Position numbers and translations under genes: made by a program
Virus record (IMG/VR): IMGVR_UViG_3300023181_000042
Location: 1 to 46,673 of that record
From: a virus
Reading direction: 5' to 3' (one strand)
Length of the DNA: 46,673 nt
Notes under the pieces: model-generated
Database searches by the model: none
Told to the model about the DNA's origin: nothing
What the model saw: the letters and a program-made list of their open reading frames with translations, nothing else
In this document: piece after piece, positions 1-46,673 of the stretch
Layout: every line of letters begins with the position of its first letter
Numbering within the stretch: the stretch's first letter is position 1

Positions 1-34
1 TGAGCCTTTTGGTTCTTACGGATATGGGGAATGA
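1..34 (+). CDS. Tail protein, C-terminal end only (partial)
   Basis: The last ten codons and stop (reading EPFGSYGYGE) of the minor tail protein found complete at 44865-46067. It is cut by the window start and repeats the 3' end of that gene exactly. Its TGA overlaps an ATG at 31. Confidence 0.85.
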   Translation, partial: EPFGSYGYGE

Positions 35-640
35 CTATGGCGATTGATCTTCCGGCGATTGGTGAGGCCAATTGGGGTACGAAGCTGAATGCGGCCCTGA
101 CTGAGTTGAATGGTGTGGGGGTGGTTGCTGTTGCGGCGAAGGATGCTGCGGTGGCTGCTGCTGCTTCTGTTCCGTCTGATGCGACTATTGCGGCGACGTA
201 TGCGACGAAGGTTTCTCCGGCGTTCTCTGGTACTCCTACGGGCCTGACGAAGGCGCATGTGGGGTTGTCGAATGTGGATAACACGTCGGATGTGAATAAG
301 CCGGTGTCCACTGCTCAGGCGACGGCTATTGCGTTGAAGGTGAGCACGTCGTTGGTGGGGGCGAATTCGGGTGTGGCTCCGTTGGATTCGTCCGGCAAGG
401 TGCCGTCCGCAAACCTGCCCACCGCGGCGACCGCCAGTGTTCTGACTCCGGGCACGTATGCTGCACGCCCGACCGCTTCTTCGGCAGGAGCGAACACTCT
501 GTACTACGCCACCGATGTTCCTGAGTGCTACTTGTCGAATGGTACGTCGTGGTCTGTGGTTGGTTCGGGTGGCAGCGAGCTTGCGGTTGCGGTTGTGACT
601 ACGACGAGTCTTGCGCAGGGTCCGGCGTTTGCGAACATGC
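1..640. repeat. Terminal redundancy, left copy
   Basis: These 640 bases align without gaps to 46034-46673. I count 15 substitutions: 11 are silent in the fibre gene and four change residues (Ala to Ser, Asn to Ser, Val to Ala, Thr to Ala). The match starts exactly at the first base of the window, inside a gene. That is what a circular or circularly permuted genome looks like after assembly, rather than a biological tandem duplication. The excess of silent changes shows the two versions are real relatives under selection, not random sequencing error. Confidence 0.9.
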
Positions 641-951
641 CGGGTATGACGATCACGTTCAAGGTTGGCGAGCGTCCTATCTATCTCGAGTTTGAGGCTG
701 TGGGTTCGGTTGCTACGTCGGGCATTTATGCGTATGGCAAGGTTCTGCTCGATGGCGTGGATGCGGGGTCGGTTTCGCCTGTGACTTCTGTTGCTAGTCA
801 GATTGTGAACTTGCGTCGCCAGGTCCGCGTTTCGGGTTTGACCCCCGGATCAACTCACACGGTGACGGTGCAGATTGCTACGGTGTCGGGGACGATCACC
901 CCGCAGTCGTCAACAACGAACCCGTCGTATCTTCGGGCGGTGACTGCGTGA
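37..951 (+). CDS. Tail fibre / minor tail protein with collar-type repeat
   Basis: A 304-residue structural protein, probably a distal tail fibre. Residues about 60-105 carry the familiar fibre motif GLTKAHVGLSNVDNTSD followed by NKPVSTA, known from many phage tail fibres. An Ala/Ser/Thr-rich stretch follows, then a beta-rich C-terminal domain that may contact the receptor. I prefer ATG 37 because GGGGA at 26-30 lies six bases upstream. ATG 31 overlaps the previous stop but sits directly against that ribosome site. It belongs to the tail operon and overlaps the next gene by GTGA. A variant copy of its 5' two-thirds appears at the right end of the window. Confidence 0.85.
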   Translation: MAIDLPAIGEANWGTKLNAALTELNGVGVVAVAAKDAAVAAAASVPSDATIAATYATKVSPAFSGTPTGLTKAHVGLSNVDNTSDVNKPVSTAQATAIALKVSTSLVGANSGVAPLDSSGKVPSANLPTAATASVLTPGTYAARPTASSAGANTLYYATDVPECYLSNGTSWSVVGSGGSELAVAVVTTTSLAQGPAFANMPGMTITFKVGERPIYLEFEAVGSVATSGIYAYGKVLLDGVDAGSVSPVTSVASQIVNLRRQVRVSGLTPGSTHTVTVQIATVSGTITPQSSTTNPSYLRAVTA

Positions 952-1679
952 GCCCGTCTGTTTCGACTTGGTCGATCGACAAGGTGGTTTCGGGTCAGCG
1001 TGAGTTGATTATCAAGCCGAAGTTTCCGCCTGAGTCTCCGAAGATGGGCATCATGTTCTGCCATGGTGCTGGCGGGTTGGCGGATCAGGCGTTGCGGCCC
1101 GAGTTCGCGAAGGTGTTGCAGCCGCTTTCGGATCTGGGTCACCCGATCATGTCGCATGATCTTGTGAGTTCGGCGACGTGGGGCAATGATGCGGGCCAGT
1201 CCGCGATGACGACAGCGAAGGCGTACATGCACGCTTCGATGGGTGCGAAGGCGGGCAAGATCCTGCTCGTCGGCGCTTCAATGGGCGGCTTGTCGTCTTT
1301 TGTGTGGGCGAAGAACAACCCGACCCTAGTCGCGGGCATCATCGGCATCGTCCCTGTGTCCGATGTGAACGACATTTACACGAACAACCGGCAGGGTTTG
1401 GCTACGTGGATTGCTTCGGCGTATGCGGGTGGTTGGTCGCAGGCCACACTCGGTGCAGCCCGCAATCCGATCACGTTCGCAACGGCCGGTGCTCTCGCGG
1501 GTATCCCGGCACTACTGTTCTCGGCCGCGTCGGATGCCACAGTGATCCCGTCGACAGTGCTCGCGCTGAAGAACGCCATTGGCGCATCGGCCACACACGT
1601 TTCGATGACTGGCGATCACGACAACTACACCGTTCCTGTCGCGACCGTGCAGGCATTCGTCGCAGCTAACGCAACCTGA
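948..1679 (+). CDS. Alpha/beta-hydrolase-fold tail protein
   Basis: A 243-residue protein with a clear alpha/beta-hydrolase layout. It has an oxyanion-type HGAGG at 39-43, nucleophile Ser111 in GASMG (109-113), a likely acid at Asp196 and a likely catalytic His224 in GDHDN. There is no signal peptide. The start is GTG 948, overlapping the fibre stop as GTGA. The position between fibre and tail genes suggests a virion-borne esterase that could deacylate or cleave a surface ester during adsorption; the substrate is unknown. It is not obviously a mycolyl-arabinogalactan esterase of the LysB type. The fold call is firm, the role is inference from position. Confidence 0.8.
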   Translation: MSPSVSTWSIDKVVSGQRELIIKPKFPPESPKMGIMFCHGAGGLADQALRPEFAKVLQPLSDLGHPIMSHDLVSSATWGNDAGQSAMTTAKAYMHASMGAKAGKILLVGASMGGLSSFVWAKNNPTLVAGIIGIVPVSDVNDIYTNNRQGLATWIASAYAGGWSQATLGAARNPITFATAGALAGIPALLFSAASDATVIPSTVLALKNAIGASATHVSMTGDHDNYTVPVATVQAFVAANAT

Positions 1680-1691
1680 TCGGGAGGCATC

Positions 1692-2570
1692 ATGGATTAC
1701 GCCTCACGGGTGAGCATGCAGATCGCCCAAATCAAACCCACCCAGTCGAAAACTGCGGTGCTGGTGTCAAGGTCTGCGGCCGGTGTGGAGATCAACACGG
1801 GCGAGTCGACAGTGACCGTCCCGTTCGTCGGCATCTCATTGCCGCCTGTGGGTCATCCCGTGCAGGTTGAGGTGTCTGATGGGCAAATCCGGGTGACCGG
1901 CGCTGCCCGGGCGCTTCCTCCGACCGGGATTGTCACGGTTGCTGCGAATGGGACTGTGGCGACGATCGTGGATGACGACGGAATCGCGTACACGCTTCCC
2001 TACCAGACCGCGTCCCCGCCCGTGCTGGGCGACGAGATGCAGATCACTTGGACGATCAAGGGCGGCATCATCCAAGGCAAGGTGACCCCGTTGCCCACAC
2101 CGAACACCCCGTTCACCCCGCCGGCCGGTTCTGGCGGTGCCTTCCACCCGGCACCATTCACCGCTATCGGTTCTGGTTCGTTCGGGTCACGATGGTTCAC
2201 CAACGACGTGTACTCGTCCGCATCTAACCAAGGCGCTTTCTTTTTTGGGTCCAAGGTGGCCGACACAATCCCAGATTCGGCGGCCATCACCCTTGCCCGC
2301 ATATTCCTGAACCCGCGCAGCACATCGGGGGCAGCACCGATACTGCAAGTGCACACGTCGCCTACCCAGCCGGGAGGTGCGGTCGCATTTGTGGGATCTG
2401 GATATGCGCTACCCGCTCGTTCGGGCTGGGTCGATATCCCGTTGAGCATGATTGACCTAATGAAAACTGGCGCTTACGGCCTCGGATTCAATCACGGCGG
2501 CTACTCGATCTTCAAAGGTGTCGGGGCCGATAATCTCTCCGGCGCGCTCGACATCGCCTGGGTTGCCTGA
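1692..2570 (+). CDS. Minor tail protein, two-domain
   Basis: A 292-residue protein with a strong GGGAGG site at 1681-1686. Residues 1-130 are beta-rich with repeated Val/Thr strands and look OB- or barrel-like. A Pro/Thr/Gly linker (about 132-150) follows, then a C-terminal beta domain rich in Gly, Ser and aromatic residues, as in receptor-facing modules. No catalytic motif is visible. The tail role rests on its place in the tail operon. Confidence 0.7.
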   Translation: MDYASRVSMQIAQIKPTQSKTAVLVSRSAAGVEINTGESTVTVPFVGISLPPVGHPVQVEVSDGQIRVTGAARALPPTGIVTVAANGTVATIVDDDGIAYTLPYQTASPPVLGDEMQITWTIKGGIIQGKVTPLPTPNTPFTPPAGSGGAFHPAPFTAIGSGSFGSRWFTNDVYSSASNQGAFFFGSKVADTIPDSAAITLARIFLNPRSTSGAAPILQVHTSPTQPGGAVAFVGSGYALPARSGWVDIPLSMIDLMKTGAYGLGFNHGGYSIFKGVGADNLSGALDIAWVA

Positions 2571-2587
2571 CCTCCCAACCATTCTCT

Positions 2588-2609
2588 GCCTCCACATTGT
2601 GGGGGCTTT
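2588..2609 (+). terminator. Hairpin with short T run between tail genes
   Basis: An 8-bp stem (2588-2595 with 2599-2606, one G-T pair) closes on a three-base loop and is followed by TTT. It is the only sizeable gap in this part of the operon. It probably attenuates rather than fully stops transcription, because the next tail gene has no obvious promoter of its own. Confidence 0.45.
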
Positions 2610-2634
2610 CGTCATTTAAGGAACGGAAACCCTC

Positions 2635-3267
2635 ATGGCCTATTCCAGTCTCGGCCCGAAGCAGGAACCAGAATTTGCGGACGGTGACGCACCCGACGTT
2701 GCGGTGAACCCGTCGCAGGTTGCGAAGTATGCGGCACGGTTCGGCAACAAAACCACTGGCACCACTGCCGAGCGTGGTACGGCGTCTGCGTGGGCGTGGG
2801 AGAACCTGCTGTGGAAAGACACCACAGATGGCATTGAGTACCTGCGCACTGGTGGTGCGTGGAAGGCCTGGAACTCGGGTTGGATCACCTACACCCCGAC
2901 GCTGACGAATATCACGTTGGGCGCTGGTGGCACGGCAGCGTTCGCGTATCAGTATGCGAACGGTGACGTGAAGCTGAAATGGCTTGTCACTCTCGGCACG
3001 GGCGGTACATGGAACAGCCCCAGCTTCTCCGTCCCCGTGACCATGAACAACGGGCATCTCGCGTTGTTCTCAAAAGTCGGTTGGGGTTCGCTCCAAAGCT
3101 TCTCCCAGTTCTGGGAACTCCTCGCCAACCGCGTTTCGGCTACCGAGATCCGCATGTATGTGGCTGGCGGTTCGCCTCTCACGTTCACCGTTGTCAGCCC
3201 GACCGTCCCTGTGGCGGTTAGTGCTGGCCTGAACCTTTCGGGTCGCGCCGAATACACCCCGGCTTAA
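2635..3267 (+). CDS. Minor tail / fibre protein
   Basis: A 210-residue protein. Residues 20-85 contain the DVAVNPSQVAKYAARFGNK-type segment and Trp-rich strands often seen at the start of actinophage minor tail proteins. The remainder is a beta sandwich-like domain. The ribosome site AAGGA is at 2619-2623. It is the last structural gene before the lysis module. The assignment is by composition and context. Confidence 0.7.
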   Translation: MAYSSLGPKQEPEFADGDAPDVAVNPSQVAKYAARFGNKTTGTTAERGTASAWAWENLLWKDTTDGIEYLRTGGAWKAWNSGWITYTPTLTNITLGAGGTAAFAYQYANGDVKLKWLVTLGTGGTWNSPSFSVPVTMNNGHLALFSKVGWGSLQSFSQFWELLANRVSATEIRMYVAGGSPLTFTVVSPTVPVAVSAGLNLSGRAEYTPA

Positions 3268-3277
3268 GGAGTCGAAG

Positions 3278-3976
3278 ATGCCACATCCGCTGCGTAGCTT
3301 CAACATCCCTAACGGCGCACAGTTCGGTGCTCGCCGCCTTAGCGGCAAGGGGCACGCCGGTACCGACTACCACCCGAAGTCGAATCAAGACGGCGATCCG
3401 ATCTACGGAACCCTTGACGGTGGGCGCATCAGTGCGAAGGGTTACGGGCCATCCCCGGTGAACGGGTTCGGGCACTGGGTCAAAGTCGCCTATCCGGGTG
3501 GCATAGAGACGACGAACGCGCACATGCGCGAACCGAGTCCTTGGGCGGTCGGTGCTGCAGTGGGGCCGTCAACCGTCATCGGCTACGTCGGGCACACGGG
3601 CAACGCGGTTATCGCTGACCCGCCCGGTTCCCATGTTCACCACGAGCTGCGGGTGAACGGTGTGCTCAAAGATCCGTTCGCCTATTACGGCGGCAACGCC
3701 ACCGCCTCCATCAACAGCAAGCCGATCGCTGCTGTGTCAGATCCGATCAAGGAAGACGAAGACATGTACCTAGTAATCGACAAGGGCACGCCGCAGAAGC
3801 CCTCGACCGGAACGTATGTTGTGAACGCGGAAGGTTGCACGGGCATCAGCGCAGGCGTCGAGTCGTCGTTGATGCGTCTGTTCAAGGTCGACCGGTCGGA
3901 GATTCTTCTCCTCATGAAGACGGAAATCGAAGAACTCGACGGCTTCCTGCGCGCCAACGCACGCCTGAACCGCTAG
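3278..3976 (+). CDS. M23-family (LytM-type) endopeptidase, endolysin
   Basis: A 232-residue probable endolysin that cleaves peptide cross-bridges of host peptidoglycan. Zinc ligands and the active site follow the LytM pattern: H26-x3-D30 in HAGTD, H82 in NAHM, and the HxH pair H119/H121 in GSHVHHEL. The catalytic domain spans about 12-140. The C-terminal 80 residues have no recognised motif and probably bind the wall. There is no signal peptide, so export would depend on the small membrane proteins downstream. Its stop shares the palindrome CTAG (3973-3976) with the stop of the convergent next gene. Confidence 0.88.
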   Translation: MPHPLRSFNIPNGAQFGARRLSGKGHAGTDYHPKSNQDGDPIYGTLDGGRISAKGYGPSPVNGFGHWVKVAYPGGIETTNAHMREPSPWAVGAAVGPSTVIGYVGHTGNAVIADPPGSHVHHELRVNGVLKDPFAYYGGNATASINSKPIAAVSDPIKEDEDMYLVIDKGTPQKPSTGTYVVNAEGCTGISAGVESSLMRLFKVDRSEILLLMKTEIEELDGFLRANARLNR

Positions 3977-4629
3977 CGCCCCTCGGCCTCGATGGCGGCC
4001 GACATGATCGGTCCGGCGATGCTCGATGCTTCCGGTGTGGGGTGCACGTTGTCTTCGCTGTATCCGGCAACCCACATGTTGTCGGGTGTGGTGAGGCTGG
4101 TCCAGGGGTTGATGTATCCCCAGCCCATTGCGGTTGCGTGCTGTTCGAGGGCGGTGTTCCATTCGACTGCGAGCGGCGCGAATTTGTTGAACGGTGGGAC
4201 GCCTGCGATGAGTACGCGTCCTGCTTGCGACTTCTGCACGATCTCGTCAATGAGTGTGAGTCGTTGGTCGAGCGGCATGGGGCCGCCGACATAGTTGGTG
4301 CCCGCCATGACCACGAGTACGTCGGCGGTGATGACGGGTGTGTTGTCGCGCATTTTCTCGATGCCGGAACCGCCTTGCGCCCACCCCTGGCCGGTGAACG
4401 TGACAGTGTCGGTGCCTGCGTAGGTTGTCCACGATCGTTCTGGTGTTTCTGTCCAGACGGTGATGCTGTCACCGATCGCAGCGAACGTCACGGGTTCGAC
4501 GACTGCGGGCGCGCTGACTTCTGGTTTCGCCGCAGCGACGGGTTCAACGGCTGGCACACTCCCGCATCCGCTGATCGCAAGCACGATAACTGCGGCGATA
4601 GTGGTGATGATTCCTGCACGTTTGAACAT
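3973..4629 (-). CDS. SGNH-hydrolase lipoprotein (moron candidate)
   Basis: A 218-residue secreted esterase or acyl hydrolase. The N-terminus has Lys/Arg, a hydrophobic stretch (8-20) and the lipobox LAISGC with Cys22, so it should be lipid-anchored on the host membrane. SGNH blocks are complete: GDS with Ser55, a Gly near 87-89, GTN with Asn112, and DNVHP with Asp193 and His196. It lies on the strand opposite to the lysis and tail genes, the usual sign of an independently expressed moron. No strong ribosome site precedes ATG 4629. Possible roles are deacylating host surface glycans or lipids to block superinfection, or altering the lysogen's envelope. The enzyme class is well supported, the role is inferred. 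Confidence 0.82.
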   Translation of the reverse strand: MFKRAGIITTIAAVIVLAISGCGSVPAVEPVAAAKPEVSAPAVVEPVTFAAIGDSITVWTETPERSWTTYAGTDTVTFTGQGWAQGGSGIEKMRDNTPVITADVLVVMAGTNYVGGPMPLDQRLTLIDEIVQKSQAGRVLIAGVPPFNKFAPLAVEWNTALEQHATAMGWGYINPWTSLTTPDNMWVAGYSEDNVHPTPEASSIAGPIMSAAIEAEGR

Positions 4630-4784
4630 GATGAGAATTTAAACACGTACGGCTGACATTGGGTAGTCCCAGTGTTGGCACGAACGCCCCCGACCTGTGC
4701 TTGAACACATGGCCGGGGACTGCCCCTGACCCAACCAAACAAGGAAAGGGGATGCCTGATGGTAAGCCCTAAGGAGCACAGCGC
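4630..4784. promoter_or_regulatory. Divergent intergenic region with a seven-codon reading frame
   Basis: This gap separates the leftward SGNH gene from the rightward membrane-protein genes and must hold their start signals; I see no convincing -35/-10 pair. A strong site AAGGAAAGGGG (4741-4751) is followed by ATG 4752 and six codons (MPDGKP) ending at 4772. That stop abuts the AAGGAG (4771-4776) of the next gene. It may be a translated leader, or just a doubled ribosome site. Confidence 0.35.
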
Positions 4785-5270
4785 ATGAGAAAACTTTGGG
4801 CGGCCACCATCTGGGCCAAGGGGGCGATACCTGCAGATGAATACAAATACCGTCAGCTCAAACGAGTGTGGCTACCTTTCTACGATGTTCTGATCTTCAC
4901 AGCAGGCATCGTCGGGGCGCGCTACGGGATACCAGCAGTCGAAGAGTTCTTCCCCACCGGCCTGACCGACACTCTCTCGCTCACATTCGCGGCACTGGGT
5001 GTTCTCTGCCTCATCGGCGTGGGATTCCCCGCAATGTGGAGGCTCGAAGCGGCGGCCAAATCAGCAGTCATCGGGTTGCTCATCGGCTACGTGCTCGCCC
5101 TCGTCTTCCTCACTGGGGGCGGCGACCCAGCACGCGGATTCGTATCCGTCATCGCCATCATGGCCTGCATCGTACCGACCTTCCGCCTTGGGATTCTCGG
5201 ATACGAGAAACGGGAAATGGAACGGCTGAAACATATTGCCGAGCAGCGCATCACCGGGCAGGTGAAGTGA
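4785..5270 (+). CDS. Four-helix membrane protein of the lysis module
   Basis: A 161-residue integral membrane protein with hydrophobic segments at about 30-48, 62-84, 90-110 and 116-132, plus a basic, helical C-terminal tail. Ribosome site AAGGAG lies eight bases before ATG 4785. The location downstream of the endolysin and upstream of two more membrane proteins suggests a part in holin function or lysis timing. It is long for a simple holin; a superinfection-exclusion role is an alternative. Confidence 0.65.
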   Translation: MRKLWAATIWAKGAIPADEYKYRQLKRVWLPFYDVLIFTAGIVGARYGIPAVEEFFPTGLTDTLSLTFAALGVLCLIGVGFPAMWRLEAAAKSAVIGLLIGYVLALVFLTGGGDPARGFVSVIAIMACIVPTFRLGILGYEKREMERLKHIAEQRITGQVK

Positions 5271-5716
5271 TGGAACCAACAATCATCATCGCTGGCCTCG
5301 CGCTCGTCGGAACACTTGCGGGCCTTGTTGTCACGTTCCGTAAAGGCAAAGACGACTCGAAGAACAAAACGGAAGAACTCAACGCCAACGCACTCCAGGC
5401 CGAGTTCGCGCGCAACCTCGAGCTCAACAAATACATCGACGGCGTTGTAGAAGCGGCAGTCGCCCCCTTCCGTGTTGAGATCGCCGCACTCAAAAGCTCG
5501 ATGGAAGCGGTCATGGCCAGGGAGTCGATCATCAAGAACATCATCCGCAGGTGGTTCCAGCGTCTCGTCTGGTGGGACGACATGGGGCGCAAGGGTGATA
5601 TGCCCATGCCCTCGACCGCTGATATGGCCACCCTCGACCTGACCGACATCGAAGGCGACACCCTCAACCGCGAACAGCTATTGAAGATCGCAGAACGAAC
5701 AAAGGAGAACGAATGA
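5270..5716 (+). CDS. Membrane-anchored coiled-coil protein, lysis module
   Basis: A 148-residue protein with one N-terminal transmembrane helix (about 4-22) and a long charged helical region (about 25-110) with coiled-coil character. ATG 5270 uses the last base of the preceding TGA. A single membrane anchor plus a cytoplasmic coiled coil beside a holin is common in actinophage lysis cassettes. Its exact job (accessory holin, spanin-like or regulator) cannot be read from the sequence. Confidence 0.6.
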   Translation: MEPTIIIAGLALVGTLAGLVVTFRKGKDDSKNKTEELNANALQAEFARNLELNKYIDGVVEAAVAPFRVEIAALKSSMEAVMARESIIKNIIRRWFQRLVWWDDMGRKGDMPMPSTADMATLDLTDIEGDTLNREQLLKIAERTKENE

Positions 5717-5907
5717 TCCAGAAAGCTCAGGCTTACGCGAAGCTGATCGCGGCCCTCATCGGCACGGCAGTAACGGCCGGCACCAGTGTTATCGCACCTG
5801 ATGGCCTCGAGTGGCTGTCGTTCATCGGCGCACTCATCACCACGTTCGCTGTGTATGCGATCCCGAACGTGCCCGAGACCAACGGCGACCACGAAGCGGG
5901 TGTCTGA
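5713..5907 (+). CDS. Holin, two transmembrane helices
   Basis: A 64-residue protein with hydrophobic helices at about 9-27 and 33-51 and a short charged C-terminus, the size and topology of class II holins. ATGA overlap with the upstream gene; AAAGGAG at 5700-5706 is the ribosome site. It would form the membrane lesion that releases or activates the M23 endolysin. Confidence 0.7.
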   Translation: MIQKAQAYAKLIAALIGTAVTAGTSVIAPDGLEWLSFIGALITTFAVYAIPNVPETNGDHEAGV

Positions 5908-5985
5908 ATGACAGACCCCGACGAGTACTACGTGCCCACCGACCCTGCAGCCCAGCACGACGAAGACACAAGCTGTTGCCAATGA
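5908..5985 (+). CDS. 25-residue acidic peptide
   Basis: A short frame starting on the base after the holin stop and ending CCQ. It is acidic (several Asp/Glu) and overlaps the next small gene by ATGA, which argues that it is translated as part of the operon. Function unknown. Confidence 0.4.
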   Translation: MTDPDEYYVPTDPAAQHDEDTSCCQ

Positions 5986-6098
5986 CCCGTTGCGCCTGTA
6001 GACATGGGCAATGCGCAGACCCGAACTGTGCATGCGGTGGATCGTGCGACTACTGCGACCACGTGTCAAGAAATGTTGAACGTTCGGCTGACGTGTAA
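5982..6098 (+). CDS. Cys-rich micro-protein, zinc-binding candidate
   Basis: A 38-residue protein with eight Cys and two His in its first 27 residues, arranged as CxC, then CxxxxCxC, then CxxC. This is the pattern of a metal-binding knuckle. ATGA overlap with the preceding peptide. It is the last gene of the rightward lysis operon. Function unknown; a regulator or a partner of host polymerase are possibilities. Confidence 0.5.
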   Translation: MTRCACRHGQCADPNCACGGSCDYCDHVSRNVERSADV

Positions 6099-6122
6099 AG
6101 AAAACGCCCGAAAAGTTGAACG
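6061..6122 (+). repeat. Interleaved direct repeats near the operon end
   Basis: ACGTGT(C/A)AAGAAA occurs at 6061-6073 and 6091-6103, and GTTGAACG at 6075-6082 and 6115-6122. They span the end of the Cys-rich gene and the start of the intergenic gap. They could be protein sites or a small duplication. Confidence 0.45.
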
Positions 6123-6139
6123 ACAGCACAAATGAACGA

Positions 6140-6176
6140 AGCCCCGCTCATCCTCATCACGAGGGTGGGCGGGGCT
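6140..6176. terminator. Bidirectional terminator between convergent operons
   Basis: A 16-bp stem (6140-6155 with 6161-6176, including G-T pairs) with a five-base loop sits between the rightward lysis operon and the leftward cluster. Its position between convergent units fits a shared terminator, although T runs on either side are short. Confidence 0.75.
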
Positions 6177-6191
6177 ATTCGTGTTTGTGGG

Positions 6192-6359
6192 CTATGCGGT
6201 TCGTGCCGCCTTTGCCTTAGCGACCATGCTGGATATAACGCCGGCCTCGTATGAGGGATCAAGAAACGGCGGGTACTTGCCGACCTCAGCCCAAATGCCA
6301 TCCGCTTCTTCCCCCGTTAGCTCACCTAGAACCACAAGCGTCACGAGTGCGTCTTTCAT
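6192..6359 (-). CDS. Small protein, leftward cluster
   Basis: A 55-residue protein whose ATG overlaps the upstream stop as ATGA, with GTGGAGG just upstream as ribosome site. Mostly helical by composition, no recognisable motif. Last gene of the leftward unit. Function unknown. Confidence 0.6.
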   Translation of the reverse strand: MKDALVTLVVLGELTGEEADGIWAEVGKYPPFLDPSYEAGVISSMVAKAKAARTA

Positions 6360-6679
6360 CCTTCATCCTCCACATATTCTTCGGACGCCCGAGAGGTGAG
6401 GGCGGTCACTACTTGCCGCAGATCCTCCGTGAGCCTGCTGATCTGCGCCTCGACCGTTAGCCGACCGAGGGGGCGAAGTTCGGCTTCTGGGATGGATGCT
6501 TCCAGCTTTGCGATGGCCGATTCGATTTCTTCTAGGTTGACAGATGTGGTCCCGTTGCGGACTGCATCTGCATGCGCAATCGCCTTTGACCCAGCAGCGA
6601 GCGCACTCGCGAATGTCGCGTCTTCTGCGTCTTTGGCGACATCATCCCAGAACCGTCCGAACGCGATTGACTCACTCAT
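6356..6679 (-). CDS. Uncharacterised helical protein
   Basis: A 107-residue, Ala/Glu-rich protein, predicted largely helical with heptad-like Leu/Ile spacing at 50-90. It overlaps both neighbours by ATGA. Co-transcribed with a ribbon-helix-helix protein, so a partner or co-regulator is possible, but nothing in the sequence proves it. Confidence 0.65.
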   Translation of the reverse strand: MSESIAFGRFWDDVAKDAEDATFASALAAGSKAIAHADAVRNGTTSVNLEEIESAIAKLEASIPEAELRPLGRLTVEAQISRLTEDLRQVVTALTSRASEEYVEDEG

Positions 6680-6873
6680 TCGCTTTCCTCTTCGTTCTCT
6701 TCGTCGTATTTCACTAGCGCGGTGATGATGATTGCGGTCAGATCGGTGTTGTTCGCTGCAGCTTTGACGGCGACACGTTTCTTCAAGTCGGTGGGTATGC
6801 GGAAACTCGAGATCGGAGTCTTGGGCTTGTTGGGCACGGGAACAATTGTGACACCGGGGGCGCGGTCGCTCAT
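6676..6873 (-). CDS. Ribbon-helix-helix DNA-binding protein
   Basis: A 65-residue protein with an Arc/CopG-like core. A beta strand (SSFRIPTDLKKR, about 23-34) is followed by two helices ending ITALVKY, then a short acidic tail. Start ATG 6873 is chosen because it overlaps the upstream stop as ATGA; ATG 6882 is three codons earlier. Proteins of this kind bind operators as dimers. It may autoregulate the leftward cluster or act as an antirepressor. Confidence 0.65.
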   Translation of the reverse strand: MSDRAPGVTIVPVPNKPKTPISSFRIPTDLKKRVAVKAAANNTDLTAIIITALVKYDEENEEESE

Positions 6874-7073
6874 TCCGTCCATCCTTGTGATCGCCTGAAC
6901 TCTTCGGTGAAAACGTGTGGGTACTGCGCGATCATGAGGTCATTCCAGAACCGCATTTCGTTTTTCACCGCAATACCGTCGAGCCGAATCCGTCGCCGCC
7001 TCGCACGCTGCGTTTCCGGGCGGTTGGCCTGATGCTGTAACCGCTTCTCATCCCGGTACCAACGCGGGATCAT
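6870..7073 (-). CDS. IPRWYR-family small protein, copy 1
   Basis: A 67-residue basic protein. It shares with the rightward protein at 9305-9514 the N-terminus IPRWYR(D/E)EKRLQ, a central RPE-RAR-RIR core, and the C-terminus FT-EF-RSQGWTE. The two are clearly paralogues on opposite strands either side of the attachment region. No known catalytic motif. ATG 7073 overlaps the previous stop. Confidence 0.7.
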   Translation of the reverse strand: MIPRWYRDEKRLQHQANRPETQRARRRRIRLDGIAVKNEMRFWNDLMIAQYPHVFTEEFRRSQGWTE

Positions 7074-7519
7074 GCGCGCGCCCACTGGTGTTTGGCGCAC
7101 GGAATTGTCTCTGTCGGCTCACCACAGACCGCACACCCGTAAATCACGCCGTCTTCACCGAGGACGTCAGGCGCTTCGCCCTTTGTCCACGGTGCTTCGA
7201 TGCAGGCGGTGAGGCGATCGGCCTCCCCCTCCCAATATGCGATGCCGACTAGTGCATCCTGGTACGCGGCGGGCCAATCTTCGCGGCCGATCTGCTCCGG
7301 GACCGCCAGATCCTTTTTTGCCTTTGTCAACGCCGAGTCGCTTTCGGCAAGTTCGTGCTCCCGCGCGTGAAGATTGTCCCACAGCGAGTTCACCTCTTCA
7401 GCCAGTTCCAGTAGCAGCCGCGGAACGCTGTCCTTCAGCGTCGGCGGCACCCCTGTAAGGGTCTGCAGGTAAGCGGACATCGCCTTGGCATCCGTCACGA
7501 TGGGGTCTTCCTTCGTCAT
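7070..7519 (-). CDS. Helical protein with C-terminal zinc motif
   Basis: A 149-residue protein. Residues 30-110 are charged and helical. The C-terminus has CAVCGEPTETIPCAKH, a likely C-x2-C...C-x2-H zinc knuckle. A good ribosome site AGGGAG precedes ATG 7519. It is the first gene after the operator-like repeats at 7539-7582 and probably leads the leftward unit. Function unknown. Confidence 0.65.
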   Translation of the reverse strand: MTKEDPIVTDAKAMSAYLQTLTGVPPTLKDSVPRLLLELAEEVNSLWDNLHAREHELAESDSALTKAKKDLAVPEQIGREDWPAAYQDALVGIAYWEGEADRLTACIEAPWTKGEAPDVLGEDGVIYGCAVCGEPTETIPCAKHQWARA

Positions 7520-7538
7520 GCTGCACTCCCTAAATCGG

Positions 7539-7582
7539 TGTACATACACCATACCAAAGAAGGCTCCGCATGTACATACACC
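7539..7582 (-). promoter_or_regulatory. Two 12-bp operator-like repeats
   Basis: GGTGTATGTACA (minus-strand reading) occurs exactly at 7539-7550 and 7571-7582, 32 bp apart, about three helical turns. The first copy extends to the palindrome GGTGTA-TG-TACACC. They lie upstream of the 7519 start, where a regulator of the leftward unit should bind. Confidence 0.5.
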
Positions 7583-7589
7583 CGCACCA

Positions 7590-7856
7590 CTATTCTTGTT
7601 GCTTCCCCACCCATCCGATATACGGAACCCCAGACGGCCCACGAGTCGACGTGAACCACGTATGCGCCGCCTTACATGCCGCGGTAAGGGACGTGTAGTA
7701 ACCGTGCGTGCTGCCATCCATTAGGGACACACGGTAACCCAACTCAGGGCCACGACGGACGAACGTGATTGTTGCGTACGGATTACCCAGTGGGCCGAGC
7801 ATGCGCCATGTGCCAGGAGGGGACTCGTGGGCGTTCAGGATCGGGGACCAAGGCAT
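7590..7856 (-). CDS. Small uncharacterised protein
   Basis: An 88-residue frame with beta-type periodicity in the middle (YATITFVRRG, YRVSLMDG) and an aromatic C-terminus. Coding-like base use supports it. There is no ribosome site before ATG 7856; a leaderless message is possible. Function unknown. Confidence 0.5.
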   Translation of the reverse strand: MPWSPILNAHESPPGTWRMLGPLGNPYATITFVRRGPELGYRVSLMDGSTHGYYTSLTAACKAAHTWFTSTRGPSGVPYIGWVGKQQE

Positions 7857-7916
7857 GCAGGAATGGTACGCGCGGTAACCTAAAAGGGATCAGGCAAAAC
7901 CGGATGTGCACACCAC

Positions 7917-8160
7917 TGTGTAGTTCTCGCCAAGTCGGATCGCCGCACATCCCAGTAGATAAAAGGGATGCGCCTCTGTAGCTCAATGGAAGAGCAATTC
8001 CGTCCTAAGGAATGACAGGGGCTTTTTTGCTGCCTATATTGCAGGCCGAAATAGCCGTTTTGCCCAGTGTTTATAAGGGTTTTCAGGATGGCATTGCTAA
8101 CAGTGGCAACTCTATGGTTTGCCGGTAGTTGTGTAGACCTTTGTGTAGTCTTGGTGTACT
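7917..8160 (+). repeat. GTGTAG sites flanking the tRNA-like element (integrase arm-site candidates)
   Basis: GTGTAG occurs at 7918-7923 on the left, and at 8131-8136, 8143-8148 and (as GTGTAC) 8154-8159 on the right, all in one orientation. The right cluster repeats every 11-12 bp. Short direct repeats on both sides of a core are typical of integrase arm-binding sites. Confidence 0.45.
7972..8022 (+). other. T-armless tRNA-Arg(CCU)-like element, candidate attP core
   Basis: The sequence folds as a tRNA lacking the T arm. Acceptor stem 7972-7978/8016-8022 has 7 bp. T8-A9 is followed by D arm GCTC/GAGC (7981-7995). The anticodon arm is ATTCC/GGAAT (7997-8013) with loop GTCCTAA, giving anticodon CCT (8004-8006) and U33 in place. 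Only two bases link this to the 3' acceptor strand, so variable loop and T arm are missing. There is no CCA; six T follow at 8023. A working bacterial tRNA is unlikely. The best readings are an attP core copied from a host tRNA-Arg gene, or a deleted tRNA gene now acting as a terminator. Confidence 0.5.
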
Positions 8161-8171
8161 GTAATGAGAAA

Positions 8172-8201
8172 GGCCCCGCAGCGCTGGAACGCTACGAGGC
8201 C
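8172..8201 (+). promoter_or_regulatory. Imperfect hairpin in the early leader
   Basis: GGCC...GGCC outer arms with an AGCG/CGCT inner stem, and mismatches between. It lies upstream of the first early gene. It has no T run, so a leader structure is likelier than a terminator. Confidence 0.3.
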
Positions 8202-8233
8202 AGGCCCAATCCCTGAGTTAGCAAGGACTGAAC

Positions 8234-8392
8234 GTGACCGACTTTAACACAACCTTCCATAGAAGACCCGTGCACATCGGCGTCATCAACGGCGCGGTGT
8301 GGAGTGCGCACGACAGAGATGGTGCCCACAAGGGCGTGGGCAACACCAACTCAACAAACCTCAGCATCACCGATGTAAGGAGTGCAGCATGA
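8234..8392 (+). CDS. Small early protein, GTG start
   Basis: A 52-residue frame from GTG 8234, with AAGGA (8223-8227) six bases upstream and an ATGA overlap with the next gene. Both signals support it. Rich in Asn, Thr and His; no recognised domain. Confidence 0.55.
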   Translation: MTDFNTTFHRRPVHIGVINGAVWSAHDRDGAHKGVGNTNSTNLSITDVRSAA

Positions 8393-8529
8393 GCGAGCAG
8401 ACAGAAATCAACCTCCCCGCGGAACTTGCGTGGGCCGGATACTTGCGGTGGATTCTCGAAACAACCGACATCACCGAAGCCGAGATCCCACGCGAGAGGG
8501 AACTGTTCATGGTGGGGTTCGAGGCATGA
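8389..8529 (+). CDS. Small acidic protein
   Basis: A 46-residue protein with ribosome site AAGGAG (8378-8383). Trp/Glu-rich helix in the middle and an acidic second half. ATGA overlaps on both sides. Function unknown. Confidence 0.6.
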   Translation: MSEQTEINLPAELAWAGYLRWILETTDITEAEIPRERELFMVGFEA

Positions 8530-8801
8530 GCGTACCCGACTTCAGTGTCGAGGCAAAGACGGCCGCACGTGCTCATCTGGGGATGGCTTCGGACGAACCG
8601 AACTCGGCCACGGGATTCGCCACACGCCAGGAGTTCGAGCGCATAGCGCTGATATTTGACTCGGGCAGCGCGGAAGGCGACACGGCGGCGGCCGAAGCAA
8701 TTTTCGCTCGCATCACCGATCTCCCGAAGAAGGGCAACACGTACCAAGTCCATGTATCCGACCTGCTCGAGATCATGGCCGAACACGGGTTGACCGAATG
8801 A
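8526..8801 (+). CDS. Uncharacterised small protein
   Basis: A 91-residue protein, mixed helical, slightly acidic, with no Cys and no recognisable motif. It sits in the ATGA-linked series that leads into the integrase gene. Confidence 0.6.
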   Translation: MSVPDFSVEAKTAARAHLGMASDEPNSATGFATRQEFERIALIFDSGSAEGDTAAAEAIFARITDLPKKGNTYQVHVSDLLEIMAEHGLTE

Positions 8802-8959
8802 ACGCCGGTTCGTGCCATTGCGGCGCTCCGACAGCGGAAGAAGCGGGCATGTCGCGGGACGATTTTCTTTCAGACACCCTGCGCGAGATGTTCTGCCTCG
8901 CCTGCGCGACGGTCCGTTGTGATGCTTTCCCGGGCGCTTGCAAAGAGGTGGCTGAATGA
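8798..8959 (+). CDS. Cys-rich micro-protein
   Basis: A 53-residue protein with an N-terminal CHCG pair and a second CLAC pair near residue 35, followed by two more Cys. The two CxC/CxxC pairs suggest a zinc ribbon. ATGA overlaps on both sides support translation. Function unknown. Confidence 0.55.
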   Translation: MNAGSCHCGAPTAEEAGMSRDDFLSDTLREMFCLACATVRCDAFPGACKEVAE

Positions 8960-9162
8960 GCGACCGCAGCAAGGCGTGGGAGGCGTTCAGCGATCGCCAG
9001 AACATCTACCGGGAGCGCGAAGGCCTGCCGCCGTTCAGTGCAAACCTGCGCGAGTTCGCCCCCATGATGGCCGGTTTCTGCGAAGGATATTCGGCGGCCA
9101 TCTTCGATTCCACCATGGCGGTTAGCCTCGCCCTGAGCACAGAGAACGAGATTGCCGAATGA
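8956..9162 (+). CDS. Small helical protein
   Basis: A 68-residue protein, helical by composition, with a Met/Ala-rich second half. ATGA overlaps with both neighbours. No recognised domain. Confidence 0.6.
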   Translation: MSDRSKAWEAFSDRQNIYREREGLPPFSANLREFAPMMAGFCEGYSAAIFDSTMAVSLALSTENEIAE

Positions 9163-9308
9163 CCACAATGGATTATCTGATCATCATCGGCAGCGGCCTT
9201 GCGGGGTCCGTCGTCGGCGCGGTGGCGGGCATTGCCCTCTCGCTTTGGCTGATACGCATTATCGAGCGCAAAGATGAGAAGCGCCGGCGCGCGGGGTGGG
9301 GGCGGTGA
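9159..9308 (+). CDS. Single-helix membrane micro-protein
   Basis: A 49-residue protein with one hydrophobic helix (about 5-33, Gly-rich in its first half) followed by a strongly basic tail, predicting an inner-membrane peptide with a cytoplasmic C-terminus. It might act in exclusion or signalling; nothing proves it. Confidence 0.6.
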   Translation: MTTMDYLIIIGSGLAGSVVGAVAGIALSLWLIRIIERKDEKRRRAGWGR

Positions 9309-9514
9309 TCCCGCGCTGGTATCGGGAGGAGAAGCGGTTGCAGCGCCTACGCGATCGGCCCGAGGCGACCCGAGCCCGAGCCGCTCGAATCCGGGCGGAG
9401 CGGGCGGCACTGGCACACCTACTGCGCTCCCAGATGGATTCCATGAAACGAGCGCACCCGGGCGTATTCACCCCGGAATTCAACCGATCACAGGGATGGA
9501 CAGAAGCCCCATGA
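9305..9514 (+). CDS. IPRWYR-family small protein, copy 2
   Basis: A 69-residue, Arg-rich paralogue of the leftward protein at 6870-7073: same IPRWYREEKRLQ start and RSQGWTE end. Start is GTG 9305, overlapping the preceding stop. It directly precedes and overlaps the integrase, so it may be expressed with it. The basic core would suit nucleic-acid binding. Confidence 0.7.
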   Translation: MIPRWYREEKRLQRLRDRPEATRARAARIRAERAALAHLLRSQMDSMKRAHPGVFTPEFNRSQGWTEAP

Positions 9515-10758
9515 GCCCACGTACTCGTAAGTCTGGTGATGGCGCTCTCTACTACGACAAGAAACGCGACCTGTGGATTGGCGTGTTCGACAACGGGACG
9601 AAACCGGACGGGTCGCGTAAGCAAGTTCGGGTCAGCTCACGGTCGCAAACCAAAGCCCGCGAAAAGATGGACGCGAAGAAAGCCGAAATCAAAGCCAACT
9701 ACGGCGAACCATTCTCCAACCAGACCGTCGCAGAGTGGGGCGAATACTGGCTGAAAGAGATCCAGCAGCCGAAGATGAAACCAGGACCGTGGCGTTCCTA
9801 CAGCTCCATGTGGAAGAACTGGATTCTGAAGCCTATCGGGAAGCTGAAAGTCAAAGAGGTGCGGCCATCTGATCTGCGCCGCATCTACGACAACATCGCG
9901 CGCGCGGACAAGTCCGATGCTACCCGGCTCAAAGCACACGTCGTCATGTCATCCATGTTCGAAGCCGCACGCCTCGAAGGTGTGACCGGAGTCAACGTCG
10001 CCAAGAACATCCGACCACCCAAAGTCATCCGCGGCGACCGTGCAGCACGCAGCACATTCGAACCCGACGTGACACTGCGCATCCTCCAAGAAGCCCTCAA
10101 CCACCGACACCCCACCAAGTGGATCGTCTCGCTGTACGCAGGCATCCGACAAGGGGAGCGGCTAGGGGCAACCATCGATTCCGTCGACCTCGTACGTGGC
10201 GTGTTCACCGTCCAATGGAACCTCGTAGAAGGCAACTACGAACACGGATGCGGCGGCACATGCGGGAAACGTGCGGCTGGCTGGTGCCCCTCTAAGCGCC
10301 TCATAATTCCCCAAGGCATCGTCCACCGCATTCTGCGCGGACGGCTCATGCTCGTGCCACCCAAGAGCGGAGAAGCACGATCCTTCTCCCTCCCGCCAAC
10401 ACTGGTCGACCTACTCGAGAAGCACATCGCCGAGCTCAGCCTGCAAGACAATCCGCACAGCCTCCTATGGCCCGCCGCTGACGGTCGACCGATGTCAAGC
10501 CGCGACGATCAAGCCGAGTGGAAAGCACTCATCGCAGCAGCCGGCGTCAAGGATGAGTCGATAACTAGCTATTGGGCGCGGCACACAGCAATCAGCGACC
10601 TATCCGCATCCGGCGTAACCGACCGCGCAATCGGCGACATGGTAGGACACCGGTCACCAGGGGTCACGGGCAACTACACGCACCTGTCCCGACAGGACAG
10701 CATCGACGCCATGAAGAAGCTGGAAGAACGCCGGAACGCTACACCCGCTACCAAGTAG
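9511..10758 (+). CDS. int: Tyrosine-type integrase
   Basis: A 415-residue site-specific recombinase. The N-terminal arm-binding domain (1-65) and core-binding domain (about 70-170) precede the catalytic domain. Catalytic residues can be placed as Arg213 (GIRQGE), Lys285 (PPKSGEA), Arg357-His358 in YWARHT, His380 (GHRS) and nucleophile Tyr389. The first position of the usual HxxR box is Tyr354 instead of His. An insert at 243-260 holds Cys247, Cys251 and Cys259 with His245, a knuckle-like insertion I recall from other actinophage integrases. ATG 9511 overlaps the preceding stop; an upstream extension in this frame is only overlap with two real genes. It should recombine attP near 8.0 kb. Confidence 0.93.
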   Translation: MSPRTRKSGDGALYYDKKRDLWIGVFDNGTKPDGSRKQVRVSSRSQTKAREKMDAKKAEIKANYGEPFSNQTVAEWGEYWLKEIQQPKMKPGPWRSYSSMWKNWILKPIGKLKVKEVRPSDLRRIYDNIARADKSDATRLKAHVVMSSMFEAARLEGVTGVNVAKNIRPPKVIRGDRAARSTFEPDVTLRILQEALNHRHPTKWIVSLYAGIRQGERLGATIDSVDLVRGVFTVQWNLVEGNYEHGCGGTCGKRAAGWCPSKRLIIPQGIVHRILRGRLMLVPPKSGEARSFSLPPTLVDLLEKHIAELSLQDNPHSLLWPAADGRPMSSRDDQAEWKALIAAAGVKDESITSYWARHTAISDLSASGVTDRAIGDMVGHRSPGVTGNYTHLSRQDSIDAMKKLEERRNATPATK

Positions 10759-10785
10759 TCGCACAGAAAGTCGTGCGGCACACCA

Positions 10786-10830
10786 CCCCGGACTGGGGGT
10801 ATATCGAATACCCCCTGTTCCGGGGCGGTT
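10786..10830. terminator. Strong hairpin after the integrase
   Basis: An 8-bp inner stem (GGGGGTAT/ATACCCCC, 10795-10802 with 10808-10815) is stacked on a 7-bp outer stem (10786-10792 with 10819-10825), followed by GGTTTAAAC. It lies directly after the int stop and could act in both directions. Confidence 0.65.
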
Positions 10831-10843
10831 TAAACATGTGACA

Positions 10844-10879
10844 AGTTGACTTGTTATTTCCGTAGCGGGAAATACGATT
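10844..10879 (+). promoter_or_regulatory. Promoter with palindromic operator upstream of the Xis-like gene
   Basis: A perfect 7-bp inverted repeat, TATTTCC-N6-GGAAATA (10855-10874), lies where a promoter should be. TTGACT (10844-10849) or TTGTTA (10851-10856) may serve as -35 and TACGAT (10873-10878) as -10. The half-site ATTTCCGT recurs upstream of the leftward repressor (ACGGAAAT, 11386-11393), suggesting one regulator acts on both. Confidence 0.45.
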
Positions 10880-10929
10880 CACATTGTCAGCGGGGATGCG
10901 TATGGTCGGGGGCAACAGAAAGAGACCAC

Positions 10930-11121
10930 ATGTGCCAACCCAGCTACACGCCGGACGACGCTGCAGTCGCAACCGGGCTCGACATCTCACACATCGATGC
11001 AGCAATACGATCCGGAGATCTCAGAGCAAGAGTCGTTGGATACCAGCTCGTCGTAACAAGCCGCGACCTCAAGAAATGGCTAGCAAGCCAGCCGCTACTC
11101 GTACTTACGAAGGTTCGTTAG
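10930..11121 (+). CDS. Excisionase-like / winged-HTH protein
   Basis: A 63-residue protein. YTPDDAAVATGLD starts a helix-turn-helix like those of AlpA/Xis proteins, and SRDLKKWL ends the typical excisionase-type wing. Its position just downstream of int with its own operator-bearing promoter suits a recombination directionality factor. Its 3' end overlaps the convergent repressor by 27 bp. Confidence 0.6.
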   Translation: MCQPSYTPDDAAVATGLDISHIDAAIRSGDLRARVVGYQLVVTSRDLKKWLASQPLLVLTKVR

Positions 11122-11364
11122 AGTCCTGGCCGGCTCAATAACATCATCAACGAGGTCGAGCTTCAAAAACCGGCACATGGCGTCGAGTTCAACAACGTCC
11201 GGTGACTTCTTCCCGTTCAAATAGTTCGACACCTGCGAAGGTGATATGCCCGTCGCATCGGCAATCTTCTGATTGGTGGTGCGGCGGGCACCTTTTTGTA
11301 TCCGCAACGTCTCCGCCATCGCTTTCGCGAAGGCCGTAGTTGCTGGCTTCTTTCCTGTAGGCAT
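11095..11364 (-). CDS. XRE-family repressor (CI-like candidate)
   Basis: An 89-residue DNA-binding protein. A five-helix XRE domain spans about 25-80: NQKIADATGISPSQVSNYLNG is the HTH with recognition helix SPSQVSNYL. It is transcribed leftward, divergent from the Cro-like gene at 11442, which is the classic immunity arrangement. A -10-like TATATG lies close upstream with no strong ribosome site. It probably maintains lysogeny by binding the palindromes at 10855-10874 and 11416-11448. It lacks any C-terminal oligomerisation or peptidase domain. Confidence 0.72.
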   Translation of the reverse strand: MPTGKKPATTAFAKAMAETLRIQKGARRTTNQKIADATGISPSQVSNYLNGKKSPDVVELDAMCRFLKLDLVDDVIEPARTLTNLRKYE

Positions 11365-11415
11365 CCCGAAATCATTGCATATAGGACGGAAATGCGGAAT
11401 TCGTGTTGCGCATCC

Positions 11416-11448
11416 GTTCCATATGTGGCAAAGTAACTCATATGGAAC
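11416..11448. promoter_or_regulatory. 10-bp inverted repeat overlapping a start codon
   Basis: GTTCCATATG (11416-11425) and CATATGGAAC (11439-11448) are perfect inverted copies 13 bp apart. The right half contains ATG 11442. The spacer holds AAAGTA, a possible -10, which would give an almost leaderless message. A protein bound here would cover promoter, start site and first codons together. Confidence 0.55.
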
Positions 11449-11681
11449 AGAGCCCGCTTAGAAGAACCGCCCTCGCGGAAGAGCTTCTTGCAGAAATGGC
11501 GCGCAAGCGTGTCAGCAAGACGAAGGTGGCCGAAGCTGCCGGAATCCACCCGGATACCCTCACCCGCAAGCTCGCGAACGGCGAGAAGTTTGAAATCTCC
11601 GCATTTCAGCTTCTCGCCGTTTGCGCCTACCTTGACGTGCCGTACGCCGAACTCATCGAACGAGCGCGAGCAGCAGCATGA
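11442..11681 (+). CDS. Cro-like HTH regulator
   Basis: A 79-residue HTH protein. The motif is KTKVAEAAGIHPDTLTRKL (about 27-45) within an XRE-type domain. It is divergent from the leftward repressor and heads the long early rightward operon, as Cro does. No ribosome site precedes the ATG, consistent with a leaderless transcript from the overlapping operator-promoter. Confidence 0.68.
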   Translation: MEQSPLRRTALAEELLAEMARKRVSKTKVAEAAGIHPDTLTRKLANGEKFEISAFQLLAVCAYLDVPYAELIERARAAA

Positions 11682-11896
11682 ACGGCCTGCGCATGGAGTT
11701 CGCGCCCGCCCTCATGACCCGCGAGACAGCGGCCTACTACATCGACGGATCACTCCGCGACATAGACCGCCTCCGCGAAACGAAAGAAATCACCCCCGTT
11801 GGCACGGGCAGGAGAGTCAAGTACCGCAAGAGCGAACTTGACGCCTACATTGCCAAGATCGCCGAACGCCCCGCAACGAGGGGGCAGAACTCGTGA
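11678..11896 (+). CDS. MerR/AlpA-type HTH protein (second Xis candidate)
   Basis: A 72-residue protein of the helix-turn-helix type used by excisionases and AlpA. LMTRETAAYYIDGSLRDIDR is the HTH, and GRRVKYRKSELDAYIAK is the wing and final helix. ATGA overlap with the Cro-like gene. It competes with the protein at 10930 for the excisionase role. Confidence 0.65.
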   Translation: MNGLRMEFAPALMTRETAAYYIDGSLRDIDRLRETKEITPVGTGRRVKYRKSELDAYIAKIAERPATRGQNS

Positions 11897-12156
11897 CCGC
11901 CACGAACGCACAGGCCGCAGTGGATGCCGCGTCGAAGATCACAACCGTGGCTCTCGATAGCCGCATGAACTTTGTTCCCCGTGATCACACCGTCGAGGCA
12001 CTTTTGGTTACGGCGGACAAGATCAAGCTGTGGCTCGACCGCCACGACGCCGCCGAGAAAGCCGCCGCTGAGATTGCTGAGCGGGGAACGATAGTTCAGA
12101 GAGTCAGCGTCCTGGAAGAGCGAATTGCCCCGACGCAAAAGGGGGCAAGCGCATGA
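11893..12156 (+). CDS. Uncharacterised helical protein
   Basis: An 87-residue protein starting at GTG 11893 (GTGA overlap). Ala/Glu-rich helices, with a C-terminal segment suited to a short coiled coil. No motif recognised. Confidence 0.6.
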   Translation: MTATNAQAAVDAASKITTVALDSRMNFVPRDHTVEALLVTADKIKLWLDRHDAAEKAAAEIAERGTIVQRVSVLEERIAPTQKGASA

Positions 12157-12764
12157 CCGCCCGCGCAACTGCCGGCGCTGTGACGTTCGGTGCACTGGCT
12201 ATTGCTGCGTGTGTTCTTGCCCCGACACCTGCCGACGCAACCGAGGTGCCTGCACCTGGTGTGACTGCGGTTTGGTACGCGCAGGGTACGGATCAGTGGC
12301 CGACGGATGGTCAGACTCTCAGCGCGCACACGTCGAGCACCGCACTGGATCTCGCGTTCGTGCAGTCGACGGCTGATGCGCTCGGTTGCGGGTTCACGAT
12401 CCAAGGCGACCTGTACGCCGATGATGCGACGACTGCTGCTCTGATTGCTGCGGGCAAGTTGTTCGCTGGTGGTACGGCTGCTGAGTCGTGGCCGGGTGGA
12501 CAGTATCTGCCGGAGTTCTCGACTGTCTTCTACACGGGCGACTGTGTTGCTGCTGTCGACCCGCAGCCCACCGACACTGCAGCCCCCGTCGACACCACGA
12601 CCCGTGACACCGTGTCGGACATTCAGGCGGCAACGAAACCTGTGCCAGAACTTGCTGCAACGGGTGTCGACATGGCAACCCCGACCGGTGTTGCGTTCCT
12701 GCTCATTGTTGGCGGGCTCATCCTCTGGTCTGTGAAGTTCATGAAGAAGCGAGAGAGCAAATGA
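12153..12764 (+). CDS. Secreted, sortase-anchored surface protein (LAxTG)
   Basis: A 203-residue protein with every mark of wall anchoring. It has a signal peptide (hydrophobic 8-22, likely cleavage after ADA near 29) and an extracellular region of about 130 residues with Cys80 and Cys131. A Pro/Thr/Asp spacer (137-165) precedes the sorting signal LAATG (167-171), a hydrophobic helix (178-194) and the charged tail KKRESK. LAxTG is the motif known for actinobacterial class E sortases. It lies in the early operon, so it would be displayed on infected or lysogenic cells. It may mask a receptor or exclude other phages; the ectodomain is not recognised. Confidence 0.8.
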   Translation: MTARATAGAVTFGALAIAACVLAPTPADATEVPAPGVTAVWYAQGTDQWPTDGQTLSAHTSSTALDLAFVQSTADALGCGFTIQGDLYADDATTAALIAAGKLFAGGTAAESWPGGQYLPEFSTVFYTGDCVAAVDPQPTDTAAPVDTTTRDTVSDIQAATKPVPELAATGVDMATPTGVAFLLIVGGLILWSVKFMKKRESK

Positions 12765-13222
12765 CCGAATACAACGAAGGCGACCTTGTGCGCGTCGAAA
12801 AAGGCGAAGTGCTCCATCAGGCGCGTCTGGTGCGCAGTGACCTTTGGGGCGACGCAACACGACTGTTTCTGCCCGGATTCTTGGCTGGCAAGTATGTGGA
12901 ACTGATCGCTGAGGAGGGCTTCACGGTGACCGTCATCGAGAAGGCGAAGCCGAAGGTGGAGTTGCCGACCGAGAGTGGCTTCTACCTCTCACGCGATGCC
13001 AAATTGTGGACGCTCGAAGTGAACGGCTACTGGCGCGATGACTACGACTACACCCGCCGCCCCGATGAAGCAGAAGCGCGCGCACCCTTCACCCGACTCG
13101 AACCGCGTGCTGTCACCGCAAAGGCCGTGCTGGACCGATTTGTCGCCGTCTATCAATCAACGCTTCGGACAACAATGCAAGACGTCGACACGGTCCGCGC
13201 TGAGTTCGGGGTGACCTCGTGA
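12761..13222 (+). CDS. Uncharacterised protein with SH3-like N-terminus
   Basis: A 153-residue protein. Residues 5-55 read as a small beta barrel (GDLVRVEKGEVLHQARLVRS), the middle is aromatic-rich (YLSRDAKLWTLEVNGYW), and the C-terminal 40 residues are helical. ATGA overlap with the surface-protein gene. Function unknown. Confidence 0.6.
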   Translation: MTEYNEGDLVRVEKGEVLHQARLVRSDLWGDATRLFLPGFLAGKYVELIAEEGFTVTVIEKAKPKVELPTESGFYLSRDAKLWTLEVNGYWRDDYDYTRRPDEAEARAPFTRLEPRAVTAKAVLDRFVAVYQSTLRTTMQDVDTVRAEFGVTS

Positions 13223-13314
13223 CCCGCACCGCACGCACCCAACTGTTTACGGTCTTGTCCGTGTTCCTGGTTGCGTTCCCGTTCCTGCTACTCATCCCCG
13301 CACCCAACCTGTAG
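13219..13314 (+). CDS. 31-residue membrane peptide
   Basis: GTG 13219 overlaps the preceding stop. A basic N-terminus is followed by one Leu/Phe/Val helix of about 20 residues and a short Pro-containing end. It looks like a single-pass membrane micro-protein. Confidence 0.5.
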   Translation: MTRTARTQLFTVLSVFLVAFPFLLLIPAPNL

Positions 13315-13677
13315 CCCAAACTCTTCCCTCGATTCGTTCGAGGGTCGGCTGCCGCATACCCGAAACCGGGTGACAGCCACAGTTTCACCGCTTCACATAG
13401 CTCTTCCGTCCTAGGTGGGAACCGACGAGGGAGACGCGACTGGCACCACTTGAGAACTCCATAGAGAACGAAACACACCACGCATAAGGGCTGCGCGTAA
13501 TTGCCCTGTGCCGATCTAGGACGGTCGGCATCGCGTGTTGTTCGAACGGCTTATGGAGCAGATAAGCGGGTAGAAGTCGTGCCCCAATGCTGACGGCCAG
13601 CCAGAGCGGCACACACCGATGTTCGAGTCATCGGCTGGCACAACCGCATATCGCGGTCACCGATGGAGGGATACCCA
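13315..13677 (+). other. 363-bp structured gap with no protein gene
   Basis: No credible reading frame. It holds hairpins CCCTCGA/TCGAGGG (13326-13332/13338-13344), nested GGCTG..CAGCC with ACCCG/CGGGT (13347-13378), the candidate RNA at 13483-13555, and CCGATG/CATCGG (13616-13621/13629-13634) flanked by GCCAG/CTGGC. GTTCGA recurs in or near the stem-loops. The ribosome site of the next gene (GGAGGG) ends the region. Confidence 0.5.
13483..13555 (+). ncRNA. Candidate structured RNA with possible loop-to-upstream pairing
   Basis: Ends pair as CATAAG/CTTATG (13483-13488 with 13550-13555). Inside, GGGC/GCCC closes an 11-base loop, and TGCCGA/TCGGCA closes a ten-base loop (TCTAGGACGG). That loop can pair over nine bases with CCGTCCTAG at 13406-13414, a potential pseudoknot. 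No promoter is obvious. The number of nested perfect stems in one short non-coding stretch is the main argument. Confidence 0.35.
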
Positions 13678-13830
13678 ATGAAGTCGAAAGAGCAGAAGCG
13701 CATTGAAGCCGAAGTGCGACAGGACGAGTACAACTCGCTGCAGCTGTGGGAGCGCGAAGTGCGCGCGCTCGTGCGACCCGGTGCCGCGTACAAGGAACTG
13801 TCGCGCATTTACGCAGCGATGGACAAGTAG
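13678..13830 (+). CDS. Small charged helical protein
   Basis: A 50-residue protein with a strong GGAGGG ribosome site seven bases upstream. Lys/Glu/Arg-rich helices throughout. Function unknown. Confidence 0.6.
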   Translation: MKSKEQKRIEAEVRQDEYNSLQLWEREVRALVRPGAAYKELSRIYAAMDK

Positions 13831-13836
13831 CACCCA

Positions 13837-13870
13837 GCCAGCACGTGCGCTCACAGATCGGCGTGCTGGC
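13837..13870 (+). promoter_or_regulatory. Perfect 9-bp hairpin between early genes
   Basis: GCCAGCACG (13837-13845) pairs with CGTGCTGGC (13862-13870) across a 16-base loop, with no T run. Probably an mRNA processing, stabilising or attenuating element. Confidence 0.4.
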
Positions 13871-13899
13871 ACTCACCAACAAGAGAGAAGGAAATGCAC

Positions 13900-14091
13900 A
13901 TGGATGAACTCGAAGAACGCCAGCGAACGCTCGCCCTCGAACTGGCGGTGAAGTTGGCACACAACGCCGTCGATTCGGGAGACGAAACAGTAAGCAAGGC
14001 CCGCAAGTTTTACGGCTTCCTGAGCGGGGACAGGGACGCAACCCCGCAGCCCGGCAAGTACACCCTCATTCAAGACCCGAACGCCTACTAG
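13900..14091 (+). CDS. Small uncharacterised protein
   Basis: A 63-residue protein. ATG 13900 is preferred because AAGGA is seven bases upstream; ATG 13894 is too close to that site. Helical N-terminal half, then a Gly/Pro-containing end. Function unknown. Confidence 0.6.
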   Translation: MDELEERQRTLALELAVKLAHNAVDSGDETVSKARKFYGFLSGDRDATPQPGKYTLIQDPNAY

Positions 14092-14099
14092 CCCCACCC

Positions 14100-14148
14100 G
14101 CTCTCGTGGTGATCACGGGCATGTGCGCGTTCGAACCGCGCCGAGAGC
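14100..14148 (+). promoter_or_regulatory. Two-stem hairpin in a short gap
   Basis: GCTCTCG (14100-14106) pairs with CGAGAGC (14142-14148); inside, GCGCG and CGCGC flank TTCGAAC. It resembles the neighbouring intergenic hairpins, including the TTCGAA-type core. Confidence 0.4.
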
Positions 14149-14186
14149 ACCACACCACATCACCCATCACTAGGAAGGCACGGCAC

Positions 14187-14510
14187 ATGAGCTACGACCT
14201 GAGCATCACCGTCGATCACGGAGACGGCTATAAGACGACCGTGTTTGACGCGAATACGACCTACAACCTGCGCCCGATGATCGTTGCGGCAGGGTTGCCC
14301 GATTCGCTCCACGGCCTGCACGGAAAGACCGCCGCGGAGTCACAAGACCTTATCTACGAGGTGTGGCGCGAGTTGCGCACGAAGCCCGAGTACTACTCGA
14401 CGTTCGATGATCCGGGCGCGTGGGGCCAGCACCGCAATTTGCTTCCGTGGATGAAGCACCTGTACATCGCATGCCGGACACACCCTCGCGGCGTGATCGA
14501 GGTGTCGTGA
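14187..14510 (+). CDS. Uncharacterised early protein
   Basis: A 107-residue protein with ribosome site GGAAGG. The N-terminal part has beta strands around SITVDHGDGY and a TYNLRPM segment that I associate with uncharacterised phage proteins. The C-terminal half is helical and Trp-containing. Function unknown. Confidence 0.6.
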   Translation: MSYDLSITVDHGDGYKTTVFDANTTYNLRPMIVAAGLPDSLHGLHGKTAAESQDLIYEVWRELRTKPEYYSTFDDPGAWGQHRNLLPWMKHLYIACRTHPRGVIEVS

Positions 14511-14836
14511 TGACTCCCACTTTCCGTATGACCCGGCATGCGATCGAGCGTGCCCTTGACATGTCGGTTGAGGGTGACGAGATCCGGGACGCGTTCGATA
14601 AACCACGCCGCACCTACTACTCGCACGAAACGAACTCGCATTGGAACACACGCGGTCGGGTCACTGTCTGCTGGCGGCAACTCGACACGGACCCGCTACC
14701 CGTCATCACAACGGTGGTGTGGGCGACCGCAAACGCATGGACCAACGACAACGTGTACGCACCAATTCGTGGGCGTGAAGACAAAACGATTGCGATGGTC
14801 CGCACCATCGCCCGAGCAAGGAAGAGAAGCGCATGA
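14510..14836 (+). CDS. DUF4258-like protein (candidate)
   Basis: A 108-residue protein. The N-terminal helix MTRHAIERALDM, a following EI..AF segment, and paired strands ending VITTVVWA resemble the DUF4258/RelE-like fold. ATG 14510 overlaps the previous stop by one base. If the resemblance is right it could be a small RNA-binding or toxin-fold protein, but no antitoxin partner is evident. Confidence 0.5.
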   Translation: MTPTFRMTRHAIERALDMSVEGDEIRDAFDKPRRTYYSHETNSHWNTRGRVTVCWRQLDTDPLPVITTVVWATANAWTNDNVYAPIRGREDKTIAMVRTIARARKRSA

Positions 14837-15168
14837 CGACGATCTTGTTTCCCGACGACACGGCACGCACTAGGAGAACCGACCCGCTTGCGTCACATAT
14901 CGCAGCCGATATATCCCAGCGGACGAAGAAGCATGTGGCTGATGCGGTGCTGCTGATCGTCATGCAGGAAGGCGAACTGTCCGGGCAAGAAATCAACGAC
15001 CTGTACGAGCTGCGTGCGGCGCGTTCTGGTTGGCCCCCCGTCCACATCGACAGTCCCAGGAAGCGTGCCGGCGAGCTGGCTGCTGACGGGCTGCTGACAA
15101 TCACCAACCCGGACGATCCACGAGGGACGCCCGCTATCTACACCATCAGCAAGGAGCAAGACGCATGA
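14833..15168 (+). CDS. Winged-helix-like protein
   Basis: A 111-residue protein. Residues 40-108 fit a winged helix: helices over VADAVLLIVMQ and GQEINDLYELRAAR, a Ser-Pro-Arg-Lys-Arg turn into a third helix ending ADGLL, then strands to IYTIS. Probably DNA-binding; target unknown. Confidence 0.5.
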   Translation: MTTILFPDDTARTRRTDPLASHIAADISQRTKKHVADAVLLIVMQEGELSGQEINDLYELRAARSGWPPVHIDSPRKRAGELAADGLLTITNPDDPRGTPAIYTISKEQDA

Positions 15169-15395
15169 GCAAGAAACGGAAAATCAGCGACGAGAAGGCC
15201 GCGCTTGAGTTGGCGTATGCGGTCAGAACGCTTAACAACGCAGCACGCGCATTGGGATATGAGGGCCGTGTGGAACTGGGTTTCGACAGCCGACGACGTG
15301 TGCTGATGGATGTACACATCATCAGCCACGTACCCGAGAAGATCATGACCCCGTGGCCCGAGGGAACATTCTGCGATGGCAGGGGAATCGCATGA
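15165..15395 (+). CDS. Small basic protein
   Basis: A 76-residue protein with a basic N-terminus (KKRK), a central helix and two beta strands. ATGA overlaps on both sides. Function unknown. Confidence 0.6.
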   Translation: MSKKRKISDEKAALELAYAVRTLNNAARALGYEGRVELGFDSRRRVLMDVHIISHVPEKIMTPWPEGTFCDGRGIA

Positions 15396-15520
15396 CCCCC
15401 ACGAACCCGACCCAGTCGCTGACTCTTGCGGATATTGCCCGTCAGCGTCTCGAGTTGCGTCGTGCGGCTAAGGCACGCGTTGTCGCACAGTCGGCCTACT
15501 ACTCGCGGACTTACGCATGA
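15392..15520 (+). CDS. 42-residue Arg-rich protein
   Basis: A short frame with ATGA overlaps at both ends. The middle is an Arg/Ala helix (ARQRLELRRAAKARVV). It could bind nucleic acid by charge alone; otherwise unknown. Confidence 0.5.
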   Translation: MTPTNPTQSLTLADIARQRLELRRAAKARVVAQSAYYSRTYA

Positions 15521-15720
15521 ACGGCTGGCTGACACCGATGGAAGCAGACATGGACACGAAACCGCATCGGTGTGGTCGCTGCAATAACAGCACCGGCATC
15601 CTCAATCCTTCCTGCCCGAACCGTCCTAAAACCGATCAGCCCGCACCTGCCACCCCCATTGATGGTTTCTTCACCGATGACGAAGCCGCCGCGATCCTTG
15701 AATCTTGGAGCCAATCATGA
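15517..15720 (+). CDS. Zinc-ribbon micro-protein
   Basis: A 67-residue protein with CGRC near residues 19-22 and one further Cys at about 33, then an acidic C-terminus. Probable metal-binding knuckle. ATGA overlaps both neighbours. Confidence 0.55.
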   Translation: MNGWLTPMEADMDTKPHRCGRCNNSTGILNPSCPNRPKTDQPAPATPIDGFFTDDEAAAILESWSQS

Positions 15721-15905
15721 GCAACAAACGTCGCGCCACCTACCACCCGTACGACGGCCCGTCACATCTCGACCGTATGGAGGCTGACGGGGTGGATTAC
15801 AGCGACATCCACGGCACGCATAAAGGGTTCGTGGTCGTGCTTGTGCTACTCGTCGGATTCTGGTCTGCACTCATCGGATACATCGCGTGGGCGGTGACTA
15901 GGTGA
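15717..15905 (+). CDS. Single-pass membrane protein
   Basis: A 62-residue protein with a hydrophobic helix at about 38-58 (FVVVLVLLVGFWSALIG). The N-terminal 35 residues are soluble and charged. ATG 15717 overlaps the previous stop; an ATG four codons upstream is less likely. Function unknown. Confidence 0.6.
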   Translation: MSNKRRATYHPYDGPSHLDRMEADGVDYSDIHGTHKGFVVVLVLLVGFWSALIGYIAWAVTR

Positions 15906-16063
15906 GAAGTTCCGGCCAACTGGTCACCACCCGCGAGTCCGACCGTACGTGTCCTCGTTGCGAGCACACATCCCTGGTCACGATCATCGACGACCCCGAA
16001 ACACTCACTTCCTGGTGGGAGTGCAAGTGCGGGGCAGATTACTTAGGAGAAATAGGCGAATGA
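15902..16063 (+). CDS. Zinc-ribbon micro-protein, GTG start
   Basis: A 53-residue protein with CPRC and CKC pairs about 20 residues apart, the spacing of a zinc ribbon. GTG 15902 overlaps the previous stop. Function unknown. Confidence 0.6.
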   Translation: MRSSGQLVTTRESDRTCPRCEHTSLVTIIDDPETLTSWWECKCGADYLGEIGE

Positions 16064-16275
16064 CAACCATCGACACCCTGTCGCTGCAATTCAGCGACTT
16101 CGACATGCCCGACACATTCGCGGCACCAAGACACCACACGTTCTCATACAAAACCAACCACTCAGTCAACGCCGACTGCAACGACTGTGGGCAAGGAACC
16201 GAATCGGCCGGGTTCGACGAATCATCCTCCCGCGCAGTAGCCGCATGGATGAAACGACACGAGGCCGGGGAATGA
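16060..16275 (+). CDS. Small protein with CxxC and His pair
   Basis: A 71-residue protein with HH at 25-26 and CNDC near 41-44, possibly one zinc site. ATGA overlaps on both sides. Function unknown. Confidence 0.55.
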   Translation: MTTIDTLSLQFSDFDMPDTFAAPRHHTFSYKTNHSVNADCNDCGQGTESAGFDESSSRAVAAWMKRHEAGE

Positions 16276-16442
16276 GCGACTACGCGCAACAGATCGCCAC
16301 ACAACTCGTAGACCAAGCCAGATACGACAGCAGGCGGACCAACCCGCCAACCGACATCGACTGGCATGCAGTCATCGTCAAAGGCGTACACGCGGGGTAT
16401 GGATACGGGTTCGGGGTCAGGGCAAGCGAGGTGGGCAAATGA
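16272..16442 (+). CDS. Small uncharacterised protein
   Basis: A 56-residue protein, helical at the N-terminus and Gly/Tyr-rich (HAGYGYGFGV) near the end. ATGA overlaps both neighbours. Function unknown. Confidence 0.55.
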   Translation: MSDYAQQIATQLVDQARYDSRRTNPPTDIDWHAVIVKGVHAGYGYGFGVRASEVGK

Positions 16443-16678
16443 CTCAACTCTTCCCTACTTACGAAGAGAGCATGTCGATCTTGGACCAAGCAAATGCTCT
16501 CGCCCACGGCAATAGGTATGCCCCGAAATGCGCTACTTGCGCTTGTCGCCTCTATAAGGACAACTTCAACGGGATGTGGGTATGTCGCGACGGAGAACAT
16601 GGCGGCTACCAAACAGAAGCACAGGTTGCCGCACTAATCGAGAGCGAAATTCTTTGGGGTCGGGGGTTTGCTAAATGA
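16439..16678 (+). CDS. Zinc-knuckle micro-protein
   Basis: A 79-residue protein with CATCAC near 31-36 and a Cys/His group about 15 residues later (WVCRDGEH). The pattern suggests a zinc knuckle. ATGA overlaps on both sides. Function unknown. Confidence 0.55.
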   Translation: MTQLFPTYEESMSILDQANALAHGNRYAPKCATCACRLYKDNFNGMWVCRDGEHGGYQTEAQVAALIESEILWGRGFAK

Positions 16679-16764
16679 CCGACGACGAACCTCGATCCCC
16701 ATACAAGGCGCTGGGTTACCTCGAGCAGCTATTTGCGGACGTAGACGACAACAAGGAGGGATGA
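16675..16764 (+). CDS. 29-residue acidic peptide
   Basis: A short frame overlapping the preceding gene by ATGA. Its last codons provide the AAGGAGGG ribosome site of the exonuclease gene, so its main role may be translational coupling. Confidence 0.4.
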   Translation: MTDDEPRSPYKALGYLEQLFADVDDNKEG

Positions 16765-16767
16765 GAG

Positions 16768-17448
16768 ATGACGCTCGAAATCTACGAGACCCTAGAGCAA
16801 GGTTCCGACGAATGGTTGCAAGCGCGCTGTGGCTTGGTCACCGCATCCACGGTGGGCAAGCTTCTGACCGCTGCAGGGAAAGTCGCCGACAACGAAACGT
16901 CACGCACACTCACCGAAACACTCGTGGCCGAACGCATCACCGGCTTTGTTGAGTACGTGCATCCGACGTTCGATATGCAACGCGGGTCGCTCGACGAGAA
17001 CTACGCGCGTGACATGTACCGAGCCCAATACAAAGAGGTGCGCGAGATCGGATTCGCCACCAACGTATTCGGCGGCCACAAGCTAGGGGCAAGTCCCGAT
17101 GGGCTGGTGGCAGTAGGTGGGGGCCTTGAGATCAAGTCCCCGAAAGCCAAGACCCACCTGAGAACAATCCTGTCGAATGACGTTCCAGCCGAACATCTCC
17201 CGCAGATCCAGGCGTCGATGCTCGTACTCCAGCGCGAATGGTGGGACTTCTGCTCCTACGCAGGCGGGTGGCCCATCTACGTCAAGCGAGTGTATGCCGA
17301 CCCGAAATGGCAGGCCGTCATCCGTGCCGCACTCAACCAGTTCGAAGACAACGCCGCGCTGATGATCGAACAGTACAAACAGACCGTGGGCGATGCTCCT
17401 GTCGCCGAACGGATCGACCACTTTGCAGATTTGGAGATAGCGATATGA
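16768..17448 (+). CDS. YqaJ / lambda-exonuclease-type recombinase nuclease
   Basis: A 226-residue 5'-3' exonuclease of the PD-(D/E)XK class used in phage homologous recombination. Visible motifs are Glu77 in GSLDENYAR, Asp111 in GASPDGL, and Glu121-x-Lys123 in LEIKSPK, the normal order. The N-terminal EQGSDEWLQARCGLVTAS is a strong family signature. Ribosome site AAGGAGGG is eight bases upstream. It would resect double-strand ends, presumably with an annealing protein; no obvious RecT or Erf is seen, making the protein at 17681 a candidate partner. Confidence 0.88.
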   Translation: MTLEIYETLEQGSDEWLQARCGLVTASTVGKLLTAAGKVADNETSRTLTETLVAERITGFVEYVHPTFDMQRGSLDENYARDMYRAQYKEVREIGFATNVFGGHKLGASPDGLVAVGGGLEIKSPKAKTHLRTILSNDVPAEHLPQIQASMLVLQREWWDFCSYAGGWPIYVKRVYADPKWQAVIRAALNQFEDNAALMIEQYKQTVGDAPVAERIDHFADLEIAI

Positions 17449-17678
17449 GCCACCCCGAATACCCCACCGCCTACGAGTGCAAGCACTGCCACCAGCCCGC
17501 CGGCGAAACCATCCATGTGGGCGGAAGCCGCGATCACCTGCAGCGTTGTGACGCCAGTGCATACGGACTCGACTACGGCTACAACGCCCACCCGATCGAA
17601 ACCCCGTGCGACAACAAATGGACAGCCTGCGTCGGCTCGATTCGGCCCGACCCCAACTACATCAACAAGGAGTCCTAA
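17445..17678 (+). CDS. Zinc-ribbon protein of the recombination cassette
   Basis: A 77-residue protein with CKHC near 12-15, further Cys at about 35, 55 and 62, and several His. Probably binds zinc. ATGA overlap with the exonuclease ties it to that gene. Confidence 0.6.
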   Translation: MSHPEYPTAYECKHCHQPAGETIHVGGSRDHLQRCDASAYGLDYGYNAHPIETPCDNKWTACVGSIRPDPNYINKES

Positions 17679-17680
17679 TC

Positions 17681-18238
17681 ATGGATCTCACTGAAAGCAT
17701 CATCCCGAAGAGCGACCAACTCGACGCCACAGAACTACTGTCAGGCCCCCGCATCTTCACCATCGAAAGAGTAAGCGCACATAACGCCGAGCAGCCGTTC
17801 AACTTCCACCTGATCGGCTTTCCCCGAGTGTGGCGACCGGGGAAGAGCATGCGCCGCGTGATTGTCGCCGCTTGGGGCTCGACTGCTGTCAACTACATCG
17901 GCAAGAGCATCGAACTGTACTGCGATCCGTCAGTCGACTTTGGCGGGGTTGCTGTCGGAGGAACGCGCATCAGTCGCATGTCTGGTATCGATAAGCCGTT
18001 GAAGGTGCCGCTGCTCATCAAGCGGGGCAAGAGCGCGGTGTTCACGGTGCAGCCACTGCCCGATGCTCCGGCTGCACCCCCTGCCCCCGATCTGACTCCC
18101 ATTCTCGCCGCCATCCACACTGCCCCCGGACTGCCCGAACTGCAATCCGCATGGGGGGCCGCGGGGAAAGCAGGGGTGCAGGGACATCCAGACGTGATCG
18201 CCGCGAAAGACGCGCGGAAGGGTGAGTTGAGCGCATGA
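17681..18238 (+). CDS. Conserved phage protein next to the exonuclease
   Basis: A 185-residue protein with AAGGAG ribosome site. The N-terminal 125 residues are beta-rich; segments such as KSMRRVIVAAWG, GKSIELYCDPSV and FGGVAVGGTRIS form a compact domain I associate with actinophage genes beside recombination exonucleases. A Pro/Ala linker (128-140) and a helical end follow. A DNA-annealing partner is plausible from position only. Confidence 0.6.
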   Translation: MDLTESIIPKSDQLDATELLSGPRIFTIERVSAHNAEQPFNFHLIGFPRVWRPGKSMRRVIVAAWGSTAVNYIGKSIELYCDPSVDFGGVAVGGTRISRMSGIDKPLKVPLLIKRGKSAVFTVQPLPDAPAAPPAPDLTPILAAIHTAPGLPELQSAWGAAGKAGVQGHPDVIAAKDARKGELSA

Positions 18239-18513
18239 GCATCATCGAACACCTAAGCCCGAAAGTCACCATCTGCCACGGCCCGCAGATGGAAGAAGCG
18301 TCGCGCACGTCAATGGGAGTCAAGTGGTGCTTCAAGTGCCGAACCCGCAGCGAGTTCCAGTGGGTCGTCATGTCGCCGGTCATCAACTGGGGCGATGAGG
18401 CCAGCATCGACGCGGCCATGTGGGGGCCGGTTGCACAGAGCGAGTGCGGCAACTGCAAACGGCACGCTGGCGAGCTGTTCCCCGGCTGGGTCTACGGGGG
18501 AATGGACGAATGA
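18235..18513 (+). CDS. Zinc-ribbon protein
   Basis: A 92-residue protein with CFKC (32-35) and CGNC (71-74) pairs, typical of a four-Cys zinc ribbon. ATGA overlap with the upstream gene. Function unknown. Confidence 0.6.
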   Translation: MSIIEHLSPKVTICHGPQMEEASRTSMGVKWCFKCRTRSEFQWVVMSPVINWGDEASIDAAMWGPVAQSECGNCKRHAGELFPGWVYGGMDE

Positions 18514-18677
18514 AGCCATTCGCCCACGTCGACGCATCCAACAACACGCTCGCTTTTCACAACGGAACCATCAGCACGGTCGGCCCGGTCACGTTGACCA
18601 ACAATGCAGCCAGCGACCTTGTAAGCGTGTTGCTGCAATGGAACGGGGAAACGCGGGTGATCCGTGACCCGCAGTAG
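18510..18677 (+). CDS. Small beta-type protein
   Basis: A 55-residue protein of alternating hydrophobic and polar strands. ATGA overlap upstream; its end overlaps the next gene by 14 bp. Function unknown. Confidence 0.55.
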   Translation: MKPFAHVDASNNTLAFHNGTISTVGPVTLTNNAASDLVSVLLQWNGETRVIRDPQ

Positions 18678-19032
18678 AGCATCCGCACGAGCAGCCGGCT
18701 CATCGTTCGAAACGCTCATCGCAACCGGGCTCGCGGAACTGCTCGACGACGACCGGATAGAACGACGAACGAAGAACGGCAGCAAGGATCGCGGCGACAT
18801 CACTGGCGTCAAGACTCCGATGGGTGGCCGCGTCGTCATCGAAGCGAAGAACACCATGCGCGACAACCTGCCCGCCTGGATACGAGAAGCCGAGGCAGAA
18901 CGCGGCAACGACGACGCACTAATTGGTGTCGTCGCACACAAGAAACACGGGTCAGCCAAAGCGGCAGACCAATACGTGACCATGACGCTCAGCACGTTCG
19001 CGTGCCTACTGCTAGGAGGGCAACCGGAATGA
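18664..19032 (+). CDS. PD-(D/E)XK nuclease, Holliday-junction-resolvase-like
   Basis: A 122-residue nuclease. Glu16 in SFET, Asp45 in DRGDITG and Glu60-x-Lys62 in VIEAKN give the metal-binding core of the Hjc/VRR-like resolvase group. Size matches archaeal-type resolvases. GTG 18664 is the start. In this cassette it would resolve or trim recombination intermediates. A restriction-like nuclease is the alternative. Confidence 0.72.
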   Translation: MTRSRASARAAGSSFETLIATGLAELLDDDRIERRTKNGSKDRGDITGVKTPMGGRVVIEAKNTMRDNLPAWIREAEAERGNDDALIGVVAHKKHGSAKAADQYVTMTLSTFACLLLGGQPE

Positions 19033-19724
19033 CGGAGGAAGCGATATGCAAGATAGCCGGCTGCGGTAAGCGCCTCCGCGCCAGGGGCTACTGCTCGATG
19101 CACTACTCGCGGTTCATGAATCACGGCGACCCGTTGAAGGTACTGCGTGCGGGTGTTGACTTCGTTACGCGCGTCCCGTGGTCGGGAGATCAGCTTTCGC
19201 TTTGCTCGACCGACGACTGCGAGCGCGTCCACTACGCCAAGGGGATGTGCAAAAAGCACTACACCCACGCCAACCCCGGCAAGTCAAGACGACTGACACC
19301 AGAGCAACGAAAGCCTCTAGCAAGCGGTGCCGATGTCAGCTTCGTCACAGCGCACAAGCGAGTCAAGAAGCTCTTCGGGCCTGCCCACAATCACCCCTGC
19401 GTGGATTGCGGCGAGCAAGCGAAGGACTGGTCTTACAGCAACAACGACCCCGACCAGATGTTTGACATATCAGGGACTTCGCTACTCGCCTACTCGCTGA
19501 AACCCGAACACTACAGCCCGCGGTGCAGATGGTGTCACTGGCTCTACGACGGCCGCCGCGCAGGGGGCCACGGACCTGCAACTCTCAACGAGGAAAAGGT
19601 CCGCGAGATCCGCGCGCTGGTTGCTGCTGGCCATAAATATGCAGAGGTAGCCGAACAATTCGGGGTCGGCAGCAACACGATCGGTCGCGTTGCCCGACGC
19701 GATATCTGGGTGCGTGTCATTTGA
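19029..19724 (+). CDS. Zinc-knuckle endonuclease with HTH (homing type candidate)
   Basis: A 231-residue modular protein. Two knuckles of the CKIAGCGKRLRARGYCSMHY type lie at about 7-26 and 60-79. A region with CVDCG and later CRWCHWLYD looks HNH-like, and a final HTH (KYAEVAEQFGVGSNTIGRV, about 205-223) would bind DNA. The knuckles match the same motif repeated three times in the leftward gene at 44031-44705, so both belong to one family of phage HNH proteins. It may be a free-standing homing endonuclease. The nuclease centre is less clear here. Confidence 0.6.
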   Translation: MTEEAICKIAGCGKRLRARGYCSMHYSRFMNHGDPLKVLRAGVDFVTRVPWSGDQLSLCSTDDCERVHYAKGMCKKHYTHANPGKSRRLTPEQRKPLASGADVSFVTAHKRVKKLFGPAHNHPCVDCGEQAKDWSYSNNDPDQMFDISGTSLLAYSLKPEHYSPRCRWCHWLYDGRRAGGHGPATLNEEKVREIRALVAAGHKYAEVAEQFGVGSNTIGRVARRDIWVRVI

Positions 19725-20064
19725 CAAAACGACACCCGAAATCAAACTCACGCTGCCCTCAAACGCAATCGCTGAGGGTGGCGTTCTACATGGAAGGCGT
19801 GGCATGACTGGCATCAATATCGGCGACGCAGCAATGCACATACTCAACGATCTCAGCGGTTACGGCGAGCACGGGCCCAACATCGTACAAGCGACCGCTC
19901 GACTCGACCACATCAAGGCCACCAACGCCGAGCTCAGAGAAGCAGTCGCGTACACCGCACTGCAGGCGAACGCATACCGGCGCATGTCCAACCAGGACGC
20001 GGAACTAGCGATCAGGAACATCGAACACAACATCGCCGAGTTCCGCAAAAGGCAGCCGAAATGA
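19714..20064 (+). CDS. Uncharacterised early protein
   Basis: A 116-residue protein if started at GTG 19714, which overlaps the preceding gene and leaves no gap; ATG 19804, with GGAAGG upstream, gives 86 residues. The first 30 residues read as coding sequence. The rest is helical with Ala/Glu/Asn. Function unknown. Confidence 0.55.
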   Translation: MSFDKTTPEIKLTLPSNAIAEGGVLHGRRGMTGINIGDAAMHILNDLSGYGEHGPNIVQATARLDHIKATNAELREAVAYTALQANAYRRMSNQDAELAIRNIEHNIAEFRKRQPK

Positions 20065-20264
20065 CCGCCCTATCCGACCGTCTAGCTGCAGCCCAGATCA
20101 TCGCCGCTAACAACCCGCACACACCCACACCGCACGCCCTCCCGCGCAACAAAACGGAGGCACGCATATTCGCCAACAACGCACGGGCCGATGCTGCAGA
20201 AGCGGTTGTGCGGGTGCTCGAGGCGCGGGTGGCGGAAGAAGAACACGAAGGAAGGAGAACGTAG
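20061..20264 (+). CDS. Small Ala-rich protein
   Basis: A 67-residue protein with a Pro/His patch near 20-26 and a long charged C-terminal helix. It shares one base with the initiator start. Function unknown. Confidence 0.55.
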   Translation: MTALSDRLAAAQIIAANNPHTPTPHALPRNKTEARIFANNARADAAEAVVRVLEARVAEEEHEGRRT

Positions 20265-21070
20265 TGGCGAGAATCAGATCGATCAAGCCGGAATTCTGGC
20301 GATCACCATCAACCGCTGCAGCATCCCCTCGCGCACGCCTGCTCTATATAGCGATGTGGAACTGGTGCGACGACTACGGGGTGGGCGAGTGGACACCCCG
20401 CGAATTGCTCGGTTTTGCGTTCCCGAACGATGAGGACGTTACGAACGCGGAATTTCAGAGCCTTTGCACGGAAGTTGCAGCATGCTTCGGCACCGAGTTT
20501 TACGTCGTAAGGGGAAGGCGTTTTTACTACATTCCGGCATGGGATGACCACCAGAAAAACGAGCGAAGAGCGACCGGCAAGTACCCCAAACCGGACGTGC
20601 CGGAAGCCAGCCCTGATCAGGAGTTTTCCGGTGTAGCGGAAAAGCGCGGAACTTCCGTGCGTAACACCGGAGATACAGCGTCTGGAACAGGGAACAGGGA
20701 ACAGGGGAACAGGGAACAGGGAACAGGGGAATCCGCACCTTCGGTGCTGAGTGAACTATTTGAAACCTGTTGGAGCGACTGGCCCCGAAAGACCGACAAG
20801 GCAGAAGCCAAGAAGCGGTTCGCAATCGCGGCCAAGAAGATCGGCCACTACGAGCTCGCAGGTTTCATCAGCGCATTCGGTCACGCCTACGCAGCAACGA
20901 CCGAGAAGCAATTTGTTCCCGGTCTTGGCACATGGCTGAACCGGGAGCGCTGGACAGACGAGATGCCAACCGCATCGACTCCGCGAGACACAAGACAAAC
21001 CCCCACTGAGCGGGCAGCACAAACGTTGACCCTCGCAACCGAAATCGACATGAAAGGGCTGAGCACATGA
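20264..21070 (+). CDS. Replication initiator-like protein
   Basis: A 268-residue protein from GTG 20264. Residues 1-115 form a winged-helix-type domain typical of phage replication proteins (MARIRSIKPEFWRS opening, YIAMWNWCDDYG, then FYYIPAWDDHQ). A low-complexity linker (141-156, GNREQG repeats) follows, then a C-terminal helical domain with CWSDWPRKTDKAEAKKRF and the TWLNRERW end seen in DnaD/O-like proteins. The linker is encoded by GGAACAG iterons. As in lambda gene O, the gene may contain its own origin. It would load the host helicase, perhaps with the protein at 22266. Confidence 0.75.
   Translation: MARIRSIKPEFWRSPSTAAASPRARLLYIAMWNWCDDYGVGEWTPRELLGFAFPNDEDVTNAEFQSLCTEVAACFGTEFYVVRGRRFYYIPAWDDHQKNERRATGKYPKPDVPEASPDQEFSGVAEKRGTSVRNTGDTASGTGNREQGNREQGTGESAPSVLSELFETCWSDWPRKTDKAEAKKRFAIAAKKIGHYELAGFISAFGHAYAATTEKQFVPGLGTWLNRERWTDEMPTASTPRDTRQTPTERAAQTLTLATEIDMKGLST
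20684..20729 (+). repeat. Iteron-like tandem repeats, candidate origin
   Basis: Six exact GGAACAG units in two blocks of three (20684-20704 and 20706-20726), each followed by an extra G. The block period is 22 bp, about two helical turns. They lie inside the initiator gene at the junction of its two domains, the layout of lambda ori in gene O. Confidence 0.6.
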
Positions 21071-22269
21071 AGCCGTATTACGTAAACGACCAAGGCGTGA
21101 CGCTCTACCACGGGGACTGCATTGAAATAATGCGGTCCCTTCCTGACTCATCGGTTCACGCGGTGGTTACCGATCCCCCCTACGGCCTCGGGTTCATGGG
21201 GAAAGCCTGGGACGACCTTCCGCCCGGGCTCGACTTTGCCGCCGAGGCTCTACGTGTTCTCAAACCCGGTGGGCACATCTTGGCATTCGGAGGGACGAGA
21301 ACATGGCACCGACTTGCGGTGGCTATGGAGGATGCGGGTTTTGAAATACGGGATTCGATCGCATGGCATTTCGGAAGTGGAATGCCTAAATCGCTCAACG
21401 TTTCCAAAGCAATCGACAAGGCGAACGGGCGCAACTTCGAAGACCGCTACGCCCTAGGCCGCCACATACGGACCAAGCGCGAAGCGGCGGGAGTAAAGCG
21501 CACTGAGGTGAATGCGTGGTTCGGCTACCGCGACGGATGCGAACACTGGGAACGCCAAGACGCAGGGGGTGCACGTGTGCCGACTGTGGCAGATTTCGCA
21601 ATACTCCGTGAGAGATTGTCGCTTTCGACCGAATGGGACGCTCTCGTTGAGCGCGCCGAAGCCGAGCGGCCCCAACTTGGCCTCGTGAAAGGGGCGGGGG
21701 CGAAAGATCCAAACAGCTTCGCCAACGGCCACAATTCGACCTACATGGCCACCGCACCCGCGCTGCCCGCCGCCCAACAGTGGGACGGTTGGGGCACGGC
21801 GCTCAAGCCAGCTTTCGAGCCCATCTTGATGGCGCGCAAGCCACTCGTCGGAACCACGGCGGCGAATGTCCTCTTGCATGGCGTGGGGGCGATCAACATT
21901 GACGCGGCCCGGATTGGCAGCCGCTGGCCCGCGAACGTGGCGATGGATCAAAGCATCGCGGAAACGCTAGCCGAGTCCCGTTTTTTTTACGTTGCCAAGG
22001 CGGGCAAGAATGACCGGCCAAGCGTGGACGGGGTAACGCATCCGACCGTAAAGCCATTGGAATTGATGAGGTGGCTCGTGCGGCTTGTGACGCCAACTGG
22101 CGGCACCGTGCTTGACCCGTTCGCGGGATCGGGGACAACCATTGAGGCCGCACTGCTCGAAGGGTTCAAATCAATCAGCATAGAGCGCGAAGACGCCTAC
22201 TTGCCGCTCATCATGCAGCGCATCAAGAAGCCACTGTGGCAGCCCCTGCCTGGCGGGGGGATCGCATGA
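21067..22269 (+). CDS. DNA methyltransferase (beta class) with embedded HTH
   Basis: A 400-residue N4-cytosine or N6-adenine methyltransferase. Catalytic DPPYG (36-40) comes before the AdoMet-binding FAGSGT (352-357), which is the beta order. An insert at about 115-190 (RHIRTKREAAGVKRTEVNAW) reads as an XRE-like HTH placed in the target-recognition region. No cognate restriction enzyme is nearby, so it is an orphan enzyme. It probably protects phage DNA from host restriction. ATGA overlaps link it to the initiator and the next gene. Confidence 0.88.
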   Translation: MKPYYVNDQGVTLYHGDCIEIMRSLPDSSVHAVVTDPPYGLGFMGKAWDDLPPGLDFAAEALRVLKPGGHILAFGGTRTWHRLAVAMEDAGFEIRDSIAWHFGSGMPKSLNVSKAIDKANGRNFEDRYALGRHIRTKREAAGVKRTEVNAWFGYRDGCEHWERQDAGGARVPTVADFAILRERLSLSTEWDALVERAEAERPQLGLVKGAGAKDPNSFANGHNSTYMATAPALPAAQQWDGWGTALKPAFEPILMARKPLVGTTAANVLLHGVGAINIDAARIGSRWPANVAMDQSIAETLAESRFFYVAKAGKNDRPSVDGVTHPTVKPLELMRWLVRLVTPTGGTVLDPFAGSGTTIEAALLEGFKSISIEREDAYLPLIMQRIKKPLWQPLPGGGIA

Positions 22270-22616
22270 CCATAGACGAACTCAAGCAGGTGGTCGCGAA
22301 AATCCAGTTGGGAGACAACCGCCAAGTGGATCGGCTGGTGCTCGAGTACTGGTGGGAACTGATCGGCAACCTCGACTTCGAGGACACGAAACAGGCCGTC
22401 AACTTTCACCGGCTCGAGCAACCCGGCAAATGGTTGGAACCCGGGCATGTGGTTGCTGGTTCGAAGCGTGCCCGTGACATTCGCGAACGTGACGCCAGGA
22501 GAAACCAGCCGGCCATCGAGTCAAACAAGATCACCATGCCCGATCGAGACGAGTTCGAACGGTGGACACGGGAAGCAATCGAAGCGGCACGGAAACGGAA
22601 GGAGGCAGGCGAATGA
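22266..22616 (+). CDS. Possible helicase-loader-like protein
   Basis: A 116-residue protein. The helical N-terminal half (LGDNRQVDRLVLEYWWELI...FEDTKQAVNFHR) and the GKWLEPGHVV turn resemble G39P-type helicase loaders. The C-terminal half is charged and helical. Position in the replication cassette agrees. The resemblance is by eye and weak. Confidence 0.5.
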   Translation: MTIDELKQVVAKIQLGDNRQVDRLVLEYWWELIGNLDFEDTKQAVNFHRLEQPGKWLEPGHVVAGSKRARDIRERDARRNQPAIESNKITMPDRDEFERWTREAIEAARKRKEAGE

Positions 22617-22783
22617 CCGAAGCAACACTCGCAGTCGATGGAGATTACCTCCTGCTGCTCGACGAGGGAGGCAAGGAGATCAGCCGCGTCCTCGGCGGGC
22701 ATGACGGGGAGGGGTTCTACCGGTTCGGTGAACCACTTGACATCCCGGATGGCATCACAATCGCGAACGAGCGACCACTGTGA
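22613..22783 (+). CDS. Small acidic protein
   Basis: A 56-residue, beta-type, acidic protein with ATGA/GTGA overlaps on both sides and GGAGG just upstream. Function unknown. Confidence 0.55.
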   Translation: MTEATLAVDGDYLLLLDEGGKEISRVLGGHDGEGFYRFGEPLDIPDGITIANERPL

Positions 22784-22953
22784 CCGCCGACAAGAAATCC
22801 TGGTGCACTGCTCGTTTCAACGAGTTCACATGCCAACTGCGCCGCAACCATGCCGACTTCCACCGATGCGAATACGGGGCACCGACACCAGCAGCAGTCG
22901 CGGATCAGTGGGGGAAGTATCCGCTCGTCGCACAGGTGGTGAGTTGGGAATGA
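22780..22953 (+). CDS. Small Cys/His-containing protein
   Basis: A 57-residue protein from GTG 22780 (GTGA overlap). Cys at about 9, 18 and 31 with His at 25 and 29 could form one zinc site. Function unknown. Confidence 0.5.
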   Translation: MTADKKSWCTARFNEFTCQLRRNHADFHRCEYGAPTPAAVADQWGKYPLVAQVVSWE

Positions 22954-23327
22954 AAGTCTCAGTCGATGTGGAAGACCTCACGTTCTGGAAGTTGGCCGCG
23001 ATTGCCGAACGGTACGAAATGCGGGTGGACGAATTCATGCAAGAACTCGCATTGAGCGCATCCAACCGTCGCGTGGATGCCGAGGTCGATCCGGTGGCAA
23101 TGCGGTGGCGGCAAGGACTATCCGACAAGGAAATAGCGCGTGAACTGGGGATGACCAACCAGGCCGTGTCCGTACGCCGCAGATCCCATGGATTACCCGC
23201 CAACCGTGCAATCGGCTACTACCAGCCCGGACAAACGAAACAACAACGCAACACCATCCAGAAAGCGATCGCCCGAGCAGTCGCACGGGAACGCGAAACA
23301 CCAATCACGAACGAAGGAACGAACTAA
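22950..23327 (+). CDS. HTH protein, sigma-like region
   Basis: A 125-residue protein. GLSDKEIARELGMTNQAVSV (about 56-75) is a clear HTH of the homeodomain/sigma-4 type. The N-terminal 40 residues contain a short strand and helices. The basic C-terminus is Arg/Lys/Gln-rich. Probably a transcription regulator or recruitment factor expressed with replication genes. Confidence 0.6.
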   Translation: MKVSVDVEDLTFWKLAAIAERYEMRVDEFMQELALSASNRRVDAEVDPVAMRWRQGLSDKEIARELGMTNQAVSVRRRSHGLPANRAIGYYQPGQTKQQRNTIQKAIARAVARERETPITNEGTN

Positions 23328-23777
23328 ATGTCTAGAGCAACTATCACCCTCGAAGGTTTTGTGTCCAAGAACCCCGAAACCCGCAACGTCACCGGACACA
23401 GCATCACGACAGTCACCATCCCCGTCACCAAGCAGAAGAAGAACGGCTCAGGAGGCTACGAAGACGACGGTGACCCCGTGTGGTACACCGCCGAGTTCTG
23501 GGACGCACACGGCGATGCAGTGGCCGCACAGGTCACGAAGGGGCAGCTAGTCACGGTCGCGGGCAACCTCGAAGTACAGGTACGCGAGAAGGACGGCAAG
23601 ACCTACGTCAACACGGTGGTCACGTTCCCGACAATCGGGGTCATCGTGCGGAAGCCGAAGCGTGGCGAAGAAGTGCAGCGCCCCGCAGCCGAAGAGCCCT
23701 GGGCCGCATCACCGCCAACAGCAAGCGGCGATGTCTGGAACACCCCCGGCAACTACACCGACGAGACGCCTTTTTAG
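23328..23777 (+). CDS. ssb: Single-stranded DNA-binding protein
   Basis: A 149-residue SSB. An OB fold spans 1-110: TLEGFVSKNPETRNV opening, VWYTAEFWDAHGD, and KGQLVTVAGNLEVQV. A flexible Pro/Ala region and the acidic tip DETPF follow; DETPF is the partner-docking C-terminus known in bacterial SSBs. It would protect replication and recombination intermediates. Confidence 0.93.
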   Translation: MSRATITLEGFVSKNPETRNVTGHSITTVTIPVTKQKKNGSGGYEDDGDPVWYTAEFWDAHGDAVAAQVTKGQLVTVAGNLEVQVREKDGKTYVNTVVTFPTIGVIVRKPKRGEEVQRPAAEEPWAASPPTASGDVWNTPGNYTDETPF

Positions 23778-23789
23778 GAAGGCGACGAC

Positions 23790-23984
23790 ATGACGATATT
23801 CAAGCCAGGAGCCCGAGTGCGGGTCGCGAGGCAGAAGTCATATCGCCCCGGCGACGACGGGATTGTCCTCGAGGGCGCCAACTTGACCACGATGGTGCAA
23901 TTTGATGATGGCGAACGGAACGAGTACTACACGGGATCGCTTGAACATGTGCGCGATAGGCCAGAGAGCGAGGGGGTGGCGTGA
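23790..23984 (+). CDS. Small SH3/KOW-like protein
   Basis: A 64-residue beta protein: PGARVRVARQKSYRPGDDG and VQFDDGERNEYY fit an SH3-type barrel. Function unknown. Confidence 0.55.
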   Translation: MTIFKPGARVRVARQKSYRPGDDGIVLEGANLTTMVQFDDGERNEYYTGSLEHVRDRPESEGVA

Positions 23985-24199
23985 TGGACGACCGTTACGC
24001 GCCCCGATTCGGCGCACCCATCAGCAACTGGTTCCGGTGGTTCGCGTGGCGTCCCGTGAACACGGTTGATCGCGGCTGGCGCTGGTTGGTCATCGTCAAC
24101 CGTCGTCGCATCCAGAAACACAACTACCTCGACGGCGGCGGGGACTTCTGGTTCCAGCATGCCGTCGCACTCACCCCAACCACGGAGGCCACCAAATGA
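23984..24199 (+). CDS. Small Trp/Arg-rich protein
   Basis: A 71-residue protein unusually rich in Trp and Arg (WFRWFAW, RGWRWLVI). ATG 23984 uses the last base of the previous stop; GTG 23981 is possible. Function unknown. Confidence 0.55.
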   Translation: MDDRYAPRFGAPISNWFRWFAWRPVNTVDRGWRWLVIVNRRRIQKHNYLDGGGDFWFQHAVALTPTTEATK

Positions 24200-24525
24200 A
24201 ATCTGCAACGGACGCGTTCGAGGATGCCGAGATAGCGCGGGAGGAAGGCGCCAGCACTGATCACGAAGCACTAATGGAGATCCTGAACGATGCGGGCGCG
24301 TACTGCGGAGAGTGCGGTTACGAAGATGGCTACAAAGGCAAAGACGGATGCTCGCAGTGCGCGGAAACGCTAACCGGTTATGCGAACGCCATCCTCGCTG
24401 CTGGTTTCTCCCGGCAGTCACCCGCAAGCACGACAGCAGCAGATGCATGGGACGCGCCGAAGAGCCTTGAAAAAACTATCTGGGACGCGACCAAGGCATT
24501 CTCGGATGGGAGGAACGATGACTGA
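24196..24525 (+). CDS. Zinc-ribbon protein
   Basis: A 109-residue protein with CGEC and CSQC pairs about 15 residues apart, a four-Cys zinc site between two helical parts. ATGA overlap upstream. Function unknown. Confidence 0.6.
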   Translation: MKSATDAFEDAEIAREEGASTDHEALMEILNDAGAYCGECGYEDGYKGKDGCSQCAETLTGYANAILAAGFSRQSPASTTAADAWDAPKSLEKTIWDATKAFSDGRNDD

Positions 24526-24574
24526 CAACCCGTACCGAGTAGCAGCACCGGAAGGAGATGGTGGGAATGAGTGA
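24518..24574 (+). CDS. 18-residue peptide
   Basis: ATG 24518 has GGGAGGAACG upstream and the frame overlaps the genes on both sides. It may serve translational coupling only. Confidence 0.3.
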   Translation: MTDNPYRVAAPEGDGGNE

Positions 24575-24788
24575 GCGTCCCAGGATTGGCACGTTCACCG
24601 ACGTTCTCGGATTGATGGCAACGGTCGACAACCGCATCGAACGAGAAGACCCCGACTTTGACGATTGGGTTTTTCGCACCTCGAACGCATGCCACATGTT
24701 CGTAGAAACGATGAACGAAATAGGGCTCGTACTCGTCAAGCCAGAACCAAAGCGTGGACTATTTGGAAGGTGGAAGCATGACCGATGA
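24567..24788 (+). CDS. Small uncharacterised protein
   Basis: A 73-residue protein with GGAAGGAG upstream. Acidic middle and basic C-terminus. It overlaps the next gene by 11 bp. Function unknown. Confidence 0.55.
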   Translation: MSERPRIGTFTDVLGLMATVDNRIEREDPDFDDWVFRTSNACHMFVETMNEIGLVLVKPEPKRGLFGRWKHDR

Positions 24789-25413
24789 CAGAGACAACCC
24801 GCTACTCACAGCGGTCGAAGCGCTGACCAAACCAATCAGGTCGAAGGTCATGCAAGGGGCGGTAACTTCCAAGGTGGAGTTGCCGCCCTTGATCGTCCAG
24901 CTCGAGCAAGCCATCCGCGGATCAATCGTCGGCATCGGCGGGTCTGGTTCGCTCGCCAACGAACGCAACGTGATTGACGGTGATGCACTGTTCCGGTTTA
25001 TGAAGATCAGCACGACGATAAAGGAATGGTCGCGCATGGCCGGCTCCACGATCAGTGCCGACGACATGGGTAAAACGTTGACCGCATGGTTCCTGGCCTA
25101 CACATCGAAACCGGTCACCATCGAGCAGGAACGCTTCTACGTCAACCAGATGGAAGGCTGGGCGCGCGCAATCATCGACAAGCTCAACCCCAAGGTGACA
25201 CTGTTGCTATCCGAGCAATGCCCGGTGTGCGAGGCGAAGACGTGGTGGAACTCGTCAGACCGGCTCGAGTACACGCACCCGCTCATTTCCCAGTACCCGC
25301 AAGACAGCGAAGATCCAGTGAACGACGCAACCGCAATGTGCCGTGCGTGTGCCACGGTGTGGACTGCGCGCGAGCTCGCATACGCACTCGAGGAGGTAGC
25401 GCGACACGCGTAA
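24778..25413 (+). CDS. Conserved phage protein with C-terminal zinc ribbon
   Basis: A 211-residue, mostly helical protein. Residues 35-75 contain a Gly-rich segment (GSIVGIGGSGSLANERN). The C-terminal third has CPVC (about 149-152) and CRAC (about 189-192), a zinc ribbon. It is the last gene of the early rightward operon. The architecture is familiar from actinophages between SSB and terminase, but no function is known to me. Confidence 0.65.
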   Translation: MTDDRDNPLLTAVEALTKPIRSKVMQGAVTSKVELPPLIVQLEQAIRGSIVGIGGSGSLANERNVIDGDALFRFMKISTTIKEWSRMAGSTISADDMGKTLTAWFLAYTSKPVTIEQERFYVNQMEGWARAIIDKLNPKVTLLLSEQCPVCEAKTWWNSSDRLEYTHPLISQYPQDSEDPVNDATAMCRACATVWTARELAYALEEVARHA

Positions 25414-25433
25414 GAAAAACTTTACGAATGGGC

Positions 25434-25463
25434 TTGCATTATGTAGCAGGCGTTGTGTATAGT
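25434..25463 (+). promoter_or_regulatory. Sigma-70-type promoter for a small RNA
   Basis: TTGCAT (25434-25439) and TATAGT (25458-25463) with 18 bp between. It lies in a gene-free gap and is followed within about 90 bp by a strong terminator. Confidence 0.65.
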
Positions 25464-25469
25464 TTGAGA

Positions 25470-25549
25470 TGCGTTCCTACACCTGTCGAAATTTCCGGCA
25501 GGCAACGGATTAGAGAAAGGGTCAGGCCTCACGGTCTGGCCCTTTTTTT
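25470..25549 (+). ncRNA. Candidate small RNA of about 80 nt
   Basis: It begins just after the -10 box and ends in the terminator T run. Upstream of the terminator stem there is a second hairpin, CCTGTCG paired with a CGGCAGG-type arm (about 25482-25502) around an AAATTT loop. No open frame of any size lies inside. Phage-encoded RNAs of this size, with their own promoter, are known in actinophages. The target is unknown. Confidence 0.5.
25518..25549 (+). terminator. Rho-independent terminator
   Basis: AGGGTCAG (25518-25525) pairs with CTGGCCCT (25536-25543), one G-T pair, followed by seven T. It is the clearest intrinsic terminator in the window. Confidence 0.85.
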
Positions 25550-25760
25550 ATTGCCCAAAAACTTTCGCTGCACAACCGACAACAACATCGCACACGCCAC
25601 AGCCGCTAGCCATGAAGGGCCAGTCGCAAGTGACACGCAAGATTGCACACGGCGGTTCGATGCACGCGAAACTAACGTCCCTGACGAGGGATGACCAGCC
25701 CACAGCTGACTATGAAATTCGCTGCGGCTAAGCGGGGACGAATATAAACCCCGGCTGGAC

Positions 25761-25819
25761 GCAGGGCGAGGGATTCGGAATCCCTATAGACAACCGATGA
25801 CTCTGCGGTTGCGCCCTGC
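25761..25819. ncRNA. Three-way-junction RNA beside tRNA-Asn
   Basis: An 8-bp closing stem (GCAGGGCG 25761-25768 with CGCCCTGC 25812-25819) encloses a 7-bp triloop hairpin (25769-25775/25779-25785), a five-base link, and a 6-bp hairpin with a nine-base loop (25791-25796/25806-25811). All pairs are Watson-Crick. On the minus strand it reads like a tRNA with acceptor, anticodon-like and T arms but no D arm. On the plus strand it lacks a T arm. TATAAA at 25743-25748 may be a promoter element. It ends seven bases before the tRNA. Confidence 0.45.
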
Positions 25820-25826
25820 ACACCAT

Positions 25827-25898
25827 TGGCGAGTAGCTCAGCGGCAGAGCATCTGACTGTTAATCAGATTCGCGCAGGTTCGAATCCTGCCTTGCCAG
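25827..25898 (+). tRNA. tRNA-Asn (anticodon GTT)
   Basis: A complete cloverleaf: acceptor TGGCGAG/CTTGCCA with one G-T pair, D arm GCTC/GAGC, anticodon arm TCTGA/TCAGA with loop CTGTTAA (anticodon GTT), and T arm GCAGG/CCTGC with loop TTCGAAT. The discriminator is G, then CA rather than an encoded CCA. Confidence 0.93.
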
Positions 25899-25926
25899 CA
25901 CATAACTAAAGACGGTTGGAGTTGCA

Positions 25927-27168
25927 ATGTCCCTGCACGCCGAACTGCTCGAAAACCCGGTGTTCATCGCAGACCTGCTTGGTGACGACAGCGCCTCGAG
26001 CCTCGCCATCAAATACGGCACAGGCTCCACGTTCGTGAAGAAGCACCGCAAGATTGCTCGTGCTGCGAACCCGACGCATGTAGCCGGCGAATCGTCCGAA
26101 GAGTCATCAGATGGCAGCAAGACGGTTACCGCGATCCGCACACGCCCCGTCACCCTCGCTGACGCACGCGCCTGGATCGAAGCATCCGGCGACAACCCCG
26201 ACGGCTACACGCTCAGCATCCGGTCGATCGCCTACGGGCTTGACATGTTCAGTAATCGGATGTCAGCCACACCCAAGCATTCCAAGGGCGACGCGAAGAA
26301 GAACGACCTGCCAGCCCTCTACGCTGCAGCACGCACAAAGCCACGCGCCCGCATCAACGTCGAAGCAGACGAGCGGGCAACCGTCGTCGTATTTGCTGAT
26401 CCTCAAATCGGCAAGGTCGGCCGACGCGGTGGCACACCAGAACTGCTCGACCGCCTTCAAGAGAAGCGCGAAAAACTGGCAACCCTCCTCCGCGACCGCA
26501 AACCAGTACGCACCGCACTGTTCGACGCTGGCGACGGCTTCGAAGGGTTCAACTCGGGCGGCAACCCTATGTTCACCAACGACCTCTCGTTGGCCGAACA
26601 AATGGATGTGTACGGCACCGAGATCTACTCATTCGTGGAACTCATGCAACGCCACGGGTCAGTCGACGTAGCCGCGGTCACCTCAAACCACACCGCATGG
26701 CGCAATGGTAAACAGAACCTCGGACGCCCCGCAGACGACCTCGGCCTATACGTGCACAAGCAAGTGTCTAAGGTTGCTGCAGCAGCCAAGATCGACGCCA
26801 ACTGGCACATACCACTGCCATACGACGAAAGCGTTGCCGTGGATGTTCTCGGCACCTCAATCGGCATGGTTCACGGCAACCAGTTCGGCCCCGGACAATC
26901 CATCCAATGGTGGGAAAAACAGACATTCGGTGCCGGCGCGGTCACGATGGCCGATGTCCTAGTGACCGGCCACTACCACACTTTCTCAGCCGCAGTCGGT
27001 GGGCGAAACCCGCACACCGGACGCCAGAGATACGCACTCGGCGCGCCCACACTCGACAACGGTTCCGACTGGTACCGACAGACAGCAGGCCGCGACTCGG
27101 ATCCTGGCTTGCTCATCTTCGACATCACGCCTAATGGATTCGACCTCTCGAGCATGACCGTCCTGTAA
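25927..27168 (+). CDS. Calcineurin-like metallophosphoesterase
   Basis: A 413-residue protein with the ordered metal motifs of the family: Asp158-x-Gln160 (ADPQIG), Gly-Asp-Gly with Asp203, Asn254-His255 (TSNH), His316 (VHGNQ), and Gly348-His349-x-His351 (GHYH). The first motif has Gln where His is usual, common in phage members. Residues 1-60 look like a helical DNA-binding or adaptor region. GGAG lies upstream of ATG 25927. It may act on nucleic acid ends or nucleotides; the substrate is not evident. Confidence 0.82.
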   Translation: MSLHAELLENPVFIADLLGDDSASSLAIKYGTGSTFVKKHRKIARAANPTHVAGESSEESSDGSKTVTAIRTRPVTLADARAWIEASGDNPDGYTLSIRSIAYGLDMFSNRMSATPKHSKGDAKKNDLPALYAAARTKPRARINVEADERATVVVFADPQIGKVGRRGGTPELLDRLQEKREKLATLLRDRKPVRTALFDAGDGFEGFNSGGNPMFTNDLSLAEQMDVYGTEIYSFVELMQRHGSVDVAAVTSNHTAWRNGKQNLGRPADDLGLYVHKQVSKVAAAAKIDANWHIPLPYDESVAVDVLGTSIGMVHGNQFGPGQSIQWWEKQTFGAGAVTMADVLVTGHYHTFSAAVGGRNPHTGRQRYALGAPTLDNGSDWYRQTAGRDSDPGLLIFDITPNGFDLSSMTVL

Positions 27169-27185
27169 CCGACCGGTTACATGCA

Positions 27186-27252
27186 CTGATGTCACTGAAC
27201 GGTGACATCAGCCCTGCACTTATGATGCGGCACTTATCAGCCCCGCGCTTAT
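27186..27252. promoter_or_regulatory. 10-bp palindrome followed by GC(A/G)CTTAT repeats
   Basis: CTGATGTCAC (27186-27195) and GTGACATCAG (27202-27211) form a perfect inverted repeat with a six-base loop. It is followed by GCACTTAT at 27216 and 27230 and GCGCTTAT at 27245, spaced 14 and 15 bp. The hairpin could terminate the phosphoesterase message; the repeats look like regulator sites for the next unit. Confidence 0.45.
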
Positions 27253-27275
27253 GGCGACGCGACTAAGGACATGTC

Positions 27276-27452
27276 ATGGAATGGCAACCCGAACCACATG
27301 CTGTCGACCCGGCCATTGCGACGGCGGTAGATCACCTCAACGACCTGCTGCCGACTAAACGTGGTGTGCCGATCATCAGCGCACGTGACTGTGAGCTCGC
27401 AGGATTCGACCTCGCCGACGTCATGGCCGCATACCGGATGGAAGCACGATGA
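27276..27452 (+). CDS. Small uncharacterised protein
   Basis: A 58-residue protein with AAGGA seven bases upstream. Helical, mildly acidic, one Cys. ATGA overlap with the next gene. Confidence 0.55.
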   Translation: MEWQPEPHAVDPAIATAVDHLNDLLPTKRGVPIISARDCELAGFDLADVMAAYRMEAR

Positions 27453-27664
27453 CGCTGGTCGAATCGTTTGAGCGCGCATGGCTGGCAGTTCAAGGCAACG
27501 AATTCTCGCACACCATGGCCCGACGAAGCCTCGAAGCATCAGTCGATGGCGTCGAAGAGCTTGAGACAGCATTGCGCTCTCTCAAGCGAAGGAGCGCCGA
27601 GTATCTGGTTCGCACGGAAAGTTGCCGACGAGCAGCCCGCCGCAACGGCAAGGAGTTCGGATGA
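27449..27664 (+). CDS. Small helical protein
   Basis: A 71-residue charged helical protein (EELETALRSLKRRSAEYL). ATGA overlaps both neighbours. Function unknown. Confidence 0.55.
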   Translation: MTLVESFERAWLAVQGNEFSHTMARRSLEASVDGVEELETALRSLKRRSAEYLVRTESCRRAARRNGKEFG

Positions 27665-27906
27665 GTGACGCAACGAAAGCCGCCCTCGACGCAGCAATCG
27701 AAGCCCACATCGCCGACGAACACGACGACAACACCATCATGCTCCGCGGATACATCCTCCAAGCAGCAGGCAACGGCATCGAAGACAGCCGCGACTGCCT
27801 ACTGTTCACATCCGGCGACCAAGGCGCAGTAGTCACCTTAGGGCTACTCGCCATACTCAACGCCAACACAGACGCATCATGCTTCGGAAGCGACGACGAT
27901 GACTAG
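27661..27906 (+). CDS. Small acidic protein
   Basis: An 81-residue protein, Asp/Ala-rich, ending DDDD. The middle is a mix of helix and strand. It overlaps the next gene by 8 bp. Function unknown. Confidence 0.55.
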   Translation: MSDATKAALDAAIEAHIADEHDDNTIMLRGYILQAAGNGIEDSRDCLLFTSGDQGAVVTLGLLAILNANTDASCFGSDDDD

Positions 27907-28147
27907 CCACGGAAGCATGCAATGGTGCGGCACCGCATGGGCAGGCCGCGCGTACACCGGCCCGCTCCAAGAACTAGGTCAAGGCATCCCCCGCAAGTTC
28001 AAACTAGGCGGGCTGAAAGAGTTCGCCTACCACCTCGCGTTCGGCTACACGAGCGGATTCCCACTGCGAGACATCATCTACTGGTCGACCATGGTGACGT
28101 TCTTCCCGCGCGCAACACAGAAACGAGTCGACAGGAATATGCCATGA
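27899..28147 (+). CDS. Small aromatic-rich protein
   Basis: An 82-residue protein with many Tyr, Trp, Phe and Gly residues (YHLAFGYTSGFPLRD) and a basic C-terminus. No transmembrane helix is certain. Function unknown. Confidence 0.55.
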   Translation: MTSHGSMQWCGTAWAGRAYTGPLQELGQGIPRKFKLGGLKEFAYHLAFGYTSGFPLRDIIYWSTMVTFFPRATQKRVDRNMP

Positions 28148-28266
28148 CGCGTCTACACGAGTCGCATCAAGCCGCAATCCTCGAAGACCAGCGACCATGT
28201 TTCGCCGGCATAATCAGCGACAAAGCACTGTTCGCACTGCTCGACATGAAAGCGGAATGCTCGTGA
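28144..28266 (+). CDS. 40-residue protein
   Basis: A short frame joined to its neighbours by ATGA and GTGA overlaps. Two Cys, helical end. Function unknown. Confidence 0.45.
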   Translation: MTRLHESHQAAILEDQRPCFAGIISDKALFALLDMKAECS

Positions 28267-28715
28267 CCGTTCGACACTGGACAATCACCACGCACCACAC
28301 AGGCAAGCCGCGTGATGTCGATGTCTACCTTTACGACAAAAACAGCCACATGCGAGCTGCAGCAGCAAGGCACAGCAACAGCATCGAACCCCGGCCCGGC
28401 GAATACAAGAACGCTGCAGCAGTCTGCCACGGCTTCCAACGCGTCCAAATCGACGAAGACGGCACCGAAACCGACCACCCGCAAGCAGCCATCATCCGCT
28501 TCTCGCACGAACACCTCAACGCCGAGGTAATTAGCCACGAAGTCGCACACGCAGCCCAACACCTCTACGGCATCGACATGCTCAACGAAGGCGACCTGGC
28601 AGTAGACCACTTCACCACCAGCAATGAACCGTTCGCCTATCTGGCGGGCGATCTATTTGCCGCTATCTGGACATCGCTATACGAAGCGACCGAAGAAGCA
28701 AAGGCGCGACAATGA
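28263..28715 (+). CDS. Putative zinc metallopeptidase (HExxH)
   Basis: A 150-residue protein with HEVAH at 92-96 in a helix (EVISHEVAHAAQH) and a possible third ligand, Glu122, in NEPFAY. This spacing matches gluzincin-type small peptidases. Start GTG 28263 overlaps the previous stop; ATG 28257 adds two residues. No signal peptide, so the substrate would be cytoplasmic, for example a repressor or host protein. Peptidase activity is inferred from the motif only. Confidence 0.65.
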   Translation: MTVRHWTITTHHTGKPRDVDVYLYDKNSHMRAAAARHSNSIEPRPGEYKNAAAVCHGFQRVQIDEDGTETDHPQAAIIRFSHEHLNAEVISHEVAHAAQHLYGIDMLNEGDLAVDHFTTSNEPFAYLAGDLFAAIWTSLYEATEEAKARQ

Positions 28716-28909
28716 CCAGTCACGATGACCTGCAAGCAGCACACAACACAGTTGCCAAACTCATCGGCGAAGAAGCAGCAGCAGCCGTCATGCGCATCCG
28801 AGAACGAGCAGCAACACTCGAAGCAATACGACGCGTAGACGAAGACGAAGCCGTGTACGACGGACACGGAATGCGCGTCTACGAATACCAGGAACACGGC
28901 CATGACTGA
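28712..28909 (+). CDS. Small helical protein
   Basis: A 65-residue Ala/Glu/Arg-rich helix followed by an acidic, Tyr/His-containing end. ATGA overlap with the peptidase-like gene; 8-bp overlap with the next. Function unknown. Confidence 0.55.
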   Translation: MTSHDDLQAAHNTVAKLIGEEAAAAVMRIRERAATLEAIRRVDEDEAVYDGHGMRVYEYQEHGHD

Positions 28910-29012
28910 GCCCACACCAGCACTAGAAGCAGCAGCCAACACATGGTCACAGATGACCGACGACGAAGAAGCCGCACTCATATGGTATTTAGACGGGCGA
29001 GCAAGTGACTGA
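28902..29012 (+). CDS. 36-residue acidic protein
   Basis: An acidic Ala-rich frame overlapping both neighbours. Function unknown. Confidence 0.45.
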   Translation: MTEPTPALEAAANTWSQMTDDEEAALIWYLDGRASD

Positions 29013-29098
29013 CCAACAAATGCCAGTACTGCGGGCAAGTGTTCGTCGTCGGCTCGCTATGCCGTGACCATGAAGCGCGCTGCGGGATGAAACCTTAG
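29009..29098 (+). CDS. Zinc-knuckle micro-protein with CTG start
   Basis: A 29-residue frame reading TNKCQYCGQVF, then C-x3-H and a last Cys: a compact zinc knuckle. In this frame a stop (29006-29008) lies directly before CTG 29009, and no ATG, GTG or TTG comes before the first Cys pair. CTG would have to be the start. It overlaps the preceding TGA as CTGA, mimicking the ATGA junctions elsewhere. Confidence 0.45.
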   Translation: MTNKCQYCGQVFVVGSLCRDHEARCGMKP

Positions 29099-29110
29099 GA
29101 CGGAGCGGCG

Positions 29111-29269
29111 ATGAAGCTCACCATCGAAGAGCACGTCGCCAACGTCGTAGCCAAAGCACCGCCGCTAACTGCCGAGCAGCGCGATCGACTCGCCGGCTTG
29201 CTCAAACCACGCAAGCCAACCCTTGACCAACCCGACCTGACGTTCCTGGAAGAAGCGCTAAAGGCATGA
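29111..29269 (+). CDS. Small uncharacterised protein
   Basis: A 52-residue protein with GGAG upstream, helical with a Pro/Lys patch (KPRKP). ATGA overlap with the next gene. Confidence 0.55.
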   Translation: MKLTIEEHVANVVAKAPPLTAEQRDRLAGLLKPRKPTLDQPDLTFLEEALKA

Positions 29270-29814
29270 GCTCGCTGCTGGAATCCACCACGCTTCTAAT
29301 CGAAGAAGCCCGGTCGACACAAACCCCAGTAGACATCCTCCGACCCGCAGTCGCATCAATGGAACGCGAACAAGTCGAAGCCCTCGCCGTCGCATACCTG
29401 CTGCAGCAAGTGCACCGGATCAAGGCACCCGCGTTTAAACCCACGCCCAAGCAAAAGCCTATTCAGCGCACTCCCGAGATGATCGAGAACAGCAAGCGCA
29501 TCGAAGAGCGTCGCATCCGCGAATACGCCGACTCGCGCGAAACATTCAAGGCCAGCATCGACAAAGCATTCGCCATACTCAAATACGAATGGCACGTCGA
29601 ATGGACCGAAGAACTACTCGCCGCCAAGATCCCACTTCCAGACGGTTCGACCATCGAGTTCGGTGACGCAACCCGCGAACAACACATCGAACGTGCACGT
29701 ATTCACCGACGCAACACCATGCTCAACATGGAAAGTGCAGCACGCCACGAGAAGGCGGTCGAAGCCATGAATGAGTCGGGCGCTCGAACGTTGCGCGGAG
29801 CGGTTCAGCCCTGA
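29266..29814 (+). CDS. Uncharacterised helical protein upstream of packaging genes
   Basis: A 182-residue protein: helical N-terminus (REQVEALAVAYLLQQVHR), a basic Pro/Lys/Gln linker (about 52-66), and a charged helical C-terminal part. Its 3' end overlaps the convergent gene by 10 bp. A role at the packaging boundary is possible from position only. Confidence 0.6.
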   Translation: MSSLLESTTLLIEEARSTQTPVDILRPAVASMEREQVEALAVAYLLQQVHRIKAPAFKPTPKQKPIQRTPEMIENSKRIEERRIREYADSRETFKASIDKAFAILKYEWHVEWTEELLAAKIPLPDGSTIEFGDATREQHIERARIHRRNTMLNMESAARHEKAVEAMNESGARTLRGAVQP

Positions 29815-30203
29815 TCGAGTACCGACCATAGGTCGAGATCGATCTGGTCAACGACCCGACCTGAACGCTCCACATGGTAGCGGTGCTCGTTGATCGCGTG
29901 TATCGCGTTCACCTGACGCATGTGCTTCACCTCAACCTGCCTCCGCTCAACAAGGCTCAGGAACACCTTCGCGTTCTTGCGACGGCCGAGAAGAACCAGG
30001 CGCTCACGCTGGGCATCAGCAACATCGATCTGATGCAAGCGCACTCCAATGGTTATCTCTTCCTCACGCATATCAATCAGCGACAACGTGAGCTGCACAT
30101 TCTTCCGCGCTATCTCGAGAGTCGACCGCGCGACACCATCACGCACCATAGCCGCCCACACCTCATCATCTGTGAGGTCGGGGATCTGTTCACGATCGCC
30201 CAT
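29805..30203 (-). CDS. Leftward coiled-coil protein
   Basis: A 132-residue, charged, largely helical protein with an N-terminal segment LTDDEVWAAMV and a long coiled-coil region (about 40-115). ATG 30203 has no ribosome site; a -10-like TACACT (30212-30217, minus reading) eight bases upstream suggests a leaderless message. Divergent from the HNH gene by 35 bp. Opposite strand marks it as an independent unit. Function unknown. Confidence 0.55.
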   Translation of the reverse strand: MGDREQIPDLTDDEVWAAMVRDGVARSTLEIARKNVQLTLSLIDMREEEITIGVRLHQIDVADAQRERLVLLGRRKNAKVFLSLVERRQVEVKHMRQVNAIHAINEHRYHVERSGRVVDQIDLDLWSVLDQG

Positions 30204-30238
30204 GGTCGCCAAGTGTAGAGGCGAAAAGGACAACCACG

Positions 30239-30601
30239 ATGCCTCGAGCGCCACGAAAATGCAAGCGAGCAGGCTGCGAAGTTCGCTCAGTCGGCCGCAC
30301 ATACTGCCTCGAACACACGCCCCGTTGGGAAGGCTCAACCAGGGGCGGCTCTACCCGTGCAGATCGTAAGGTCCGTGAGTTGGTTCTGGCACGCGATCCG
30401 ATCTGCAAGTGCGTTGGCTGTCTGGTGTGCTCGCAGGATGGTTGTGCTCGACCTTCAACCGAGGACGACCACATCGTGAACCGTGCAGCGAACGGTGGCG
30501 AGTGGATGACCAACCACCAAGGCCTATGCAACCCATGCCACAAGGTCAAGGTGCAACGAGAAGCACAAGCAGGAAAACTCGCCGGCCCAATGCCTTTTTG
30601 A
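30239..30601 (+). CDS. HNH endonuclease near terminase
   Basis: A 120-residue HNH protein. An N-terminal zinc knuckle (Cys8, Cys13, Cys23, His26) precedes the HNH core: DDHIV with His78, and LCNPCHKVKV with the closing Cys97/Cys100/His101 cluster. HNH proteins beside terminase are known to help cut cos or headful ends in long-tailed phages. That role is likely here, about 800 bp before the small terminase gene. Confidence 0.82.
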   Translation: MPRAPRKCKRAGCEVRSVGRTYCLEHTPRWEGSTRGGSTRADRKVRELVLARDPICKCVGCLVCSQDGCARPSTEDDHIVNRAANGGEWMTNHQGLCNPCHKVKVQREAQAGKLAGPMPF

Positions 30602-30616
30602 GAACTATTCTCAAAA
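30596..30616 (+). terminator. Perfect 9-bp hairpin over the HNH stop
   Basis: TTTTGAGAA (30596-30604) pairs with TTCTCAAAA (30608-30616) around a three-base loop; the HNH stop codon lies in the left arm. Works equally on both strands. Confidence 0.5.
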
Positions 30617-30801
30617 GGGAGGCCATTCACCCCCTCCCCGCCCCCTTGGAAGGGACATCGGGAGGTGCTGGACATTTTTATGCGTACGAGTCTCGTGATT
30701 TCGCTATCCCGCGGCGATGCATGGCCGATTTGCGGCAATTGGGGCGCATGGGCGGGTTCGCGGGTGCCGCGCAATGCCAAAGGGCGCAGATCGACGTGTA
30801 C
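30617..30801. other. Gap with C-rich tract, possible cos/pac region
   Basis: About 185 bp with no convincing gene. A weak GTG frame at 30665-30868 runs through but has poor composition. CCCCCTCCCCGCCCCC at about 30629-30644 and several GC-rich short inverted repeats lie between the HNH and terminase genes, where cohesive-end or packaging sites usually are. The exact site cannot be read. Confidence 0.3.
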
Positions 30802-30817
30802 GGGTAAAACCGGTACA
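30802..30817. repeat. 16-bp inverted repeat, left copy
   Basis: GGGTAAAACCGGTACA here reappears in inverted orientation at 31369-31384, so the pair brackets the leftward prim-pol gene. This copy also lies in a local hairpin (30796-30805 with 30809-30818, one mismatch) that could terminate the leftward gene. Confidence 0.7.
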
Positions 30818-30818
30818 C

Positions 30819-31361
30819 CTATAGCGGGAAGAGTTGCCCTTTTTGGAAGACTCGGCCGGTCATTGTGATGTACCGGCCGCTGCTGTAACGCTCAACATTC
30901 AAGCCGTCGATGATCTTTCGGCTGCCCGTTGTTGCGGCTGCGGTTCCCCAGATGTGGAGCCCGTCGCCGCTGGGGCTTACTTCGATGTAGTGATTCGGGT
31001 AGTCGGCCAAGAATGCGACAGCCGCTTGGCTCGGTTTTGTCCCGTCGAAGCAGTGGTCGAGGTCGATGCACGCGAATCCATTGCCTAGTACGAACCCCAG
31101 TCCGACGCCGGCCCGTGATGCATTGGCGCTTATGAAGTCGGACCAGGTGTTGCTATTCGTGGAGCTCGCGGGGTTGCCGTTGATTTGTAGCGGGACCTTT
31201 GACTGGCTCCGGCGTATCCACCGGCCCGCATCGATCATCTGCTTCGGATAAGGAATTCTGGCGTTTGCCCGACGCGCGTACGTTCTGCACTTGTCGGAAC
31301 AGAAGCGTGCTTGCGCGTTCTTCCGAACGATCGACTTCCGGCAGTATTCGCATTCGCGCAT
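30819..31361 (-). CDS. Zinc-finger prim-pol (AEP primase-polymerase domain)
   Basis: A 180-residue protein. A zinc finger (Cys4, Cys7, Cys21, Cys25) is followed by a compact bifunctional primase-polymerase domain: GLGFVLGNG, metal-binding Asp100-x-Asp102 (CIDLD), SGDGLHIWG (131-139) with His136, and ERYSSGRYITMTG (157-169). These are the AEP catalytic motifs in order. No helicase domain follows, so it is a stand-alone priming enzyme. It lies leftward in the packaging region, away from the replication genes. A -10-like TACAAT (31367-31372, minus reading) five bases before the ATG suggests leaderless expression. Confidence 0.8.
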   Translation of the reverse strand: MRECEYCRKSIVRKNAQARFCSDKCRTYARRANARIPYPKQMIDAGRWIRRSQSKVPLQINGNPASSTNSNTWSDFISANASRAGVGLGFVLGNGFACIDLDHCFDGTKPSQAAVAFLADYPNHYIEVSPSGDGLHIWGTAAATTGSRKIIDGLNVERYSSGRYITMTGRVFQKGQLFPL

Positions 31362-31368
31362 GTCTAAT

Positions 31369-31384
31369 TGTACCGGTTTTACCC
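31369..31384. repeat. 16-bp inverted repeat, right copy
   Basis: TGTACCGGTTTTACCC, the exact inverse of 30802-30817. Here it overlaps the presumed promoter of the prim-pol gene, including the -10 element. Confidence 0.7.
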
Positions 31385-31419
31385 GCTAGATAGCGCGGTT
31401 TTTGAGAAATGAGGGCAGC

Positions 31420-31908
31420 ATGGCCGGACGTGGCCCAGCCCCGAAAGATCCTTCTACTCGAGCGCGTCGGAACGCCGACCCCACGCCCTCCACCGTCCTC
31501 GAGTTCATCCGCGGTGAACAGCCGGAACTGCCTGACCGTTTCGCGTGGGACACGGACGAAGATGGCAACCGCAGTAGGACAGATATGTCTTGGCCTGAGC
31601 GCACAGAAACGTGGTGGCAGATGTGGGCCGACTCGGCTATCGCCGAGCAGTTCACCGCATCTGATTGGGAGTTCCTGCTGGATACAGCGCTTATCCATGC
31701 GGCCTTCTGGGAGGGCGACATGAAGCTTGGCCCTGAACTGCGTCAACGCGTGGCCAAGTTCGGTGCTACCCCAGAGGACCGTGCCCGTCTCCGCATCCAG
31801 TACGCGGCCGCGGACGAGGCGGACGGCAAGGTGCAGAAGACCCGTCAGGGCTCCAAGCAGCCCTCGCGCTCCGAAGACCCCCGGCAGGCGTTACGCGCCC
31901 TGAATTGA
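31420..31908 (+). CDS. terS: Terminase small subunit
   Basis: A 162-residue protein opening MAGRGPAPKDPSTRARRN, a very common start for actinophage small terminases. The central helical region would hold the DNA-recognition and oligomerisation parts. The basic C-terminus may contact the large subunit. ATG 31420 with GAGGG four bases upstream is preferred over an ATG six codons earlier. It sits directly before terL. Confidence 0.82.
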   Translation: MAGRGPAPKDPSTRARRNADPTPSTVLEFIRGEQPELPDRFAWDTDEDGNRSRTDMSWPERTETWWQMWADSAIAEQFTASDWEFLLDTALIHAAFWEGDMKLGPELRQRVAKFGATPEDRARLRIQYAAADEADGKVQKTRQGSKQPSRSEDPRQALRALN

Positions 31909-31915
31909 GGCGCTC

Positions 31916-33616
31916 ATGGCTGTTCTGATAGTTCCTGAGCTAGATGAAGAGCCGTGGCCGACCCTTGGCCCAGAGATAGCCGACTTCATCGAAGAGCGCG
32001 CGATTTTCGGACCCGGCTCTTTCGCCGGCCGACCCGCAACGCTCGACATTGAAAAGCGCGCCGCCCTGTACCGCATGTACGAGGTGTATCCACAGGGCCA
32101 CAAGTATGCGGGCCGGCGCAGGTTCAAGCGTGCGGGTATTGAGTGGCGTAAGGGGCTCGCTAAGACCGAGTTTGCCGCGTGGATTGCGTTCTGCGAGTTG
32201 CATCCGGAAGCACCCGTGCGGGGTGATGGTTTTGACGCCAAGGGCAACCCTGTCGGTAAGCCTGTCGAGTTCCCATACATTCCGATGGTCGCGGTGACGG
32301 AAGAGCAAGTCTCCGAGCTCGCATATGGCGTGCTGAAATACGTCGTTGAAGAAGGCCCAGACGCTTACCTGTTCGACTCTGGGCTTGACCGCATCATCCG
32401 GCTTTCCCCTCGCGGTCAGAATGACGGCCAGTGCGTTCCTGTGGCTAACGCGCCCAACTCTAGAGATGGTGCGCTGACAACTTTCCAGATGTTCGATGAA
32501 CCTCACCGCTTGTATCTGCCGAACCATAAGGCAGCGCACGAGACGATGACGGCAAACCTCGAAAAGCGTGTGCTCGAAGACCCGTGGTCGCTGTACACGT
32601 CTACTGCGGGTAAGCCTGGCCAGAATTCGATTCAGGAAGACATGCGGCATGAGGCTGAAGCCATAGACCGCGGCGAGATCGAAGATCCGCAGATGTTCTT
32701 CTTCGCCCGGTGGGCCGGGGAAGAGCACGCAGACCTATCCACGATTGAGAAGCGCGTCGAGGCCATATCGGACGCTACTGGCCCAGCAGGCGAGTACGGC
32801 CCCGGGCAGTTCGAGTCCATTGCGAAGCAGTGGGATCGGAACGGTGCCGACCATTCCTATCTCGAGCGAGTGTGGCTGAACCGTTGGCGCAAGTCCGGTT
32901 CGCAAGCATTCGACGTGAAGCAGTGGGAGCGGCTGGCGCGAGGGTTCGAGCCCGATGATTTTGTTGCTCCCGAAGGTTACAAGCCTGGCCTTTCGCGACC
33001 GGGCGAAGTGATACCTCTGGGTGCTTTCGTCACTGGCGGCTTTGACGGCGCGCGCAGGCGTGACGCTACAGCGTTCGTCATCACGGACATAAACACTGGC
33101 TTGCAGGAGCTTCACGGCTTGTGGGAACGCCCGGATGACGCGGACGAAGACTACGAAATTGATGCTGATGAAGTGACGCAGCTCGTCGCCGATGTGATGG
33201 ATAAGTACGAGGTGTGGAAGGTCTACGCGGACCCCCCGCACTGGATCGAAGTTATCGGCGCATGGTCGGTTCGTTGGCCCGATGTTGTCGAAGAGTGGTG
33301 GACGAATCAGTACAAGGCGATGGCCTACGCGATTCGGGAATTCCAAGAAGCTCTGGACTCGGGTTCGATCGGCTTCAACCCCGACCAGACCTATTCCGGC
33401 GATTACTTGCGCCACATCGGCAACGCGGGCCGGCACGACTTGAAGATACGTGATGACGAGGGCAAGCCGCTCTGGGTCATGGAGAAACAGCAAATCGATC
33501 TGAAGTTCGACGCGATCATGGCCGGTGTTCTTTCCGGCAAGGCCGCTCTAGACGCCCGCAAAAAGGGCGCGAAACCACGAATCAAACATAAGTCGGTTAT
33601 TCGCCGGCTCAAATAG
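31916..33616 (+). CDS. terL: Terminase large subunit
   Basis: A 566-residue packaging motor. Walker A variant at 78-84 (RKGLAKT), Walker B with Asp194-Glu195 (FQMFDEP), and a C-terminal RNase-H-like nuclease starting at GGFDG (Asp377) with further acidic residues (YADPPHW). The ATPase pumps DNA into the prohead and the nuclease cuts concatemers. The length is normal for the family. It starts eight bases after the terS stop. Confidence 0.92.
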   Translation: MAVLIVPELDEEPWPTLGPEIADFIEERAIFGPGSFAGRPATLDIEKRAALYRMYEVYPQGHKYAGRRRFKRAGIEWRKGLAKTEFAAWIAFCELHPEAPVRGDGFDAKGNPVGKPVEFPYIPMVAVTEEQVSELAYGVLKYVVEEGPDAYLFDSGLDRIIRLSPRGQNDGQCVPVANAPNSRDGALTTFQMFDEPHRLYLPNHKAAHETMTANLEKRVLEDPWSLYTSTAGKPGQNSIQEDMRHEAEAIDRGEIEDPQMFFFARWAGEEHADLSTIEKRVEAISDATGPAGEYGPGQFESIAKQWDRNGADHSYLERVWLNRWRKSGSQAFDVKQWERLARGFEPDDFVAPEGYKPGLSRPGEVIPLGAFVTGGFDGARRRDATAFVITDINTGLQELHGLWERPDDADEDYEIDADEVTQLVADVMDKYEVWKVYADPPHWIEVIGAWSVRWPDVVEEWWTNQYKAMAYAIREFQEALDSGSIGFNPDQTYSGDYLRHIGNAGRHDLKIRDDEGKPLWVMEKQQIDLKFDAIMAGVLSGKAALDARKKGAKPRIKHKSVIRRLK

Positions 33617-33625
33617 GAGGTCGCT

Positions 33626-35032
33626 TTGGCTATCGACGTCAAGACTGTCGGATCTCCTGGTTGGTGGCTGCAGAAGGGGGCAACAAAACTAAACGCTCGC
33701 CTTCCCCGGCTGCAGAACCTTGCGGATTACCACGAAGGGCGGCCACCGCTCCCGACAGGAGTCGCGGCTGAGCGCGAATCGTTCCAAGCTTTCCAGAAGA
33801 AGGCGTGCACGAACCTTGCCGAACTGATCGTCGGTTCGAAGCGTGAGCGTGTATCTGTGCGGGACATTCGTACCGCAATTTCTGGCGATGTTGTGGACGA
33901 GTTGGCGTGGGGCATTTACAAGTCGAACGGTCTTGATGTCGAGTTCGCCGATGTGCTCGAGAACATGCTCGTCATGGGCGACTCGTACATGATCGTCGGC
34001 CTTGATAAGGATGACGAAGTGGTGATGACGGGCGAAGACCCGCGTCAAGTTGTTACTTTTCATAATCCGGCGCGTCAGTCAGAGGTCCGTGCTGCGACCA
34101 AGATGTTCCATGACCCAGACGAGTCGCGTGACTACGCCTACCAGTTTCTGCCGGGGGGCAAGAACGCGGACGGGTCGCGCTACAACGCGCGTCGTTACGT
34201 CGCATACCGCGAACGCAAATCGGTCAGCGCGGGGGTGACGTTTAGCGCTTCCGGCTACTCGTGGGATGAAGCACGCGGCGGCGCAGAGGGCGAAGAACTT
34301 AACCATGAGCTCGTACCAGTCGTCAGGTTCCGAAATCGCCGTGGTGTTGGCGAGTTTGAACCGCATCTGGACATTCTGGATCGCATTAACCACACGGTTT
34401 ACACGCGCATGGTGATTGCCCTTTATCAGGCGTTCAAGCAGCGGGTAATCCACGTGGACGTGACCGATGCCGAGGACGAGAACGGCAACGCGATCGACGC
34501 GATCCCCGATGACGTTCTTACGTCTGACCCGGGCTCGTGGGTTCAGTTGCCGCTTGCAGCGAAGATCACCGAGCTAAGCCAAGCGGACATGAACGGTGTT
34601 TTGCTCGCGACCAAGGATGACATTCGTCTTCTTGCCGCTGTCACGCGTCGCCCGCTAGCCATGTTCGCGCCCGATAACCAGTCGGCTTCGGGGTCGGAGG
34701 CTACCAGCGAGGGTCTTACGTTCTCAACCGAGGACACGCAGAACCGCGCTGGCGACGCCCTGAGCGATGCTTTCCGTATTGCGTTTCTTGCGCTTGGGGA
34801 TGTTGAGCGCGCGGAGAAGTCCAAGATCATCGTCGGCTTCAAGCCCGCATCTCGTTTCGGCATCACGGACAAGGCCAACGCATCTGCGCAGGCGGCTTCC
34901 GTGCTGGCGAAGCGGACGATCATGCGCACGGTTTGGCAGATGTCGCCTGAAGAGATCGATCAGGCCGAGGCCGAGTCATCAGACGAGGCCCTATTGCTGA
35001 GCGAGGTCACACCCGATGGCAACACGCCTTGA
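33626..35032 (+). CDS. Portal protein (SPP1 gp6-like)
   Basis: A 468-residue portal. TTG 33626 is the start, set by a perfect AGGAGG (33615-33620). The N-terminal helical region, the central DILDRINHTVYTRMV crown/stem-type helix and TRRPLAMFAP segment fit the gp6 family. It forms the dodecameric ring for DNA entry and tail attachment. It overlaps the MuF-like gene by 17 bp. Confidence 0.9.
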   Translation: MAIDVKTVGSPGWWLQKGATKLNARLPRLQNLADYHEGRPPLPTGVAAERESFQAFQKKACTNLAELIVGSKRERVSVRDIRTAISGDVVDELAWGIYKSNGLDVEFADVLENMLVMGDSYMIVGLDKDDEVVMTGEDPRQVVTFHNPARQSEVRAATKMFHDPDESRDYAYQFLPGGKNADGSRYNARRYVAYRERKSVSAGVTFSASGYSWDEARGGAEGEELNHELVPVVRFRNRRGVGEFEPHLDILDRINHTVYTRMVIALYQAFKQRVIHVDVTDAEDENGNAIDAIPDDVLTSDPGSWVQLPLAAKITELSQADMNGVLLATKDDIRLLAAVTRRPLAMFAPDNQSASGSEATSEGLTFSTEDTQNRAGDALSDAFRIAFLALGDVERAEKSKIIVGFKPASRFGITDKANASAQAASVLAKRTIMRTVWQMSPEEIDQAEAESSDEALLLSEVTPDGNTP

Positions 35033-35828
35033 TCTGAACTATGACCGGCAAGTGGCAGACGTGCGGGCGAGGGTGGGCAGCTACGCAAAACGTTTGTGGG
35101 GCGGTTCGCCGTCCTACCGGGACGCGGACGCCGATCGCATCATTGCGCTGCTTGTTCCTCGCGTGGAAGCAGGGCAGGCACGGATTGCGCAACTTACCGA
35201 CGCCTATATCGCGCGGGTTGTTGCGTCCGAACTTGGTGGGGGCATTGTTCGCGGCACGGTCGCCGATGTCTCCACCGAGGCGCTTCGCGGAGTGCCGGCT
35301 GATGAGGTCTACCGTCGCCCCTTCGTGACGGCTTACACGGAGCTGTCGCAAGGCTCTACTTTGACCGCGGCCGTTTCTGCGGGTGGCGCCCGACTAGCCT
35401 CGATCGTAGATACGGGCATGCAGCTCGCCCGCACGCACTCCGCGAGACAAGCAGGTGAACGCACCGGGGTCGAACTGTGGCGGCGCGAACTGACGGGTCG
35501 AGAAAACTGCGGCCTATGCACAATCGCTTCCACCCAGCGCTACCACCGCGGCGACCTGATGCCCATCCACGGGAATTGCGACTGCATTCCCAAGCCTTTC
35601 TTCGGGAATGCGTCGACACAAGTTATCGAGCCGAAGCTGCTTGAGCAGATGCACGCCGCTGTAGAGGCCGAATTCGGCACGACAGATCGCGGTGCACGGT
35701 TCATCGACGGCAAGGGTTCCTATAACGACTTCATGGACCTGATCGTGACGAACGCCCACGGAGAGGTCGGACCCACCCTCGGGTGGCGCTGGCAGCACTT
35801 CACTTCCAAGTCCGACCTGGACTTGTAG
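35016..35828 (+). CDS. MuF-like minor head protein
   Basis: A 270-residue capsid-morphogenesis protein. The helical N-terminus is followed by the MuF hallmark, a Cys/His cluster (GRENCGLCTIAST, then HRGDLMPIHGNCDC) at about 160-190. No fused toxin or protease is present; the C-terminal 70 residues are short. It probably enters the head with the portal. Confidence 0.82.
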   Translation: MATRLDLNYDRQVADVRARVGSYAKRLWGGSPSYRDADADRIIALLVPRVEAGQARIAQLTDAYIARVVASELGGGIVRGTVADVSTEALRGVPADEVYRRPFVTAYTELSQGSTLTAAVSAGGARLASIVDTGMQLARTHSARQAGERTGVELWRRELTGRENCGLCTIASTQRYHRGDLMPIHGNCDCIPKPFFGNASTQVIEPKLLEQMHAAVEAEFGTTDRGARFIDGKGSYNDFMDLIVTNAHGEVGPTLGWRWQHFTSKSDLDL

Positions 35829-35903
35829 ACACAAACTTCCGCCCTCCTGTGGGTGGCTGCCCCGACATGGGGATTCCAACAACACCCGACATGGGAGAAG
35901 AAC

Positions 35904-36545
35904 ATGCTCAACCCCGCTCAGCGGTTCCACGCAGCCCCTGCCCCCGTTTCGCGCCTGCGTTTCATTGTCGATTCAGACAATGAATCCGGCGCTGGCGACC
36001 AGCAGGAACAGCAGCAAGAAGCACCCAAGTTCCCGGCAAATACACCTGTCAAGGAGATGACGCCGGAACAGCAGATCGCTTTCCACGAGAACAAGGCACG
36101 ACGGCTAGAAGACGCCCTTAAGGGCTTCAACGGCCTCACTCCGAAGCAGATTTCGGACCTGCAGGCAGAGGTCACCGACCTACGCACAAAGGGACAGACT
36201 GCGGAAGAAGCAGCCATCGAGCAGGCACGCGAGGCCGGACGCGCAGAAGTGCGTTCCGTTCTCGCCGCCGAACGAGTGAGGGCGTCGCTCGAGCGCGCCC
36301 TAGACGGTCGCGTTCCAAGCGCTTCAGCGCTGCTGGACCTCGACCGCTCGAAGTTCATCAAGGGAGACGCTGCCGACACGGAAGCGATTGCCGCATGGGT
36401 CGAAGCCAATTCGACACTCGGAACCCAGCAGAAAAAGTCCCCGGACCTTGGTCAGGGGCGAGAGCGCGGAACCTCGACACCCGAAAAGGGCGTCGGCGTT
36501 GGTGCTGACATGTTCGCAAATTCACGCAAGAAAACTACTTCCTAG
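35904..36545 (+). CDS. Scaffolding protein
   Basis: A 213-residue, Gln/Glu/Ala-rich helical protein with a coiled-coil centre (about 70-120), low-complexity N-terminus and basic C-terminus, the usual look of a prohead scaffold. GGGAGAAG upstream sets ATG 35904. The gap before it repeats CCCGACATGGG twice (about 35864-35894). Confidence 0.82.
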   Translation: MLNPAQRFHAAPAPVSRLRFIVDSDNESGAGDQQEQQQEAPKFPANTPVKEMTPEQQIAFHENKARRLEDALKGFNGLTPKQISDLQAEVTDLRTKGQTAEEAAIEQAREAGRAEVRSVLAAERVRASLERALDGRVPSASALLDLDRSKFIKGDAADTEAIAAWVEANSTLGTQQKKSPDLGQGRERGTSTPEKGVGVGADMFANSRKKTTS

Positions 36546-36557
36546 AAAGGAAACCTA

Positions 36558-36950
36558 ATGCCTAAGCTTCGCTCAGAAACTATCGGCACCGGTGACCAGT
36601 CCTGGCTCGGGTCTACCCACGGTCTGCGCAACGCGCGCACCGAGGTACTCGACATCTCGACGTTCACCGCTGGCACGCACTACCCGAACGGCTACATCCC
36701 GTCCGGCTTCCCCGTGGCAATCGTCGGCGGCATGCTCGTGCCCTACGACGTGACCGTGGGCACCGTCACTGGTGCTGGCATTCTCGCCGGCCACGTACTC
36801 ACCGACCAGCAGGTTGTCGGAACGACGGACTTTGCAGTCCCCGTCCTCGACCATGGCCGCGTGAAGGCAGCCAAGGTTGCCACCCTCGCTCTGACCGGCT
36901 TCGTGAAGCCGATCGCCGCGAAGTCCGCCACGACCATCGTTTACATCTAA
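36558..36950 (+). CDS. Head decoration protein
   Basis: A 130-residue beta-rich protein with AAAGGAAA upstream, between scaffold and major capsid protein. Length and beta content suit a decoration or stabilisation protein of the lambda gpD-like group. Confidence 0.72.
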   Translation: MPKLRSETIGTGDQSWLGSTHGLRNARTEVLDISTFTAGTHYPNGYIPSGFPVAIVGGMLVPYDVTVGTVTGAGILAGHVLTDQQVVGTTDFAVPVLDHGRVKAAKVATLALTGFVKPIAAKSATTIVYI

Positions 36951-36962
36951 GGAGGATGACAA

Positions 36963-38000
36963 ATGGCACTCTGGACCGATCTCATCGACCCGGCCACCCT
37001 TACCGGCTATGCCCGCGCATCCCTCGCTGATTACGAGGCGACCCGTGGAACCCTCGCGCAGTACCTGCCCAATCGTGAAGTGGCCGACGCTGTTGTCCGC
37101 TTCATGCAGGGCTCGACCGGCCTCGTTGAGGCTGCTCAGTTCCGCGCCTACGACGCCGAGCCTGAGGTTGGCAAGGCCCGCCCCGGCAAGCGCGTTACGC
37201 TCGAGCTTCCGGCTCTGGGACAGAACATTCCTGTCTCCGAGTACCAGCAGCTCCGCAGCCGTAACGCCGACGACGACCAGGTTCGCGTTGCGATCCTGAA
37301 CACGACCGATCAGGTTGTGCGTGCTGTCGCTGACGCTATCGAGCGTCTTCGCGGGACTGTCATCGCCACGGGCAAGGCGACCATCACCGCTTCGACCGGT
37401 GCCGTGTTCTCGGACGACGACTTCGGTCGTTCGGCTGGCCACACGGTCACCGCTGGTTCGGCTTGGTCGACCGCTTCGGTCAGCCGCCTTGCGGACCTGT
37501 CCGCGTGGTCGGACACCTACCTCGCCAGCAACGGTGTTGCCCCCGGCGAGATCCTGATGTCGACGCGTGTTCTGCGCGCACTTGCTGCTGGAACCGAGTT
37601 CCAGACGCAGCTCATCAACGGTGGCGCACGTCCCGCTACCCGTGCGGACGTGGACGCGATCATTGCTGGCGCTGGGCTTCCCCCCATCCGCCTGTACGAC
37701 CGCCGTGTCAACGTCAACGGGACCTCCACCAAGGTTCTGCCCGACGACCGCCTGTTCTTCCTGCCCCCGGCAGTTGGAACCGATGACTGGCAGGGCACTG
37801 AGCTCGGAGCGACGTTCTGGGGTCAGACCCTCACGTCGACCGACTCGAGCTACGGCATCGCTCCCGGCGACCAGCCTGGCATCGTCGCGGGGCTCTACCG
37901 CGGAAGCAAGCCGCCGCTCATTGCCGAGGTCATCTCGGACGCGATCGCCCTCCCGGTGCTCGCAAACGCTGACCTTTCCTTTAGCGCGGATGTGCTCTAG
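36963..38000 (+). CDS. Major capsid protein (gpE family)
   Basis: A 345-residue capsid protein. NREVADAVVRFMQG near the N-terminus and the GKRVTLELPALGQNIPVSEYQQL segment are typical of the major capsid protein E family with HK97 fold. AAGGAGG upstream gives high expression. A 12-bp hairpin follows the gene, as often seen for capsid genes. Confidence 0.88.
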   Translation: MALWTDLIDPATLTGYARASLADYEATRGTLAQYLPNREVADAVVRFMQGSTGLVEAAQFRAYDAEPEVGKARPGKRVTLELPALGQNIPVSEYQQLRSRNADDDQVRVAILNTTDQVVRAVADAIERLRGTVIATGKATITASTGAVFSDDDFGRSAGHTVTAGSAWSTASVSRLADLSAWSDTYLASNGVAPGEILMSTRVLRALAAGTEFQTQLINGGARPATRADVDAIIAGAGLPPIRLYDRRVNVNGTSTKVLPDDRLFFLPPAVGTDDWQGTELGATFWGQTLTSTDSSYGIAPGDQPGIVAGLYRGSKPPLIAEVISDAIALPVLANADLSFSADVL

Positions 38001-38015
38001 GTAGTCAGTTCTACC

Positions 38016-38044
38016 GGGCGGGGTGCCCACAAGGCATCCCGCCC
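38016..38044 (+). terminator. 12-bp hairpin after the capsid gene
   Basis: GGGCGGGGTGCC (38016-38027) pairs with GGCATCCCGCCC (38033-38044), one G-T pair, loop CACAA. No T run follows, so it may reduce read-through or stabilise the capsid mRNA 3' end. Confidence 0.6.
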
Positions 38045-38076
38045 AACCCCACACTTTTGAACCACAGGAGGTTCCC

Positions 38077-38277
38077 GTGAGCGAACTCATTGCAACCGTC
38101 CACGTCACCGACGCTGACGGCAACGACCAGACATTCAGCCCGGGTGAAGAAGTTCCCGCATGGGCGGAAAAGCTCATTACCAACCCCAAGGCGTGGGATG
38201 AGGTTCCTTCCGGGCCATCGGAAACGCTGGCAAAGCGCGGCCCCGGACGGCCATCGAAAGCAACAACAACTCTTTAG
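38077..38277 (+). CDS. Small head protein with AT-hook-like tail
   Basis: A 66-residue protein from GTG 38077 with perfect AGGAGG (38067-38072). The first 40 residues form a small beta/alpha part. The C-terminus RGPGRPSK is an AT-hook-like GRP motif. Small proteins of this kind follow capsid genes in many actinophages; a connector or DNA-contact role is inferred. Confidence 0.65.
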   Translation: MSELIATVHVTDADGNDQTFSPGEEVPAWAEKLITNPKAWDEVPSGPSETLAKRGPGRPSKATTTL

Positions 38278-38286
38278 GGGCAGCAC

Positions 38287-38670
38287 ATGGAACCGTTCGC
38301 GACTGTAGATGACATTGAGCGTGTGTGGCGCGAGCTTTCCGATGCCGAGTCGGCTATGGCCGAGGGTCTTCTGTCCGAGGCGTCAATGAAACTCCGGGCA
38401 AGAATTCCCAACATCGACACCCTCATTGCGGGCAACGATCTCCGTACCGAGCTGGCACGGATGGCGGTTGTGAACGCCGTCAAACGTGTGCTTATGAATC
38501 CTGAAGCTCTTCGCGTTTACTCGACTACGACCGGCCCCTTCTCGCAGTCAAAAACAATCGACACCGCGCTCTCATCGGGCCTGGTTTACATCGATTCGGG
38601 CGACTTGATCGGCCTGATCTTCCGCAAGTCGGCCATCAGGTCGTTCCGCGTAAAAGCAGGCCTCGGATGA
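38287..38670 (+). CDS. Head-tail connector (adaptor)
   Basis: A 127-residue, helical protein: VDDIERVWRELSDAE opening and MAVVNAVKRVLMNP helix match the gp15/gp19-type adaptor family that docks on the portal. Position after the capsid gene agrees. Confidence 0.78.
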   Translation: MEPFATVDDIERVWRELSDAESAMAEGLLSEASMKLRARIPNIDTLIAGNDLRTELARMAVVNAVKRVLMNPEALRVYSTTTGPFSQSKTIDTALSSGLVYIDSGDLIGLIFRKSAIRSFRVKAGLG

Positions 38671-39017
38671 TGCGCCACCCGTTCGGTGAGGCCGTAACTG
38701 TCACTCGCCCCGGCTTGGGTTCCGGCCCCGACGACGCGCGGGGCAACCCGACCCCAGCGCCGCCGACAACGTTCAACGTTGAGGACGTGGCTGTTGCGCC
38801 GGCCGGTTCGGAGGAAGACCCGCAGGCACTCGGGCTGCTGGTCGTCACTGGTTACACGTTGTATCTCCCATATGGCACGACGTTGCTTCCTGCGGATCGT
38901 TTGACAATTCGTGGCGTTGACGGCTGGCAGGTCGAGGGCGACTCGACTGTAGCCGGTTGGCGTAATCCATTTACCGGCGAGACGCCTGGCGTCGTCGTCT
39001 CTGTTCGGAGGGCCTGA
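38667..39017 (+). CDS. Head-tail connector (stopper-like)
   Basis: A 116-residue beta-rich protein, the size and place of the SPP1 gp16-like head-completion protein. The first two codons are both ATG (38667, 38670). It overlaps both neighbours. Confidence 0.7.
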   Translation: MMRHPFGEAVTVTRPGLGSGPDDARGNPTPAPPTTFNVEDVAVAPAGSEEDPQALGLLVVTGYTLYLPYGTTLLPADRLTIRGVDGWQVEGDSTVAGWRNPFTGETPGVVVSVRRA

Positions 39018-39307
39018 TGAGCAAGGTAACCATTAAGACCAATGGGGCTTCATGGGGCGTTATTAGGCGTTTGATGAAGTCAGAAGTCGTGGCCGATCAG
39101 CTCGAGCCGTTTGCGCAAGCTGTGTTTGATGCGGCCTTCCGAGACCCGAACGATGAGTACACCGCATCTTTGCAAATCGGCAAGTTTTATTCAAGCGGCC
39201 GGGGTGGCCGCGTCTCTTGGCAGGTCGGGGCGGGCCCAGGCATTGGCGAGAACGTCGAAGCCAAACGTGGCACGCTACAGCGAGCTTTGGGCGAGGCGGG
39301 TCTCTGA
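39017..39307 (+). CDS. HK97 gp10-like tail completion protein
   Basis: A 96-residue protein with helical N-terminal half and a beta end (GGRVSWQVGAGPGIGENVEAKRGTL), as in the gp10-like group. It shares one base with each neighbour. Confidence 0.7.
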   Translation: MSKVTIKTNGASWGVIRRLMKSEVVADQLEPFAQAVFDAAFRDPNDEYTASLQIGKFYSSGRGGRVSWQVGAGPGIGENVEAKRGTLQRALGEAGL

Positions 39308-39726
39308 TGTTCCGTGCCGCTATTCGATTCCCGATCACTGACGGCGCGATTGTTGCCGCGTTGCGCGGGGGCTTAGTCGCTAGGTGGGGTTCTTCTGGCC
39401 TTGCGGTTCAGGGCAAGCTTCCCGATCCGAAGGTTCGCCGCATGGTTACTTTGCGCAATGATTCTGGCCCGCAGGAGGAACGCATTTCACGTCGCCGTTA
39501 TGGCGTGAACGTTTGGGCCGATGACCCGGTTGATGCGGAGAACATGGCACTTGATGTGCTGGCGATCCTGCAGACGATGGCTACTGGTTCTCCCGTCGTG
39601 TCCACAGACAGCTTCTCTGGCCCGTTCGAGGTCTTTGATGACCCGCAGATGACTGTGGCGAACAAGAACCTCACCCACTTTTACTGCGCCTTTAGGGCGT
39701 CTGTGAAGGCTTCCACCTTTATCTAA
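39307..39726 (+). CDS. Tail terminator
   Basis: A 139-residue protein with the RRRYGVNVWADDPVDAENMALDV segment and a C-terminal strand, typical of tail terminator proteins that cap the tail tube. Precedes the major tail protein as usual. Confidence 0.75.
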   Translation: MFRAAIRFPITDGAIVAALRGGLVARWGSSGLAVQGKLPDPKVRRMVTLRNDSGPQEERISRRRYGVNVWADDPVDAENMALDVLAILQTMATGSPVVSTDSFSGPFEVFDDPQMTVANKNLTHFYCAFRASVKASTFI

Positions 39727-39787
39727 ATCCCGCGCCCTCTCACGCGGTTCATGCCCCATTGGGGCGAAACCCCCAATTAGGAGAATC

Positions 39788-40582
39788 ATGCCCGGCGTAA
39801 ACACTCTCGAAGAATTCGTACCGATCGATGGCGTGGTGGCTACTGGTGTTTTCGGCACTGCTGTCGCCCCGACGACTTACAACAGCACTCTTGGTGTCAC
39901 ATGGACTGATCTCGGTCTTGTGACTGCTGCTGGCACTACCCGTTCTACTGCTGCAACCGCTACGGTGCGTCGGGCGTGGCAGAACAACAAGAAGCTGCGC
40001 ACTCTCGTCTCTGAAGCATCTGTCCGGTTCAACTTCATTTTGGTGCAGACCAACAAGGCGACTGTTGAACTGTTTCACGGTACGACGGTTGATGCGAACG
40101 GCAAGCTGATCGTGAACCCTGGTGCATCGAAGCCGCTGATTGCTTTCAACCTCGACATGATCGACGGCACTGGTGTTGTGCGTGAGTATGTTCCCGAGGC
40201 TCAGGTTGTCGAGGTTGGTGACCAGATTGCACTTCCGGGTGATGGTCTTGGTTGGCCGATCACGATCGAGTCGTCGTACAACGCTGGTATCGCGGGTCAC
40301 ACGATTCGTTGGTTCTCGTCGCTGGCTTCTGCTGCTGTCCCGGTTATTACAACTGCGCTGCCGGCGTCGCAGGGGGCTGGGCAGATTGTGAAGCTCGTTG
40401 GTACGGGCTTCTCGGTTGCTACTGCAGTGACTGTTGGCGGTACTGCTGCGACCGAGTTCGATGCGCCCAACGACACCGAGCTGTATGTGACGCTTCCGGC
40501 TGGTTCGGCTGGTTCTGCTCCGATCATCGTGACCTCGCTTGCTGGGCCGTCGACAGCGAAGGCTTACACGCGGGTCGTGTAA
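39788..40582 (+). CDS. Major tail protein with C-terminal Ig-like domain
   Basis: A 264-residue tube protein. Residues 1-180 are the tube domain. The C-terminal 80 residues (PVITTALPASQGAGQIVKLVGTGFS onward, with VTVGGTAAT and VTLPAGSAGSAPI) form an IPT/TIG-type Ig-like domain that would project from the tail surface. Such add-on domains are known to bind surfaces weakly. Ribosome site AGGAG is upstream. Confidence 0.85.
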   Translation: MPGVNTLEEFVPIDGVVATGVFGTAVAPTTYNSTLGVTWTDLGLVTAAGTTRSTAATATVRRAWQNNKKLRTLVSEASVRFNFILVQTNKATVELFHGTTVDANGKLIVNPGASKPLIAFNLDMIDGTGVVREYVPEAQVVEVGDQIALPGDGLGWPITIESSYNAGIAGHTIRWFSSLASAAVPVITTALPASQGAGQIVKLVGTGFSVATAVTVGGTAATEFDAPNDTELYVTLPAGSAGSAPIIVTSLAGPSTAKAYTRVV

Positions 40583-40671
40583 CAAATGTGGCGACGGCAG
40601 GTGCTGGGAGGCCCTGCCGTCGTCCCTCTTTTGAAATTGTCCTCCCGCCCCCTCCCGAAAGGTAACCTCCC

Positions 40672-41001
40672 ATGCAGTCCTTTTCCACTGTCGAAGTGCG
40701 TCACGAGTTCGCTGTCGATGATGTCGTCTATCACCTTCCCGGGGTGACCATCGATGACCTTGAGGCGGTTGCGGCTTTTGCTGTGCTCGAGGGCGAGGAA
40801 CAGTTGGCGGCGTTCCGTGATTTCATCGTGTCTCGTGTTGCGCCCGGTAAGCGCACGTTTGCGCAGTGGTGGAACCGCCAGAAGTCCGCCCCTCAGGCCG
40901 TGCGGTCGTTGAACATCAAGCAGCTTTCCGACCTGTTCCGCGAGTGGACGGGGATGGGGAAGACCGTGGGGGAATCTTCGGCCTCGCCCGTATCGCAGTA
41001 A
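40672..41001 (+). CDS. Tail assembly chaperone, short form (G-like)
   Basis: A 109-residue acidic chaperone with GAAAGG upstream. It lies between the major tail protein and tape measure, the conserved place. Most ribosomes stop at 41001; some shift at 40968-40974 to make the longer G-T form. Confidence 0.85.
   Translation: MQSFSTVEVRHEFAVDDVVYHLPGVTIDDLEAVAAFAVLEGEEQLAAFRDFIVSRVAPGKRTFAQWWNRQKSAPQAVRSLNIKQLSDLFREWTGMGKTVGESSASPVSQ
40968..40974 (+). promoter_or_regulatory. Programmed -1 frameshift site
   Basis: GGGGGAA. In the zero frame the codons are GTG GGG GAA; slipping back one base reads GGA ATC TTC and enters the downstream open frame. The heptamer is not a perfect XXXYYYZ, but a G run at this place in tail chaperone genes is common. 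Confidence 0.65.
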
Positions 41002-41324
41002 AGCACCGGGCGGATGCGGCGGCTGATTTCCGCGACATCTTTTCTGTGTCTCTGTGGGATGTTCGAGGCCCTGAGCTTCTGATTCTGATTGCGGATCTGC
41101 TGACCCGTACGGAGTCTCGTTTCCATGCGTCTGTTGCCGAGTGGGAGCACCCCATTTCGCGTGATGCGATTTATTCCCTCGACCTCATCGATGTTCTTCT
41201 GATGCGGTGGACGGGCAAACAGTTCAAACCGGTGCCCCGCCCCTGGTCGAATATCCGGCCCACCGGCAGGCGGCATACGGCATCTGAGGCTCTCGCAATT
41301 CTGCGGCCCCAGAACAACGTTTAG
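40971..41324 (+). CDS. Tail assembly chaperone, frameshifted extension (T-like)
   Basis: The 117-residue extension of the 40672 protein, giving a fusion of about 217 residues. It starts GIFGLARIAVKHRADAAADF and has no start codon of its own at the boundary. The G-T fusion is known to bind the tape measure protein and recruit tube subunits. Confidence 0.75.
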   Translation, partial: GIFGLARIAVKHRADAAADFRDIFSVSLWDVRGPELLILIADLLTRTESRFHASVAEWEHPISRDAIYSLDLIDVLLMRWTGKQFKPVPRPWSNIRPTGRRHTASEALAILRPQNNV

Positions 41325-41365
41325 CGGGGTTCCTCCCACCCGGCTTGAATACCGGGAGGCCCTTG

Positions 41366-43219
41366 ATGGCTGAAGCATGGCAGTCGGCGTGGGTTGAGGT
41401 GTTGCCCGATTTTTCGGGTTTCAAAAAGAAAGCCGATTCGGAACTCACTGGCACCTTGGGTGCTGCGGGCACTTCAGGCGGCCTGCTCGCGGGGAAGAAT
41501 CTGCAGGGCGGCATTGTCGGCGGGATCAAGTCCATCGGCGCACCCGTGTTCGCCGCTATTGCTGCTCTTGGTATCGGCAAGCTTGTTGGTGATGCTATCG
41601 GCCAGGGAATCCGGTATTCGATTGATGCTGTTGGTATTGCGTCCGACCTTTCGGAGACCAAGGCTGCCATCGGCGTCGTTTTCGGCGATGCTTCGGCTGA
41701 CATCTTGGCGTTTGCTGAGACGGCGAATAAATCTCTCGGCTCGACCCGTCAGGCCGCCTTGTCCGGTGCGCAGACGTTTGGTATTTTCGCGAAGGCTGCT
41801 GGCCTGACCGGTAAGCCTCTCGCCAAGTTTTCCACTGATCTGGTGGGCTTGGCCGGCGATATGGCGTCGTTCTACAACGCTGACCCGACGCAGGTTATTG
41901 AGGATCTCGGCGCTGGTCTCCGTGGTGAGGCTGAACCTCTCCGCAAATACGGGGTGCTGCTCGACGATGCCGTGTTGCGTGCGCAGGCGCTGAAGCTGGG
42001 TATTTATGACGGCAATGGCGCGCTGACTGGGCAGCAGAAGATTCTTGCCGCGCAGGCGGAAATCTTCTCGCAGACCTCTCTGGCCCAGGGGGACTTCGCA
42101 CGCACGTCAGATGGACTCGCCAACCAGCAGCGCATCCTTGCGGCTTCTCTCGAGGACACGCAGGCGAAACTGGGTGAGGCGCTTCTTCCCGCGTTCACCG
42201 ACCTGACGAACTATGCGAACGAGAATCTTGTTCCCGCCCTCGCCGGGTTCATCGACCATGTGGGGCCGATTCTCGGTGAAGCGCTCACCGAAGCGCAGCC
42301 CGGACTCGAAGAGCTGGCAGGCAAGCTCTCCCCGCTAGTAGACGCGTTCGTGAAGGCCGCGGGGAAAGAGGGCATCCCGGCGTTCGTCACGGCGATGAAT
42401 GATGCGGTCGATGCGGCACCAGAGTGGATTCAGGCTCTGGACGACATCAATTCTGGTTTCGGCGATTTCGAAACTGGTTTCTATGATGCCCAGCAGTCCG
42501 TGTCTGACTACTTCGCGCCCGCACGTCAGGCCGTGATCGACTTCAGCGGCTCGCTCGAGGAATTCTTCTCCGACACCGAAACGAATGGAAACGATTTCCG
42601 TGAAAGCCTGCGAATCGCGGGGCAAGACGTAAAGCAGTTCGCGTTCGATGCGCAACTTTCCTTGGGCAACTTCCTGGTTGGTGTCGGCACCTCTTTTGCG
42701 GGCGCGAAGAGTGAGGTTACCCGGTTCGGTGTCGACATTCTGTTGACAATCGGCAACATGGCCAACCAGACGTTTGCGGCTGGCCAGAACGTCATCAACG
42801 GTCTGGTGATGGGCATCGCCTCCAAGGGGAGCGAAGTTGCCAACACACTGAAGAACATCGCGAATGTGGCGATTGATCAGTTCAAGAACACTCTTGGGAT
42901 CAAGTCGCCGTCTCGTGTTTTCGCCCAGTTGGGCGCGTACACGGCTGAAGGTTTCGTGATGGGCATCAACGGGTCGCAGGGCATTGTGAGTGCGGCTATC
43001 GGTTCGATGGTCGCCATCCCCGATGTTGCGAGCTCAAGCACGGCATCGGCAATCACGGCGGGTTCGATCACTACCTCGGCCGCGACGGCTCAATCGGGTT
43101 TCCCCTCGCAGGTAACACTCGTCGACGCGAGCGGTGCGCTTCTGGGCCAGATGGATGTGCGTGTTGGTCGTGCGGACCAGTCCAACAGCCTCACGGCTCT
43201 TATGGGAAAGCGGGTTTAG
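41366..43219 (+). CDS. Tape measure protein
   Basis: A 617-residue protein with GGGAGG upstream of ATG 41366. A hydrophobic stretch at about 45-75 (GAPVFAAIAALGIGKLVG) could insert in the host membrane. The C-terminal region has the usual IKSPSRVFAQLGAYTAEGFVMGI motif. It sets tail length; at roughly 0.15 nm per residue the tail would be about 90-95 nm, short for a siphovirus. No peptidoglycan hydrolase domain is seen. Confidence 0.88.
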   Translation: MAEAWQSAWVEVLPDFSGFKKKADSELTGTLGAAGTSGGLLAGKNLQGGIVGGIKSIGAPVFAAIAALGIGKLVGDAIGQGIRYSIDAVGIASDLSETKAAIGVVFGDASADILAFAETANKSLGSTRQAALSGAQTFGIFAKAAGLTGKPLAKFSTDLVGLAGDMASFYNADPTQVIEDLGAGLRGEAEPLRKYGVLLDDAVLRAQALKLGIYDGNGALTGQQKILAAQAEIFSQTSLAQGDFARTSDGLANQQRILAASLEDTQAKLGEALLPAFTDLTNYANENLVPALAGFIDHVGPILGEALTEAQPGLEELAGKLSPLVDAFVKAAGKEGIPAFVTAMNDAVDAAPEWIQALDDINSGFGDFETGFYDAQQSVSDYFAPARQAVIDFSGSLEEFFSDTETNGNDFRESLRIAGQDVKQFAFDAQLSLGNFLVGVGTSFAGAKSEVTRFGVDILLTIGNMANQTFAAGQNVINGLVMGIASKGSEVANTLKNIANVAIDQFKNTLGIKSPSRVFAQLGAYTAEGFVMGINGSQGIVSAAIGSMVAIPDVASSSTASAITAGSITTSAATAQSGFPSQVTLVDASGALLGQMDVRVGRADQSNSLTALMGKRV

Positions 43220-43221
43220 GG

Positions 43222-44055
43222 ATGCCTTACGCACCCACGTTGACCGTTTCGGTTGACCCCAACCCGATGCCACGGGTGGAAGTTCTGTTCACGTCGTTCG
43301 TTGCTTTGACGGCTTTTGTTGATGTGTATCGTCTTGCGGAGGGGCGCGAGTACAAGGTGCGGTCGGCTGTAAAAGCGGCAACGGCGGGTGCCCTGACCCG
43401 CATTGACTTCGAGGTACCGTTTGGTATTCCGGTGACGTATCGGGCTGAGATGTTCGATGCGGCCGGGGTCTCTCTGGGGTTCACGGATACCACGTCTGTG
43501 TTGCTCGATGTGGATGAGACGTGGGTGCATAACCCGCTGAATCCGGCTGGGGCCGTGCGGGTGACGATGGCTGATTCTGCGGCCGATTCTCTTTCGCGCC
43601 CGGTGTCGGGGGCGTTGTTTCATCCTGAGGGTCGCCGTGTCGGCGTTGTGATCGGCGGGGCGAAACAGGGCCTGCGTGGCGTGAACCTGGATTGTTACAC
43701 GCTGACTGACGCTGATACGGATTCGTTTGCGGCGCTGACTGGTACTTACAACTCGACGACGGTTCCAGTTTTGTGTTTCCGCATTCCGGCAACGATGAAG
43801 ATGCGCATCCCGCGGCCCTTGTTTGCTGCGGTTCTCGACCCGACCGAGGTTGCTTTCGATCTGCGCATGGGTGGTAGTGCTGTTATGTGGCAGTCGACGG
43901 GCGACGAGGTTTCTCCCCCGACGCCGGCGCTGGTTGTCCCGCTGCTTACCAACGCGGACATCAACGCCAACTTCGCCACTAACGCCGCGTTGAATGCTGC
44001 GCATCTCAATAATTTGGCGATCAACCGTCGCTATGACTTGGCGGGGTCGGCTTGA
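43222..44055 (+). CDS. Distal tail / minor tail protein
   Basis: A 277-residue beta-rich protein directly after the tape measure, the place of the distal tail protein. Strands with WVHNPLNPAGAVRV and a C-terminal repeat of Asn/Ala helices (NANFATNAALNAAHLNNL). The 3' end overlaps the leftward HNH gene by 25 bp. Confidence 0.75.
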   Translation: MPYAPTLTVSVDPNPMPRVEVLFTSFVALTAFVDVYRLAEGREYKVRSAVKAATAGALTRIDFEVPFGIPVTYRAEMFDAAGVSLGFTDTTSVLLDVDETWVHNPLNPAGAVRVTMADSAADSLSRPVSGALFHPEGRRVGVVIGGAKQGLRGVNLDCYTLTDADTDSFAALTGTYNSTTVPVLCFRIPATMKMRIPRPLFAAVLDPTEVAFDLRMGGSAVMWQSTGDEVSPPTPALVVPLLTNADINANFATNAALNAAHLNNLAINRRYDLAGSA

Positions 44056-44705
44056 TGCTCGCCCGCGTATAGGGCAATAATCTCACGGGCCCACTCCAGT
44101 AAATCTGAAGTTCGCTGGCCGGATGGCTGTGAAGTGGTCCAGAGTTCGAGGTTTTCCGACCGGTTGTCTGCCCGAACTCCGTTCCGGTGGTGGACATTCT
44201 CGTTTTTCAGCAGTCGCCGCCCAAGGTGATGCTCCATAACTACGCGATGCTCGTACTCAAGGGCACCGCCACCGGGCGCTCGGCGAATCCGGTACCCCTG
44301 TGAGCTGATACCCCAGTCTCCGAGGTTGCGGCTCATCTCTCGTAGAGGCTTCAAGGGTTTGCCGGACATGAGCTGCTTCCAATGACCCGAGCAAAAGCCT
44401 CGAGCGCTGTGTGCTCGAGGGCACCCATCAAACGTACATTGGTGCACGAATCGCTGAATCGGGGTGAGAGCTTTGCCCCGGAACTGTTGCGAATAGTGTG
44501 CCGAACAAAGCCCTCGCGAGTTCACCGCACGCCCGCAATCTGGGAAAGAACAGGCAGTGCCGGATTCGTTGCGCTTTGCCACCGGGCGAAGTTCTTGCAA
44601 ATCCTGCCCGCGGGTCTGCTGTGCGTGGTGGCCTGCGCACATCCCGCCTTTAGCGCTTGGTCGCCCGCACTTATCGAAAGAACAGGTAGTCTGATTAATA
44701 GCCAT
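44031..44705 (-). CDS. HNH endonuclease with three zinc knuckles (homing type)
   Basis: A 224-residue nuclease. Three repeats of C-x4-C-x8-10-C-x2-H (about 8-26, 52-70, 90-108) precede an HNH core: YEHRVVMEHHLGR (151-163), NVHHRNGVRADN (170-181), and RSENLELW. ATG 44705 with GAGGAGG upstream is chosen; the longer frame to 44777 lacks a ribosome site. It lies leftward inside the rightward tail operon and separates two tail genes that are normally adjacent. That is the pattern of a free-standing homing endonuclease. Confidence 0.85.
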   Translation of the reverse strand: MAINQTTCSFDKCGRPSAKGGMCAGHHAQQTRGQDLQELRPVAKRNESGTACSFPDCGRAVNSRGLCSAHYSQQFRGKALTPIQRFVHQCTFDGCPRAHSARGFCSGHWKQLMSGKPLKPLREMSRNLGDWGISSQGYRIRRAPGGGALEYEHRVVMEHHLGRRLLKNENVHHRNGVRADNRSENLELWTTSQPSGQRTSDLLEWAREIIALYAGEHQADPAKS

Positions 44706-44733
44706 TTTCGCCTCCTCATAAGGTGATTGGTCA

Positions 44734-44769
44734 GGCCCCGGCAGACGTTGACGCGTCTGGTTTGGGGCC
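44734..44769. terminator. Stacked hairpin upstream of a tail gene
   Basis: GGCCCC/GGGGCC (44734-44739 with 44764-44769) encloses CAGACG/CGTCTG (44742-44747 with 44754-44759). GTTCTCATTCT follows. It lies between the HNH start and the next tail gene. Confidence 0.45.
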
Positions 44770-44817
44770 GTTCTCATTCTACCGGTTATTCATTGAAATT
44801 ACCGAAAGGATGCGCCC

Positions 44818-44868
44818 TTGCGATCCAAAATATTGGCGCGCCACTTTCTATGGGCGGGCACGGCGTGA
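44818..44868 (+). CDS. 16-residue leader frame, TTG start
   Basis: TTG 44818 has AAAGG about eight bases upstream. The frame (MRSKILARHFLWAGTA) ends exactly at the GTGA overlap with the tail gene start. It may be a coupling peptide left at the HNH insertion boundary. Confidence 0.3.
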   Translation: MRSKILARHFLWAGTA

Positions 44869-46067
44869 GGGCGGCTTCGGACGGTCTTGCTTCGGTTCTG
44901 CAGGATGACTTTTCGACACGGCTTATCGTGGATTCTTTCTACGGGCCGAACCGCACGCACGCTGACTTGCCGTCTAACTCTTGGTCGCTGCGGTGGGATT
45001 CGGAGGCTGCGGTCAAGTCTGGCGGCAAACTGACGATTGTCTATACCCCTGAGGTGGCGGAGTCATTGACTCCTACGCAGTTCGCTGATGTTCTCGCCCC
45101 GTTCGGGCAGGAGGTAAACCTGCTGCTCGAGGTGTCGGCCGGCGACTTCGCGGAGACGGTGCAGCTCGGCCATTACCGGATAACCGCGGTGCCGGATGCC
45201 CGTGATGCTTTCGCCGACTTTCTGGGCGGCACGATTGTCGTTGGCTCCACGGTTACTGTGCGGTTGCAGTCGCGCGACATTGCGGTGCAACGCGAAGGTT
45301 TCCGGTCAGAGCAGTCACCCCCGGATCTTTCGTCGTGTTGGGCGGAGATTCAGCGTTTGACGGGCATGCAGGTTCTGCGTTCCGTGGGCGACAAGGCCAT
45401 CCCCAACAACGTCGTCTATCTGGCGGAGCAGGGTGGCCGATTGAAGGCTGTCCAAGCGCTGGCCGAGGTATTGGGTGGGGTCGAGTATGTGACCCCCGAT
45501 GGTGCCATGTCGGTTATCCCGAATGAGCCCGGTGATGTTGTTGCCGAGCTGGTGTTGGGGGATCACGGGACGATCATCGATGTTGCCCATTCGATGGAGT
45601 CCGAGGGCGTCTACAACGAGGTTATCGGCAACTTTCAGACCGAGGATCGCACCCCGATTTATGCGGTTGCTTCTATCACTGATGGGCCGCTCTCGGTCGA
45701 TGGCCCGTACGGGAGGTATACCCGCTATTACGCGTCGCCTTTCGTGCAGACCAAAGCTGCCGCGCAGTCCGCGGTCGACGCGATCCTGACTCAGGTTTCA
45801 TCCGCTCAGACGTACCGGGTGCCTGTGACCTGCGTTATTGACCCGCGGCTCGAGATGGGCGATGTGGTGTCTGTGCAGCGCCCCCAGGGGCGTCTGCTGG
45901 TTGGGCGGATCGTCAACATTTCTATGGGCGATTCCCGGCTGATGGATTTGAACCTTGATGTCACCCGCATAACAACTTGGTCGGCTCCGACCTCTCCTGA
46001 TTGGGAGATTCACCCGACGACTGGTTACGGACTTGAGCCTTTTGGTTCTTACGGATATGGGGAATGA
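44865..46067 (+). CDS. Minor tail protein (tail-tip type)
   Basis: A 400-residue protein from GTG 44865. The opening MRAASDGLASVLQDDFSTRL and the FYGPNRTHADLPSNSW segment match the usual start of actinophage tail-tip proteins. A mostly beta body follows, with YNEVIGNFQTEDRTPIYA and RLEMGDVVSVQRP segments. The longer frame upstream is poor and overlaps a hairpin. It ends by ATGA at the fibre gene. Confidence 0.78.
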   Translation: MRAASDGLASVLQDDFSTRLIVDSFYGPNRTHADLPSNSWSLRWDSEAAVKSGGKLTIVYTPEVAESLTPTQFADVLAPFGQEVNLLLEVSAGDFAETVQLGHYRITAVPDARDAFADFLGGTIVVGSTVTVRLQSRDIAVQREGFRSEQSPPDLSSCWAEIQRLTGMQVLRSVGDKAIPNNVVYLAEQGGRLKAVQALAEVLGGVEYVTPDGAMSVIPNEPGDVVAELVLGDHGTIIDVAHSMESEGVYNEVIGNFQTEDRTPIYAVASITDGPLSVDGPYGRYTRYYASPFVQTKAAAQSAVDAILTQVSSAQTYRVPVTCVIDPRLEMGDVVSVQRPQGRLLVGRIVNISMGDSRLMDLNLDVTRITTWSAPTSPDWEIHPTTGYGLEPFGSYGYGE

Positions 46068-46673
46068 CTATGGCGATTGATCTTCCGGCGATTGGTGAGG
46101 CCAATTGGGGTACGAAGCTGAATGCGGCGCTGACTGAGTTGAATGGTGTGGGGGTGGTTGCTGTTGCGGCGAAGGATGCTGCGGTGGCTGCTGCTTCTTC
46201 TGTGCCGTCTGATGCGACTATTGCGGCGACGTATGCGACGAAGGTTTCTCCGGCGTTCTCTGGTACTCCTACGGGTCTGACGAAGGCGCATGTGGGGTTG
46301 TCGAGTGTGGATAACACGTCGGATGCGAATAAGCCGGTGTCGACTGCTCAGGCGGCGGCTATTGCGTTGAAGGTGAGCACGTCGCTGGTGGGGGCGAATT
46401 CGGGTGTGGCTCCGTTGGATTCGTCCGGCAAGGTGCCGTCCGCGAACCTGCCCACCGCTGCGACCGCCAGTGTTCTGACTCCGGGCACATATGCTGCACG
46501 CCCGACCGCTTCTTCGGCAGGCGCGAATACTCTGTACTACGCCACTGATGTTCCTGAGTGCTACTTGTCGAATGGTACGTCGTGGTCTGTGGTTGGTTCG
46601 GGTGGCAGCGAGCTTGCGGTTGCGGTTGTGACTACGACGAGTCTTGCGCAGGGTCCGGCGTTTGCGAACATGC
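46034..46673. repeat. Terminal redundancy, right copy
   Basis: Pairs with 1-640 without gaps. The last 110 or so bases are identical to the left copy; differences cluster between 46128 and 46565. Confidence 0.9.
46070..46673 (+). CDS. Tail fibre, variant copy (cut by window end)
   Basis: The first 201 codons of the fibre gene seen complete at 37-951, with four residue changes and 11 silent changes. Ribosome site GGGGA at 46059-46063. It is cut by the window end, not by a stop. Confidence 0.85.
   Translation, partial: MAIDLPAIGEANWGTKLNAALTELNGVGVVAVAAKDAAVAAASSVPSDATIAATYATKVSPAFSGTPTGLTKAHVGLSSVDNTSDANKPVSTAQAAAIALKVSTSLVGANSGVAPLDSSGKVPSANLPTAATASVLTPGTYAARPTASSAGANTLYYATDVPECYLSNGTSWSVVGSGGSELAVAVVTTTSLAQGPAFANM

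Follow-up and report, generated by a model that had tools for sequence, protein, structure and literature searches.

An attP that lies in tRNA sequence usually spans the tRNA from the anticodon to its 3' end. The window analysed here, a stretch of 46,673 nucleotides of viral DNA (IMG/VR record IMGVR_UViG_3300023181_000042), carries at 7972-8022 a tRNA-Arg(CCU) cloverleaf that lacks its T arm, runs directly into TTTTTT and has arm-type repeats on either side. What is a tRNA without most of its 3' side doing 1.5 kb upstream of an integrase gene? We found that it is very probably the core of a 5'-restoring attP of a temperate Microbacteriaceae phage. We favour this reading because of the identity with a host tRNA, the attL and attR of a related prophage and the empty sites in sibling genomes. 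Judged from its sequence, the window core mirrors the usual 3'-half core.

A T-armless cloverleaf between integrase arm sites

The two ends of the window (1-640 and 46034-46673) overlap by 640 bp with 15 mismatches, which is not an exact repeat; the window is therefore an essentially complete, circularly permuted genome of ~46.0 kb. A megablast search of positions 1-25000 against phages gave no match. Its other genes include an N6_N4 DNA methylase (PF01555, 21067-22269) and a YqaJ-type recombinase exonuclease (PF09588, 16768-17448).

The attP is intergenic (Table 1). The sequence-only reading had described here a cloverleaf with acceptor, D and CCU-anticodon arms but no T arm, closed by a 7-bp acceptor stem and ended by six T, with GTGTAG sites on both sides. 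We found all of these features at 7972-8028; of the four TGTGTAG copies in the window, three lie around the element (7917, 8130 and 8142). The acceptor stem has 7 bp, including one U.G pair, and the minimum free energy fold of the element is the T-less cloverleaf, at -21.4 kcal/mol. The fold z-score, obtained on a slightly trimmed segment, is just -0.96 because the folded piece is short. ARAGORN and Rfam did not call the element in the window, as expected given the absent T arm. A simple random model gives a probability of 1.4e-4 for a 7-nt closure that lies at most 8 nt from the anticodon arm and has at least 5 T among the next 8 nt. Neither a discriminator base nor CCA follows the acceptor strand; a deleted tRNA had been offered as one identity for the element, which is probably not a T-arm-less tRNA still serving as a tRNA.

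Arm-type repeats flank the core on both sides and are kept in relatives. On the P side, like sequence stands at the equal position in four freshwater viral contigs, in a further viral contig (L185), in the prophage of a bacterial genome (G096) and in Microbacterium phage R1. The P'-side dyad recurs beside the P' arms of relatives as CTGGCAAACATATGGTTTGCCAG, TAGCAAACATATGGTTTGC and ACCTGCAAACATACGTTTTGCAGGT. The upstream dyad persists with altered arms (GATGCC/GGCATC); we had considered it a hallmark of the 5' type and dropped the idea, since L185, whose core is of the 3' type, has the dyad too. The window integrase is 56-62% identical to the integrases that adjoin the same attP type, and the excisionase-type gene has homologues in the freshwater relatives (75-78%) and, adjoining the integrase gene, in the G096 prophage (63%). 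Further out, a 25-nt inverted repeat (92%; 7516-7540 versus 8368-8392) gives the two gene sets that run outwards from attP a duplicate leader, ribosome site and start codon (GGAGTGCAGCATG), and is reminiscent of the start-associated repeats of cluster K mycobacteriophages.

Table 1. Coordinates in the window of the attP features and neighbouring genes
Feature	Position	Strand	Details
P-side arm-type integrase sites, TGTGCACACCACTGTGTAGT	7905-7924	+	80% direct repeat with 8130-8149
Upstream dyad, CATCCC-AGTAGATAAAA-GGGATG	7948-7970	+	Just before the tRNA part; contains TAGATA (7956-7961)
Copy of host tRNA-Arg(CCU) nt 1-41	7972-8012	+	5' acceptor strand, D arm, anticodon arm; 41/41 identity
5' acceptor strand	7972-7978		GCCTCTG; TA next
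D arm	7981-7995		GCTC-AATGGAA-GAGC; A next
Anticodon arm	7997-8013		ATTCC-GTCCTAA-GGAAT; anticodon CCT at 8004-8006
Anticodon loop, GTCCTAA	8002-8008	+	Probable 7-bp overlap (crossover) between core-type inverted arms ATTCC/GGAAT
3' closing strand and T run	8014-8028	+	GA, CAGGGGC (8016-8022), TTTTTT (8023-8028); proposed tRNA-shaped terminator
P'-side dyad, GTGGCAACTCTATGGTTTGCCGGTAG	8103-8128	+	Conserved beside P' arms in relatives
P'-side arm-type sites, TTGTGTAGACCTTTGTGTAGT	8129-8149	+	Two 8-mers 12 bp apart
Tyrosine integrase gene	9511-10758	+	Pfam PF00589 4e-16, PF14659 2e-7; PHROG integrase 9.6e-50
Probable phage repressor gene	11403-11681	+	phrog_4583 transcriptional repressor, 4e-9
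Probable excisionase (Xis)-type gene	11678-11896	+	phrog_66 excisionase/regulator, 1.6e-4

The core copies the 5' part of a host tRNA-Arg(CCU) gene

In a scan of bacterial genomes, we found that tRNA-Arg(CCU) genes of Microbacteriaceae start GCCTCTGTAGCTCAATGGAAGAGCARTTCCGTCCTAAGGAA. Over nt 1-41, the window is identical at 41 of 41 positions to the AATTCC...GGAA variant of this gene (L050, L061 and L078; Agreia and others), and the identity opens exactly at tRNA nt 1 and stops just past the anticodon arm. The lack of any actinobacterial tRNA-Arg with a matching 5' half had been named as evidence against an attP; the Microbacteriaceae gene matches exactly from its first nucleotide. In three assemblies titled Planococcus, Aeromicrobium and Acidimicrobiaceae (L080, L081 and L129), the tRNA-Arg(CCU) does not differ from that of Microbacteriaceae; these assemblies are probably mislabelled or contaminated.

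From the 3' side of the tRNA, the window element has only 7 nt of the acceptor strand, CAGGGGC, which are the same as in the host; the T arm is missing. The window thus does not carry the tRNA 3' part that a phage with a canonical, 3'-half-restoring attP carries. The exact T-armless pattern occurred in none of 400 Microbacteriaceae genomes, and a prophage of the window phage itself was not found among them.

A scan of viral contigs yielded the same T-less element, GCCTCTG...CCTAAGGAAAGACAGAGGC TTTTCTT, in four related freshwater contigs. In each it sits 0.3 kb before an integrase gene, whose product is 56-57% identical to that of the window; the four contigs are mutually close and count as one lineage. 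They match the common form of tRNA-Arg(CCU) over nt 1-43. Between the window and these contigs, the acceptor strand and D arm are identical at 25 of 25 positions, the anticodon arm at 15 of 17 and the GA plus closure at 8 of 9, against about 50-60% in the flanks and 74% on the P' arm side; by this alignment, no other part of attP is as well conserved as the element. The freshwater closure is CAGAGGC with TTTTCTT, which pairs better with the 5' strand than does the host's own strand. Because this lone change in the closure swaps U·G for U-A, pairing is kept.

A related prophage restores its tRNA from the 5' side

The sequence-only reading had suggested a search for prophages whose attL and attR carry the element. 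Close integrases are present in 2 of the 400 Microbacteriaceae genomes, and in one of these, G096 (integrase 62% identical to that of the window), we found both junctions. A 40-bp repeat, GCCTCTG...CCTAAGGA, is present at each junction, and the sequence TCCGTCCTAAGGA occurs twice in the genome. At attL (contig C37), the host tRNA promoter and host 5' part are followed by the P' dyad, the arm sites and int. At attR (contig C19), phage arm sites and dyad lead to the phage copy of nt 1-40 and then to the host 3' part TTAGGTTGGGGGTTCGAGTCCCTCCAGGGGCACC, in the order P arm, repeat, TTAGGTTGGGGG...CAGGGGCACC. ARAGORN called an intact tRNA-Arg(cct) at attR and none at attL, and the tRNA 3' half is present in a single copy in the genome. 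The phage side of C19 encodes two homologues of window proteins, with an Arc-like repressor 0.9 kb from the junction. The junctions are on two contigs, so the prophage is not visible in one piece; int is whole. The empty site is represented by nine sibling genomes that have the uninterrupted gene behind the same 5' flank, one of them also with the same 3' flank. Ahead of the restored tRNA (L146, ~6410-6500), the GATGCCC...GGGCATC dyad is itself preceded by another strong hairpin, GGGCAGTTCAACTGCCC.

The earlier proposal of a probable attP is thus borne out by the host tRNA identity, the arm sites, the nearby integrase and both junctions of the related prophage, and its puzzle, that the 5' two-thirds of the tRNA are kept, is accounted for by a 5'-restoring attP. 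The GTCCTAA loop is common to attP, attB, attL and attR in all members; by analogy with known anticodon-loop integrases, the crossover probably falls within it. In such a reaction, the integrase would recombine the attP and host tRNA-Arg(CCU) copies of the anticodon-arm region, and phage nt 1 to ~41 would come to stand before the host 3' part, restoring the tRNA at attR, the junction away from int. We observe this tRNA-restoring recombination in the G096 relative and infer it for the window phage. The G096 prophage is without the acceptor closure, which is therefore dispensable for integration and an addition in part of the group.

Related phages carry 3' halves

The attP of L185 (IMG/VR contig 3300026116_000282; integrase 58% identical) shares with the window its arm sites, both dyads, the use of tRNA-Arg(CCU) and the orientation. 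Its core is a conventional tRNA 3' half, behind which stands a simple hairpin terminator. The integrase tree groups L185 with the window, G096 and the freshwater contigs in a single clade (100/100) that has no firm inner branching order. Since L185 has a 3'-half attP and the window one of the 5' type, the attP type has switched within one integrase clade, possibly once or twice. Farther away, tRNA-Thr(CGT) is the target of Microbacterium phage R1 (integrase 44%) and of a related Microbacterium prophage, both of which have 3' halves and hairpin terminators; in genome G156 (integrase 41-42%), the target is tRNA-Arg(CCU), the core is a 3' half and int lies on the opposite side. The window phage would restore the 5' two-thirds of its tRNA, and most of its relatives the 3' half. 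At E<=1e-90, an integrase search of 396 genomes across the order was negative.

The G156 prophage, 46 kb long, lies in the same tRNA-Arg(CCU) gene with a 3'-half core (L148/L149; contig C1, 513.7k and 560.1k). Its cousin integrase faces the other way with respect to the tRNA, so that the near-symmetric anticodon arm is used either way round. In L185, the sequence CTTCGTGGCTATTGGAGGAAC (3626-3664) precedes the 3'-type core and looks like the decayed remains of a tRNA 5' half, with p about 0.013 in a transition-aware alignment and 0.16 under plain scoring. It could be the trace of an earlier 5'-type or whole-tRNA attP. In the 5'-type members, a search for the lost 3' half gave no trace beyond the 7 nt.

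Possible roles of the phage promoter and the closing strand

Recombination on the 5' side would separate the host tRNA from its promoter. In the window, TAGATA lies 10 nt before tRNA nt 1, the spacing of host tRNA -10 elements. Its -10-like score is moderate (4.6), that of the freshwater relatives strong (8.7) and that of G096 weak; from position and score, it could serve as the -10 of the 5' tRNA part that the phage supplies, and the restored tRNA-Arg at attR would then be driven by a promoter from phage DNA. Another promoter-like match, at 8012-8040 and overlapping the closure, was rejected because its -10 differs in relatives (CAATTG) and ~0.8 such matches are expected by chance.

At attL, the same exchange would leave the host promoter and host 5' part pointing into P' and int. 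The closing CAGGGGC and T run stand where the 3'-type relatives have a hairpin terminator, and we lean slightly towards a function as a tRNA-shaped terminator. A terminator scan did not flag the closed cloverleaf, whose 7-bp stem encloses a multiloop and is followed directly by T6. Such a terminator could halt transcription from the orphaned host tRNA promoter before P' and int at attL, and transcription from the phage promoter at the same place in free attP. The sequence-only reading had set attP and tRNA-shaped terminator against each other; the opposition falls, as both fit, the attP firmly and the terminator tentatively. A broader picture, plausible though we hold it with some reserve, is that one 5' tRNA sequence has two fates according to its 3' neighbour, becoming a tRNA at attR and, at attL and attP, a terminator that silences the orphaned promoter, in a clade that flips between 3' and 5' restoration. 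We know of no other T-armless acceptor closure.

A functionless closure would leave the attP reading intact. CAGGGGC may be the leftover of the host 3' acceptor strand, which it matches, in an attP that descends from a whole-tRNA ancestor and lost its T arm; the possible decayed 5' half in L185 (p about 0.013 or 0.16) would fit such an ancestor. We consider this unlikely, although it is the most serious competitor: the freshwater CAGAGGC complements the 5' strand better than the host strand does, the closure is kept at 8 of 9 positions against flanks near 50-60%, the T run straight after the stem is kept as well, and the remaining 3' half has left no other trace.

It is improbable that the T-armless RNA is expressed as a small RNA, for example a tRNA decoy, with its own role in infection besides that of attP. 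The stable fold (-21.4 kcal/mol), the conserved closure and the possible promoter immediately upstream would suit such an RNA; however, restoration of the host tRNA fully accounts for nt 1-41, G096 has no closure, the discriminator base and CCA are absent, and the z-score is -0.96. Less probable still is a tRNA-shaped terminator or decayed tRNA unconnected with integration, which would explain the closure, T run and absent T arm but is contradicted by the arm sites, int, the exact host tRNA identity and the G096 junctions.

Finally, tRNA-dependent lysogeny, in which the host tRNA is destroyed and a phage-encoded tRNA complements it, is practiced by the nearest mycobacteriophage integrases (cluster L, 33%; PMC10865867) and can be dismissed here, since the only tRNA gene of the window, a full tRNA-Asn(GTT) at 25827-25899, is not cognate to the attachment site, ARAGORN found no other tRNA-Arg in the window, the shared core is 41 bp and not about 10, and the G096 relative restores its tRNA.

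Comparison with known attachment systems

The 5'-restoring attP of the window is a variant of a kind that is already known and rare. According to reviews, it is considerably less common for recombination to use the 5' region of tRNA genes (PMC6563490). That paper cites, through Zhao & Williams 2002, rare bacterial elements whose target gene has the reverse orientation and which, like the window phage, recombine with the 5' side of the tRNA gene. The closest parallels are the pTN3/TKV-type elements of Thermococcales (PMC5495485, PMC8371274), in which, as in the window, a 41-bp 5' portion of the tRNA is common to attP and attB and the anticodon loop lies inside the site. There, the restored tRNA loses its original promoter and depends for expression on the element, namely on the integrase promoter, an arrangement seldom met in bacteria (PMC8371274); in the window, a phage promoter may take that part. 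The pTN3/TKV-type elements differ in that their integrases belong to an archaeal family and attP lies inside the int gene, which is split on integration. In the window, by contrast, attP is intergenic with arm sites on either side, and int stays whole. In the literature that we searched, we found no actinophage example of 5'-side tRNA attachment.

Among actinophages, the Fionnbharth/LeBron integrase phamily (PMC10865867) resembles the window in its related integrases (cluster L phages, 33%), its paired arm-type sites on both sides and a crossover that falls within a host tRNA's anticodon region. Its members either restore the 3' half, with a core of 33-52 bp, or restore none and bring their own tRNA; unlike in the window, 5' restoration is absent from the survey list. 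The attP of Microbacterium phage vB_MoxS-R1 (MW073100; integrase 44%) has the arm layout, P' dyad and tRNA direction relative to int of the window, but a 49-bp 3' half of tRNA-Thr(CGT) and an ordinary hairpin terminator; L185 likewise differs by its 3'-half core with an ordinary terminator.

A phage lineage with reversed tRNA use and a sister that uses the same gene conventionally amount to a natural experiment in attP half-switching, in the takeover of a host tRNA promoter by a phage and in the fate of the promoter left behind. It also offers a search rule, in that T-less or 3'-truncated tRNA shapes adjoining integrase genes may be attP sites. Within the same broad integrase group, 5' restoration joins 3' restoration and tRNA-dependent lysogeny as a third option.
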